Assembly: GCF_037975245.1 (NCBI RefSeq)
Contig: NC_092577.1
Coordinates: 139,501 to 203,500 of the forward strand
Source: Apostichopus japonicus
Lineage: Eukaryota; Echinodermata; Holothuroidea; Aspidochirotida; Stichopodidae
DNA length: 64,000 nucleotides
Reading direction: 5' to 3'
Position 1 is the stretch's first letter, and every line of letters begins with the position of its first letter. The notes beneath the pieces were generated by a model, which saw only the letters and a program-made list of their open reading frames with translations, was not told where the DNA came from and made no database searches. The position numbers and the translations under genes were made by a program. Positions 1 through 64,000 of this stretch are shown piece by piece.

Positions 1-1205
1 AGCTAAAAACAGACAGCTACGACAGGTGATGGAAAGACTCCGACAGCTTGTATGGGACATAAACACCATGATGGCAATGAAGCATACCCACCCATCTTGA
101 TGGCAATGAAGCATGCCCACCCATCCTGATGGCAATGAAGCATACCCACCCGTCTTTAGAAACATTAAGATGACACGAGGGTCATGGTATGAATGATATT
201 TGTCTGATGGAAAGATTCCCACAGCTTGTATGGGACATAAACACCATGATGGCAATGAAGCATACCCACCCATCTTGAGAAACATTAAGATGACATCTCT
301 TGTAACACCAGGGTCATGGTATGAATGATATTTGTCTGATGGAAAGACTCCGACAGCTTATATGGGACATAAACACCATGATGGCAATGAAGCATACCCA
401 CCCATCTTGATGGCAATGAAGCATGCCCACCCATCCTGATGGCAATGAAGCATACCCACCCGTCTTGAGAAACATTAAGATGACACCAGGGTCATGGTAT
501 GAATGATATTTGTCTGATGGAAAGATTCCCACAGCTTGTATGGGACATTAACACCATTATGGCAATGAAGCATACCCACCCATCTTGAGAAACATTAAGA
601 TGACATCTCTTGTAACACCAGGGTCATGGTATGAATGATATTTGTCTGATGGAAAGATTCCCACAGCTTATATGGGACATAAACACCATGATGGCAATGA
701 AGCATACCCACCCATCATAAGAAACATTAAGATGATATCTCTTGTAACACCAGGGTCATGGTAAGAATGATATTTACTGTCTGATGGAAAGATTCCCACA
801 GCTTGTATGTGACATAAACACCATGATGGCAATGAAGCATACCCACCCATCATAAGAAACATTTGGATGACATCTCTTGTAACACCAGGGTCATGGTACA
901 AATGATATTTGTCTGATGGAAAGATTCCCACAGCTTATATGGGATATAAACACCATGATGGCAATGAAGCATACCCACCCATCATGAGAAACATTAAGAT
1001 GGCATCTCTTGTAACACCAGGGTCATGGTACAAATGATATTTGTCTGATGGAAAGATTCCCACAGCTTATATGGGACATGAACACCATGATGGCAATGAA
1101 GCATACCCACCCATCATAAGAAACATTAAGGTGACAGCTCTTGTAACACCAGGTCCATGGTATGAATGATATTTACTGTCTGATGGAAAGATTCCAACAA
1201 TTTGT
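1..1205. repeat. Minisatellite, ~132-bp unit with an internal 31-bp sub-repeat
   Basis: Units beginning TGATGGAAAGA recur at about 27, 206, 337, 516, 647, 782, 915, 1047 and 1181. Spacing is mostly 130-135 bp but about 180 bp where the 31-bp block GATGGCAATGAAGCATACCC... is repeated three times inside a unit. The array runs off the left edge. Short open frames on the minus strand here are by-products of the repeat. Confidence 0.9.
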
Positions 1206-2256
1206 ATGTGAACAATTGGGTAGCTCATTAATAAATTTCTTCTTTTTGAAGGAGCGTCATTCCTTTGAATTTTAATTAAATAAACTCAGCAGTTTGGCTA
1301 GGCACATGTTGAATTGGAACAAAGCCTCTTGTTTTTTTTATTTATAGTAATGAAAGTTGAAAGGACATTGTAAAAGATTTGTTTATGTTGTTCAGCTGTT
1401 AATCTGTGATGGTCAGTTGATGGTATGTTCTAATATTAGTAATGTTAAATAAGTGTATTTGACAAAGTGCACAATTCCACAATAAAATGATCCAAGGTGA
1501 CAATTTAAAGAAGCAAACATATAAATATTTAAAGCAAAAAACAACCAAAAAGTAAATACTTTAAAGTCTAAAGCAGAAGGACAAGAATAGTAAAAATAAA
1601 TGACAAGTATATTGATATATACACTATATTATTATTAAATAGATGAGTTTTAAGTCTACACTTTAAAATCTCAACTAATGGGTTTGAACAAACAAAGATT
1701 GGTGAATTGTTGACATGCTATGGATCCAGAATAACAAAGAAACAGTCTTAGTATTGACATTTACTTGAACAAGAGTTCTTTACAGCTCTTGTTTGAACAA
1801 AGAAATTTAGAATCAGACCTTAACTTATGCTTAGAATATACGACTCAATAAGGTCACACAAATGACCTTATGGCAAGTCAGTTTGATTGCAGTATCCATA
1901 GTATGATGCGCACAAATGAGAGGTTTGAGTGATTCGCAGATAAACCATCCAATAACAAATTACATCCATCTAAACCAGAACAATTACAAACATGCACTAA
2001 CTTAAATAAGAATGACTAACTTACACTTATAAGATAAGGAAGCTGAACAGATATTAGAAATGTGATTTTCCTTTGAAAACTGCAAGTGAAATTAAAACAC
2101 CTAGATTCCAAGCCCTACACAAAAAAACATTTACAAATTATTCAACAATCTTGATCAGACTGATAGTGAAGAGAAAAAAACAGAAATTCCGAGACCTATA
2201 GATCGCAAATTATGTCTCTGACTGGTGGAATAAAAGCAAGAAATGACATGTTCATA
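1206..2256. other. AT-rich non-coding stretch, nothing recognised
   Basis: No open frame, repeat or element end that I can support. It separates two tandem arrays. Confidence 0.5.
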
Positions 2257-2690
2257 TAGTCCTTTGTATCGTGAAGACAAGCTGCATGTGTGCCCCTGAC
2301 ATTAATGTGATTAACATTAGCAAGGAATTACATGTCATACAGTCTTCATATCATGAAGACACGGTACTGTACATGTGTGCACCTGACATTAATGTGATTA
2401 ACATTAGCAAGGAATAACATGTCATACAGTCTTCATATCGTGTAGACAAGCTGCATGTGTGCACCTGACATTAATGTGATTAACATTAGCAAGGAATTAC
2501 ATGTCATACAGTCTTCATATCGTGTAGACAAGCTGCATGTGTGCACCTGACATTAATGTGATAAACATTAGCAAGGAATTACATGTCATACAGTCTTCAT
2601 ATCATGAAGACAAGCTGCATGTGTGCACCTGACATTAATGTGATTAACATTAGCAAGGAATTACATGTCATACAGTCTTCATGAATATCA
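2257..2690. repeat. Tandem repeat, ~82-86-bp unit, five copies
   Basis: Five copies of a unit containing ACATTAATGTGATTAACATT and ATTACATGTCATACAGTCTT. Each has the inverted repeat AATGTGATTAACATT. A short open frame starting in the last copy is not a credible gene. Confidence 0.85.
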
Positions 2691-2828
2691 TTCATGACAC
2701 ATTAGAGAGCAGTGACTGCCATGAGCAGAGTGATATGCCTATTGTTATTGGTCATACAAGTAAAACGAATATCGTTCATGACATGTTAGAGAGCAGTGAC
2801 TGTGCCATGGGCAGAGAAATATGCCTAT

Positions 2829-3172
2829 CAGTGGCGGAGCGTCCATACAGTCAAGGGGGTGGGGGGGCATATGCCCCCCCTGACAGACTCAAATGGACTG
2901 CTGGCGCCCTTTTCAGCTTTTTACCACTTTTTACTTATTCGCGATTATTGACCTTTTTATTGCGCTCTCATCTACCTATTGACGTTTGTCACATTATCTG
3001 CAAATTAGCAAGGCCCGGAAAGGGTCATTTCCGGCGATCTAGGGAGTATCATTACTCAAAAAATGTCTGTATGCCCTGCGCCAACCTGTGGTGGCGCTCC
3101 GCTTAGATAGTGTAGAAAGCGCCCCTACAGACCATTCTCGCCCCCTGACCAATAACCTTAGCTCCGCCACTG
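2829..3172 (-). mobile_element. Non-autonomous hAT-like MITE (copy A)
   Basis: The ends are CAGTGGCGGAGC and its inverted partner GCTCCGCCACTG. The 8-bp flanks are ATGCCTAT on the left and ATGCCTTG on the right, a 6/8 match that suggests a decayed 8-bp target duplication, as made by hAT elements. Near 3075-3120 it carries, inverted, the GC-rich core (ACTATCTAAGCGGAGCGCCA... GGTTGGCGC) shared with the elements at 44550, 45946, 46259 and 47271. There is no transposase. Confidence 0.75.
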
Positions 3173-3529
3173 ATGCCTTGTACTTGTCACACAAATTAAA
3201 AGTCAACAAAGTATTCTTTTGAAATGTAACAATATGCCCATGATTTTACCAGAAAACTTAATTATGTTGTTGAAATGAATGCCATCAGTTGCGTATAATG
3301 TCATATTAAATACCTCGATCTTCACACCAAAGATCTTACAAACAACATCTACTAACTCAAAAGTCTTCTTTCACGCCATGACTCACAAGCGCACTTGAAT
3401 AAGTTTGGATATTATTATGACAGCAAACAAATTCTAGAGTCGGGTAAAGTCTGCAATATTTTCAGTGAATGATATTAGTGTAGATAAGTTTGGACAATAT
3501 CTAGGACACCCCTGACATTGATATGCTGA
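3173..3529. other. Unassigned non-coding stretch
   Basis: Lies between the MITE and the 52-bp array. If the GRIP-like gene has exons or 3' UTR downstream of its array they would be here, but I see no convincing coding segment. Confidence 0.4.
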
Positions 3530-6500
3530 TTTCTTCACTTAGCTTTCTTATCTTTTACAGCATGTTTAATCAATTCTCTGTGTGTTTCACTTAGCTTTCT
3601 TATCTTTTACAGCATGTTTCATCAATTCTCTATGTGTTTCACTTAGCTTTCTTATCTTTTACAGCATGGTTAATCAATTCTCTATGTGTTTCACTTAGCT
3701 TTCTTATCTTTTACATCATGTTTAATCAATTCTCTATGTGTTTCACTTAGATTTCTTATCGTTTACAGCATGTTTAATCAATTCTCTATGTGTTTCACTT
3801 AGATTTCTTATCGTTTACAGCATGTTTAATCAATTCTCTATGTGTTTCACTTAGCTTTCTTATCTTTTACAGCATGTTTAATCAATTCTCTATGTGTTTC
3901 ACTTAGCTTTCTTATCTTTTACAGCATGTTTAATCAATTCTCTATGTGTTTCACTTAGCTTTCTTATCTTTTACAGCATGTTTCATCAATTCTCTGTGTG
4001 TTTCACTTAGCTTTCTTATCTTTTACAGCATGTTTAATCAATTCTCTATGTGTTTCACTTAGCTTTCTTATCTTTTACAGCATGTTTAATCAATTCTCTA
4101 TGTGTTTCACTTAGCTTTCTTATCTTTTACAGCATGTTAAAATCAATTCTCTGTGTGTTTCACTTAGCTTTCTTATCTTTTACAGCATGTTTAATCAATT
4201 CTCTGTGTGTTTCACTTAGCTTTCTTATCTTTTACAGCATGTTTAATCAATTCTCTGTGTGTTTCACTTAGCTTTCTTATCTTTTACAGCATGTTTAATC
4301 AATTCTCTATGTGTTTCACTTAGCTTTCTTATCTTTTACAGCATGTTAAAATCAATTCTTTGTGTGTTTCACTTAGCTTTCTTATCTTTTACAGCATGTT
4401 TAATCAATTCTCTGTGTGTTTCACTTAGCTTTCTTATCTTTTACAGCATGTTTCATCAATTCTCTGTGTGTTTCACTTAGCTTTCTTATCTTTTACAGCA
4501 TGTTTCATCAATTCTCTGTGTGTTTCACTTATCTTTCTTATCTTTTACAGCATGTTTAATCAATTCTCTGTGTGTTTCACTTAGCTTTCTTATCTTTTAC
4601 AGCATGTTTCATCAATTCTCTGTGTGTTTCACTTAGCTTTCTTATCTTTTACAGCATGTTTCATCAATTCTCTGTGTGTTTCACTTAGCTTTCTTATCTT
4701 TTACAGCATGTTAAAATCAATTCTCTGTGTGTTTCACTTAGCTTTCTTATCTTTTACAGCATGTTTAATCAATTCTCTGTGTGTTTCACTTAGCTTTCTT
4801 ATCTTTTACAGCATGTTTAATCAATTCTCTGTGTGTTTCACTTAGCTTTCTTATCTTTTACAGCATGTTTAATCAATTCTCTGTGTGTTTCACTTAGCTT
4901 TCTTATCTTTTACAGCATGTTTAATCAATTCTCTGTGTGTTTCACTTAGCTTTCTTATCTTTTACAGCATGTTTAATCAATTCTCTGTGTGTTTCACTTA
5001 GCTTTCTTATCTTTTACAGCATGTTTAATCAATTCTCTGTGTGTTTCACTTAGCTTTCTTATCTTTTACAGCATGTTTAATCAATTCTCTGTGTGTTTCA
5101 CTTATCTTTCTTACCTTTTACAGCATGTTTAATCAATTCTCTGTGTGTTTCACTTAGCTTTCTTATCTTTTACAGCATGTTTCATCAATTCTCTGTGTGT
5201 TTCACTTAGCTTTCTTATCTTTTACAGCATGTTTAATCAATTCTCTGTGTGTTTCACTTAGCTTTCTTATCTTTTACAGCATGTTTAATCAATTCTCTGT
5301 GTGTTTCACTTTGCTTTCTTATCTTTTACAGCATGGTTAATCAATTCTCTGTGTGTTTCACTTTGCTTTCTTATCTTTTACAGCATGGTTAATCAATTCT
5401 CTGTGTGTTTCACTTAGCTTTCTTATCTTTTACAGCATGTTTAATCAATTCTCTGTGTGTTTCACTTAGCTTTCTTATCTTTTACAGCATGTTTAATCAA
5501 TTCTCTGTGTGTTTCACTTAGCTTTCTTATCTTTTACAGCATGTTTAATCAATTCTCTGTGTGTTTCACTTAGCTTTCTTATCTTTTACAGCATGTTTCA
5601 TCAGTTCTCTATGTGTTTCACTTAGCTTTCTTATCTTTTACAGCATGTTTCATCAATTCTCTGTGTGTTTCACTTAGCTTTCTTATCTTTTACAGCATGT
5701 TTAATCAATTCTCTGTGTGTTTCACTTAGCTTTCTTATCTTTTACAGCATGGTTAATCAATTCTCTGTGTGTTTCACTTAGCTTTCTTATCTTTTACAGC
5801 ATGTTTCATCAATTCTCTGTGTGTTTCACTTAGCTTTCTTATCTTTTACAGCATGGTTCATCAATTCTCTGTGTGTTTCACTTAGCTTTCTTATCTTTTA
5901 CAGCATGTTTAATCAATTCTCTGTGTTTCACTTAGCTTTCTTATCTTTTACAGCATGTTTAATCAATTCTCTGTGTGTTTCACTTAGCTTTCTTATCTTT
6001 TACAGCATGTTTAATCAATTCTCTGTGTGTTTCACTTAGCTTTCTTATCTTTTACAGCATGTTTAATCAATTCTCTGTGTGTTTCACTTTGCTTTCTTAT
6101 CTTTTACAGCATGTTTAATCAATTCTCTGTGTGTTTCACTTAGCTTTCTTATCTTTTACAGCATGTTTCATCAATTCTCTGTGTGTTTCACTTAGCTTTC
6201 TTATCTTTTACAGCATGTTTCATCAATTCTCTGTGTGTTTCACTTAGCTTTCTTATCTTTTACAGCATGTTTCATCAATTCTCTGTGTGTTTCACTTAGC
6301 TTTCTTATCTTTTACAGCATGTTTCATCAATTCTCTGTGTGTTTCACTTAGCTTTCTTATCTTTTACAGCATGTTTAATCAATTCTCTGTGTGTTTCACT
6401 TAGCTTTCTTATCTTTTACAGCATGTTTAATCAATTCTCTGTGTGTTTCACTTAGCTTTCTTATCTTTTACAGCATGGTTAATCAATTCTCTGTGTGTTT

Positions 6501-7375
6501 CACTTAGCTTTCTTATCTTTTACAGCATGTTTCATCAATTCTCTGTGTGTTTCACTTAGCTTTCTTATCTTTTACAGCATGGTTAATCAATTCTCTATGT
6601 GTTTCACTTAGCTTTCTTATCTTTTACAGCATGTTTAATCAATTCTCTGTGTTTCACTTAGCTTTCTTATCTTTTACAGCATGTTTAATCAATTCTCTAT
6701 GTGTTTCACTTAGCTTTCTTATCTTTTACAGCATGGTTAATCAATTCTCTGTGTGTTTCACTTAGCTTTCTTATCTTTTACAGCATGTTTAATCAATTCT
6801 CTGTGTTTCACTTAGCTTTCTTATCTTTTACAGCATGTTTCATCAATTCTCTGTGTGTTTCACTTAGCTTTCTTATCTTTTACAGCATGGTTAATCAATT
6901 CTCTATGTGTTTCACTTAGCTTTCTTATCTTTTACAGCATGTTTAATCAATTCTCTGTGTTTCACTTAGCTTTCTTATCTTTTACAGCATGTTTCATCAA
7001 TTCTCTATGTGTTTCACTTAGCTTTCTTATCTTTTACAGCATGTTTCATCAATTCTCTATGTGTTTCACTTAGCTTTCTTATCTTTTACAGCATGTTTCA
7101 TCAATTCTCTGTGTGTTTCACTTAGCTTTCTTATCTTTTACAGCATGTTTAATCAATTCTCTATGTGTTTCACTTAGCTTTCTTATCTTTTACAGCATGT
7201 TTAATCAATTCTCTATGTGTTTCACTTAGCTTTCTTATCTTTTACATCATGTTTAATCAATTCTCTATGTGTTTCACTTAGCTTTCTTATCTTTTACATC
7301 ATGTTTAATCAATTCTCTATGTGTTTCACTTAGCTTTCTTATCTTTTACAGCATGGTTAATCAATTCTCTATGTG
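3530..7375 (-). repeat. 52-bp minisatellite, ~74 copies, made from a coding exon end
   Basis: The plus-strand unit contains CTTAGCTTTCTTATCTTTTA CAG CATG...TCAATTCTCT. Period is 52 bp, with some 50- and 54-bp variants (GTGTTTCAC, GTTAAAATC). The gene-proximal unit (about 7326-7378) is read in frame as the end of the GRIP-like protein on the minus strand. The other units lie downstream of that reading frame. Each unit also has a strong acceptor-like TTTCTTATCTTTTACAG on the plus strand and a weak donor-like GCT|GTAAAAG on the minus strand. Small plus-strand open frames in the array are artefacts. Confidence 0.95.
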
Positions 7376-7841
7376 TTTCAGAGAATTCTAATAATGTCAT
7401 GATCATTTCCAGATTGCCTTCTTTTTCCCGACCTGTCAGATAATAGAACACAGCACTCTTTAACATACCAATCTTAGCATCATCAATGCTGGCCACATTT
7501 GGACCCTTTTTGTACGTCTCTTCCCTCTTAGAATCTTTCATTTTCTGGAGCTTTCTCTCTGTTCTTGATAATTTCTCAACTAGTTTCTGGGTGAGGGGAT
7601 CTCCCTTCTCCATGGCAAACCTTCTGACTAGCTCTTCCTCCTGTTCTATTAAGACAGCTTCTTGTCCTTTCTGATAGAGTTCTAGATATCTTCTTTGGTG
7701 TATTTTTTCTCTCTGGTTCTGGTCATCCGTCACCTGAGCCAGTTTTGATTCCATCTCAGAGATCCTTGCTATCTTATCCTGCAGTGTCGATTCTACATCT
7801 TCTGTGTGTTCAGTTAGCTTTTCCAGTTTAGTTGTTACGTC
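7326..7841 (-). CDS. GRIP-like gene, last visible exon
   Basis: Acceptor CCTTTCCTCAG|GACGTAACA. It encodes coiled coil, then the GRIP-like segment, and ends in KDKKAK and TGA. The final 17 codons are the first unit of the 52-bp array. The TGA comes from the shifted frame (52 = 3 x 17 + 1) at the start of the second unit. Alternatively splicing leaves within the unit at GCT|GTAAAAG. Confidence 0.75.
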   Translation of the reverse strand, partial: DVTTKLEKLTEHTEDVESTLQDKIARISEMESKLAQVTDDQNQREKIHQRRYLELYQKGQEAVLIEQEEELVRRFAMEKGDPLTQKLVEKLSRTERKLQKMKDSKREETYKKGPNVASIDDAKIGMLKSAVFYYLTGREKEGNLEMIMTLLEFSETHRELINHAVKDKKAK

Positions 7842-8741
7842 CTGAGGAAAGGGCAGAGGTGTTTGATATTCCCCTTACTTTGGGTCTTGCTGACTTATGC
7901 AGCTAATCATTTTACTTAAATGAAGGGCAGAGAAATATCTAACAAAAACTGACAAATTTGTGGAGTAAGATGATAGTTGATAGTGTCAATATGATCCTTG
8001 TGTAGACTGAAAGTTATTGTAAAGAATTATACACTATTATCAGTTTACTGTTCACAATACTCTTAACCCTTGTGTAGACTGTAAGTTATTGTAAAGAATT
8101 ATAGGCCTACACTATTATCAGTTTACTGTTCACAATACTGTTAACCCTTGTGTAGACTGAAAGTTATTGTAAAGAATTATACACTAACAGTTTATTGTTC
8201 ACAATACTGTTAACCCTTTTGTAGACTGAAGCTTATTATAAATAATTATACACTGTTATTAGTTCACTGTTCACACTCAGGCTACTGTTAACCCTTTTGT
8301 AGACTGAAGCTTATTATAAATAATTATACACTGTTATTAGTTTACTGTTCACACTCAGGCTACTGTTAACCCTTGTGTAAACTGAAGCTCATTGAATAGA
8401 ATTATACACTGTTATTAGTTTACTGTAATCATAACTGTGATGATACTCACATCATGTTGCTTGTCCATGGCTGTTAACTTATCATCAAGATCTTTAAGTT
8501 TGTCATTTAGTTGTTGATTCTGTTGGTTCAGCTCTCGATGATCAGATTCTTTATCAGTTAATTCTCCCTCCAAGGATTTGATCTTCTTTCTCAGTTCTTG
8601 AATCTTCCTGTCTTTCTGCTGCATTGGAGTAATTGCTTTGTAGTCCTTACCATCTTCACCTTTTGTCTTTGTTCCATTGTCCTTTGATTTATTTTTTGAT
8701 TTGTTTGTGGCTTGGATCTGCCCTTCCTCCATTGATGTTGA
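7326..8741 (-). CDS. Coiled-coil protein with GRIP-like C-terminus (3' part of gene)
   Basis: Two exons join in phase 0: 8741-8451 (97 codons) and 7841-7326 (171 codons plus stop). Sequence shows a lysine-rich segment, then long heptad-rich coiled coil (QELRKKIKSLEGELTDKE, LTEHTEDVESTLQDKIARIS). The last 50 residues contain IGMLKSAVFYYLTGREKEG followed by MIMTLLEFS. That spacing resembles GRIP domains of golgins, which bind ARL1 at the trans-Golgi, but the tyrosine usual at the start of the GRIP helix is methionine here, so ARL1 binding is uncertain. The 5' exon has an acceptor (ATTATCTTGCAG), so upstream sequence exists; the first ATG (STSMEEG) could be the start after a 5'-UTR intron, or the gene may continue upstream. 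The exact golgin is not recognised. Confidence 0.7.
7960..8430. repeat. Tandem repeat, ~70-80-bp unit, six copies
   Basis: Intronic array starting about 20 nt after the donor of the 8451-8741 exon. The shared unit contains GTAGACTGAAAGTTATTGTA, ATTATACACT and CAGTTTACTGTTCACA. Unit length varies through small indels. Confidence 0.85.
8451..8741 (-). CDS. GRIP-like gene, penultimate exon
   Basis: Acceptor ATTATCTTGCAG|TCAACA, donor CATGAT|GTGAGTATCA. It is 291 nt, phase 0 at both ends, and encodes a charged N-terminal part and the first coiled-coil stretch ending TAMDKQHD. Confidence 0.75.
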
Positions 8742-8957
8742 CTGCAAGATAATAAATATTACAGATCGCCAATATTATTGTTGTTTTTGACGTGATTGAT
8801 GGCCCAATACGTATATGGTGTATTCATAAATTTCTTATCATTTACAGCTGATTATTAACTTGTAGTATACGAATGTCCCTTTCATATTTGTGATTCCATG
8901 AAGTTAATATATAGTAAATGTAACTTACCATGTTCACCTAGCAGGATATAAATAAAA

Positions 8958-8963
8958 TATTTA

Positions 8964-9013
<50 letters not shown>

Positions 9014-9101
9014 TAGATAGATATATATATATATATAGATATACATAGATATATATATATAGATCTATATCTATATATGTCTATATATATGTCTAAATAT
9101 A

Positions 9102-9139
<38 letters not shown>
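8958..9139. repeat. (AT)n / (GATA)-like microsatellite
   Basis: About 180 bp of nearly pure TA dinucleotides interrupted by AGAT, CTAT and GTCTA. Highly self-complementary. Confidence 0.95.
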
Positions 9140-9142
<3 letters not shown>

Positions 9143-9844
9143 AACCAGGTCTTTTAAAAAAATTCCATTGAATTTGATATACTCTCTCACATGCAGTTTA
9201 TGCTTTATACTTGCTACAAGAGAACAAGGAATATTTTAAAATACTTAAATTTCTGGAGGCTTGCCCTGGAGAGATATACTGTAAGTGTAATTCCTCTTTC
9301 TGACATACTTATTTGCACAAAAATTGTGACAAGGATCTAGAAGTGCTTCACCTTCTTGGGGCCCTGCACTTCCAGACAAAAGTGTGTAAAGTTTATGAAT
9401 AAAGCAAGTTTTTGCTGCAATTTTTCAAAATGTTGCTCTGGTAGACACTGCAAGTTGGTCTCGAAATGAACATCCCTCTTGAAAATGGTGTATGTACAAC
9501 CCTACATATATGACATTAAAGTTTTTGCATAATATTGATTTGCATGTAAATATTAAAATTTGTTTCACCAATGAGGGGGGAGGGGTAGGACGTGTTCCCT
9601 AGCCCCCTAAACTTCCAATGATGTGCACTTTATACAGGTGCATATTTGCCAACCCTCTCAAATGTTTTGCTTCCCCCTATTTAAATTTTTTTGGCTGCCA
9701 ATGTGTATAGATATCAATAACCATGCTCATTGAGCAGGATAGACTACATGTTAACCTTAAAATTAATATATATATAACTTTACTTCTAAATAAGTAGCTA
9801 GACCATTAATAACCTAAAACTATGTAGATACAACGCTTTCTAGT
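9140..9844. other. Intergenic, nothing recognised
   Basis: AT-rich sequence with no supported gene or repeat. It lies upstream of the visible GRIP-like exons on the minus strand, so missed small upstream exons are possible. Confidence 0.4.
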
Positions 9845-12086
9845 CACTTCGCCCAACAACCATTTCGCCCAACTGCCATTTCGCCCAACCAGCCTGGTCA
9901 TTTCGCCCAACCATCATAGTCATTTCGCCCAACCATCATGGTCATTTCGCCCAACCATCATAGTCATTTCGCCCAACCTTATTTTTACTAATATTCTGTC
10001 AGAATAATATTACTTTTTCTATTCCACTAGTTCAATTTGATTTATTTTGGGTTAGGTTACTTCGTAATAGGTAAATAAAAAAGTGAGGTTCGCTCGATAT
10101 CGATCGGAGTCTGAGCAGTTATTTCGGGTATAATGGGAGGATTACACTACTTTAGGCGTTTACGCATACAATGGAAGTTATATTATTATACAAACACAGT
10201 GCAATCGGTCTTCATAAAAACCTATCAAACCTAACCCCTAAAACACTGATCCATCCTACTGACTAACAATTCCCGAACGTTTCCTTATTAAATGGAAAAA
10301 AAAATATATATAAAACCCGTTCGTAATATTGAATTACTATATTTGGGCCATTCTCTGGAAAATGAAACTGGCATGAAAAAATTAAAGTGTTCAGCAGGAC
10401 CAAGTGCTATACTTTTTGTTTTAGAGGGATTCCTCAAGTTTCCTGTTTCATATTTTTTTCTTTAAAATTACAACCATAACATACTAATTTGCATAAATTT
10501 GCATTATTGTAAGTTGTAGCCAAAATTTGTAGTTTATAACTGTATATTTGTTTTTTCTACATGAGTATCTATAGAAATAATATTTCAGTTATCAACTGTC
10601 ACATGGAGGCAGTTATACATGGGTTCATTTATTTCATTCCTAAAGCAGAGGTTCCTGATCTTAAATTCTTCGTTAATAATGGGTGCTAATTAGCATAATT
10701 TGTGATGTCACACACGTGACCAAAATAACACAAAAGTTTTCATAAAAAGTAACTGACGTGCCTTATGATGTCCACACTTGATATGCAACCGTTCTTGGTA
10801 CAGACTGTTAGTTCTGCAAAATATCCAGTCAAATAATTATTCCTACGATTAATTAATAGCCTCTTATTAGTCGTAACACACGTGACCGATGGTCACGTGT
10901 GTGACATTTATCCATTGAAATGCAGAATGTCACACACGTGACCAAAAAATGTCACACACGTGACCCTCCAAGTAATGGCAGTAAAACTGTTTTAAAGTAA
11001 TTCCTATGGAATATCAACATCAGTGCTGTTCTTTGGTCATTACTAGAGTCACATTTGCACTGCAAAAATTGAATATTATGGACTGAAAATTCAGAATGTC
11101 ACACACGTGACCCAACAATGTCACACACGTGACCGGATTTTTTTAGCTTATGTAGTATTATGCTAATTTTAAGAAGTGAAATATTTAGGTGAAATGTCTT
11201 GTTAGAATGGAAACACATTAAGGTAGAAACTTGATAAATTAGGGTTATCCAGCCCTGTTAGAAACTGAGGAATTTGCCAATGTTTTTTTGTGCAAAAAAG
11301 CCAGTTTCATTTCACGTCACACACGTGACCGACCTTTATATGACCTCTGCCAGCACATGAATGTTCTGAATTTGGCTAAGCTATATTGTTTTGTGAAAGA
11401 GTCCCCTAGTGCATACTTAAGTACTACAATCAACCTAACTTTCTTTACCTAAAAGTAGTTACTTAGTGGTAAAGTGCAAATCTCCCCATTTTTCCGTCAC
11501 ACACGTGACCGAGAATGGCCCATTTAATCAATGTAACCACTTTATCAATGTAACCACATATGTAATCACATATGTAATCAATTTAACCACGACTTCAAGT
11601 TTCCTTAATACTCGGTTCGTATCCCGTAACGTTAACAATTCCCGAACGTTTACTATATCAAACCTAACCCCTAAAACACTGATCCATCCTCAAGATTCCT
11701 TAATATTCGGTTCGTATCCTGTAACGTTAAAATTCCCGAACGTTTCCTTACTAAAGTTATACAAAGTAAAGGACTTCAAGTTTCCTTAATATTCCTTAAT
11801 ATTCGAACGTTTACTATCATACCTTACCCCTAACACACTGACCAATCCTCAAGTTTCCTTAATATTCGGTTCGTATCCTGTAACGTTAACAATTCCCGAA
11901 CGTTTCCTTTTGAAATATCATATTTATCAAGGTTGGGCGAAATGACCAGACTGGTTGGGCGAAATGACCAGGCTGGTTGGGCGAAATGACCAGGCTGGTT
12001 GGGCGAAATGACCAGGCTGGTTGGTCGAAATGACCAGGCTGGTTGGGCGAAATGGCAGTTGGGCGAAATGGTTGTTGGGCGAAGTG
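9845..12086. mobile_element. Foldback-like element with ~130-bp repetitive inverted ends
   Basis: The left end is CACTTCGCCCAACAACC followed by about 22-bp blocks of CATTTCGCCCAACCAGCCTG. The right end is the inverted equivalent, finishing GGTTGTTGGGCGAAGTG. Inside, a block containing CCTAACCCCTAAAACACTGA occurs near 10230 and again near 11660, and CCCGAACGTTT recurs several times. I find no transposase frame and no clear target duplication, so the superfamily is undetermined. Confidence 0.75.
10707..11510. other. Eight dispersed perfect copies of GTCACACACGTGACC
   Basis: Perfect 15-mers start at 10707, 10929, 10951, 11098, 11120, 11316 and 11496, with one inverted copy at 10891-10905. A one-mismatch copy is at 10873. 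They are separated by unrelated sequence of unequal length. The motif holds the inverted repeat GTCAC-ACAC-GTGAC and the E-box CACGTG. It may be a binding site of the element's own transposase or of a host bHLH-type factor. Confidence 0.85.
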
Positions 12087-12620
12087 TCCTGCTTCCGGTA
12101 CAACATACTACTCACTGAAAATATGTTAGAAATCATTATCACTTACTGAGCATAGCACTGGAACATTGAATAACAGTGAATGATATTACTTACCATGTTC
12201 ACTGAGCCCGGTAGATCACATGTAGTTAACTATATAAGTTACTACTCACTGAGCTGGGTAGACCACATGTAGTTAACTATATAAGTTGCTATACTCACTG
12301 AGCTGGGTAGACTTTTTGAAACTCACTTGCTGGTGTAAGTATTCCTTGGAATTATATATCATTACACCAAGGTACATAGTTCTCTTGCAATAACCAACTA
12401 ACTGATCACATTATGATGTGGCAGCTCGCTTACCAGGCAGTTTTCTGCACCTGTTATTATTTGCTTTAAATATTTACACACCATACAGGGGTTGCTGCTA
12501 ATTTGCCAGTTTTTGTTTTTTTGGCAACCCTTTGCTATTTACACAAACTTATTTGTAAAGCTGTTATCTCTCTAGACAAGCAGAAATACTTTTTGCATTA
12601 TCAAAAGGGAATAGGACAGA
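12087..12620. other. Intergenic with a small direct repeat
   Basis: Two to three copies of a ~55-bp block with CTCACTGAGCTGGGTAGAC and GTAGTTAACTATATAAGTT lie at 12180-12320. Nothing else is supported. Confidence 0.5.
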
Positions 12621-13497
12621 TTTGAAATAAACCAGCCAGTAGAACATACTATGTATATTCCCATGGCTGAAATCAGCTAACGGAATAACTCAGTGGTTGA
12701 AATAACCCAGCCAGTAGAACATACTATGTATATTCCCATGGCTGAAATCAGCTAACGGAATAACTCAGTGTTTGAAATAAACCAGCCAGTAGAACATACT
12801 ATGTATACCCCCATGGCTGAAATCAGCTAACGGAATAACTCAGTGGTTGGAATATCCCAGCAAGTAGAACATACTATGTATACTCCGTTGGAATATCCCA
12901 GCAAGTAGAACATACTATGTATACCCCCATGGCTGAAATCGGCTAACGGAATAACTCAGTGGTTGAAATAAACCAGCCAGTAGAACATACTATGTATACC
13001 CCCATGGCTGAAATCGGCTAACGGAATAACTCAGTGGTTGAAATAAACCAGCCAGTAGAACATACTATGTATATTCCCATGGCTGAAATCGGCTAACGGA
13101 ATAACTCAGTGGTTGAAATAAACCAGCCAGTAGAACATACTATGTATATTCCCATGGCTGAAATCGGCTAACGGAATAACTCAGTGGTTGAAATAAACCA
13201 GCCAGTAGAACATACTATGTATATTCCCATGGCTGAAATCGGCTAACGGAATAACTCAGTGGTTGAAATAAACCAGCCAGTAGAACATACTATGTATATT
13301 CCCATGGCTGAAATCGGCTAACGGAATAACTCAGTGGTTGAAATGAACCAGCCAGTAGAACATGCTATGTATATTCCCATGGCTGAAATCGGCTAACGGA
13401 ATAACTCAGTGGTTGAAATGAACCAGCCAGTAGAACATGCTATGTATATTCCCATGGCTGAAATCGGCTAACGGAATAACTCAGTGGTTGAATTTGA
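12621..13497. repeat. 75-bp minisatellite, ~12 copies
   Basis: The unit contains CCAGCCAGTAGAACATACTA, TTCCCATGGCTGAAATC and GGCTAACGGAATAACTCAGT. Later copies are nearly identical and evenly spaced by 75 bp; the first few are more divergent and one is truncated. Confidence 0.95.
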
Positions 13498-15104
13498 GAA
13501 AGGTATGATAGAGATTCCCTGGCTAGAGCAGTTTTAAACTAGCCTGGACTAAATCAGATGACTATTCCCTAGAAAGGTATGCTAGAGATTCCCTGACTAG
13601 AGCAGTTTTAATCTAGGGAGTTGTTATGGAACCATAGCAAGTTGCAACTCTCCGTTTTAACTAGCCTGGGCAATATCCATGCCGCTGAAGTGTCCATTAG
13701 CTATAGGTTGCACCCCAAATTCCGCCGTTTGTGCTGAGTCCCATCTTTTCTCACCTTAGTTGAGCTGCCTATCCATCTGTTACGCAACTCATCACAAGGC
13801 TAGTAGCCAAATCAGTTTTCGTGCAGTGCACGTATTCTTCCACATGCTATACAGTCATAATGTAGTAATAAACTTGATAATGCAAATGTTTTATATATTT
13901 TTATGGTGCAAATCTATCAAACTTCCGCAAGAGTTTAAAAATATGTTTCGAAGAAGAAAAGAATTCATATCAAAATCTTTATAAAAAATCTAAAACCTCC
14001 ACAATCTCATCTCTGCAAAATATGTGTAACTAAAACCTGCAGCAGATTAATAGCTATAATGGAGATGGTTCTATGCACTGTACATGTTACATGTGTAATT
14101 ACACGGTAGTTTCAAACATTAAGCGATTTCTTACAAGTAGTTCTGGCAAAATGATAGGAGACATGGCAAGGCCTTAACAAATCAACTCTTCAACTCACAG
14201 ATCCCAGTTTGTTTGCAGGAGAGATAAAGTTTCAGTAAATTGAGGTCAAGAGAGCTGAAAAAATGCGACCTATGGTTAATGGGCTAATTCTTGTCATGTC
14301 AGATGACTATTCCCTTGCTTTAGCATTCTCCAATTAGCTATATATCAGATTGATATATTCTATGCAGGGCTAAGACAATCTTTAAGTTCAGGGATAAGCA
14401 GGTATCTATTCCTTGGATAGGCCTGGGACAGAAAGCCAGCGGGATTTGGGGATCTTCCCCAGAACACTTCTTTTTACTTATCTGTTGTGGTCCATATTGG
14501 AGATTGGAAATTTATCTTTATATCTCAATTGACATTTTTGCCTCAAAGTGTTGAAAGTACCTTCTTGAAATTACCATTTACTTCATCAAATGTTTGACTT
14601 GTTCCTTATAAGTTTGATTGGTACAGAAATTTGGACTTAATCTATTGAATATTGAATCACAAACTGTCAACCAAGTTCTCATTTCTTCTATTTTCTCTCA
14701 AAATGTTTGCTGAAAAGTTTAAAAAAATAAAATGATACCACAATTTTGACTGTTTGTTTAAGACTACTTTCTCTAAACTACTTTCTCTAAACTACGTTCT
14801 CAAAATTTCTATTAACTTAGACATGTTATACAGAAATTGCAACATTTTATCTCATAATATTGACTACTACATCAAAACCAAATGATCGACAAGAAACTAT
14901 TTAACTACGATTAGGGAGTTATGTAAATATAGACAAAAGTTTAGTTTTGTGAGTTCAATCAACAGCCAAGTTGCAAACTTATAAAAGATAACAGATACAA
15001 TAGTTAAAGACACAGTATACTCTTGATTGGGTTTACATTTATTACAACAAGGTATTACATCACAGCAATACAGAACCAACTTCAAAACTACATAAATTTA
15101 AGGT
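13498..15104. other. Intergenic, nothing recognised
   Basis: A short duplication (AGAGATTCCCTGGCTAGAGC and a close copy) lies at about 13500-13610. The remainder is AT-rich, with open frames only up to about 75 codons and no recognisable domain. Confidence 0.45.
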
Positions 15105-15655
15105 ATCAGACTGCTGACTTACTTATATGTGAATTACACTGCAGACTTATCAATATGTGATTCACACTGACTTATCAATACGTGATTCACACTGCAGACT
15201 TATCAATACGTGAATCACTCTTGACTTATCAATGTGATTCACACTGCAGACTTATCAATACGTGATTCACACTGCAGACTTATCAATACGTGATTCACAC
15301 TGCAGACTTATCAATACGTGATTCACACTGCAGACTTATCAATACGTGAATCACTCTTGACTTATCAATACGTGAATCACACTGCAGACTTATCAATACG
15401 TGAATCACTCTTGACTTATCAATGTGATTCACACTGCAGACTTATCAATGTGATTCACACTGCAGACTTATCAATACGTGAATCACACTGCAGACTTATC
15501 AATACGTGAATCACTCTTGACTTATCAATGTGATTCACACTGCAGACTTATCAATACGTGATTCACACTGCAGACTTATCAATACGTGAATCACACTGCA
15601 GACTTATCAATACGTGAATCACACTGCAGACTTATCAATATGTGATTCACACTAT
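15105..15655. repeat. Tandem repeat, ~24-28-bp unit, ~20 copies
   Basis: Units of CAGACTTATCAATACGTGAT + TCACACTG, alternating with shorter variants (CTTGACTTATCAATGTGATT). Confidence 0.95.
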
Positions 15656-16040
15656 ATGTGACAAATTGAAATATTCAGGAATGGTGCACAGTTGATAAAT
15701 CAGTGGAGTCCAAATCACCAATATTACATAAAATGTGTAAGCTCATCAGCTCGCACATTTTTAGGTAAGACCTCAGATACATGTAAATTTTCTACAAATG
15801 TATGTAATTCACTTACAATGTTCATAACTTCTTTACAATGTATGTTAATTGCTTAAAATATTATAGGCAACCTCACAATGTAACATTTAATTAAACTGCA
15901 ACTTTTGTAACGTATAAGTATTTTCCTTACATATTTTACACATTTCAACAAATTTCACAAGGTATAAGAAGCACATCCTCTCATTATCAGATTAAGGAAT
16001 GAATTGTCATTGATACCCCAGAAGAATGTACAAATTAATG
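15656..16040. other. Short intergenic gap between arrays
   Basis: No supported feature. Confidence 0.5.
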
Positions 16041-16860
16041 ATCAGGAAACCTTGTATAGAGGTACAAATCAGCATTTAGGAGACCTAGAAAGGAGGTACA
16101 GATCAGCATACCAAGTTAGGAGGTACAGATCAGCATACCTAGTAAGGAGGTACAGATCAGCATTTAGGAGACCTAGAAAGGAGGTACAGATCAGCATACC
16201 TAGTAATGAGGTACAGATCAGCATTCAGGATACCTAGTAAGGAGGTACAGATCAGCATACCTAGTAAGGAGGTACAGATCAGCATACCTAGTAAGGAGGT
16301 ACAGATCAGCATACCTAGTAAGGAGGTACAGATCAGCATACCTAGTAAGGAGGTACAAATCAGCATTCAGGAGACCTAGAAAGGAGGTACAGATCAGCAT
16401 TTAGGATACCTAGTAAGGAGGTACAGATCAGCATACCTAGTTAGGAGGTACAGATCAGCATTTAGGATACCTAGTAAGGAGGTACAGATCAGCATACCTA
16501 GTAAGGAGGTACAGATCAGCATTTAGGATACCTAGTAAGGAGGTACAGATCAGCATTTAGGATACCTAGTAAGGAGGTACAGATCAGCATTTAGGATACC
16601 TAGTAAGGAGGTACAGATCAGCATTTAGGATACCTAGTAAGGAGGTACAGATCAGCATTCAGGATACCTAGTAAGGAGGTACAGATCAGCGTTCAGGATA
16701 CCTAGTTAGGAGGTACAGATCAGCGTTCAGGATACCTAGTAAGGAGGTACAGATCAGCGTTCAGGATACCTAGTTAGGAGGTACAGATCAGCATACCTAG
16801 TAATGAGGTACAGATCAGCATTCAGGTTACCTAGTAATGAGGTACAGATCAGTATTCAAA
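16041..16860. repeat. Tandem repeat, mixed 27- and 33-bp units
   Basis: The core AGGAGGTACAGATCAGCAT is followed either directly by ACCTAGTA (27 bp) or by an insert TTAGGAT/TCAGGAT before ACCTAGTA (33 bp). Minus-strand frames with MLICTSLLG repeats are artefacts. Confidence 0.95.
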
Positions 16861-17109
16861 GTATCTTGAAAGGAGGTATTGGTAAGCGTTAGTGGTCTGG
16901 ATACCTTGATTGGAGGCATGAATCACTCTTCTGGATACCTCAATATCCACAAGAGTGATTCTTACAATACTTTATCTGGTTCCACATACCATAAATGCTA
17001 TGTAAAATTGGCATTTTACCTCACATATGAACAGCAGATTGTGTACACAGTATTTTGGGGAATCAAATTTCTTCAGTTGAAAAATGCTACACAAAATATG
17101 AACAACTAA

Positions 17110-17115
17110 TTTATT
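17110..17115 (-). terminator. TCP1: Probable TCP1 polyadenylation signal AATAAA
   Basis: Minus-strand AATAAA about 160 nt downstream of the TCP1 stop codon (17276-17274). A 3' UTR of this length is plausible; the cleavage site is not visible. Confidence 0.5.
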
Positions 17116-17273
17116 CACTGCCAACATAGGTAAGAATCAGTGTTGGATAACTGATAGTAAAGATGCAGGGGGAAAACCTTCTGCACCAGACTTCCTGATG
17201 AGCGTATGGCGAGACAAGCAGGGTTGTAAACATCAAAAGCCTTAACCTGTTATTTAAACAAATTATTTTGATT

Positions 17274-17448
17274 TCAATGCCTCTCCTCTTGTTTTTCTGG
17301 ATCCAACTTTATCAAGTCATCAATTCGCAGGATTGTTATTGCAGCTTCAGTTGCAAATTTTAATGATTTGATTTTAGAGATTCCTGGCTCAAAGACTCCA
17401 GCAGCTTTGTTGTCTCTGACAACTCCTTCCACCAAGTCTAATCCAACC
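17274..17448 (-). CDS. TCP1: TCP1 exon 12 with stop
   Basis: Acceptor ATTTCTTTCTTCAG. Encodes [20 protein letters not shown] and [19 protein letters not shown], ending KQEERH and TGA. Confidence 0.96.
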
Positions 17449-20400
17449 CTGAAGAAAGAAATATAAATGAGATATTAAATGATTGGCCTTCACCCATTGA
17501 GGCAGTAGGGTGCATGCTGATACTGCAAATCCCTGGTCCTCAAATTTGAAATTTATTTTGGGGGGTTTTAGTTGGTATCGTAACTAGAGAACTTACTGAA
17601 TCTTAAGACTAACATGTGCAGTAATTACTTGCACATTGAAGGTGAGAACATTTCATGTAACTACATATAGGTTTTTCAGTTTTGATCTAAAAAGAACTTT
17701 TGATGGCCATAGATTACAGTTCTGGTACTCATTAATGTGAAACTACACTAATTATGAATTTCATTGCAGCTTTACTTAGATTAAATCACCTTTTCCAGGT
17801 TTCAGACTTGAGATATACATACAAAGTATGAATATATGCAAGCTTTACTTTTAGAACTACCTCACTTACAACCTAACTCTAAGATTTTGACCTCTGGTAA
17901 CCTCAAATGACCCTTGATCTCTACACAAACACAACTGATTCACACCATTCATTGCTATCATCTCAGCACTTTAACATTACACTGTTTCTTGACTACCATA
18001 AAATTCAAGAGATTACAGCATCACTGGATTGTTTACCTTTTTAGTTTCCCATGATACTTTGCTGGTGCTCTATCAGCCTAGTTAAGTTATACTAGATAAA
18101 ACTCACCACTATAGAGCATACAACATTCAAGATTATAGGGATTATGTCTAGTTAAGTTATACTAGATCAAACTCACCATGATAGGGCATACAACAACCAG
18201 ATTACAAGGATTATGCCTAGATAAGTTATACTAGTGAAAACTCACCTATAATAGAGCATACAACAACCAGACTGTGCAGGGATTATGCCTAGATCAGTTG
18301 CACTAGTTATAACTCACCATAATAGGGCATACAACAACCAGATTACAGGGATTATGCCTAGATAAGTTATACTAGTTAAAACTCACCATGATAGGGCGTA
18401 CAACAACCAGACTGTGCAGGGATTATGCCTAGATAAGTTACACTAGTTATAACTCACCATGATAGGGCATACAACCAGATTACAGGGATTATGCCTAGAT
18501 AAGTTATACTAGATCAAACTCACCATGATAGGGCATACAACAACCAGATTACAGGGATTATGCCTAGATCAGTTATACTAGTTAAAACTCACCGTGATAG
18601 GGCATACAACAACCAGACTATATGCAGGGATTATGCCTAGATAAGTTACACTAGATCAAACTCACCATGATAGGGCATACAACAACCAGATTACAGGGAT
18701 TATGCCTAGATAAGTTACACTAGTTAAAACTCACCATGATAGGGCATACAACAACCAGATTACAGGGATTATGCCTAGATAAGTTATACTAGATTAAACT
18801 CATTATGATAGGGCATACAACAACCAGATTACAGGGATAATGCCTAGATAAGTTACACTAGTTAAAACTCACCATGATAGGGCATACAACAACCAGATTA
18901 CAGGGATTATGCCTAGATAAGTTACACTTACACTAGTTAAAACTCACCATGATAGGGCGTACAACAACCAGACTATGTGCAGGGATTATGCCTAGATAAG
19001 TTACACTAGTTATAACTCACCATAATAGGGCATACAACAACCAGATTACAGGGATTATGCCTAGATAAGTTATACTAGTTAAAACTCACCATGATAGGGC
19101 GTACAACAACCAGACTGTGCAGGGATTATGCCTAGATAAGTTACACTAGTTATAACTCACCATGATAGGGCATACAACCAGATTACAGGGATTATGCCTA
19201 GATAAGTTATACTAGATCAAACTCACCATGATAGGGCATACAACAACCAGATTACAGGGATTATGCCTAGATAAGTTACACTAGTTAAAACTCACCGTGA
19301 TAGGGCATACAACAACCAGACTATATGCAGGGATTATGCCTAGATAAGTTACACTAGTTAAAACTCACCATGATAGGGCATACAACAACCAGATTACAGG
19401 GATTATGCCTAGATAAGTTATACTAGATCAAACTCACCATGATAGGGCATACAACAACCAGACCATGTGCAGGGATTATGCCTAGATCAGTTATACTAGT
19501 TATAACTCACCATGATAGGGCATACAACAACCAGATTACAGGGATTATGCCTAGATAAGTTATACTAGATCAAACTCACCATGATAGGGCATACAACAAC
19601 CAGACTATGTGCAGGGATTATGCCTAGAAAAGTTATACTAGATCAAACTCACCATGATAGGGCATACAACAACCAGATTACAAGGATTATGCCTAGATCA
19701 GTTATACTAGATCAAACTCACCATGATAGGGCATACAACAACCAGACTATGTGCAGGGATTATGCCTAGAAAAGTTATACTAGATCAAACTCACCATGAT
19801 AGGGCATACAACAACCAGACTATGTGCAGGGATTATGCCTAGAAAAGTTATACTAGATCAAACTCACCATGATAGGGCATACAACAACCAGATTACAAGG
19901 ATTATGCCTAGATCAGTTATACTAGTTAAAACTCACCATGATAGCCTTAGGGCATACAACAACCAGACTATGTGCAGGGATTATGCCTAGATAAGTTACA
20001 CTAGTTAAACTCACCATGATAGGGCATACAACAACCAGACTATATGCAGGGATTATGCCTAGATAAGTTATACTAGATCAAACTCACCATGATAGGGCAT
20101 ACAACAACCAGATTACAGGGATTATGCCTAGATAAGTTATACTAGATCAAACTCACCATGATAGGGCATACAACAACCAGATTACAAGGATTATGCCTAG
20201 ATAAGTTACACTAGTGAAAACTCACCATGATAGGGCGTACAACAACCAGACTATGTGCAGGGATTATGCCTAGATCAGTTATACTAGTTATAACTCACCA
20301 TGATAGGGCATACAACAACCAGATTACAGGGATTATGCCTAGATAAGTTATACTAGATCAAACTCACTATGATAGGGCATACAACAACCAGATTACAGGG

Positions 20401-23400
20401 ATTATGCCTAGATAAGTTACACTAGTTAAAACTCACCATGATAGGGCGTACAACAACCAGACTATGTGCAGGGATTATGCCTAGATCAGTTACACTAGTT
20501 ATAACTCACCATGATAGGACATACAACAACCAGATTACAGGGGTTATGCCTAGATAAGTTACACTAGTTAAAACTCACCATGATAGGGCAAACAACAACC
20601 AGATTACAGGGATTATGCCTAGATAAGTTATACTAGTTAAAACTCACCACTTTAAGTCTGCCCTCTCTCCTTGTAACTGAGAAGTGTTATGGAATGCTCT
20701 GAGTTTAGCCACTAGATCAACAGAGTCTTTAGCTGCATTTACAGCCAGGGTCTTTGGGATGACCAGCAAAGAGTTGGCAAACTCTGCAATGGCCAGCTGC
20801 TCCCTGGAGCTCTGTGAGGAGAGGAAAACATATCACATGACACATGAACTTTAAGGAGAGTAAGAACACCAACTATACTTGACATCTGTAATTTAAAGTC
20901 ACTTGTTTCATCAACCATAGTCATATACGGTTTCATGCATGAGTAGCTACTACTACCAATAAGCACAGCCAGAATGAGCTGCAACTAGTAATTAAAAATA
21001 TAGGGGAAAAGAACCTGCTACTACCAAGATGTCTAAATAGTGACATGGTACTACCTGTGATGTATAAGAGTGACCTGCTACTACCAGTATTGTCTTAAGA
21101 GTGACCTGCTACTACCAGCATTGTTTTAAGAGTGACCTGCTACTACCAGCATTGTCTTAAGGGTGACCTGCTACTACTACTACCAGTGATGTCTTAAGGG
21201 TGACCTGCTACTACTAGTGATGTCTAAAGAGTGACCTGCTACTACCAGCATTGTCTTAAGAGTGACCTGCTACTACTACTACCAGTGATGTCTTAAGGGT
21301 GACCTGCTACTACTAGTGATGTCTAAAGAGTGACCTGCTACTACCAGTGATGTCTTGAGAGTGACCTGCTACTACTACTACCAGTGATGTCTTAAGGGTG
21401 ACCTGCTACTACTAGTGATGTCTTAAGGGTGATCAGCTACTACCATTATTGCCTTAAGAGTGACCTGCTACTACCAGCATTGTCTTGAGAGTGACCTGCT
21501 ACTACCAGCATTGTCTTAAGAGTGACCTGCTACTACCAGTATTGTCTTAAGAGTGACCTGCTACTACCAGCATTGTTTTAAGAGTGACCTGCTACTACTA
21601 GTGATGTCTAAAGAGTGACCTGCTACTACCAGTGATGTCTTGAGAGTGACCTGCTACTACTACTACCAGTGATGTCTTAAGGGTGACCTGCTACTACTAG
21701 TGATGTCTTAAGGGTGATCAGCTACTACCATTATTGCCTTAAGAGTGACCTGCTACTACCAGCATTGTCTTGAGAGTGACCTGCTACTACCAGCATTGTC
21801 TTGAGAGTGACCTGCTACTACCAGCATTGTCTTCAGGGTGACCTGCTACTACTAGTGATGTCTTAAGGGTGATCTGCTACTACCATTATTGTCTTAAGAG
21901 TGACCTGCTACTACCAGCATTGTCTTGAGAGTGACCTGCTACTACCAGCATTGTCTTGAGAGTGACCTGCTACTACCAGCATTGTCTTGAGAGTGACCTG
22001 CTACTACCAGCATTGTCTTTAGAGTGACCTGCTACTACCAGTGATGTCTTAAGGGTGACCTGCTACTACCATTATTGCCTTAAGAGTGACCTGCTACTAC
22101 TAGTGATGTCTTTAGAGTGACCTGCTACTACCAGTGATGTCTTAAGAGTGACCTGCTACTACCATTGATGTATTAAGAATGAGCTGCTACTACCAGTGAT
22201 GTATAAAGAGTGAGCTGCTACTTACCAGTGATGTAGCAAGGTTCTCAAGGTAGATAGAAAGGGCAGCTTCAACAGCTCCCCCTCCTGTTACTACTGTCTT
22301 ACTCTCAAGAACTCGCTTCACAACACACAGTGAATCATGAATAGACCTTTCCATCTCGTCACACTGTGTATCATTTGCTCCCCTCAGGATGATAGAGGCA
22401 GCCTTCTTTACTTTTGGTCTAGAAAAAAAGTTAAATCCAAAAGGTGTTAACAGAGGATTAAATGTATTCAAATATTTTAGTTATATAGCTAGCCTATCAA
22501 TTATTTCTTGCAAAATGTATGTTAACCCCTATTGTTAATGTATGTTAACCTTTATTTTAATGTATGTTAACCCCTATTGTTAATGTATGTTAACCTTTAT
22601 TTTAATGTATGTTAACCCCTATTGTTAATGTATGTTAACCTTTATTTTAATGTTGTTAACCTTTATTTTAATGTATGTTAATCCCTATTGTTAATGTATG
22701 TTAACCCCTATTGTTAATGTATGTTAACCTTTATTTTAATGTATGTTAATCCCTATTGTTAATGTATGTTAATCCCTATTGTTAATGTATGTTAACCCCT
22801 ATTGTTAATGTATGTTAACCTTTATTTTAATGTATGTTAACCCCTATTGTTAATGTATGTTAACCTTTATTTTAATGTATGTTAACCCCTATTGTTAATG
22901 TATGTTAACCCCTATTGTTAATGTATGTTAACCTTTATTTTAATGTATGTTAACCCCTATTGTTAATGTATGTTAACCTTTATTTTAATGTATGTTAATC
23001 CCTATTGTTAATGTATGTTAACCCCTATTGTTAATGTATGTTAACCTTTCTTTTAATGTATGTTAATCCCTATTGTTAATGTATGTTAACCCCTATTGTT
23101 AATGTATGTTAACCTTTATTTTAATGTATGTTAATCCCTATTGTTAATGTATGTTAACCCCTATTGTTAATGTATGTTTACCTTTATTTTAATGTATGTT
23201 AATCCCTATTGTTAATGTATGTTAACCCCTATTGTTAATGTATGTTTACCTTTATTTTAATGTATGTTAATCCCTATTGTTAATGTATGTTAACCCCTAT
23301 TGTTAATGTATGTTAACCTTTATTTTAATGTATGTTAATCCCTATTGTTAATGTATGTTAACCCCTATTGTTAATGTATGTTTACCTTTATTTTAATGTA

Positions 23401-26400
23401 TGTTAATCCCTATTGTTAATGTATGTTAATCCATATTGATAATGTATGGTAATCCCTATTGTTAATGCATATCTCTGAATGTACACTTCTAACAAATGCA
23501 GTGCTAAATACACTTGTCAAACTCACCATTGATGAATTATATTTGGTTCTGGCCTAAAATCATCATTTTCATTCAAGAACCAATCTTGAGGATATTTTTA
23601 TACAAAGAACTTGAAGAATAGTCATAAACATGTGATATTCCTTAATCAGTGTCTAATTGGCTTCTAGCTAGTAATATTACATTAGCCAAGCTACCTTTAC
23701 TACTTGGCTTGGTGAGTAATGTTACAGCAGCCAAGCTATCTTTACTACTTGGCTTAGGCTAGTAATGTTACAGTAGCCAAGCTACCTTTAGTACTTGGCT
23801 TCGGCTTGTAATGTTACAGTGGCCAAGCTACCTTTACTACTTGGCTTAGGCTAGTAATCTTACAGTAGCCAAGCAACATTTACTACTTGGCTTAGGCTAG
23901 TAATGTTACAGTAGCCAAGCTACCTTTACTACTTGGCTTGGTGAGTAATGTTACACTAGCCAAGCTATCTTTACTACTTGGCTTAGGCTAGTAATGTTAC
24001 AGTAGCCAAGCTACCTTTAGTACTTGGCTTCGGCTTGTAATGTTACAGTGGCCAAGCTCCCTTTACTACTTGGCTTAGGCTAGTAATGTGGTTACAGTAG
24101 TCAACCTCATTTAAGTTGATTTAACAGTCCAGGTAACTTTAACTGTGTGCTACTAATATCCACTTAAGCCAGTCCCTCTTATACCTCGGTGCTTCTCACC
24201 CTTTCACAAGAATAAGTTCATCATCAGATATCCGTTCCTGGACAACCTCCTCTGCATGTCCTATCATACTTGGGTCAAAACTCTCTTCTCCTTCCAAGTT
24301 TGCCAGAGTAACCAGAAGTTGGCCTGCAGAAAAAGACAAAGTTTAAGCAATTACACACTACCATTGCAATTTAAGTTGAATAAAGACAATTTCACTCACA
24401 GTTGTCATTTTGAATGCATTAGCAAACTTAAATATGTGATACAACAGTAGCAAGATTTCAGGGCGATTCATGCAGTTTCAAAACCTTTTAAACCCTGTAG
24501 ACATCTTGTATCAGGAATGCATGGTCAAAAATTCCCTACAACACTGATGTTATCATTTGTTCCATACTGTGCATACAGCATGCATGGTCAGATGTTCCCT
24601 ACAACACTGATGTCATCATTTGTTCCGCACTGCATCCATCATGCATGATTAAGACCTTCCCTTCAACACTGATATTAACATTTGTTCCATACTGTGCATA
24701 TGGCATGCATGGGTTAGACATCCCTTCAACACTGATGTTATCATTTGTTCCACACTGTGCATATGGCATGCATGGGTTAGACATCCCTACAACACTAATG
24801 TTATCATTTGTTCCACACTGTGCATATGGCATGCATGGTTCAGACCTTCCCTACAACACTGATGTCATCATTTGTTCCACACTGTGCATCCATCATGCAT
24901 GGGTCAGACCTTCCCTACAACACTGATATTAACATTTGTTCCATACTGTGCATATGGCATGCATGGGTTAGACATCCCTTCAACACTGATGTTATCATTT
25001 GTTCCACACTGTGCATATGGCATGCATGGGTTAGACATCCCTACAACACTAATGTTATCATTTGTTCCACACTGTGCATATGGCATGCATGGTTCAGACC
25101 TTCCCTACAACACTGATGTCATCATTTGTTCCACACTGTGCATCCATCATGCATGGGTCAGACCTTCCCTACAACACTGATATTAACATTTGTTCCATAC
25201 TGTGCATATGGCATGCATGGGTTAGACATCCCTACAACACTAATGTTATCATTTGTTCCACACTGTGCATATGGCATGCATGGGTTAGACATCCCTACAA
25301 CACTAATGTTATCATTTGTTCCACACTGTGCATATGGCATGCATGGTTCAGACCTTCCCTACAACACTAATGTCATCATTTGTTCCACACTGTGCATCCA
25401 TCATGCATGGGTCAGACCTTCCCTACAACACTGATATTAACATTTGTTCCATACTGTGCATATGGCATGCATGGGTTAGACATCCCTACAACACTAATGT
25501 TATCATTTGTTCCACACTGTGCATATGGCATGCATGGGTTAGACATCCCTACAACACTGATGTTATCATTTGTTCCACACTGTGCATATGGCATGCATGG
25601 GTTAGACATCCCGCAACACTGATGTTATCATTTGTTCCACACTGTGCATATGGCATGCATTCATTAAAACAGTGATGTTATCTTTGTTTCACTATTCTTA
25701 CCTCCAGTTGCCTTGGCTATTCTCTTTAGGTCAACCTTTTTGCACCTCCTGACAGCCATAGCACCAGCTTCCACAAAGTATTTTAGGCAGAGATCATCAA
25801 TACCTCCAGTGGATAGAACCACATTTGTCCCTGCTGATAAGATCTTCTCAATCCTTTCTTTAGTAATATCAGCCTCCCTGGATACCAAACAAAGGCAGAT
25901 TTAGCTTTAAGTAGAAATATTAAACTGTGCTTAACTATCTAACAGTTAATTAAATTGCACTACTGAATGAATCAATCATTCTCCCAATACTTTCAGTGGA
26001 CAAAACTATATGCACAGCAAAGCTTCAGCACAGCTCTTTAACTTTCATTTATCAAAATATTCAATACTCCACAACCCCACTTCCCCACTCTGATGATGTT
26101 CCCTCCTCCTCTGATAATGTTCCCCTCCCTCACTGATGCCCCCCTCCCCAATTGATGATGTTCCCCTCTCCCACTGATGATGTTCCCCTCTCCCACTGAT
26201 GTTCCCTTCCTCCCACTGATGTTGCCCTTTCCCACTGATGATGTTTCCCCTCCCCCACTGATAATGCTCTATTGATAATCTTGGACTGCTTATTAACCCT
26301 TCTACCCTTCCTGTTGTCTCCACCCCCTATCCCCCCCCTCCCATTGACCATTCCTCACATACCAATCCTCCTCCTCCGGATCATTCTGTGTTTTGACCAT

Positions 26401-29400
26401 CCAGCTACTTGCAAGTTGTCTCCCTACTAACTCCCCACACCCCCACTTCAGTCCCTGATGCTGACCCCTCCTTCCTATGTGTAGTTCCTTACCTCTGTCT
26501 AATCGCATCTAGTTTCTCCGGATTGTCAACAATGACATGAACTCCCAGGTGCATCTTAGCTTTCTGAAGGCTAAAATCTAAGAATGCAATTTTAGCGCCC
26601 GTAATCTTCTTCAACATTGCTGCAAGAAAGACAATAAAAATAATAACAGATTTTCACCTCCATTGTAGATTATATATAGCTACTAATACTACAACTGAGC
26701 AACAAATTAGAACAAAAGAGATGCAACAAAACATTAATATTTATGCACTCCTTTAGGATTAATAAAACATTTACATACTTTAGTAAGTCTAAAACACTTC
26801 CATAGGCTGCCACTTACACACACATGTGCTACCAGCCTGCCACACACATCCACAGGCTACCCCAAACATGTGCTGCCAGCCTGCCTCACTCAACAGGCTG
26901 CCACGAACATACACATGTGCTGCCAGCCTACCTCACACATCCACAGGCTGCCACTAACACGTGTACACATGTGCTACCAGCCTGCCACACACATCCACAG
27001 GCTACCCTGTACATGTGCTGCCAGCCTGTCTCACTCAACAGGCTGCAAGGAACATACACATGGGTTGCCAGCCTACCTCACACATCCACAGGCTGCCACT
27101 AACACGTGTACACATGTGCTACCAGCCTGCCACACACATCCTCAGGCTATCCCGTACATGTGTTGCCAGCCTGCCTCACTCAACAGGCTGCCAGGAACAT
27201 ACACATGGGTTGCCAGCCTACCTCACACATCCACAGGCTGCCACTAACACGTGTACACATGTGCTATCAGCCTGCCACACACATCCACAGGCTACCCCGT
27301 ACATATTCTGCCAGCCTACCTCACACATCCACAGGCTGCCACTTACACACATGTGCTACCAGCCTGCCACACACATCCTCAGGCTATCCCGTACATGTGC
27401 TGCTAGCCTGCCTCACTCAACAGACTGCCAGGAACATACACATGGGTTGCCAGCCTACCTCACACATCCACAGGCTGCCACTAACACACACATGTGCTAC
27501 CAGCCTGCCACACACATCCACAGGCTACCCCGTACATGTGCTGCCAGTCTGTCTCACTCAACAGGCTGCCACGAACATACACATGGGTTGCCAGCCTGCC
27601 ACACACAACCACAGGCTACCCCGTACATGTGTTGCCAGCCTGCCTCACTCAACAGGCTGCCACGAACATACACATGGGTTGCCAGCCTACCTCACACATC
27701 CACAGGCTGCCACGAACATACACATGGGTTGCCAGCCTGCCACACACATCCACAGGCTGCCACGATTATATACATGTGCTGCCAGCCTACCTCACACATC
27801 CACAGGCTGCCACTAACACGTGTACACATGTGCTATCAGCCTGCCACATACATCCACAGGCTGCCCTGTAAATGTGCTGCCAGTCTGCCTCACTCAACAG
27901 GTTGCCACAAACATACACATTTACATAAGGAAAGGGACTCACCTTGAGAGGCAACTGTGCAGTTAAGAGCATAGCCATCTACCAAGATAGTATCCTTGGC
28001 ACTCTTGCCGTGAGCTTTAAGAAGATTTATGGCCTTGATTGGGCATTTGACAACTCCTTTGTTGTCTGTCATCTTCACAGCATTGGCAGCATCAACCACC
28101 ATGTTAGAGAAAAAATCAGCATCTCTGCAAAATAAGTCAGAAATGGAAAACATGCATTGCTTCCAAGACATAATAAGTGCAATTTTGAGATAGCATGTTC
28201 ACAACGTTTATACATCTTGAACTCTGCTGACCTCAAATGACCTTCAACTTCCACTAATCACAATCAGTTCCATCTACTAAATACGAGGCTCAAACAGACC
28301 AAGTAGACAATCCATCCATGTTGAGATATCATGTTTACAAAGTTTGCAGACTTTAGAGCACTCAAATCAAAGCGGCTTGCACTCAACACAGGGCATCCAT
28401 AAAATAATGTAGGTATCTTGCACTCAATTCAGGGCATCCATACAATACTGTAGGTGTCTTGCACTCAATTCAGGGCATCCATACAACACTGTAGGGGTGT
28501 TGCACTCAACACAGGGAATCCATACAATAATGTAGATATCTTGCACTCAATTCAGGGCATCCATACAATACTGTAGGTGTCTTGCACTAAATTCAGGGCA
28601 TCCATACAACACTGTAGGAGTGTTGCACTCAACACAGGGCATCCATACAATAATGCAGGTATCTTGCACTCAATGCAGGGCATCCATACAATACTGTAGG
28701 TATATTGGACTCAACACAGGGCATCCATACAATACTGTAGGTGTCTTGCACTCAATTCAGGGCATCCATACAATACTGTAGGTATATTGGACTCAACACA
28801 GGGCATCCATAGAACCACTGTAGGTATCTTGCACTCAATACAAGGCATCCATACAATACTTATTAGGTTGATCCAATTCCAATTTGCCTTTTAACAAATA
28901 TCCTTGTTCATCTGTTGCACTACACTCTAAAAAGAGGCTTCTTATACTCCATGTACACCATCCATATTCCTCTCACAATGCCTCTAATAATTTTAAGTAT
29001 GAAAATCAGACCATGATAAATAAATTTATATAAAGGAAGTTTCTACTGCCTATTTAGATCTTATGACTTCTACCTTTTGCTGATTTTGTTATCAAGCCTA
29101 CAGAAAATATCAGCTATTCTGTGCTGTTAAAAATGCTACTGCTGCACACACATATGTATACAAACCAATGCAACAATAACGATGTTCAACCACATATTGT
29201 AGAATTGTATACTCAGGTTACATCATCGCATGAAAGAGTATGCAATGAAAACAATTCCTGCAGCCTGAGTGAATTACTTAGAAGTTGTGAGAACAGAATC
29301 TTGCTAATTTGGCTTGATTGATGATTTCGAACATTGATGATGCTAAACTTGATGTTTAACTTGAGACGCCTTCAGGGTTATTCTGCTCAGGCTTTAGCAA

Positions 29401-32400
29401 CTTGATACGGCAGAGGACTGATGAAACTTGCTTTGTTGAAACAACTCAGTTATGTGAAGCGTTGCAATGTGGCTATAATGTGTTCAAGCTATTGCATATG
29501 TGGCTGTAATGGCTGTTGCAAGGTGGCTGTACTGTGGAGTTGTTGCTATGTGTTTGTAATGTGAAGCTGTTGCAAGGTGGCTGTACTGTGGAGTTGTTGC
29601 TATGTGTTTGTAATGTGAAGCTGTTGCAAGGTGGCTGTACTGTGGAGTTGTTGCTATGTGTTTGTAATGTGAAGCTGTTGCAAGGTGGCTGTATGGTGGA
29701 GTTGTTGCTATGTGTTTGTTATACCAAATTGATGCAAGGTGACTCTATTGTCAAGCATTTTCTGCATTTGATCAAATCACATAAGAGTATTATGAGGTAT
29801 AGAGTGGTTCTTGTATCTCACCTGCCAATGAGCTTGGATGACATGGAGGTCTTTGCAGCATTCACAACACTGTCTCTTCCCAGCTCATCAACACTGATGG
29901 TAAGATGTTCATTAATATACCTACAGGCTTCTCTGGAAAGACAAAAACAAACAATTAAACCATTTAGTATCTTGAATCAGGATATAAAAGTCTTTATTTC
30001 TATAATAAAGGTTCACTCCAAACAGTAATGTTTGCACCGACACTGAAATAACAAACATACAAGTAATAAAGGTTGCAGAACCTTGTGCTACACATATTTG
30101 AGGTTGGTTTAATATGAAGTGAGAATAAATGAGGCATACAAAAACTTTCTACTGGTGTCAAGGTTAAATATGTTATAAAAAGACAACTGGTTAAAATATT
30201 TGATTGCATGTTTATACAAAAAATGATAACTGAAAGACTTTTCACTTTCACAGAGTGTTGTAGCTGTCCAGTCTGCTGCATACTTACTTCACTGCACACG
30301 TAAGGAGACTAAAGTCCTCCTTAGATCTGTAGTAAGCTAAGATTTCCATTGACTAAGTTTCTCCTTAAATCTAACTGAAACTTGATTTATGGTCTGCATA
30401 CGTAAGGAGACTAAAGTCCTCCTTAGATCTGTAGTAAGCAAAGATTTCCATTGACTAAGTTTCTCCTTAAATCTGACTGAAACTTGATTTATGGTCTGAA
30501 CACGTAAGGAGACTAAAGTCCTCCTTAGATCTGTAGGAAGCTAAGATTTCCATTGACTAAGTTTCTCCTTAAATCTAACTGAAACTTGATTTATGGTCTG
30601 CATACGTAAGGAGCTAAAGTCCTCCTTAGATCTGTAGTAAGCTAAGATTTCCATTGACTAAGTTTCTCCTTAAATCTGACTGAAACTTGATTTATGCTCT
30701 GCAAACATAAGGAGACTAAAGTCCTCATTAGATCTGTAGTAAGCTAAGATTTCCATTGACTAAGTTTCTCCTTAAATCTGGCTGAAACTTGATTTATGCT
30801 CTGCAAACATAAGGAGACTAAAGTCCTCCTTAGATCTGTAGTAAGCTAAGATTTCCATTGACTAAGTTTCTCCTTAAATCTGACTGAAACTTGATTTATG
30901 CTCTGCAAACATAAGGAGACTAAAGTCCTCCTTAGACCCGTAGTAAGCTAAGATTTCCATTGACTAAGTTTCTCCTTAAATCTGACTGAAACTTGATTTA
31001 TGGTCTGAACACGTAAGAAGACTAAAGTCCTCCTTAGATTTGTAGGAAGCAAAGATTTCCATTGACTAAGTTTCTCCTTAAATCTAACTGAAACTTGATA
31101 TATGCTCTGCAAACATAAGGAGACTAAAGTCCTCCTTAGATCTGTAGAAAGCTAAGATTTCCATTGACTAAGTTTCTCCTTAAATCTGACTGAAACTTGA
31201 TTTATGCTCTGCAAACATAAGGAGACTAAAGTCCTCCTTAGATCTGTAGTAAGCTAAGATTTCCATTGACTAAGTATCTCCTTAAATCTGACTGAAACTT
31301 GATTTATGCTCTGCAAACATAAGGAGACTAAAGTCTCCTTAGATCTGTAGTAAGCTAAGATTTCCATTGACTAAGTTTCTCCTTAAATCTGGCAGAAACT
31401 TGATTTATGCTCTGCAAACATAAGGAGACTAAAGTCCTCCTTAGATCTGTAGTAAGCTAAGATTTCTAAGTTTCTCCTTAAATCTGACTGAAACTTGATT
31501 TATGGTCTGCATACGTAAGGAGCTAAGGTCCTCCTTAGATCTGTAGTAAGCTAAGATTTCCATTGACTAAGTTTCTCCTTAAATCTGACTGAAACTTGAT
31601 TTATGGTCTGCACACGTAAGGAGACTAAAGTCCTCCTTAGATCTGTAGTAAGCTAAGATTTCCATTGACTAAGTTTCTCCTTAAATCTGGCTGAAACTTG
31701 ATTTATGGTCTGCATACATAAGAAGCTTAAGTCCTCCTTAGATCTGTAGTAAGCTAAGATTTCCATTGACTAAGTTTCTCCTTAAATCTGACTGAAACTT
31801 GATTTATGCTCTGCAAACATAAGGAGACTAAAGTCCTCCTTAGATCTGTAGTAAGCTAAGATTTCTAAGTTTCTCCTTAAATCTGACTGAAACTTGATTT
31901 ATGGTCTGCATACGTAAGGAGACTAAAGTCCTCCTTAGATCTGTAGTAAGCTAAGATTTCCATTGACTAAGTTTCTCCTTAAATCTGGCTGAAACTTGAT
32001 TTATGGTCTGCATACATAAGAAGCTTAAGTCCTCCTTAGATCTGTAGTAAGCTAAGATTTCCATTGACTAAGTTTCTCCTTAAATCTGACTGAAACTTGA
32101 TTTATGGTCTGCACACATAAGGAGCTAAGGTCCTCCTTAGATCTGTAGTAAGCTAAGATTTCCATTGACTAAATTTCTCCTTAAATCTGACTGAAACTTG
32201 ATTTATGGTCTGCACACGTAAGGAGACTAAAGTCCTCCTTAGATCTGTAGTAAGCTAAGATTTCCATTGACTAAGTTTCTCCTTAAATCTGGCAGAAACT
32301 TGATTTATGCTCTGCAAACATAAGGAGACTAAAGTCCTCCTTAGATCTGTAGTAAGCTAATATTTCTAAGTTTCTCCTTAAATCTGACTGAAACTTGATT

Positions 32401-35400
32401 TATGGTCTGCATACATAAGAAGCTTAAGTCCTCCTTAGATCTGTAGTAAGCTAAGATTTCCATTGACTAAGTTTCTCCTTAAATCTGACTGAAACTTGAT
32501 TTATGGTCTGCACACATAAGGAGCTAAGGTCCTCCTTAGATCTGTAGTAAGCTAAGATTTCCATTGACTAAATTTCTCCTTAAATCTGACTGAAACTTGA
32601 TTTATGGTCTGCACACGTAAGGAGACTAAAGTCCTCCTTAGATCTGTAGTAAGCTAAGATTTCCATTGACTAAGTTTCTCCTTAAATCTGGCAGAAACTT
32701 GATTTATGCTCTGCAAACATAAGGAGACTAAAGTCCTCCTTAGATCTGTAGTAAGCTAAGATTTCTAAGATTCTCCTTAAATCTGACTGAAACTTGATTT
32801 ATGGTCTGCATACGTAAGGAGACTAAAGTCCTCCTTAGATCTGTAGTAAGCTAAGATTTCCATTGACTAAGTTTCTCCTTAAATCTAACTGAAACTTGAT
32901 TTATGGTCTGCATACATAAGAAGCTTAAGTCCTCCTTAGATCTGTAGTAAGCTAAGATTTCCATTGACTAAGTTTCTCCTTAAATCTGACTGAAACTTGA
33001 TTTATGGTCTGCACACATAAGGAGCTACAGTACTGATTTCGCTTAACTCCCGTTAAAATTCGTTGAAAGAAAAATAACCGAAATTCTTCGTTTTTTATCG
33101 AAATTCCCCGATTTTTATCGATTTTTATCGAATTTTATCGATTGGTTATACCAGTCATTTCCTTCGCGGAATTTTCAACGATGCGTTGAAATTCTTTTTT
33201 AAACGAAATAGAAGGTCAATATGTGGTTACGCGAAACGTCGGAAAACGCGTAACTTCGTTTATTAATATCAGTTAGACTTTGGTTCAGTCGTTTGAAAGA
33301 GGGAATATTTACAAAAGCATTCTCATGCTTAAATGAGTAGTAACACTCAAAGAAACGTGTAGTTAAACTGACGGGGGACGTTTTCTGACTGTGAACCCCA
33401 AACACAGTGACATAAGTCTTAACTTCGCCAGGAATTCGAGAGGCTGCAGTACAAGCTATGTACCACGAGGCACCCTACCAAATAAGTTGAAGTTCTGTTT
33501 AACCATTTAAATAACAATGAATGGACATATAAACTTGGTTTACTTGCAGATTACGAAAAACAGTTATTTTTAAGAGATGTAAATTTGGTTTTTTATGAGA
33601 GTTGAAGTATGAAACTTTGTTTTCGAGCGAAAACATATTACTTGAAGCAAAATAAAGATGCCCCGCCCATTCTGCGAGGACGCTTCCATTTTTCAAAGAG
33701 GCGTTTTCTCTTTTTATTTTTTCTATTTTGTTAACATTTTAAACATGAAAATTATTTAAAAATATGTGAAGAACTGAGTAATGTACTGCAAACTATCTAT
33801 AAAAAACAGAAAAACGATGTTTTAGGCATGAATAATGTGTTCAATATAACTAAAGTAGTAGGCCAATAGTCATAAGCTCATGATAGTGTCGTCAATTCGT
33901 TTTCTCAGTTTATATTTGAGACATATATCACCCGTGTACATCGATCAATGGCATGTTGAAATCCCGTGTGAAAATATGTTGACCCCAAAAGACGCAAATG
34001 GTCGTTCTAGAAAGTACCGTCATAACATTAACAACACAAGGCCAGTTTGCTCTCTCAGGTCTGCACGTGTACATCCATTTTTTCACACATGGTATTATGC
34101 TGTGCATGCATTGCGGGCGGGATTGCGGCAAACATAAAAGAAAATGAATGAAAATGAAAAACTTACGATATTTTTCACAAATATTGATGCTTAGATAAGT
34201 GCTTCCTCACAATCAACGAGCCGCCCTAAAATTCGCTCCGCTTACGTAAAACTTCTATATATATAACACATGGAAAAACCCGAGATTTTACACACATAAT
34301 TCCCACTGACATTGGTCACAGAACATAAGTAGGTCATTGAACTTTGCCCAAGTTCATCGCACCATGGGAACGACACAACACATTGAACATGATGTTACAT
34401 CTCCCGCCATCTGGACGCCGAGTGTAAATTTTGATGTTATATGCAAATTATGAATGGTACTGCGCAGCGCGATTAAAACTTAACCTGCGTAATTTGTTTT
34501 CTTAACATGACTTTTAATAAGTAGGCAGGAAAGGTGGGTAAGTTTACTAATTTAGGCGAGTTTTTGTTTAAAATCTTGTGATAGATAGACAAATATATTG
34601 TTTTTTTTTTCTTCAAAAGTTACGATGTTGCCGAAGGCCGAGTGATATAAATTCAGTGATCTGAACTTCTGAAGACCACGAATACTGATCATGTGTGTTA
34701 TTCTTTTCAGCAATTATTACACGAAAGGTTCGCAATATTATTGGGCCTAATTAGTAATTAACATACATTGGTCTTGTTGCCTGAATTGCTACCTGCTGGA
34801 AAAAAACTTAATTATTGTACTCATAATGTCCTATTTTCATTAATAGTCGAGTGACCGTGCGTCGAAAAAACCCTGATCGGGAAACAGCGTTTAAACGTTT
34901 AACCGACCGGCAGGCGATACGGTGAAACGGTTAGCGAAATATCTGTTAGGTCACACCCTTACTTAAACACACACAAAAACGATCTTATTGAATGAAAATA
35001 TACTAAAAACCATATCGCAAAAACACAAAATCGCTTATAACTCGAAAACGGAAGGAGATATCGACTTTTGTCGGCTGTATAGGGATTTCCTAAGCCGAAT
35101 TTTGATGCGCTCTATCCACCTGTGTCATTTATGAGCTTCTCTGACGTAAGCTGCAGTACGTAATTTCTCTATACCAGTTCCGCGAAATTTATTTACTGTA
35201 CGCAATAAGCATCGTTCGTTATGTTTTCTTTCACAACGAATATTCAAAGTTGTGCTCCACACGCTTCACAGATATTGTTTTATGTCGTTCATTTTCAATT
35301 TTACTTTAAAATTACCTTTTTCGAACGATGCATTGCATGCTTTATTAAACATTCCTGATAAGTAAAACTAAGGAAGGATATTCAAATATGTACTTTTTTC

Positions 35401-38400
35401 ATTTGATATGATTTTATGAGCTGTTCCACTTGAAAAACGATGATAAAACCGAAAAACAAAACATCTACTTCTCATGTGACGCATACCGGGAGACTCATAA
35501 AAACTCCCCCTTCTCATTAAATTAAATGTACATGCCGTCAGGCCAGTTGAAAGCCGTTAGGCCAGTTGAAAGCCCTCCCTACTAATGTTTGATCAGCTCT
35601 TCCCAATATACAATACTCAAATAAGCAATGAAAATATATTCATTTTCCACAGATTTCTACCCAACATGGGCCTCAAGTCACTGCTTTATTTTCTTAGTAG
35701 TCATGGAAACAATTGTTTGCAACTCTCTTGCTGGCCAGGTGTTTTCAAGTTTTATTAATAGCACGACTTCTGATTGGTTCATTCAAGATAAACTTTCTAT
35801 CCCTGCTGGATTGTTCTACTTATAATATGAATGAATATTTGGTTTTCAGGTAACATCCATTCCATTACGAACAGTAGGGGTAAAATAATGTTTGCTTCTA
35901 GAGGCAGCCAGCCATAGGTTCAGAAAAATACTATGCTAATTAACAGATGGTAGGCGTGAATTTGACAAAGCCAGGTTTATGATTGGACTAAGCCTCTCAA
36001 AAAAAGTTTGGTGGTGGGGATATCCAGGGTAGGGAATACACATGTTAGCAGCAAACTGCAGGTGGCCCAGACCCAGGCTGCGACCTAAATACCAGGGCAG
36101 TCCATCTGCATTCGCGGGCAACTTACAGTAACGGGTTAGGGGGAAAATAACAGGATGTTTTTTATTTTGCGTGCATTGAAGCTGGGGGAGATTTTTGGGA
36201 CGGAATGCGCTCTGAGAAAAGTTTGAAAGTGAGTGCGGTTCTGTAGTAAACGGTACTGTAGTACGTCAAGTAACACAGGAATTTATTGGAAATAAAGATC
36301 TCTTTGATATCCAGCTACGACTGTTTCATTGTGGATATTTTTTTTTATTTCTTGTTTTTCTGACGCTGCGTTCCTTGGTGAGCTAACCTAAACTTATCTT
36401 AGTTTAATACTAGCCTATAACTTAAGAGTCGTAGAATGTGCTTATTACGATCGATCAAGACTAGTTTTTATTATCCTAGCCAAATCATTTTTCAAACACC
36501 TAGTACAGAACTTACTCTACTGTATCTACAATCAAACTTTTGTAACATTTGTAATATTCCTCTACAACTTCTGGTAGAGTCTGAAAACGGCTGTAGTTAA
36601 ACTAAGGATTCAACGCAAGTCACAACCTTGATATGTCTAGAATTGCCTTTGCGGTTTTTGATCGCGATAACTTTCGTGGAAATTTCGTTGAAACTTCGTT
36701 GACAACCGTGCCCGCAGTAGTCTAAATCTTGTCAACGAAATTATTCGTTTTTAACCGATTTTCAACGTTTTTTATCGATTTTCAACGTTTGTTATCGATC
36801 GTTGATTTTTTTTCAACGGGAGTTAAGCGAAATCAGTACTGTAAAGTCCTCCTTAGATCTGTAGTAAGCTAAGATTTCCATTGACTCAGTTTCTCCTTAA
36901 ATCTGACTGAAACTTGATTTATGGTCTGCACACATAAGGAGCTAAGGTCCTCCTTAGATCTGTAGTAAGCTAAGATTTCCATTGACTAAGTATCTCCTTA
37001 AATCTGGCAGAAACTTGATTTATGGTCTGCACACATAAGGAGCTAAGGTCCTCCTTAGATCTGTAGTAAGCTAAGATTTCCATTGACTAAGTATCTCCTT
37101 AAATCTGGCAGAAACTTGATTTATGGCCTGCACACATAAGGAGCTAAAGTCCTCCTTTTGCCATACACTATTTACAGTAGTGTACATATGATGGTATAGA
37201 CATGACACAATGTATACTACTGTATGGTATGCAACTTTCATAACGTCTGTTAAAATGTTATAGGCTATAAATACACTGTGATGTCGGAAATCAATGTAAA
37301 GTAACAGTGCCTAGAGAGAAAATGCAAGAATAAAAATACTTCACTTTAACTAATTTTATTTAGCCCATTAAATTTTGTAGAAGATATTACTTATCGATCT
37401 TGATGTCACAAGAACATGACCTTTAAGGGCCTAATACACACATAACTAGACTTAAGTCCTCCTTAGATCTGAAGTAAGCTGATTTATTAAACTTAAGCCA
37501 GGTACAAGCTTTTAAAGTTAAGGTTAATTAAGATTCATTTTAAGCCAGGTGCAAGCTTATAAGGCTAATTAAGATTCATTTTAAGCCAGTTGCAAGCTTT
37601 TAAGTCTAATTATGATTCATTATAAACCAGGTACAAAATTTTAAGGCTAATTAAGATTAATTTTAAATCTTTATAGGTTCTGTACACATCAGAAATGGTT
37701 GAATCTGGTGTGGTGAAGGTTGACTTACTTGCATGCTAATCTGTAGCCACTGATGATTGTAGTTGGGTGAATCTTCTGTTTCACTAATTCATCGGCATTT
37801 TTTAGTAGCTCTGCTGCTATAAGAACCTGGAAAACAAACAAAAAGCATGATACCAGCCTCATATTATAATTTGGTATTATACTTGTAATGCTAGTAACAC
37901 ACCACTCAAACATTTGTAGATAAAATTTGGCTTGTTACTGGGGCTTGCAAGATGGCTAGAGCAACCAACCTATTCACTGTTCCTCCAATACTGTACACAA
38001 GGGCTTTTACTGTGGCCAGTAGCAAAGAAATTCCATGTTGCTCGGACTCCAAAATCTTTTTCATGACAACAAAGTTTGATAACGTTTTCATATTGCACCA
38101 TCATTCAAATGTAATATTACCTCCTTTAGGTGATTGCATACCTTTGCAATGAAGGTATGAACTGCTAAATATTCATGGATTTTGTGACATTTTTTATTTG
38201 TAGTACACAACTTAATTAAGGGTGAAAAGATTGCTTGGCTGTTATCTCAGTGATGCCCTTGTACTGCATCTTGAACAATCAATCTATCATTTTCAGCAAA
38301 ATCAGCAAAATATGACAAGGATTTGCTTCAATGTTGTCTTTGTAAAAACAGTTCCAGGAACCAGGTCCCACCATTCATTTGTCCCCTTAACAGAAGATGT

Positions 38401-41400
38401 GCCACATTTCTGCAGATACAGCTCTACTAGGAAGACCATTGTTAACTTGCACCCAGACTTGCAGAGACAATCATCTGAAGCATCATCTCATATTCTATAT
38501 CAGCTTGGCCTTTACATAGCATGTATATATGATAATCAGTGACACATTGGAACTAGTATGGAGAGGCCACATTTCTGCAGATACAGCTCTACTAGGAAGA
38601 CCATTGTTAACTTGCACCCAGACTTACGGGAACAATCATCTGAAGCATCATCTCATATTCTATATCAGCTTGGCCTTTACATAGCATGTTTATATGATAA
38701 TCAGTGACACATTGGAACTAGTATGGAGAGGTCAGAGATGCAAGTTGATGTTAAAATTAACTTCATGAGAAACTCAGAGAATGGTGCATTGTCTTGGCCA
38801 AGTATACCTGATGATTTTAGGGTGCCATTCCCAGCATGTACTTTGCCTTCTTGGCATCCCTAGGAAGGCAATACAAACTTTCCTCCAAAGACCCACAACA
38901 AGTGATGAAAGAGTTAATGGAAATGTAGCATTTTAAAAGCACAGCATCAGCACTAAATATTTATATAACACATGCTTCAGTAATAGGTCAGTATGCATTT
39001 CCAATAATTGCACATACATGCCCTGGAGGAGATGAAGGTTGATGCACACTGCAGGAGAGAATAGTACTACTGTAGTACCACTACTGTAGTACTACTACAG
39101 TATGTACAACTTTGGAAGAGTGTACGCTAAATAGGACTTTGGCATTGTTGTACTCCCCCAGTCTGCCTATATGTATTATTTTTTAACATTACACCATTGC
39201 ATACTTGCATGATTACCATGTAAGATGACAGGTTTAATGATTGCATGAATGCTTGATAAAGGACTTACCACTGAGGTGGTTCCATCTCCTACTTCTTGAT
39301 CTTGGAGATCAGCTAACTCCACCAATATCTTTGCTGATGGGTGTTCTACCTCTAATAATTTCAGAATTGTTGCCCCATCATTTGTAACTGTGACATCCTG
39401 ACAAAGAAAGAATGAGTTGTTAAGTTCTTTCTTTAGAAGTGACAGTACTGGTTATGCATTCCTATCAGTCTTTCATAATAAGATAATGTTCAATATGTAC
39501 ATGTATGAACTAAACCATTCTCCCACAGACTCACCCAAGTCTGCTACCATATGACATGTATGTATGAATTTAATCAGTCTCTCTCAGACTTCACCCAAGT
39601 CTGCTACCATATATACACTGTATGTATCAACTTAACCAGTCTCTCTCAGACTTAACCCAAGTCTGCTGCCATTCTGTATGTATGAACTTAACCAGTCTTA
39701 ATCAGACTTACCCAAGTCTGCTACAAGTACACAGATTTGGTTTTCCTTGTCAATTTATTCACTTTAATGACATTCTAAGTATTGCAGGACTTTCCTGATT
39801 CAAGGTTAAAGTTTAATGAATGCTTTGTAAGGGTTACAGGGAAAGTTAAGGTGTGTATATGTCAATTTTCCATTCAAGTCAGCCTCATCTCTACTGCTGT
39901 TCACACTGGCAAATGTCCATGTTTTTGGCAAACGTTGGTAAAACAATAATTGGTAAGCAAAGTCTTAGCAGTTCTATCAACACAGTACTACTCAGTTAAC
40001 TTTGCTCTACAGGATTGATGGAATGGACAACCCACAGGTTTTTCTTTCTTTGGTTGATGACAGCTGTCTGAAATCCAATAACAATACAATTCATTAGCTT
40101 GGCTAGTGCACCTTCATTTACTAAGTGATTTAAAAAAAAAAACATAGAAACATAAACATAGAATTAAAATACAAAAGTAAGTTGCAATCTTTACTTACCC
40201 CAACATCATCCACAAGCATCTTATCAAGTCCAACAGGACCAAGAGAACTCTTGACAATGTTGGCTATGGACGATGCCGCCATCACTGTAAGGTAAAGAAA
40301 GTAAAAGCATTGTCTCATTTCATGAATGATATGATCAACCTGAATATATTACAAAGTATTCTATCAGAGCTCAAATTAAGTAAAACACTTCATAAGTACA
40401 TACAGTAGCTTAATTATTCATGAAATGAGATTGACAAACGATTTCAGAAGTCAGGTGTTTTGTCCAGGGATGCCAGTTTGGCATTTTACAAGCCCCAAGA
40501 AACGACATATTTGGCATTTTTCAAATTAACTTTTCAATGAGTTCAAATAGCATTTGGGCTATTAATTTTTGTATCAGAAGCACTGGCAATCCGGTTTTTT
40601 CATGCTCACATTATATTGAGAACGATACTTTTGGCCGTGGAAAGCAGAATCATAACTAGGATTTTCAAAACTTGCACATCGGGAACACATCCAAAAGAAG
40701 ATCCAAACGCTCGTCCCTGCAATCTGGCATAAAACCTTGCATTTTAAACTTCCTTGTACAGTAACAGAGCATGCGTAGCGCTAATGACCCCTGAAGGCAC
40801 ATTCGTTTCAGTGTTGGAAAACCTTGCTTGATTTCAAATGAACACACTTCAAACAACTGTTGATTTCCCGCTGGTGTTCACCCACAAAGAATTTGGTGTT
40901 GGGTCCAGGGGTTAGCCATACGGGGGCAAAATTTTGGTATATTTGAATGTCTGGCGACAAACAAATCACAGCTGCATATGCAAAATGCTGACAAATTTTC
41001 AATTTACATTGTCATGAAACTGACTAAAAACATGAAAATGTCAAGTAAGAGTAGCTACATTTTGATTGTTTATTGGTATTCCTTGTGCTAGTGTCTTAAT
41101 TGTTAAGCACCTGTATACTTATGCTAAGAAGTTGATGTTTGAATTACTACAAATCGTCTTGTGCAAGCAGTTTCATACATATGAAGTGCGTGATTTTCGT
41201 AAATTTTAGTAGATAACATAAAATACACATCTTTTTTACTTCTTTTTTAAAATAGGGTCAAAACACTCCTGAAAATTGGTATTTAAAGAAAAATTGAAAT
41301 TTACCCACAGAAGTAAGATTTTTTAAGCTTAAGGGCGCTGTTCGTAAAACATACGACCTGCTGGACTATTTTTTTGCACTTTTCCAGTACAACTACCACT

Positions 41401-43080
41401 GGACAAGGATCATATGCAAATTAAATCTCAAACATGCCTTTGTTTGTGAATATGGAGTACTCTCATTTTCTGCCAATTTAACAAGTGTCTGATATAACGA
41501 ATGTAAGTACTAGTGTTTGCACAGGTTATCTGGATACCCGGGTGCCCAACGGGCGCGATACTACCTGGTTCCTAATTTATTACCCAAATCCTACACAAAG
41601 TGTGATTTTTTTGGGGCAAACCGATGGTTAGGCAAGATTTTCCCATTAACTTAGTGTGGTGTTAGGCTAACATGTGGTCAAAGATATCAGCAACAACGAA
41701 AGTATTCCATGGATATCTTATAACTGCGCCACAACTTGAATAAACAGATGGTTAGGCTAGATGTCCCCATTGAGTTAGTGTGGTGTTAGGCTATAATGTG
41801 GTCGAAGATAACAGCCGTAATGAAAGTATTCCACGGATATCTAATAACTGTGTCACAATTTCAGTGAATAAACAGATGGTTATGCTAGATTTTCACATTG
41901 ACTTAGTGTGGTGTTAGGCTACCATGTGGAAGAAAGTGAAAAAACTCTGTTATTATTTTTCATTCCTTTTTTTTTATAGAAGGAAAGACTGACAAGGAAT
42001 TTACGAGATGTTACTAATGGATTATAGACGGGATAACTAAAAATTATAATTGCAAGTGGCTTTTTACTAATCGTTTATTCCAAATGCGATCAAATTGCGG
42101 GAATCGCCTAATTCAGCAGCTAATGCGAACCCTGAGCCTACATAATATAGTAGTAGTAACACTTTTTAAGAGCTGAATTGGATATTTCTATGGTCTAATC
42201 CAAAAGAGGTGGAAAGCAACATTAGCAGCGGCGGCAGTGAGATGTTAGTAGTGATGTTAAACAAGTTAATGAAAGAAAAAGAGCAAATAGAAATTATTGA
42301 GGAAGGCTTCATTCCTTATCAAACAGACACCTATTTGAACATGAAAACATTGTCAGTGGAGAATATAATTCATTTAGTATAGCATCCAATATGTAATTTC
42401 TGGAAAATTGCACTACACAAGGGTAAACCATTTTTTCGGGTACCTGGATACCCGACAGGAAACGGCTCTCGGGTACCCGGTTCCCGTTTTTTGGACCCGT
42501 GTAAACATTAGTAAGTACTGAAAGAGTCCAAGGTATGTGATAGATAGGTTGTTTCTCTTTTCAAAAGCAAGGTGAAGCAATCTTCATTACTGATATTCAG
42601 AATAATTATTTATGTGTTCTGTTTGTTATATTGTGTATGATTTATATGTGCAGGGATCCTGGGGAGAACACTGGTTCACCGGTGACAGGATCCCTGGTTA
42701 CGAATAAAGTTAATAAATAAATTGACAAGTAAAAATTATCTGGGCAAGTTGCTTTAAAAATTAAAGTCAATGTACGGCCGTGTCTTAATACAGTGGTGGT
42801 ATTTTAGTTTACATAAGGCAAGCCTAACATTTGCTTACTGTATGTTGGATTTTCAACCAAGCACACGGCATAAACTATTGTGAATGATGACTCGTACGAT
42901 AGACCTAACATTTTGCACACTGAGGTCTAACGTCACGCCTTGTAGTCGTAGCCTACCGTAGATTAGTCCTTACCGAACTTAGCCTAGTAACAAAAACCAC
43001 AACACATTATTACCATTTTGAGTTCGAACACTTTCTCCAGATGTCCGCTGGCCACCGATCGTTAAAGCGGTCGTTGCCAT
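17274..43080 (-). CDS. TCP1: T-complex protein 1 subunit alpha (CCT1), 12 coding exons
   Basis: Encodes the alpha subunit of the cytosolic CCT/TRiC chaperonin, which folds actin, tubulin and other proteins by ATP-driven closure of a double ring of eight paralogous subunits. Twelve coding exons with GT-AG junctions join in frame: 43080-43014, 40284-40199, 39397-39269, 37826-37729, 29932-29822, 28124-27943, 26619-26493, 25877-25702, 24323-24200, 22418-22226, 20811-20648, 17448-17274. The total is 1632 nt, 543 residues plus TGA, close to the family's ~550. Residues seen include NDGATIL (57-63) and GDGTTS (88-93) of the nucleotide site and GGG at 412-414. [20 protein letters not shown] is near-identical to animal TCP1 as I know it and distinguishes alpha from other CCT subunits. 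The start is the ATG at 43080, giving [19 protein letters not shown]. The tail ends [10 protein letters not shown], shorter than in vertebrates. Introns are expanded by private minisatellites. Confidence 0.97.
18090..20647 (-). repeat. ~70-bp minisatellite of TCP1 intron 11, ~37 copies, each with a splice donor
   Basis: The unit on the minus strand is TGGTGAGTTTTAACTAG... then TAACTTATCTAGGCATAATC and TATGCCCTATCA. The first unit begins at the exon 11 donor, sharing TGGTGAGTTTTAACTAG with the exon-intron boundary, and nearly every later unit keeps GTGAGTTT. Variants differ by ACTAGATC/ACTAGTTA and by an insert (ATGTG/TATG) before CAGGGATTATGCC. Confidence 0.97.
20648..20811 (-). CDS. TCP1: TCP1 exon 11
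   Basis: Acceptor TCTCCTCACAG, donor AAAGTG|GTGAGTTTTAAC. Encodes [20 protein letters not shown] and [20 protein letters not shown]. The donor sequence is the seed of the 70-bp array that follows. Confidence 0.96.
21015..22225 (-). repeat. 31-bp minisatellite of TCP1 intron 10, ~38 copies
   Basis: The plus-strand unit is AGTGACCTGCTACTACCAG + CATTGTCTTAAG or TGATGTCTTAAG. On the minus strand it reads ACATCACTGGTAGTAGCAG. The first unit overlaps the exon 10 end: ACATCACTG|GTAAGTAGC. In the other units one A is missing, turning GTAAGTAG into GTAGTAG and weakening the donor. Confidence 0.95.
22226..22418 (-). CDS. TCP1: TCP1 exon 10
   Basis: Acceptor CTTTTTTTCTAG, donor ACATCACTG|GTAAGTAGC. 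Encodes [20 protein letters not shown] and [20 protein letters not shown]. Its last nine bases are repeated in the adjoining intronic array. Confidence 0.96.
22505..23465. repeat. ~23-bp minisatellite of TCP1 intron 9, ~42 units in two alternating types
   Basis: Units AATGTATGTTAACCCCTATT+GTT alternate with AATGTATGTTAACCTTTATT+TT. It lies on the acceptor side, ending about 85 nt upstream of exon 10. Confidence 0.95.
23655..24110. repeat. ~46-60-bp repeat of TCP1 intron 9, ~8 copies
   Basis: The unit contains TAATGTTACAGTAGCCAAGC and CTTTACTACTTGGCTTAGGC. AGCCAAG and CTTGGCT form an inverted repeat inside each unit. Confidence 0.9.
24200..24323 (-). CDS. TCP1: TCP1 exon 9
   Basis: Acceptor TTTTTCTGCAG, donor GAAAGG|GTGAGAAGC. 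Encodes [19 protein letters not shown] and [13 protein letters not shown]. Confidence 0.95.
24495..25670. repeat. 64-bp minisatellite of TCP1 intron 8 with ~254-bp higher-order period
   Basis: The unit contains TTGTTCCACACTGTGCATAT, GGCATGCATGG and CAACACTGATGTTATCA. Variant units (TCCATCATGCATGGGTCAGA; ATACTGTGCATATGG) recur in the same order every four units, about 254 bp. The array starts about 30 nt after the exon 8 donor. Confidence 0.95.
25702..25877 (-). CDS. TCP1: TCP1 exon 8
   Basis: Acceptor TTTGGTATCCAG, donor ACTGGAG|GTAAGAATA. Encodes [40 protein letters not shown] and [10 protein letters not shown], the end of the apical domain. Confidence 0.96.
26075..26345. repeat. Pyrimidine-rich imperfect repeat of TCP1 intron 7
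   Basis: Imperfect ~20-bp units of CCCACTGATGATGTTCCCCT followed by C-rich tracts (CACCCCCTATCCCCCCCCTC). The strand bias is strong: the minus (transcribed) strand is G/A-rich. Confidence 0.8.
26493..26619 (-). CDS. TCP1: TCP1 exon 7
   Basis: Acceptor TTGTCTTTCTTGCAG, donor AGACAGAG|GTAAGGAAC. Encodes [20 protein letters not shown] and PEKLDAIRQ, apical domain. Confidence 0.95.
26805..27910. repeat. ~47-bp minisatellite of TCP1 intron 6 with ~145-bp higher-order spacing
   Basis: Units contain CACATGTGCTGCCAGCCTGC + CTCACTCAACAGGCTGCC, or CACACACATCCACAGGCTGC. Reading frames of up to 328 codons on the plus strand are open only because of the unit composition. The array starts about 24 nt after the exon 6 donor. 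Confidence 0.93.
27943..28124 (-). CDS. TCP1: TCP1 exon 6
   Basis: Acceptor CTTATTTTGCAG, donor TCTCAAG|GTGAGTCCC. Encodes [31 protein letters not shown] and [13 protein letters not shown], entering the intermediate domain. Confidence 0.95.
28375..28865. repeat. 41-bp minisatellite of TCP1 intron 5, ~12 copies
   Basis: Unit CTTGCACTCAATTCAGGGCA + TCCATACAATACTGTAGGTG. Copies vary between CTCAATTCAG and CTCAACACAG. Confidence 0.93.
29510..29725. repeat. 54-bp tandem repeat of TCP1 intron 5, four copies
   Basis: Unit TTGCAAGGTGGCTGTACTGT + GGAGTTGTTGCTATGTGTTT. It lies about 100 nt downstream of the exon 5 donor; the period is a multiple of three, which opens a 170-codon spurious frame on the plus strand. 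Confidence 0.93.
29822..29932 (-). CDS. TCP1: TCP1 exon 5
   Basis: Acceptor TTTTGTCTTTCCAG, donor TTGGCAG|GTGAGATAC. Encodes [20 protein letters not shown] and [13 protein letters not shown]. Confidence 0.95.
30298..33027. repeat. ~102-bp minisatellite of TCP1 intron 4, left part, ~27 copies
   Basis: The unit contains GATCTGTAGTAAGCTAAGAT, TTCCATTGACTAAGTTTCTC and CTGAAACTTGATTTATGGTC. The segment TAAGGAG-ACTAAAGTC-CTCCTTA is a short hairpin. The array is split by the TIR element at 33028 and resumes at 36842. Confidence 0.96.
33028..36841. mobile_element. 3.8-kb TIR DNA element with TA target duplication, no transposase seen
   Basis: The terminal inverted repeats are identical for 27 bp, starting CAGTACTGATTTCGCTTAAC. 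They are flanked by TA at 33026-33027 and 36842-36843. Removing the element and one TA restores the array sequence GGAGCTAAAGTCC. Subterminal regions hold repeats of TTTTTATCGA/TTTCAACGTT. TA duplication and a CAGT start fit Tc1/mariner-type or another TA-targeting superfamily. No open frame longer than 85 codons and no DDE motif were recognised, so it is probably non-autonomous. Confidence 0.88.
36842..37160. repeat. ~102-bp minisatellite of TCP1 intron 4, right part, ~3 copies
   Basis: Same unit as at 30298-33027, continuing in register after the inserted element. Confidence 0.95.
37161..37728. other. TCP1 intron 4 start with a small degenerate repeat
   Basis: Three to four ~50-60-bp degenerate units with TTAAGCCAGGTGCAAGCTT and CTAATTAAGATTCATTTTA lie at about 37480-37665, close to the exon 4 donor. 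The rest shows no feature. Confidence 0.7.
37729..37826 (-). CDS. TCP1: TCP1 exon 4
   Basis: Acceptor TTGTTTTCCAG, donor CATGCAA|GTAAGTCAA. Encodes [20 protein letters not shown] and [12 protein letters not shown]. Confidence 0.96.
38222..38870 (+). pseudogene. Decayed coding relic inside TCP1 intron 3, with a 165-bp internal duplication
   Basis: Antisense to TCP1. An open stretch holds [13 protein letters not shown]. After a stop, another reads [19 protein letters not shown] and [13 protein letters not shown]. From memory, similar blocks occur in uncharacterised, often mobile-element-associated proteins of marine invertebrates; this is a weak family assignment. A ~165-bp segment starting CCACATTTCTGCAGATACAG is present twice in tandem (about 38402 and 38568). 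Stops and frame breaks indicate it is not functional. Confidence 0.45.
39269..39397 (-). CDS. TCP1: TCP1 exon 3
   Basis: Acceptor CTTTCTTTGTCAG, donor TCAGTG|GTAAGTCC. Residues 52-94 hold [20 protein letters not shown] and GDGTTS, the ATP phosphate-binding elements. Confidence 0.97.
39495..39730. repeat. ~60-bp tandem repeat of TCP1 intron 2, four copies
   Basis: The unit contains CAGACTTACCCAAGTCTGCT and GTATGAACTTAACCAGTCT. AGACTT...AAGTCT forms a small inverted repeat. Confidence 0.85.
40199..40284 (-). CDS. TCP1: TCP1 exon 2
   Basis: Acceptor TTTACCTTACAG, donor GTTGGG|GTAAGTAAAG. It carries [20 protein letters not shown] and DKMLVDDVG, residues 23-51, the equatorial domain start. Confidence 0.97.
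41511..42510. mobile_element. 1.0-kb hAT-like non-autonomous element in TCP1 intron 1
   Basis: Perfect 8-bp target duplications GTAAGTAC lie at 41503-41510 and 42511-42518. The ends TAGTGTTTGCACAGGT and (inverted) TAATGTTTACACGGGT are imperfect terminal repeats. GC-rich subterminal blocks have repeated GGATACCCGGG and GGGTACCCGG. An internal ~110-bp repeat (GATGGTTAGGCTAGAT... GTGTGGTGTTAGGCTA) occurs three times at 41620-41930. There is no transposase frame. Confidence 0.85.
42640..42721 (+). mobile_element. Possible LINE 3' tail
   Basis: A stem (CAGGGATCCTG... CAGGATCCCTG) with an internal ACCGGT is followed by AATAAAGTTAATAAATAAAT. This resembles the 3' ends of some CR1/L2-type retrotransposons. 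No coding part is visible. Confidence 0.4.
43014..43080 (-). CDS. TCP1: TCP1 exon 1 (coding part)
   Basis: ATG at 43080-43078; codes [20 protein letters not shown] then QN and one base of codon 23. Donor AAATG|GTAATAATG. 67 nt. Confidence 0.93.
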
Positions 43081-44541
43081 TTCAGTAATTTGCGTACCGT
43101 TCTGTTTTTATATAACAGGTATAGAACGTTTAGGCTTTATCTTTTGACAGGCGATGTTGTTTCTCAGTCCCGAGACGGTTAATTGTTGGGTGCAACTAAC
43201 TAGGCGCTATGCAAGCTGTGGTAACAGTACATGTAGTATATACAACAGTTTTGCATTTCAAACCACACACAGTGTGCCATGTGCTCAATGCAGCTCTCGC
43301 GACTTCGCGTAAATCTGTCACCCTCTGAACATGTTGGTATAGTCTATAATCTTGACATTTATTAAGAAATCTATATTTTCATTGCAAAATTAATACACTC
43401 AGAGTAAATTACTTATTTGAAATACAGTTATAAGTCATACTGTAGTTGATAATGCTTACACCCGAAAAAATCGCAATCTTTCTTCTATACTTTAAAACAG
43501 TAGGAGGGGGTGTAATAACGACTGTTGAAAGCTAATACATACTCTCAGTGCAATCGACTATTCTAGAACTTTAGTATAGAAGGCCTGCCGTATTGGCAAA
43601 AAAGAATGTCAAACTTGACTGGACCAAAAGGCTCGACAAAGTGTGATTTTTACAACGTCAAGAGCTAGACTGCTTCTGAATTTTATTCGACCACTGTTGA
43701 AATGATAGCTAATGGAGTACTCTCAATCTGGACATCGGTGTATTGCTTTTTGTCTTCGTTATTAAACGAGCAGCAGAATTCTGAACTGAGGTGGAGTTTC
43801 TGGCACAGGCAGCGAGACCGAAGCGAGTAAAACTGTTGTAGTACTCTAAACGATCAGATGTAGAAATGAATGTCAAATGAACCAATATTCCAGGAAAATA
43901 CTAGTGAAGAACATTATAAGAAGTTTTACCAATGTTCCTGACCTAAAATCACTCGTAGCTACTTGAGCAGACATGCCTCCGTTTTATATAAAGGAAATCA
44001 ATAAAACAAATTACACCAAGTACAAACGTACCTCACAGAAGGATCAATACTGCCGCCACCAATACGTACATCACAAGGAGGAGAAACATCTGCCTTAGCC
44101 TACTGCCAATCTTCCAAGTGAAATTCGCCATCTCAGTTCTTTTTTTCGGTATTCAAAACAAGCATGAAATAACGCATCCAGCGACTCATTGCTTCAAATA
44201 TAGGCCCAGACTCTTTGGCATATGAGTATGTATAGCCTATATACTTGAAACCATGACGGATCTGATATCATCCCGGGCCGTGCAGTTTATAAACTGAAGG
44301 ATACGGTACCGGTCCTAGCTATAAGACCGAACCCTGCGGGACACCATGGGTTATTCAAGACAAGAAAACATAGCTCAGTTTAATTGAGATACTTGCCTCT
44401 ATGTTCTTGGAGCCCATCCCGGCATCACGTTAGTTACAATTTAGGCGTGACCAGAGCCGTCTGTTTACGGCTCTGGACGTGACAGCAAACACTATTCTCT
44501 TCTTCACGTTGTTATTAATACGCGCACGCGGGCCATGTCGT
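43081..44541. other. TCP1 5' flank and intergenic region
   Basis: The presumed TCP1 promoter and 5' UTR lie just above 43080. No TATA box in a convincing position is seen; TTTTTATATAACAGG at about 43105-43120 is a candidate at most. Nothing else is supported up to the next element. Confidence 0.4.
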
Positions 44542-44549
44542 TCCTCCAT

Positions 44550-44880
44550 TAGGCACGTAGCCAGGAATTTGCCAAGGGAGGCGCGAAACTGTAGGCAAAT
44601 TATCAGAGCCGTAGATATGGCATTGCAAACTATCTAAGCGTAGCGCCACCATGTTTGGCGCGAAGCGTACAAGAAAATTTTGGCTGAAAATGCCTCCCAG
44701 ATCGCTGGAAATGGCACTTCCCAGGCCCTGTAAGTTGCATCTTAGCATTTTCGCTTGATGAAATTACTAGCGATATCATAAAAACATTTAAAAAAAATCA
44801 AAAACAAAAAAAAAATCAAATCATATTTCTCAAGGGGGGGGCAACTGCCCCTTCTCCCCCCCCCCCTGGCTACGCGCCTG
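44550..44880 (+). mobile_element. hAT-like MITE (copy B) with perfect 8-bp target duplication
   Basis: Flanked by TCCTCCAT at 44542-44549 and 44881-44888. Ends are TAGGCACGTAGCCAGG and inverted CAGGCGCGTAGCCAGG. It contains the shared core (ACTATCTAAGCGTAGCGCCA, then TTTGGCGCGAAGCGTAC) at about 44629-44670 and a G-rich tract near the right end. Confidence 0.88.
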
Positions 44881-44888
44881 TCCTCCAT

Positions 44889-45781
44889 CGGTACTTTCCA
44901 CCACTAGACAATGTGTTCTTTCCACCATAGAAAAAGTACCAAAGCACTTTTTTTATGGCGGAAAGAACACATTATTGTGGGTGCATTAATTAAACTATAT
45001 GTACTGTATATTGTTTCGCGTCACTCTACCCGGCTAGGCCGCAAAATCCACAAAATCGGTCATTTAAATCGACAATCAGAATCGGAATGAATGATTAACC
45101 GAGTGGAGTAAATGCGGTTATTGGTTTTCTGCGCAAAAATGATTTGAGGAAAATCGCATGTTACGTGGTTGCAGGGTTTTGGTGTAAGTTACGGATAGAA
45201 ACCACAAGAAAGATTTTGTGTGAGAATGCGCTTGAGTGCTGTGCTTTTACCTCTGTAGATTTATATAGAAAGATAACTGAAGCCGTTTAAGATTATAGTA
45301 TTGTTAGTTTCTAACAATTAATATCGGAAAAATGACGTTAAATTTACTTTTTAAAATCAGACTTACAATTTCGCTTGCTATAAGGTGCGTTTTTATCTTG
45401 TCCGTACTATACTAGATCTAGATACCCACGAAGTCTGAACTGTGATATCCGGTTGAAGCAAATGTCTGTGCTGTCATTACTGTCATTCGTTCAAGTTAGT
45501 TAACGCAATTTTTTAGTGTGTAAAACATATTGTCATTCGTTACGTGTAACGCAATTGTCATTCGTTTTAGTAACACCCCGGAAACGGCCCTTCCCGGGTG
45601 TTCATTCTGGTTACCTGGCCTCTTGCTAACTTGAGACACCCCAATTTTTATGTAGAAAAAGGGCACATTTTTAACATGAGGAAAAGTTCCACCGCCCTTG
45701 CTCACCACTGTCCTTCGTTGTCATTCGCGAATGATATTTAACCCTGTACAAAGTCAATTGTCATTCGGTCATTCGTTTTAG
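44889..45781. other. Intergenic, nothing recognised
   Basis: Several dispersed copies of TGTCATTCGTT at 45475-45780 form a loose repeat. No gene is supported. Confidence 0.45.
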
Positions 45782-45945
45782 TTTGTCCCCAAAATCCCCA
45801 CGACGAAAGAATTGGCCGAATTGATGCAACTAATCTTGACCAGCAATAATCTGGTATTTGGCAACAAACATTACCCCCAAATTCATGGCACCGCAATGGG
45901 TACCAAAATGGCACCGTCTTTTGCCAACATGATAACATCTTTATG

Positions 45946-46893
45946 CAGGCGCGGCGGAACGGAAAAATTATTGGGGGGGCTAATGTGTCGATACTATCTA
46001 AGCGGAGCGCCACCATCGGTTGGCGCGGAGCGTACAAGAATTTTTTTTTTTTTTCAAACCCCCAGATGGCCGGAAACGGCACTTCCCGAGTGTTTTATGC
46101 TGCGAATACCTAGCCCTAAAATATGGGTCTCAAGCCTGCAATTTCTCAGATTCCGTAAAAGTCTGTGAAAACATTGTAATTTGTATATTCGATGGTGTTT
46201 AAGAGAGTAGCTATAACTCGTAGTGTACCCGCAAAGACGTTTTTGAGTGTAGTAAGGGCAGTGGCGGAGCTAGGGGGTTTTGGTCAGGGGGGGGGTGCAA
46301 GAATGGTCTGTAGGGGCGCTTTCCACACTATCTAAGCGGAGCGCCACCAAAGGTTGGCGCGGAGCGTACAGAAAATTTTCGAGTAAAGATACTCCCTAGA
46401 TTGCAGGAAATGACCCTTTCCGGGCCTTGCTTATTTGCAGATAAACGGAGAATAAATAGGTGTCGTCGCCATTTTGTTGGAAAATTACACCAACAGAATA
46501 TGACAAATGTCAATAGGTATATGAGAGCGCAATAAAATAGTCAATAATCGCGAATAAGTAAACAAGTAGTGAAAAGCTGAAAAGGGCGCCAGCAGTCCAT
46601 TTGAGTCCTTCGGGGGGGGGGGGGGCATCCGCCCCCTGACTGTATTATATATGGACGCTCCGCCACTAAGTAAGGGTATGTTGGAGAACTGGCTGAAATG
46701 AGGCAAGTCATTGGCCTAAGACGAAGTTGTGTTACGCTTACCGGTACTCACACTCACTGCTTCCACTTTTCACGGGGCGTGAGGACTCGGTTGGGGTGAC
46801 AATGTGGTCAATAGCCAGGGGACGGGCCGAGGGTCCCCAGCAATTACTAAAATTATTACACCCCCCCAAGCCCCCCCGGTTCCGCCGCCACTG
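45946..46893 (+). mobile_element. hAT-like element (copy C) inside the Penelope relic
   Basis: Perfect 8-bp target duplications TCTTTATG at 45938-45945 and 46894-46901. Ends are CAGGCGCGGCGGAACGG and inverted CAGTGGCGGCGGAACCGG. The shared core (ACTATCTAAGCGGAGCGCCA, then GGTTGGCGCGGAGCGTAC) lies at about 45995-46040. It contains copy D. Confidence 0.9.
46259..46668 (+). mobile_element. hAT-like MITE (copy D) nested in copy C
   Basis: Perfect 8-bp target duplications AGTAAGGG at 46251-46258 and 46669-46676. Ends are CAGTGGCGGAGC and inverted TAGTGGCGGAGC. The shared core is at about 46324-46372. It is the close relative, in opposite orientation, of copy A at 2829-3172. Confidence 0.92.
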
Positions 46894-47270
46894 TCTTTAT
46901 GGGAAACCTCGAGAAAGAATTTATACTTGAAACCACACACATGGTTACGTTTCATTGACGATATCTTCATGATATGGACCCATGATGAGGCAAATCTAAA
47001 ACTCTTCATTGATGACATAAACTCGTTTCATCACACTATCAAATTTACTGCAGATTTTTCTGGACATGGCGTTCACTTATAATTCCTGGACACCACTGTG
47101 ACCCTACGAAATGGTTCACTCAATACAGACTTGTTCAAATAACCCACGAACAAGCACAACTACCTTTTACCAAGCAGTTGCCACACGTCACTGTACCAGA
47201 AATATTCCGTGCAGTCATGGCGTTGCGCATTCGACGCATTTGCTCCTCTGAAGTCGATTTTGATTCCCGC

Positions 47271-48175
47271 CATGGGCGTCAACAGGTGGGGGACGGGGGG
47301 GACATGTCCCCCCCACTTTCAAAAGTGGAGGGGATATCATATCATTTGTCCCACCCACTTTTCAGAGTAGTTATTAAAAAAAATCACATGCATATGCGCG
47401 ATTTTCTATTTAAGGTCAAGAAATCTGGACTCCTGGGCCCCTGCTATCTATCACTTGCACCGCCATTTATCTCCCATTCTCCCAATATCCTAAATCTGCC
47501 CATTTAATTCGTTGGGGGGGGGGGAGACCATTCGAAAGTGTATTGAATCTTGCACACATGTTGTTTGTATGGGTTCCAAGGGATTAGGTAAGCCATACAG
47601 GTAGATGGTGATGAGTTACTATGTTCATATCACTACCTCCAGTCCCTAGCTTGGACTGGACGGACGAATAGGGGTGTAGGGGTTAAGTAATTAAGGCTAC
47701 ATGTATTCGCGGGATATGGTAGATCTTTATTGTTGAGTGCCGGCTAGGCGCTACACACGCTCTGCGCGCGGTGCCTTTTTCTGATTATTATTATTAAAGT
47801 ACCTGGGCACATAACAACTGACGTCTCGCACCTACATGCATGTATTATATATACCACTCCACTCATCCCGGAGGTGACGGCGCCACTTTTTCAATATTTC
47901 GTTTGAGATGGACGCTGTGTAATTCGTCTCCCTTGGTGTCAGAACGGCATCTTTCTACCAGTACTTTCTGTCGGGATTTAGTTTTGTGAGACAAAATTTC
48001 TCCTCACAGATCTGGTTCTGATGTAACTAAAAACGACTCAGGAAGGCCGTCTCCTGCGATCTATGGGGTCTTATGTACCCAAAATTTTCTGGTACGCTAC
48101 GCGCCAACCAATGGTGACGCTCCGCTTAGATAGTATAGTGTCCCCCTCACTTTCTGAAACCTGCTGACGCCCATG
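47271..48175 (-). mobile_element. hAT-like element (copy E) inside the Penelope relic
   Basis: Perfect 8-bp target duplications ATTCCCGC at 47263-47270 and 48176-48183. Ends are CATGGGCGTCAACAGG and inverted CATGGGCGTCAGCAGG. The shared core is present inverted at about 48090-48137. There is no transposase frame. Confidence 0.9.
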
Positions 48176-48335
48176 ATTCCCGCACCAAAGAACTGTCACA
48201 ACCCCTCCTAAACAGACAGTATTTTCGGGGTACTATTAAAATGCCATCAAAAAGGCCAAAAGCAAACCCCGTACCGAAACATTGACATACAAAACTCGTC
48301 AAACCAGTTCCAAATGGGTACCATTGGTTACTGAA

Positions 48336-51300
48336 TTCCACCTTGGTCTCCCACCACTGGCTAATATCATGTGGATCATTTGTATTATTGTATAATAATG
48401 ATACTTGGCTGCCTACCACCAAATAGGTGGCGTTATTCCTCATTACAGCAGTACATTGTGAGATAATTTCGTTACGTGTACAATGCATATGTCGCATGTA
48501 TTTCGTGACGGCCGATGTAATCCCTCAAGCCACCCCAGCCATGATAAAGTTTTTAACCAAACTGTAGGATACATGACAAAGGACGAACACTGTTAGAATA
48601 TTATGTTTCCGGGTTCACGGAGCCCAAGACTGTAGTATCAGCAATAAGCACAGGCCCATCAAACTATAATCTTTGACGGTGACGACCACATTTGTCAACT
48701 CGGTAAGGTTGCACGAGTTGAAAGGAAGTATAGCGTCAACGTTGATGCCGCCGCTCGGGTTCGATTCCTGGCCAATTTTAACTTTCCATAAAATTTATTC
48801 TTTATGATACTTTTTAACACTGAAGGAGCTCTCATTGTCACAGTCCGTTGAACTTTCATAACTTCCATTGTTTCTGTGTTTTCGTAGGCCTAAGTTAAAC
48901 CTTCAATATAGACCTCCATACTTAACATACGGGATAGGTTCCGCGAATTATAATTTCCGCGGAAGGTCAAATGTAAATGTGTTTCGTTTAGTATAGTCAG
49001 TTCACTTTACAAAGAAACATATTTTGTAAACGTAACGACGGTTTAATAGCAAATGTAGGGCGCGTGTACAAAGCAGATCAACCTATGAAATAAGAATAGG
49101 TGACAATACTGGCAAATAGTAATACATAACTTAAGTAAATCAATGCTATTGTTCCTTAGCAAGGTGAATATGTTCAATGTATCCCCACTATTCATCTGGC
49201 AGTTTAACCAATCATAGTGCAGAGCACACAATTTCCACATAAGGCCTAGGTGAAGAAGTGTGTGTCAAGCACTCAATACTCAATCTGAGCAGTATTCACA
49301 TATTAACAGTTTTCTGAAACACAAGTGACACTTTGCATTTGGTGGGAGATTCACGATCAACTACTATCACAATTCAAAACTTGACAAGAACTAATTACCA
49401 AATTAGTTAATAATTTTATTATTAAACCATTATTTGAACCAGGAGAAATCGGAGGAAGATCAACCATACTTGAACAATCTAAGGTCCCAGGTTACCCTCT
49501 TTCAGTTTAAACAGTGGCATAACCAGGAGGGGGTGAGGTTCCCCAGTCAAATGTCTTATCCCCCACTTTTGTCCCACTTCCCCCCCTCCTCAAATTACAG
49601 TGGTGGTAAGAACAAATATTGGACGAAATTACAAAATGCATTTAAAGGCTTGGTTAAACCAGTTCATGGTTGACGTTAATTAGTAGTTGGTAGGAGCTCT
49701 CAAATAAATACCAGACAATTGCGTCTCACGATAAATCCTATCATTTTGCTTTCTTTCGTGCTGCAAGTCTCCCCTCTATCCCCTCCCTTCTCCACACATG
49801 CTACCCAATGAGATAACCTGCTACCATGCTTGTTATATCATGAGTATGTTTATAACTTTATACTATCGTTATATTGACCGTCCGACGTTATTCCAATATT
49901 TTTACTTGGAGGATGCAGTATGATATATTATGTAATTTCAACATCACACATTGAACTCACACAGACTGATCAGTTGTTAGAATAGGCCTCACAGAAATAT
50001 TGACTGATGGACTATGGCGCTGGACAGACAGTTCTGAGTGAATGTAGTCAAATTCGATGAAGCTTCATATACAAATTTATTTTAAATCATAATTATAGTA
50101 AGTAATAGACAATGATATAGCCTAAATTGTACTGTTGAAAGAATAGTCCAGGCCAAAATGAGAACTTCAGACAAAACAATTGAAAGAACAAAAAACTAAA
50201 CCCAATTGTCAAAATCCCATGGCTGTACTTTTTTTATTTTAGGTTTATCCAAATTCTAAATTAATTTTACTGAAAATATGAATCATCCACTTGTACAGAA
50301 ATACATAAGCCTTCAGTTGTGAGGTTAAGAGAGTACCAGAAAATTGTTTCAGACTTCTTGGTGTTGTGTCAAAATTAACATTAGTCAAATAAATTATACT
50401 AAGTAAGACAATAATTCTTATGGATGGCACTTAAATGTCTGTCAACATGATTACTTAAATTAAGAAAAAAAAATCATCAAATGAAGAGGGAAGCAAGTAC
50501 TTGCAAACAATCCTCCCAATTGTAGATAATAATTGTTGACCACTAGGGAATCGTAGAAAAATCTCACAGAATTTTGAAAAGGAATATGTCCCTTACAATA
50601 AGAAAATTAAAATGTTGCAAACTGTTTAATCCTTGTAAGTTATGGCATAGCATATAAATGGCAGCTTTTATTACTCTATGAAAAGTGAGTTGTTAGCAGT
50701 AAAAATGACATTATGAAATGTGTGTAAATTGCATACAAAGGACATCAGTAGCATATGGACTAATAACCCTTAACTCTAGGTATCAATAGTTTTATTGTCA
50801 TGTTTGACTTATATTTCTGTATATTGTACTGTAACTGTAAGTTATTTAACACAAATACTTGTCAGTCTCCATGAAGTTTGTCCAAAATAGAACAAGTAAA
50901 AATAACAGAAAAGAAGGGAAATTATCTATCAAAGAAAATCAGACTGGTAAAATGTAAGAAGAATTGTTCTTTCACCCAAACACAATAGATCTGAAGCTAC
51001 CTCCCCTGCAATAATGAATTTATGGTACCTGTACAGGGAGGCAAGAAATTGAGTTCCCCTTAACCATTTTACTTCAGGCATCATTGCATTTCTGCTCCTT
51101 GATTTAAACTACTGTTTTCTCAATACATTTAAGACTAGGTTCTTCATTGAAAGGCAAGAAACACCAGATTAATACCTTTACAAATCATTCAGCCAATTTT
51201 AGCAGTATAAATTTTAAGGATAAACCAGATCAAAATCTATTCTTGATCTAATGCAATCTACAAAACAGCCAGACTAAATATTTCCAAGAGAAAATGAATC

Positions 51301-51644
51301 ATTAACAAAAAATTATATGTATAAAATTGAGATACTACTCATCCTTCAAACAAAAGAACAGATTATGAGAATATGAAACATCCCAATCAGATTTACATCA
51401 GTTGTGTAAATGCCATGATAGTTACAAGTGAATGTTTGTTGTTCACAGACTTTACATGGAGGTTTCTGCAGTCAAAATGCTTTACATGGAGGTGTCTGCA
51501 GTCAAAATGATTAATAGGAGAAAAGCTTTAACAGTTTGACATCTGAGATAAAGATATACCAGGTATCACCGTGAATGAACATACCTGAAGATTGTAAAGA
51601 ATTATTGTAATAGTTACAAACATATTTTAATCACATCATCTTTT
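48336..51644. other. Intergenic, mostly featureless
   Basis: A fragment resembling a hAT terminus (CAGTGGCATAACCAGGAGGG) is at about 49513, without a partner. The rest is AT-rich with no supported gene. Confidence 0.4.
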
Positions 51645-51755
51645 TTAGAGATAATTCTGGTCAGATTTGGAGAAAGATCTGGAGTTGGACCGGATGATTT
51701 TCTCCATGTCCAGCCGGGTGTTCCAGCTGACCAGAGCTGTCTGTGCTGATGACAT
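51645..51755 (-). CDS. Small open frame or 3' coding exon, unidentified
   Basis: Thirty-six codons, ATG to TAA: MSSAQTALVSWNTRLDMEKI then IRSNSRSFSKSDQNYL. It is visibly more GC-rich than its surroundings, and CATCAG at 51750 could be an acceptor, making it a last exon whose upstream exons lie to the right, overlapping the zinc-finger gene on the other strand. It could also be a microprotein divergent from the zinc-finger gene, or chance. I do not recognise the family. Confidence 0.3.
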   Translation of the reverse strand: MSSAQTALVSWNTRLDMEKIIRSNSRSFSKSDQNYL

Positions 51756-51962
51756 TTCAACATAGCTACATTTAAGATCAAGTGTGAATGTTTAACAAAC
51801 TTAATAGAAACATACATTTATTTCTTATCAAGTTGGAGTACAATAGCCAGAAATTTCCTAAAACTAACAGGTTGGGTGAAATATTGTGTAGATTAAGACA
51901 TGACAGTTGACATTGAATACTTTTTCATAAGGCTCTTTTCTTTTTACAGTTTATGCTTTACA

Positions 51963-52703
51963 ATGACACGTAGAAGTACAAGACTTTCAGAAAATGTTTT
52001 AAAGAATGAGAGGTTGAAAACGTCATTGGGAGGGATGTCTGGAGCAACCTCAGACCAAGATGAAGAGACTAATGCTGCTGCTTCATCTACTAATGGTGAA
52101 AAAAATCTCAGAACAAGAAAAAGGGGCAGGCACAGCGGCAAGCCAAGAGGAAGGGGCAGGCCAAGAGGAAGGGGCAGGCCAAGAGGAAGGGGCAGGCCTT
52201 TGACCAAGAAGCATAATAATGAGGATGAAAAAGTAAAACCTTTACAAGGTAAAAATCAGAATGTTAGTATAGCAGGAGGAGATAGCAACTTTGCAGAAGA
52301 GAATGTTGATAAAGAACATCCAAGAAGTAGAGGAAGGCCAAGGAAAATTAAGGAAACTTCTGTGAAGGGTAGTAGAAGTAAGAAGAGGACTAGAGGCAGA
52401 GAAAAGGAGGATGGAGCTGGAGATGTCAGAGAGAGTGAAATGAGTGAGACCAGGAGATCTCAGAGAAGATCCAAGGTAGTGAATTATCTCCAGATGATAA
52501 ATGGAGGATCAGATTCTGAGGAGAATGAAGAAACCTCAAAATACAATAAAAGAAGTAAAAGAGCACGCAAGGAGAGCAACCAAGACAAAACTAAAGATTG
52601 TGACACTTCAAGAGAGGAGCAACTGAATATGGAAGTTGAAGTCAAGAAGCAGGTTTCCAAGAAGAAGAAGAAACTGAAACGTGCAGTCATCCATGACTTG
52701 AAG
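51963..52703 (+). CDS. Zinc-finger gene coding exon 1
   Basis: Exon starts at 51950 after TTCTTTTTACAG; ATG at 51963 (MTRRSTRLSENV). Donor TTGAAG|GTAAGCTC. 247 codons, phase 0. The AT-hook block is encoded by an 18-bp tandem repeat. Confidence 0.8.
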
Positions 52704-55700
52704 GTAAGCTCAACCCTCTGGTCACCCTAAAGGTTGCTAAACTTTACTATCCTTTCATATACTGTTGTTATTCTTGCTACCTCATTAATTTGTTTTCTAG
52801 TAATAGATGTCTAATATGTATGACTGATTGAACTATGGGTAATGGTAACTGTTACACTGTTATATACAGTATTAACCCTTGTCTTGAGTAAAATTGGTGG
52901 CACTAGCACCTTTGTAAATGTATATTTAAACATAAAATGCTGATATCGCCATTGCAACAATTTTGCACATGAAAAGGTTTAAATAACCTTTGACCTTCCG
53001 CGAGTCAGACACACTGACAACTACGATCTACAGCTTTACTGTGCTCTACTCCAGGCCCTAAACAATGTAGCATTCGTCCTATACGTGTAATAATGTGTAC
53101 AATTGTGTGCAAATGCTTGGCATACTTGCAGTATACTAGAGCTATACAGTATATGCTTTGCTGGAAGAAGAATGGTTTTCTCAGTCCAAACCAAATCTAG
53201 GCTACCACTTCAACAATATGGCAGCTGCACCATCAGTAATTGAGTTCTCAAATGATGGACTTGAAGTTACAATTGACCCTGTAGTATGTAGTTGTCGGTC
53301 AAACTGTTCCACAAAAAGTGGTAGAGGGGCATGTCCATGCAGAATAGATCAAAGGAATTGCAGACGTGGAACGAGTCGTCACCTGAGTAGAAATCTTTCT
53401 GAATCAGTGAGTATTTGAACTAAATATGTTACCCTGCAGGCTGCACATTTTTGCAGGAAACTCAACAATGCAGTAGCCACGTAGTACGTGTAGATCTAAT
53501 CACCATAGCAGGTACTTGGAGTGAGTAAATAGGGACAGCAATGAACTGAGAGAACCTTATGAATATCGTGATAAAGTTATTCAGGTAAATCAAAAGTCAC
53601 AGTACCCAGCAGTATATCTAGTCACCTTAGCAGGTACTTGGAGTGAGTAAATAGGGGACAGCAATGAACTGAGAGAACCTTATGAATATCGTGATGAAGT
53701 TATTCAGGTAAATCAAAAGTCACAGTACCCAGCAGTATATCTAGTCACCTTAGCAGGTACTTGGAGTGAGTAAATAGGGGACAGCAATGAACTGAGAGAA
53801 CCTTATGAATATCGTGATGAAGTTATTCAGGTAAATCAAAAGTCACAGTACCCAGCAGTATATCTAGTCACCTTAGCAGGTACTTGGAGTGAGTAAATAG
53901 GGGACAGCAATGAACTGAGAGAACCTATGAATATCGTGATGAAGTTATTCAGGTAAATCAAAAGTCACAGTACCCAGCAGTATATCTAGTCACCTTAGCA
54001 GGTACTTGGAGTGAGTAAATAGGGGACAGCAATGAACTGAGAGAACCTTATGAATATCGTGATGAAGTTATTCAGGTAAATCAAAAGTCACAGTACCCAG
54101 CAGTATATCTAGTCACCTTAGCAGGTACTTGGAGTGAGTAAATAGGGGACAGCAATGAACTGAGAGAACCTTATGAATATCGTGATGAAGTTATTCAGGT
54201 AAATCAAAAGTCACAGTACCCAGCAGTATATCTAGTCACCTTAGCAGGTACTTGGAGTGAGTAAATAGGGGACAGCAATGAACTGAGAGAACCTTATGAA
54301 TATCGTGATGAAGTTATTCAGGTAAATCAAAAGTCACAGTACCCAGCAGTATATCTAGTCACCATAGCAGGTACTTGGAGTGAGTAAATAGGGGACAGCA
54401 ATGAACTGAGAGAACCTTATGAATATCGTGATGAAGTTATTCAGGTAAATCAAAAGTCACAGTACCCAGCAGTATATCTAGTCACCATAGCAGGTACTTG
54501 GAGTGAGTAAATAGGGGACAGCAATGAGCTGAGAGAACCTTATGAATATTGTGATGAAGTTATTCAGGTTAATCAAAAGTCACAGTACCCAGCAGTATAT
54601 CTAGTCACCATAGCAGGTACTTGGAGTGAGTAAATAGGAGACAGCAATGAACTGAGAGAACCTTATGAATATCGTGATAAAGTTATTCAGGTAAATCAAA
54701 AGTCACAGTACCCAGCAGTATATCTAGTCACCATAGCAGGTACTTGGAGTGAGTAAATAGGTGACAGCAATGAACTGAGAGAACCTTATGAAAATCATGA
54801 TGAAGTTATTCAGGTAAATCAAAAGTCACAGTACCCAGCAGTGTATCTTATCACCATAGCAGGTACTTGGAGTGAGTAAATAGGGGACAGCAATGAACTG
54901 AGAGAACCTTATGAATATTGTGATGAAGTTATTCAGGTAAATCAAAAGTCACAGTACCCAGCAGTGTATCTAATCACCATAGCAGGTACTTGGAGTGAGT
55001 AAATAGGGGACAGCAATGAACTGAGAGAACCTTATGAATATCGTGATGAAGTTATTCTGGTTATTATCAAAAGTCACAGTACCCAGCAGTATATCTAGTC
55101 ACCATAGCAGGTACTTGGAGTGAGTAAATAGGGGACAGCAATGAACTGAGAGAACCTTATGAATATTGTGATGAAGTGATTAGGGTTAGGGTGCTAACCC
55201 TAACCCTAGTTCTTGCGCTAGTGTTTCTTTCAATGTATATGAATTCTTTTTCTTTGCAAAACAGGGCGATAAACCCCTCATAGTAAAAGCATCCATTGCA
55301 GAAATGGACATACATGATTTCCAGCGTCTTGCCAAAAAGAGCGGAGGAAGAATTCGATGTCCTAATCCAAATTGTATTAGGTCATTTACGACCCGACAAG
55401 GTCTGCTATATCATATCAATAGATGCGGTAAAGAACTTGAGTTGAACTATTCATGTGAACATTGTAAGAAGAGGTATGGATCCTGGCCTGGACTGTCACA
55501 TCACCTGAAACACCATCACAAACAGAAATCTACAGCTGCTGCTACTGAAGAGAGTGATATTCTCATCCCAGGCCAGAGACGACGGGCTGCAGCAAGGTAG
55601 GAATAATATCTACTCATAGTTTTATGCTACACTTAGGGTTAGGGGTAAGTCACATGTCAAACACCATCACAAACAGAATACTACTGCTGCTACTGAAGAG

Positions 55701-58700
55701 AGTGATATACCCATCCCAGGCCAGAGACGACGGGCTGCAGCAAGGTAGGAATAATATCTACTCATAGTTTTATGCTACACTTAGGGTTAGGGGTAAGTCA
55801 CATGTCAAACACCATCACAAACAGAATAATACTGCTGCTACTGAAGAGAGTGATATACCCATCCCAGGCCAGAGACGACGGGCTGCAGCAAGGTAGGAAT
55901 AATATCTACTCATAGTTTTATGCTACACTTACTGTAGGGTTAAGGGTATGTCACATTACCTCAACACACAATCAGAAAGAGAATGTATGTATATTATAGC
56001 TGCTACACAGGAGAAAAACATTCCCATCCCTTTCCAGAGACGATGGGCTGCACCAAGGTAAGAATGTATCTATTCATAGTTTGGTGCTACGTTGAGGGTT
56101 AGGGGTAAGTCACATGTCAAACACCATCCCAAACAGAATACTACTGCTGCTCCTAAAACATTAGTTGCTGCTAGTAAGTTTAAGTGCAACTACAGTAGAG
56201 ACAACAAAGCCTTCATAAGGGAGGAGTAATGAGATATTTATCTTTGTCATTGTCAGGGCAATTGAGAAGCTGCATGAAATTGCTGATGAGTTTAAAGTCC
56301 AGGGAGAATCTGCAGTGACAGACGAGAGTGAATTCATGGATGAAATGGCATCAGCTAAGAGTGTATTGGTTTGTATCATATTGATTGAGTATAGAATGTT
56401 GAATTATGTCAAATTGATATTTAGAGCACAAAAGGTTGTTGGCTTGTTGCCATGGTGATTGAAGTTGGTGAAGACGGAGGTCATATGAGGTGGACATGTG
56501 GATCCAACCTTGGCCTGAGTAAGGCTTGAAAAAGTGTGGAAAGAATCACTATGCATATTGACTTGGTTTCTGGCTTCTATAAGCACCAGAATGACAACAA
56601 TAATATGTAAGGAATGATTTTGGCTAATATTGTGAAATTCATGTTGAAGTTGATTTAATGACATCTAGCTTAGCAATGTATTAGCACATGGAGTACCAGC
56701 ACTTACCTTACATATTAATGGTTGAAAGGTTTGCACTGAAAGAAGACAAAGACATCCATTAGTACACATGGAGTACCAGCACTTACCTTACATATTTATG
56801 GTTGAAAGGTTTGCACTGAAAGAAGACAAAGAGATCCATTAGTACACATGGAGTACCAGCACTTACCTTACATATTTATGGTTGAAAGGTTTGCACTGAA
56901 AGAAGACAAAGAGATCCATTAGTAAACATGGAGTACCAGCACTTACCTTACATATTTCTGGTTGAAAGGTTTGCACTGAAAGAAGACAAAGAGATCCATT
57001 AGTAAACATGGAGTACCAGCACTTACCTTACATATTTATGGTTGAAAGGTTTGCACTGAAAGAAGACAAAGAGATCCATTAGTACACATGGAGTACCAGC
57101 ACTTACCTTACATATTTATGGTTGAAAGGTTTGCACTGAAAGAAGACAAAGAGATCCATTAGTAAACAGGAGTACCAGCACTTACCTTACATATTTATGG
57201 TTGAAAGGTTTGCACTGAAAGAAGACAAAGAGATCCATTAGTACACATGGAGTACCAGCACTTACCTTACATATTTATGGTTGAAAGGTTTGCACTGAAA
57301 GAAGACAAAGAGATCCATTAGTAAACATGGAGTACCAGCACTTACCTTACATATTTATGGTTGAAAGGTTTGCACTGAGACAAGACAAAGAGATCCATTA
57401 GTACACATGGAGTACCAGCACTTACCTTACATATTTATGGTTGAAAGGTTTGCACTGAAAGAAGACAAAGAGATCCATTAGTACACATGGAGTACCAGCA
57501 CTTACCTTACATATTTATGGTTGAAAGGTTTGCACTGAGACAAGACAAAGAGATCCATTAGTACACATGGAGTACCAGCACTTACCTTACATATTTATGG
57601 TTGAAAGGTTTGCACTGAAAGAAGACAAAGAGATCCATTAGTAAACATTTCTTTACTCTTTTGATTCTTTCTGCTGTTTGATCTCAAACAGAAACTATTC
57701 CAAGCTCCAAGCAGCTATAAACCTAGCCCAGAGGATGTTCTATCATGGTCATCTGAGCTGGAAGAATCTGGATATGTCTCCTGTCAATTCTGTAAAAAGA
57801 TTCTTTATGGACTCAAGTTCATCAAGCTTCATACCATCAGCAGTTGTAAAGAGGCAAGCATGACTGAAGCAAGGGCTTAATCTAAAACTGCAAACATTGC
57901 AGCACAATTTCCTTAAGATGTTTGGTTTAATAATATATGAATATTTTAAAAAGGTGTGGTCAAATCTGTGGATGTTTCTTTATTCCTTGCCAAAGGCAAA
58001 ATAAATCCCTGCCATGGTGATGGCATGTGTCTGTGTGTGTGATGCCATGGTGATGGCATGTGTCTGTGTGTGATGCCTTGGTGATGACATGTGTCTGTGT
58101 GTGATGCCATGGTGATGGCATGTGTCTGTGTGTGATGCCATGGTGATGGCATGTGTCTGTGTGTGATGCCTTGGTGATGGCATGTGTCTGTGTGTGATGC
58201 CATGGTGATGGCATGTGTCTGTGTGTGATGCCTTGGTGATGGCATGTGTCTGTGTGTGATGCCATGGTGATGGCATGTGTCTGTGTGTGATGCCATGGTG
58301 ATGGCATGTGTCTGTGTGTGATGCCATGGTGATGGCATGTGTCTGTGTGTGATGACATGGTGATGGCATGTGTCTGTGTGTGATGCCATGGTGATGGCAT
58401 GTGTCTGTGTGTGATGCCATGGCTTATAAACATAATAACTAGAAAACTGTATGATGGATGAACATATTTGGCATGTAGATGAACCATATTGAGTACAAAA
58501 CACCCTATTCAATTGATGAAGGTCAAAGTTTACACCAACTGTTATTAAAGTAACCATGATGAACTTTAAACATGGTGTAAACCACCTTACTGAGTACAAG
58601 ATTTCCAGTACTAATTCACACAGTATGGTATATGGATCCACTTTATAAAAGTGGGTAAGGAATTACTACACCTTTTTGCATTCTGGTTATCAATATCAGC

Positions 58701-59695
58701 TAAGTGACCTAACCCTAACCCCAGCAAACCCAGTAACAAGCTTATGACATGGACAATCCCCTTACTATTCTCTACACAAGTATGTGCGTGGTTGAAGGAT
58801 TTGTTAGTGACAAACACAAGTATGTGTTTGGTTGAAGGATTTGTTAGTGACAAACACCAGTTTTTGCATGGTTGAAGGAAGTCTTAGTGACATACACAAG
58901 TTTTTGCGTGGTTGAAGGATGTGTTAGTGACATACACAAGTATGTGCGTGGTTGAAGGACGTGTTAGTGACACACACAAGTATTGACGTGGTTGAAGGAT
59001 GTGTTAGTGACAAACACCAGTATGCGTGGTTGTAGGATGTGTTAGTGACATACACAAGTATGGATGTGGTTGAAGGATGTGTTAGTGACAAACACAAGTA
59101 TGTGCATGGTTGTAGGATGTGTTAGTGACACACACAAGTATGTGCATGGTTGAAGGATGTGTTAGTGACATACACAAGTATGTGCATGGTTGAAGCATGT
59201 GTTAGTGACACACACAAGTATGTGTGTGGTTAAAGGATGTTAGAGTTGTCCTGTTTCAACAACTATTCTTTGCTTGAAGAAAGTGGAATTTTTGAATACT
59301 GACCTATTGCCTACACTACACAAGGTAGCACTGAACTGTTAGCAGATAATTTGGTGCATTTCAAAGGTGTTAAAGGCTGAATCAATCACAATATCAAGCA
59401 GTCTCTTTGAAAATGAAGATAAAACATGTGTGCTTGCACTGATGATTTACCTGTCTGGCTAGCCATCAATCTCCTGCAAATCCTAGAAGCCATCAAACCC
59501 CTAGCCCTAATCTTAACACTTAGTGAGGATGTATAGTGGAAGTAGCTATGTATAGTGAAGGTGTAAGAGCCCACCTGAAATAGTATTGTTTTAATCCCAC
59601 AGAGACCCAGTGGCTTGTATAGTTGCTTGCAGTGTGACACTGAATGTAAGACTAAGAAACAGATGCTGAGGCACTTAAAACAGGCACATGAAGAG
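51963..59695 (+). CDS. AT-hook and zinc-finger protein, ZNF512-like (5' part of gene)
   Basis: Five coding exons join in frame for 480 residues: 51963-52703, 55265-55596, 56257-56368, 57692-57853, 59603-59695; the gene continues past the window. The first 247 residues are highly charged, with three tandem RGRGRP AT-hook cores (about 60-79) and RSRGRPRKI further on, predicting binding to AT-rich DNA in the nucleus. Then come four fingers in alternating types: C279/C284/H297/C301, C311/C314/H327/H331, C426/C429/H442/C447 and C457/C460/H473/H478. The alternation of C2HC and C2H2 fingers, and QRRRAAARAIEKLHEIADE after finger 2, resemble ZNF512. The start is the ATG just after the 51949 acceptor (TCTTTTTACAG), implying a 5'-UTR intron. 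Confidence 0.75.
53158..53418 (+). pseudogene. Cysteine-rich (CXC-like) coding fragment in intron 1
   Basis: The open stretch includes VCSCRSNCSTKSGRGACPCR and IDQRNC, a spacing reminiscent of Tesmin/TSO1-like CXC half-motifs, and ends at a donor-like GAATCA|GTGAGTATT. No acceptor or partner exon in frame with the zinc-finger gene was found, so I read it as a relic, perhaps of a mobile-element-associated protein. Confidence 0.4.
53497..55180 (+). repeat. 122-bp minisatellite of zinc-finger gene intron 1, ~14 copies
   Basis: The unit contains ACCTTAGCAGGTACTTGGAG, GGGGACAGCAATGAACTGAG and GATGAAGTTATTCAGGTAAA. Nearly all copies keep CAG|GTAAAT, a good donor consensus, preceded by a stretch that can be read NELREPYEYRDEVIQ. 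Confidence 0.95.
55180..55208. repeat. Head-to-head telomere-type repeat
   Basis: TTAGGGTTAGGG, a short spacer TGC, then TAACCCTAACCCTA: two TTAGGG units facing two CCCTAA units, at the exact end of the 122-bp array and about 55 bp upstream of coding exon 2. Confidence 0.85.
55265..55596 (+). CDS. Zinc-finger gene coding exon 2 (fingers 1 and 2)
   Basis: Acceptor CTTTGCAAAACAG, donor GCAGCAAG|GTAGGAAT. Encodes CPNPNCIRSFTTRQGLLYHI-NRC and YSCEHCKKRYGSWPGLSHHL. The 3' end of this exon and its donor are tandemly repeated downstream. Confidence 0.88.
55597..56160 (+). repeat. ~148-bp tandem copies of the exon 2 end plus donor
   Basis: After the real exon 2 donor, the exon end (reading GQRRRAAA and the AAG|GTAGGAAT boundary) recurs with donors at 55745 and 55893, and in a degenerate form with an improved donor CAAG|GTAAGAAT at 56058. 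A fifth partial copy starts near 56115. Each unit also carries TTAGGGTTAGGGG. No strong acceptor precedes the copies. Confidence 0.9.
56257..56368 (+). CDS. Zinc-finger gene coding exon 3
   Basis: Acceptor TCTTTGTCATTGTCAG, donor GTATTG|GTTTGTATC (weak). Encodes AIEKLHEIADEFKVQGESAV and DEMASAKSVL. Completes the codon split as AG|G. Confidence 0.7.
56686..57645 (-). repeat. 80-bp minisatellite, 12 copies, with acceptor and donor on the minus strand
   Basis: Plus-strand unit: ACATGGAGTACCAGCACTTA, CCTTACATATTTATGG, TTGAAAGGTTTGCACTGAAA. On the minus strand each unit reads CTTTGTCTTCTTTCAG, a 29-nt segment (for example 57614-57586), then AAG|GTAAGTGC. The 29-nt segment can be read CKPFNHKYV. 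Three units have minor changes in the pyrimidine tract (TTTGTCTTGTCTCAG) or in the 29-nt segment. Confidence 0.93.
57692..57853 (+). CDS. Zinc-finger gene coding exon 4 (finger 3), GC donor
   Basis: Acceptor TTTGATCTCAAACAG. 54 codons, containing GYVSCQFCKKILYGLKFIKL and HTISSCKE. The frame continues into exon 5 only if the donor is AAAGAG|GCAAGC, a non-canonical GC-AG intron. Confidence 0.72.
58010..58425. repeat. 31-bp minisatellite, ~13 copies
   Basis: Unit GATGCCATGGTGATGGCATG + TGTCTGTGTGT. GCCATGG and GATGGCAT are partly self-complementary. All three minus-strand frames are open (HTDTCHHHGITHRHMPSPW), an artefact of a period of 3n+1. Confidence 0.95.
58770..59245. repeat. ~40-bp minisatellite, ~12 copies
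   Basis: Unit ACACAAGTATGTGCGTGGTT + GAAGGATGTGTTAGTGACA, with point and small indel variants. Confidence 0.93.
59246..59602. other. Intron 4 end, no feature
   Basis: Ordinary intronic sequence leading to the exon 5 acceptor. Confidence 0.6.
59603..59695 (+). CDS. Zinc-finger gene coding exon 5 (finger 4)
   Basis: Acceptor TTTTAATCCCACAG, donor GAAGAG|GTGAGTG. Encodes YSCLQCDTECKTKKQMLRHL-KQAH, a C2H2 finger, phase 0 at both ends. Confidence 0.82.
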
Positions 59696-59734
59696 GTGAG
59701 TGAAATATATATGAGACAGTTGCCTGTCAAATAT

Positions 59735-61805
59735 CACACATACAGTATTTTCATAACCTGGACAGGGCCCTAGTTTCAGCTTGTCACTAAATAACATAGC
59801 AATATCATGTATCACACATAGTTCATAACCTGGACAGGGCCCTAGTTTCAGCTTGTCACTAAATAACATAGCAATATCATGTATCACACATAGTTCATAA
59901 CCTGGACAGGGCCCTAGTTTCAGCTTGTCACTAAATAACATAGCAATATCATGTATCACACATAGTTCATAACCTGGACAGGGCCCTAGTTTTAGCTTGT
60001 CACTAAATAACATAGCAATATCATATATCACACATAGTTCATAACCTGGACAGGGCCCTAGTTTTAGCTTGTCACTAAATAACATAGCAATATCATATAT
60101 CACACATAGTTCATAACCTGGACAGGGCCCTAGTTTTAGCTTGTCACTAAATAACATAGCAATATCATGTATCACACATAGTTCATAACCTGGACAGGGC
60201 CCTAGTTTCAGCATGTCATTTAAAAATATAGCAATATCATATATCACACATAGTTCATAACCTGGACAGGGCCCTAGTTTCAGCTTGTCATTAAATAACA
60301 TAGCAATATCATATATCACACATAGTTCATAACCTGGACAGGGCCCTAGTTTTAGCTTGTCACTAAATAACATAGCAATATCATGTATCACACATAGTTC
60401 ATAACCTGGACAGGGCCCTAGTTTCAGCTTGTCACTAAATAACATAGCAATATCATATATCACACATAGTTCATAACCTGGACAGGGCCCTAGTTTTAGC
60501 TTGTCACTAAATAACATAGCAATATCATGTATCACACATAGTTCATAACCTGGACAGGGCCCTAGTTTCAGCATGTCATTTAAAAATATAGCAATATCAT
60601 ATATCACACATAGTTCATAACCTGGACAGGGCCCTAGTTTCAGCTTGTCACTAAATAACATAGCAATATCATGTATCACACATAGTTCATAACCTGGACA
60701 GGGCCCTAGTTTCAGCTTGTCACTAAATAACATAGCAATATCATGTATCACACATAGTTCATAACCTGGACAGGGCCCTAGTTTTAGCTTGTCACTAAAT
60801 AACATAGCAATATCATATATCACACATAGTTCATAACCTGGACAGGGCCCTAGTTTTAGCTTGTCACTAAATAACATAGCAATATCATATATCACACATA
60901 GTTCATAACCTGGACAGGGCCCTAGTTTTAGCTTGTCACTAAATAACATACCAATATCATGTATCACACATAGTTCATAACCTGGACAGGGCCCTAGTTT
61001 CAGCATGTCATTTAAAAATATAGCAATATCATATATCACACATAGTTCATAACCTAGACAGGGCCCTAGTTTCAGCTTGTCATTAAATAACATAGCAATA
61101 TCATATATCACACATAGTTTCATAACCTGGACAGGGCCCTAATTTCAGCTTGTTACTAAATAATATAGCAAAATATATCACACATAGTTTCATAACCTGG
61201 ACAGGGCCCTAGTTTCAGCTTGTCACTAAATAACATAGCAATATCATATATCACACATAGGTTCATAACCTGGACAGGGCCCTAGTTTCAGCATGCCATT
61301 TAATAATATAGCAATATCATATATCACACATAGTTCATAACCTGGACAGGGCCATGGTTTCAGCATGTCATTTAATAATATAGCAATATATATCACACAT
61401 AGTTTCATAACCTGGACAGGGCCCTAGTTTCAGCTTGTCATTAAATAACATAGCAATATCATATATCACACATAGTTCATAACCTGGACAGGGCCCTAGT
61501 TTCAGCATGTCATTTAATAATATAGCAATATCATATATCACACATAGTTCATAACCTGGACAGGGCAATGGTTTCAGCATGTCATTTAATAATATAGCAA
61601 TATATATCACACCTAGTTTCATAACCTGGACAGGGCCATGGTTTCTAATAATATTTAGCAATATATATCACACATAGTTTCATAACCTGGACAGGGCCAT
61701 TGTTTCAGCTTGTCATTTAATAATATAGCAATATATATCACACATAGTTTCATAACCTGGACAGGGATCTGGTTTCTGCTTGTCATTCAATAATAGAGCA
61801 ATATA
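59735..61805. repeat. 72-bp minisatellite, ~29 copies
   Basis: Unit CATAACCTGGACAGGGCCCT, AGTTTCAGCTTGTCACTAAA, TAACATAGCAATATCATGTA, TCACACATAGTT. Left-hand units are near-identical and exactly 72 bp; those right of about 61120 are more divergent. Because 72 is a multiple of three, a 482-codon frame is open on the minus strand. Confidence 0.96.
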
Positions 61806-64000
61806 TTTAACTGGCTGGAATTAATCAAGGGTTTAGCCAGTGAATCATCTGTATCCCTAGTTATTGACAAGGTATTAATGTGGGAGTTTCAACTAACACT
61901 GGAATGAATCTAGGGTTTAACCAGTCAATCATCTGTATCCCTAGTTATTGACAAGATGTTGAGATTGGAGTTTAACTATAGCTGGAATGAATCTAGGGTT
62001 TAACCAGTCAATCATCTGTATCCCTAGTTATTGACAAGATGTTGAGATTGGAGTTTAACTATAGCTGGAATGAATCAAGGGCTTAACCAGTCAATCATCG
62101 GTATCCCTAGTTCTGACAAGATGTTGAGATTTGAGTTTAACTATCGCTGGAATGAATCAAGGGTTTAACCAGTCAATCATCTGTAACCCTAGTTATTGAC
62201 AAGATATTGAGATTGGAGTTTAACTATCGCTGGAATGAATCAAGGGTTTAACCAGTCAATCATCTGTAACCCTTGTTATTGACAAGATGTTGAGATTGGA
62301 GTTTAACTATCGCTGGAATGAATCTAGGGTTTAACCAGTCAATCATCTGTAACCCTAGTTTTTGACAAGATGTTGAGATTGGAGTTTAACTATCCCTGGA
62401 ATGAATCAAGGGCTTAGCCAGTCAATCATCTGTAACCCTAGTTATTGACAAGATGTTGAGATTGGAGTTTAACTAGCTCTGGAATGAATCAAGGGCTTAA
62501 CCAGTCAATCATCTGTAACCCTTGTTATTGACAAGATGTTGAGATTGGAGTTTAACTATCGCTGGAATGAATCAAGGGCTTAGCCAGTCAATCATCTGTA
62601 TCCCTAGTTATTGACAAGATGTTGAGATTGGAGTTTAACTATCGCTGGAATGAATCAAGGGCTTAGCCAGTCAATCATCTGTAACCCTAGTTATTGACAA
62701 GATGTTGAGATTGGAGTTTAACTAGCGCTGGCATGAATCAAGGGCTTAACCAGTCAATCATTTGTAACCCTAGTTATTGACAAGATGTTGAGATTGGAGT
62801 TTAACTAGCGCTGGGCTGAATCAAGGGCTTAGCCAGTCAATCATCTGTAACCCTAGTTATTGACAAGATGTTGAGATTGGAGTTTAACTATCGCTGGAAT
62901 GAATCAAGGGCTTAGCCAGTCAATCATCTGTATCCCTAGTTATTGACAAGATGTTGAGATTGGAGTTTAACTATCGCTGGAATGAATCTAGGGTTTAACC
63001 AGTCAATCATCTGTATCCCTAGTTATTGACAAGATGTTGAGATTGGAGTTTAACTATAGCTGGAATGAATCAAGGGCTTAACCAGTCAATCATCGGTATC
63101 CCTAGTTCTGACAAGATGTTGAGATTTGAGTTTAACTATGGCTGGAATGAATCAAGGGTTTAACCAGTCAATCATCTGTAACCCTAGTTATTGACAAGAT
63201 ATTGAGATTGGAGTTTAACTAGCGCTGGAATGAATCAAGGGTTTAACCAGTCAATCATCTGTAACCCTTGTTATTGACAAGATGTTGAGATTGGAGTTTA
63301 ACTATCGCTGGAATGAATCAAGGGCTTAGCCAGTCAATCATCTGTAACCCTAGTTATTGACAAGATGTTGAGATTGGAGTTTAACTAGCGCTGGAATGAA
63401 TCAAGGGCTTAACCAGTCAATCATCTGTAACCCTAGTTATTGACAAGATGTTGAGATTGGAGTTTAACTATCGCTGGAATGAATCAAGGGCTTAGCCAGT
63501 CAATCATCTGTATCCCTAGTTATTGACAAGATGTTGAGATTGGAGTTTAACTATCGCTGGAATGAATCTAGGGCTTAGCCAGTCAATCATCTGTAACCCT
63601 AGTTATTGACAAGATGTTGAGATTGGAGTTTAACTAGCGCTGGAATGAATCAAGGGCTTAACCAGTCAATCATCTGTAACCCTGGTCATTGACAAGATGT
63701 TGAGATTGGAGTTGAACTATCGCTGGAATGAATCAAGGGCTTAGCCAGTCAATCATCTGTAACCCTGGTCATTGACAAGATGTTGAGATTGGAGTTTAAC
63801 TATAGCTGGAATGAATCTAGGGTTTAACCAGTCAATCATCTGTATCCCTAGTTATTGACAAGATGTTGAGATTGGAGTTTAACTATAGCTGGAATGAATC
63901 AAGGGCTTAGCCAGTGAACCATCTGTAACCCTAGTTATTGACAAGATGTTGAGATTGGAGTTTAACTAGCGCTGGGCTGAATCAAGGGCTTAGCCAGTGA
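61806..64000. repeat. 83-bp minisatellite, ~26 copies, runs off the right edge
   Basis: The unit contains GACAAGATGTTGAGATTGGA, GTTTAACTATCGCTGGAATG, AATCAAGGGCTTAGCCAGTC and AATCATCTGTAACCCTAGTT. Blocks of units recur (61949-62170 resembles 62950-63200), suggesting segmental duplication within the array. Confidence 0.95.

Follow-up and report, generated by a model that had tools for sequence, protein, structure and literature searches.

A minisatellite of 74 copies on the reverse strand of the window (the whole 64,000-base stretch of DNA that was analysed) repeats the coding end of the terminal exon in a GRIP-like coiled-coil gene. It is probably an exon-edge ('mirage'-like) minisatellite that was seeded on the 3' edge of this terminal coding exon, the stop codon of the gene being ancestral.

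The array and its host gene

The array lies at 3534-7380 (minus strand), where TRF reported a period of 52, 74.1 copies and 97% matches (score 7128), which places it among the minisatellites, i.e. tandem head-to-tail units of about 10-100 bp in many copies. A unit-by-unit parse of the minus strand divided it into 74 units, each starting at GAA, with the 52-bp unit GAAACACACAGAGAATTGATTAAACATGCTGTAAAAGATAAGAAAGCTAAGT on the gene strand: 67 of them measure 52 bp, four measure 50 bp (units 9, 12, 15, and 29) and three measure 53 bp (units 52, 59, and 63). Unit 1 (7328-7379, minus strand) is the coding copy, and corresponds exactly to the final 17 codons of the gene, encoding ETHRELINHAVKDKKAK, plus the T of the TGA stop. 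The GA of that stop (7327-7326) are the first bases of unit 2, and the stop in use (7326-7328, minus strand), as placed by the open reading frame and the unit parse, extends across the seam between units 1 and 2.

The initial annotation had described the unit as the last 17 codons of the GRIP-like gene plus one base, in exact agreement with our parse of unit 1. It had also pointed out that, as 52 = 3 x 17 + 1, the next unit is read out of frame and gives AAG TGA; the gene strand carries 74 copies of this hexamer, one at the 3' seam of every unit (74/74 seams, the far seam included). That the array arises at the end of a coding exon was likewise borne out, as it starts at 7380, inside the exon at 7841-7326.

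Two splice-like motifs were observed within the array. CTTTCTTATCTTTTACAG, a good-looking splice acceptor on the plus strand of 3534-7380, occurs 68 times there and nowhere else in the window. On the gene strand, the mutated unit 44 reads AAG/GTAAGA (5109-5117; here and below a slash marks an exon edge or candidate edge), a strong donor-like motif with a score of 10.4, whose GT starts at 5114.

The last exon of the gene (7326-7841, minus strand) comprises 171 codons plus the stop, and is preceded by the acceptor CCTCAG before 7841. The preceding exon (8451-8741, minus strand), also placed by open reading frame and splice context, encodes a coiled coil, contains an ATG (MEEGQIQ...) and is followed by the donor GAT/GTGAGT. 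Between the two exons, TRF identified an intron minisatellite with a 78-bp unit (7996-8426), 24 bp from the donor. The open frame at 7326-7874 (minus strand) ends with ETHRELINHAVKDKKAK-stop, or in a longer tail ...LEFSETHRELINHAVKDKKAK-stop. Its terminal segment matches Pfam GRIP (PF01465) with E=0.0014 and 18.9 bits, below the curated cut-off of 24.4, and the match spans positions 7-43 of 44 in the profile and residues 138-171 of 182 in the protein. Residues 166-182 come from unit 1; they comprise the final six residues of this match and the tail that follows.

In a PDB search, MLKSAVFYYLTGREKEGNLEMIMTLLEFSETHREL of the protein aligned weakly with golgin-245 (1R4A, E=0.43; 1UPT, E=0.51), and unrelated designed helical proteins scored better (5CWO, E=0.0041; 8FBI, E=0.086); with the longer frame as query and E up to 1, the three chains retrieved were all from proteins other than golgins. 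The weak alignment places a Met opposite Tyr 6 of 1R4A, which presumably corresponds to Y2177 of golgin-245. One study describes this conserved GRIP Tyr of golgin-245 as essential for Golgi targeting and Arl1 interaction, and mutation of the conserved GRIP Tyr in GCC185 as having a minimal effect (PMC4791371). Like the GRIP-domain golgins (golgin-245, golgin-97, GCC88, and GCC185), the protein has a C-terminal GRIP-like segment behind a coiled coil, the latter predicted by reading of the sequence; in contrast to a bona fide GRIP domain, its match falls below the Pfam cut-off, and in the weak alignment Met takes the place of Tyr 6 of 1R4A. On these grounds, the protein is named GRIP-like only.

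An AlphaFold2 model of the last 59 residues, built without an alignment, gave two helices with a mean pLDDT of 63.0 and a pTM of 0.33, too poor for a fold search. Searches for relatives of the last exon returned 52 pattern stretches in prokaryote genome contigs and 10 in viral contigs, with none confirmed in either collection, and a 28-base stretch of the unit had no exact match in the viral contigs; animal genes are not expected in these collections, and the negative outcome therefore carries little weight. Rfam at gathering thresholds gave no matches across the window.

Age of the stop codon and seeding of the array

Unit 74 ends with ...GCTAAGT, and the DNA past the far end of the array begins with GAAGAAATC (longer reading GAAGAAATCAGCATATC). 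The unit parse and a comparison of the flanks show a TGAA at this far edge (3534-3537, minus strand), composed of the last T of unit 74 and the GAA of the far flank, which contains the putative ancestral stop TGA. The single-copy ancestor was rebuilt as near flank, one unit, and far flank, assuming head-to-tail duplication; because tandem growth of this kind is assumed, the reconstruction is valid wherever the breakpoint sits in the microhomology. Whether unit 1 or unit 74 was placed between the two flanks, the rebuilt sequence reads ...HAVKDKKAK-TGA, with the stop codon in its present position. Since AAG TGA is present at that codon even with a single unit, the stop is most likely older than the array. 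This contradicts the proposal of the initial annotation that the expansion gave rise to the stop and to the KDKKAK end. Rather, the expansion most likely moved the two parts of the old stop 3.8 kb away from each other, and rebuilt an identical stop where units 1 and 2 meet. The GAA of the far flank could also represent the start (three bases) of a truncated 75th unit, in which case the collapsed sequence would have been altered by a later deletion, and such a deletion at the far edge could mimic an ancestral stop.

A 4-bp direct repeat is present at the borders of the seed, within CTC-TGAA-ACAC on the near side and AAG-TGAA-GAAA on the far side. The presence of TGAA at both ends suggests a microhomology-seeded duplication, with the seam regenerating the stop. 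Positions allowing a 52-bp duplication with at least 4 bases of microhomology make up 2.4% of the 1062 considered, the observed one included, and they form five runs, the observed TGAA being one of the five. The simplest seed would be slippage, or repair by microhomology, from one TGAA site to the other, with four bases and one case to go by. Moreover, an 8-bp inverted repeat (AATTCTCT / AGAGAATT, 9-base loop, 7387-7363) is found at the coding-side edge of the array, and no other exact 8-bp stem (loop of 3-12) is present in the 1114 bases of the collapsed region; it might have helped the slippage, again in this one case.

These elements can be assembled into a history of the array. Judging from its far end, and with head-to-tail duplication assumed, the ancestral gene would have ended in ...HAVKDKKAK-TGA-AGAAATC, as it does today. 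The 52-bp stretch between two TGAA tetramers, the second containing the stop, would then have been duplicated by microhomology-type slippage or repair, and because TGAA was shared, the seam would have remade AAG-TGA and left the protein unaltered. Copies added past the stop would have drifted without coding constraint and grown to 74, partly in multi-unit blocks, with newer variants accumulating mostly in the interior, where they are now seen. Copy 1 alone would be translated by the reading frame, and copies 2-74, downstream of the stop, would represent 3' UTR or flank.

The variation among units bears on several of these steps. Units 2-74 vary as untranslated DNA would: unit 1 has the normal length (52 bp), and the remainder include the frame-breaking lengths of 50 and 53 bp as well as amino-acid-changing variants absent from unit 1 (T21G, C29A, C47A, and others). 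Eleven kinds of base change were counted by eye, leaving out A22T, which was found only in 53-bp units; three of them (C9T, T16C, and T48A) are silent in the gene frame. Units 10, 16, and 72 are identical to unit 1, and units 15-17 repeat the three types of units 9-11 in unchanged order, indicating a block duplication. C9T, the form of unit 1, is carried by 21 units lying near both ends of the array, at a mean distance of 7.4 from the nearer end against 18.0 expected (a value as low in 0 of 20000 shuffles, the units not being independent). Because this form gathers at both ends, we infer that the edges of the array have mostly retained older types and that the interior has been renewed; unit 74, the outermost at the far end, is of the interior type (C9) and not of the edge type.

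Exon edges elsewhere in the window and alternative readings

Arrays with a TRF score of at least 150 and a period of at least 10 cover 29,479 of the 64,000 bases of the window, and all 13 introns examined (10 of CCT1, 1 of the GRIP-like gene, and 2 of a zinc-finger gene) contain one. The CCT1 (TCP-1 alpha) chaperonin gene (17275-40284, minus strand) was located by tblastn with a human sequence and by splice context, with eleven exons placed. For the zinc-finger gene, we derived the exons ourselves from frames and splice sites; its Pfam zinc-finger matches fall below the curated cut-offs (26.0 of 27 bits and 20.5 of 25.2 bits). A further frame (45782-46168, HGTAMGTKMAPSFANM) resembles what we take to be a remnant of a Penelope-type reverse transcriptase; a Pfam search with an E limit of 1 returned nothing for it.

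Of the 2986 exon bases, 151 lie within arrays. These overlaps concern 4 of the 16 exons and are always at the 3' edge, two of them being just 4 and 2 bases. By edit-distance matching, the array at 21013-22229 was found to carry copies of the 9 bases that close CCT1 exon 10, together with the donor (ACATCACTG/GTAGTAGCAGC), as in a mirage: with up to 4 edits allowed, the junction is matched 12 times (the real edge counts as one) among some 38 units, and 200 shuffled patterns gave none. Similarly, a 148-bp array at 55508-56151 repeats about 90 bases of the zinc-finger-like exon Ea and its donor (GCAGCAAG/GTAGG), with 4 matches within 6 edits including the real one, counted without a shuffled control. 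A stricter test of exon edges (ungapped, 24 bases, up to 4 mismatches, within 6 kb) was also applied to the 16 exons, and revealed recurrence of the 3' edge only in the last exon of the GRIP-like gene (72 copies) and in Ea (2 copies), and of the acceptor edge in none. The earlier claim that arrays in this region amplify exon edges is thus true of two other exons, CCT1 exon 10 and Ea, the latter by the stricter test as well. CCT1 exon 11 was also considered as a mirage and rejected: an array starts at its donor, yet the edge recurs just once beyond the real one within 4 edits.

The arrays lie nearer the donor in 9 of 13 introns (median 62 vs 193 bp), a preference that is not significant (Wilcoxon p=0.16, sign test p=0.27). 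A broader reading, which we put forward tentatively and consider rather doubtful, is that the minisatellites of this genome are seeded preferentially on exon 3' edges, donors and stop codons alike, because a duplication at such a place keeps the authentic copy on the outside and does no harm to the protein. The 74-copy array would then be one product of a genome-wide process building introns and 3' UTRs from exon ends.

As an alternative, the initial annotation had proposed that the exon once ended at GCT/GTAAAAG, the array being an amplified exon-intron junction; a further coding exon would then lie beyond. The repetition of exon-donor junctions at CCT1 exon 10 and at Ea would be in keeping with such an origin. 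We scored the candidate with a donor matrix built from the 13 donors inferred in the window, each scored when left out in turn: 12 of the 13 lie between 5.8 and 11.7, against -0.4 for GCT/GTAAAA (and 0.2 for the other GT of the unit, TAA/GTGAAA). Weak donors may nevertheless exist, as the thirteenth, inferred in the zinc-finger gene, scores -1.2. However, the C-terminal end of the GRIP match is already reached ahead of the candidate junction, and no downstream minus-strand exon was recognised by eye among the open frames of at least 30 aa in 1-3540. A lost splice junction therefore appears unlikely.

We find it very unlikely that the exon formerly read further and that an out-of-frame expansion made the present stop and C-terminus. 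Such a scenario would account for a unit length that is not a multiple of 3, for a seam that spells AAG TGA, and for a stop that physically belongs in part to unit 1 and in part to unit 2, but under plain tandem duplication the one-copy sequence carries the same TGA. Furthermore, by residue 171 of the 182 the weak GRIP match has reached position 43 of the 44 in the profile, so that the end of the domain is not missing anything. It is highly improbable that the array serves as a functional 3' UTR, with message length or poly(A) choice governed by the number of copies: there are 42 ATTAAA in 3537-7330 on the gene strand (and no AATAAA), with neither hexamer in unit 1, but ATTAAA follows simply from the repetition of the unit's GATTAAAC, variation among the units is free, and arrays are so abundant in the window that a special function is unnecessary. 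Seeding on the exon edge with an ancestral stop is accordingly the reading that we retain, and the array is probably without a dedicated function. The first AATAAA 3' of the array on the gene strand starts at 2961 (2956-2961, minus strand), and is a possible poly(A) signal by pattern match alone.

Relation to mirages and ordinary minisatellites

Two published studies describe 'mirage' minisatellites in the Adh3, TnC, and globin genes of amphioxus, and similar duplications in PGBD5, with cephalochordates as the hosts (PMC3087553, PMC3902484). As presented there, they span intron/exon boundaries, the 5' boundary as well as the 3' boundary being open to change and splicing seemingly undisturbed; their units measure 10-72 bp in Adh3 and about 150-160 bp in the globins, and the two haplotypes of BflGb6 carry 6 and 3 units (PMC3087553, PMC3902484). 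The units of a mirage are reported to be homogenised, with the boundary of the cluster left out (PMC3087553). The array in the GRIP-like gene similarly has tandem copies that include an exon edge and a unit length in the same range, and its interior is homogenised with the edges mostly spared. In contrast to the mirages described there, the repeated edge is the coding end at a stop codon and not a splice boundary, and 74 copies are present as opposed to the 6 and 3 of BflGb6. The array works like a mirage, yet fails the definition of one, because the edge that it repeats is formed by a stop codon instead of a splice site.

Ordinary minisatellites (VNTRs) of 3' UTRs and introns are made of head-to-tail units of tens of bases, and display block duplication and interior homogenisation. 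The 74-unit array shares these three features, but differs in that its outermost unit is coding sequence including the first base of the stop codon. Among the papers listed by full-text searches on minisatellites at exon edges, stop codons, last exons, and UTRs, we found no array with a stop-codon edge. The array looks like a further case of the exon-edge repeats known in some animal genomes, here on a stop-codon edge.

The array shows that a coding edge can seed a large array with the protein unchanged, because the seam re-creates the stop. The far end of the array makes it possible to trace the history of the stop codon, which offers a test usable without orthologues. If seeding on exon 3' edges is indeed general in this genome, it would bear on the growth of introns and 3' UTRs.
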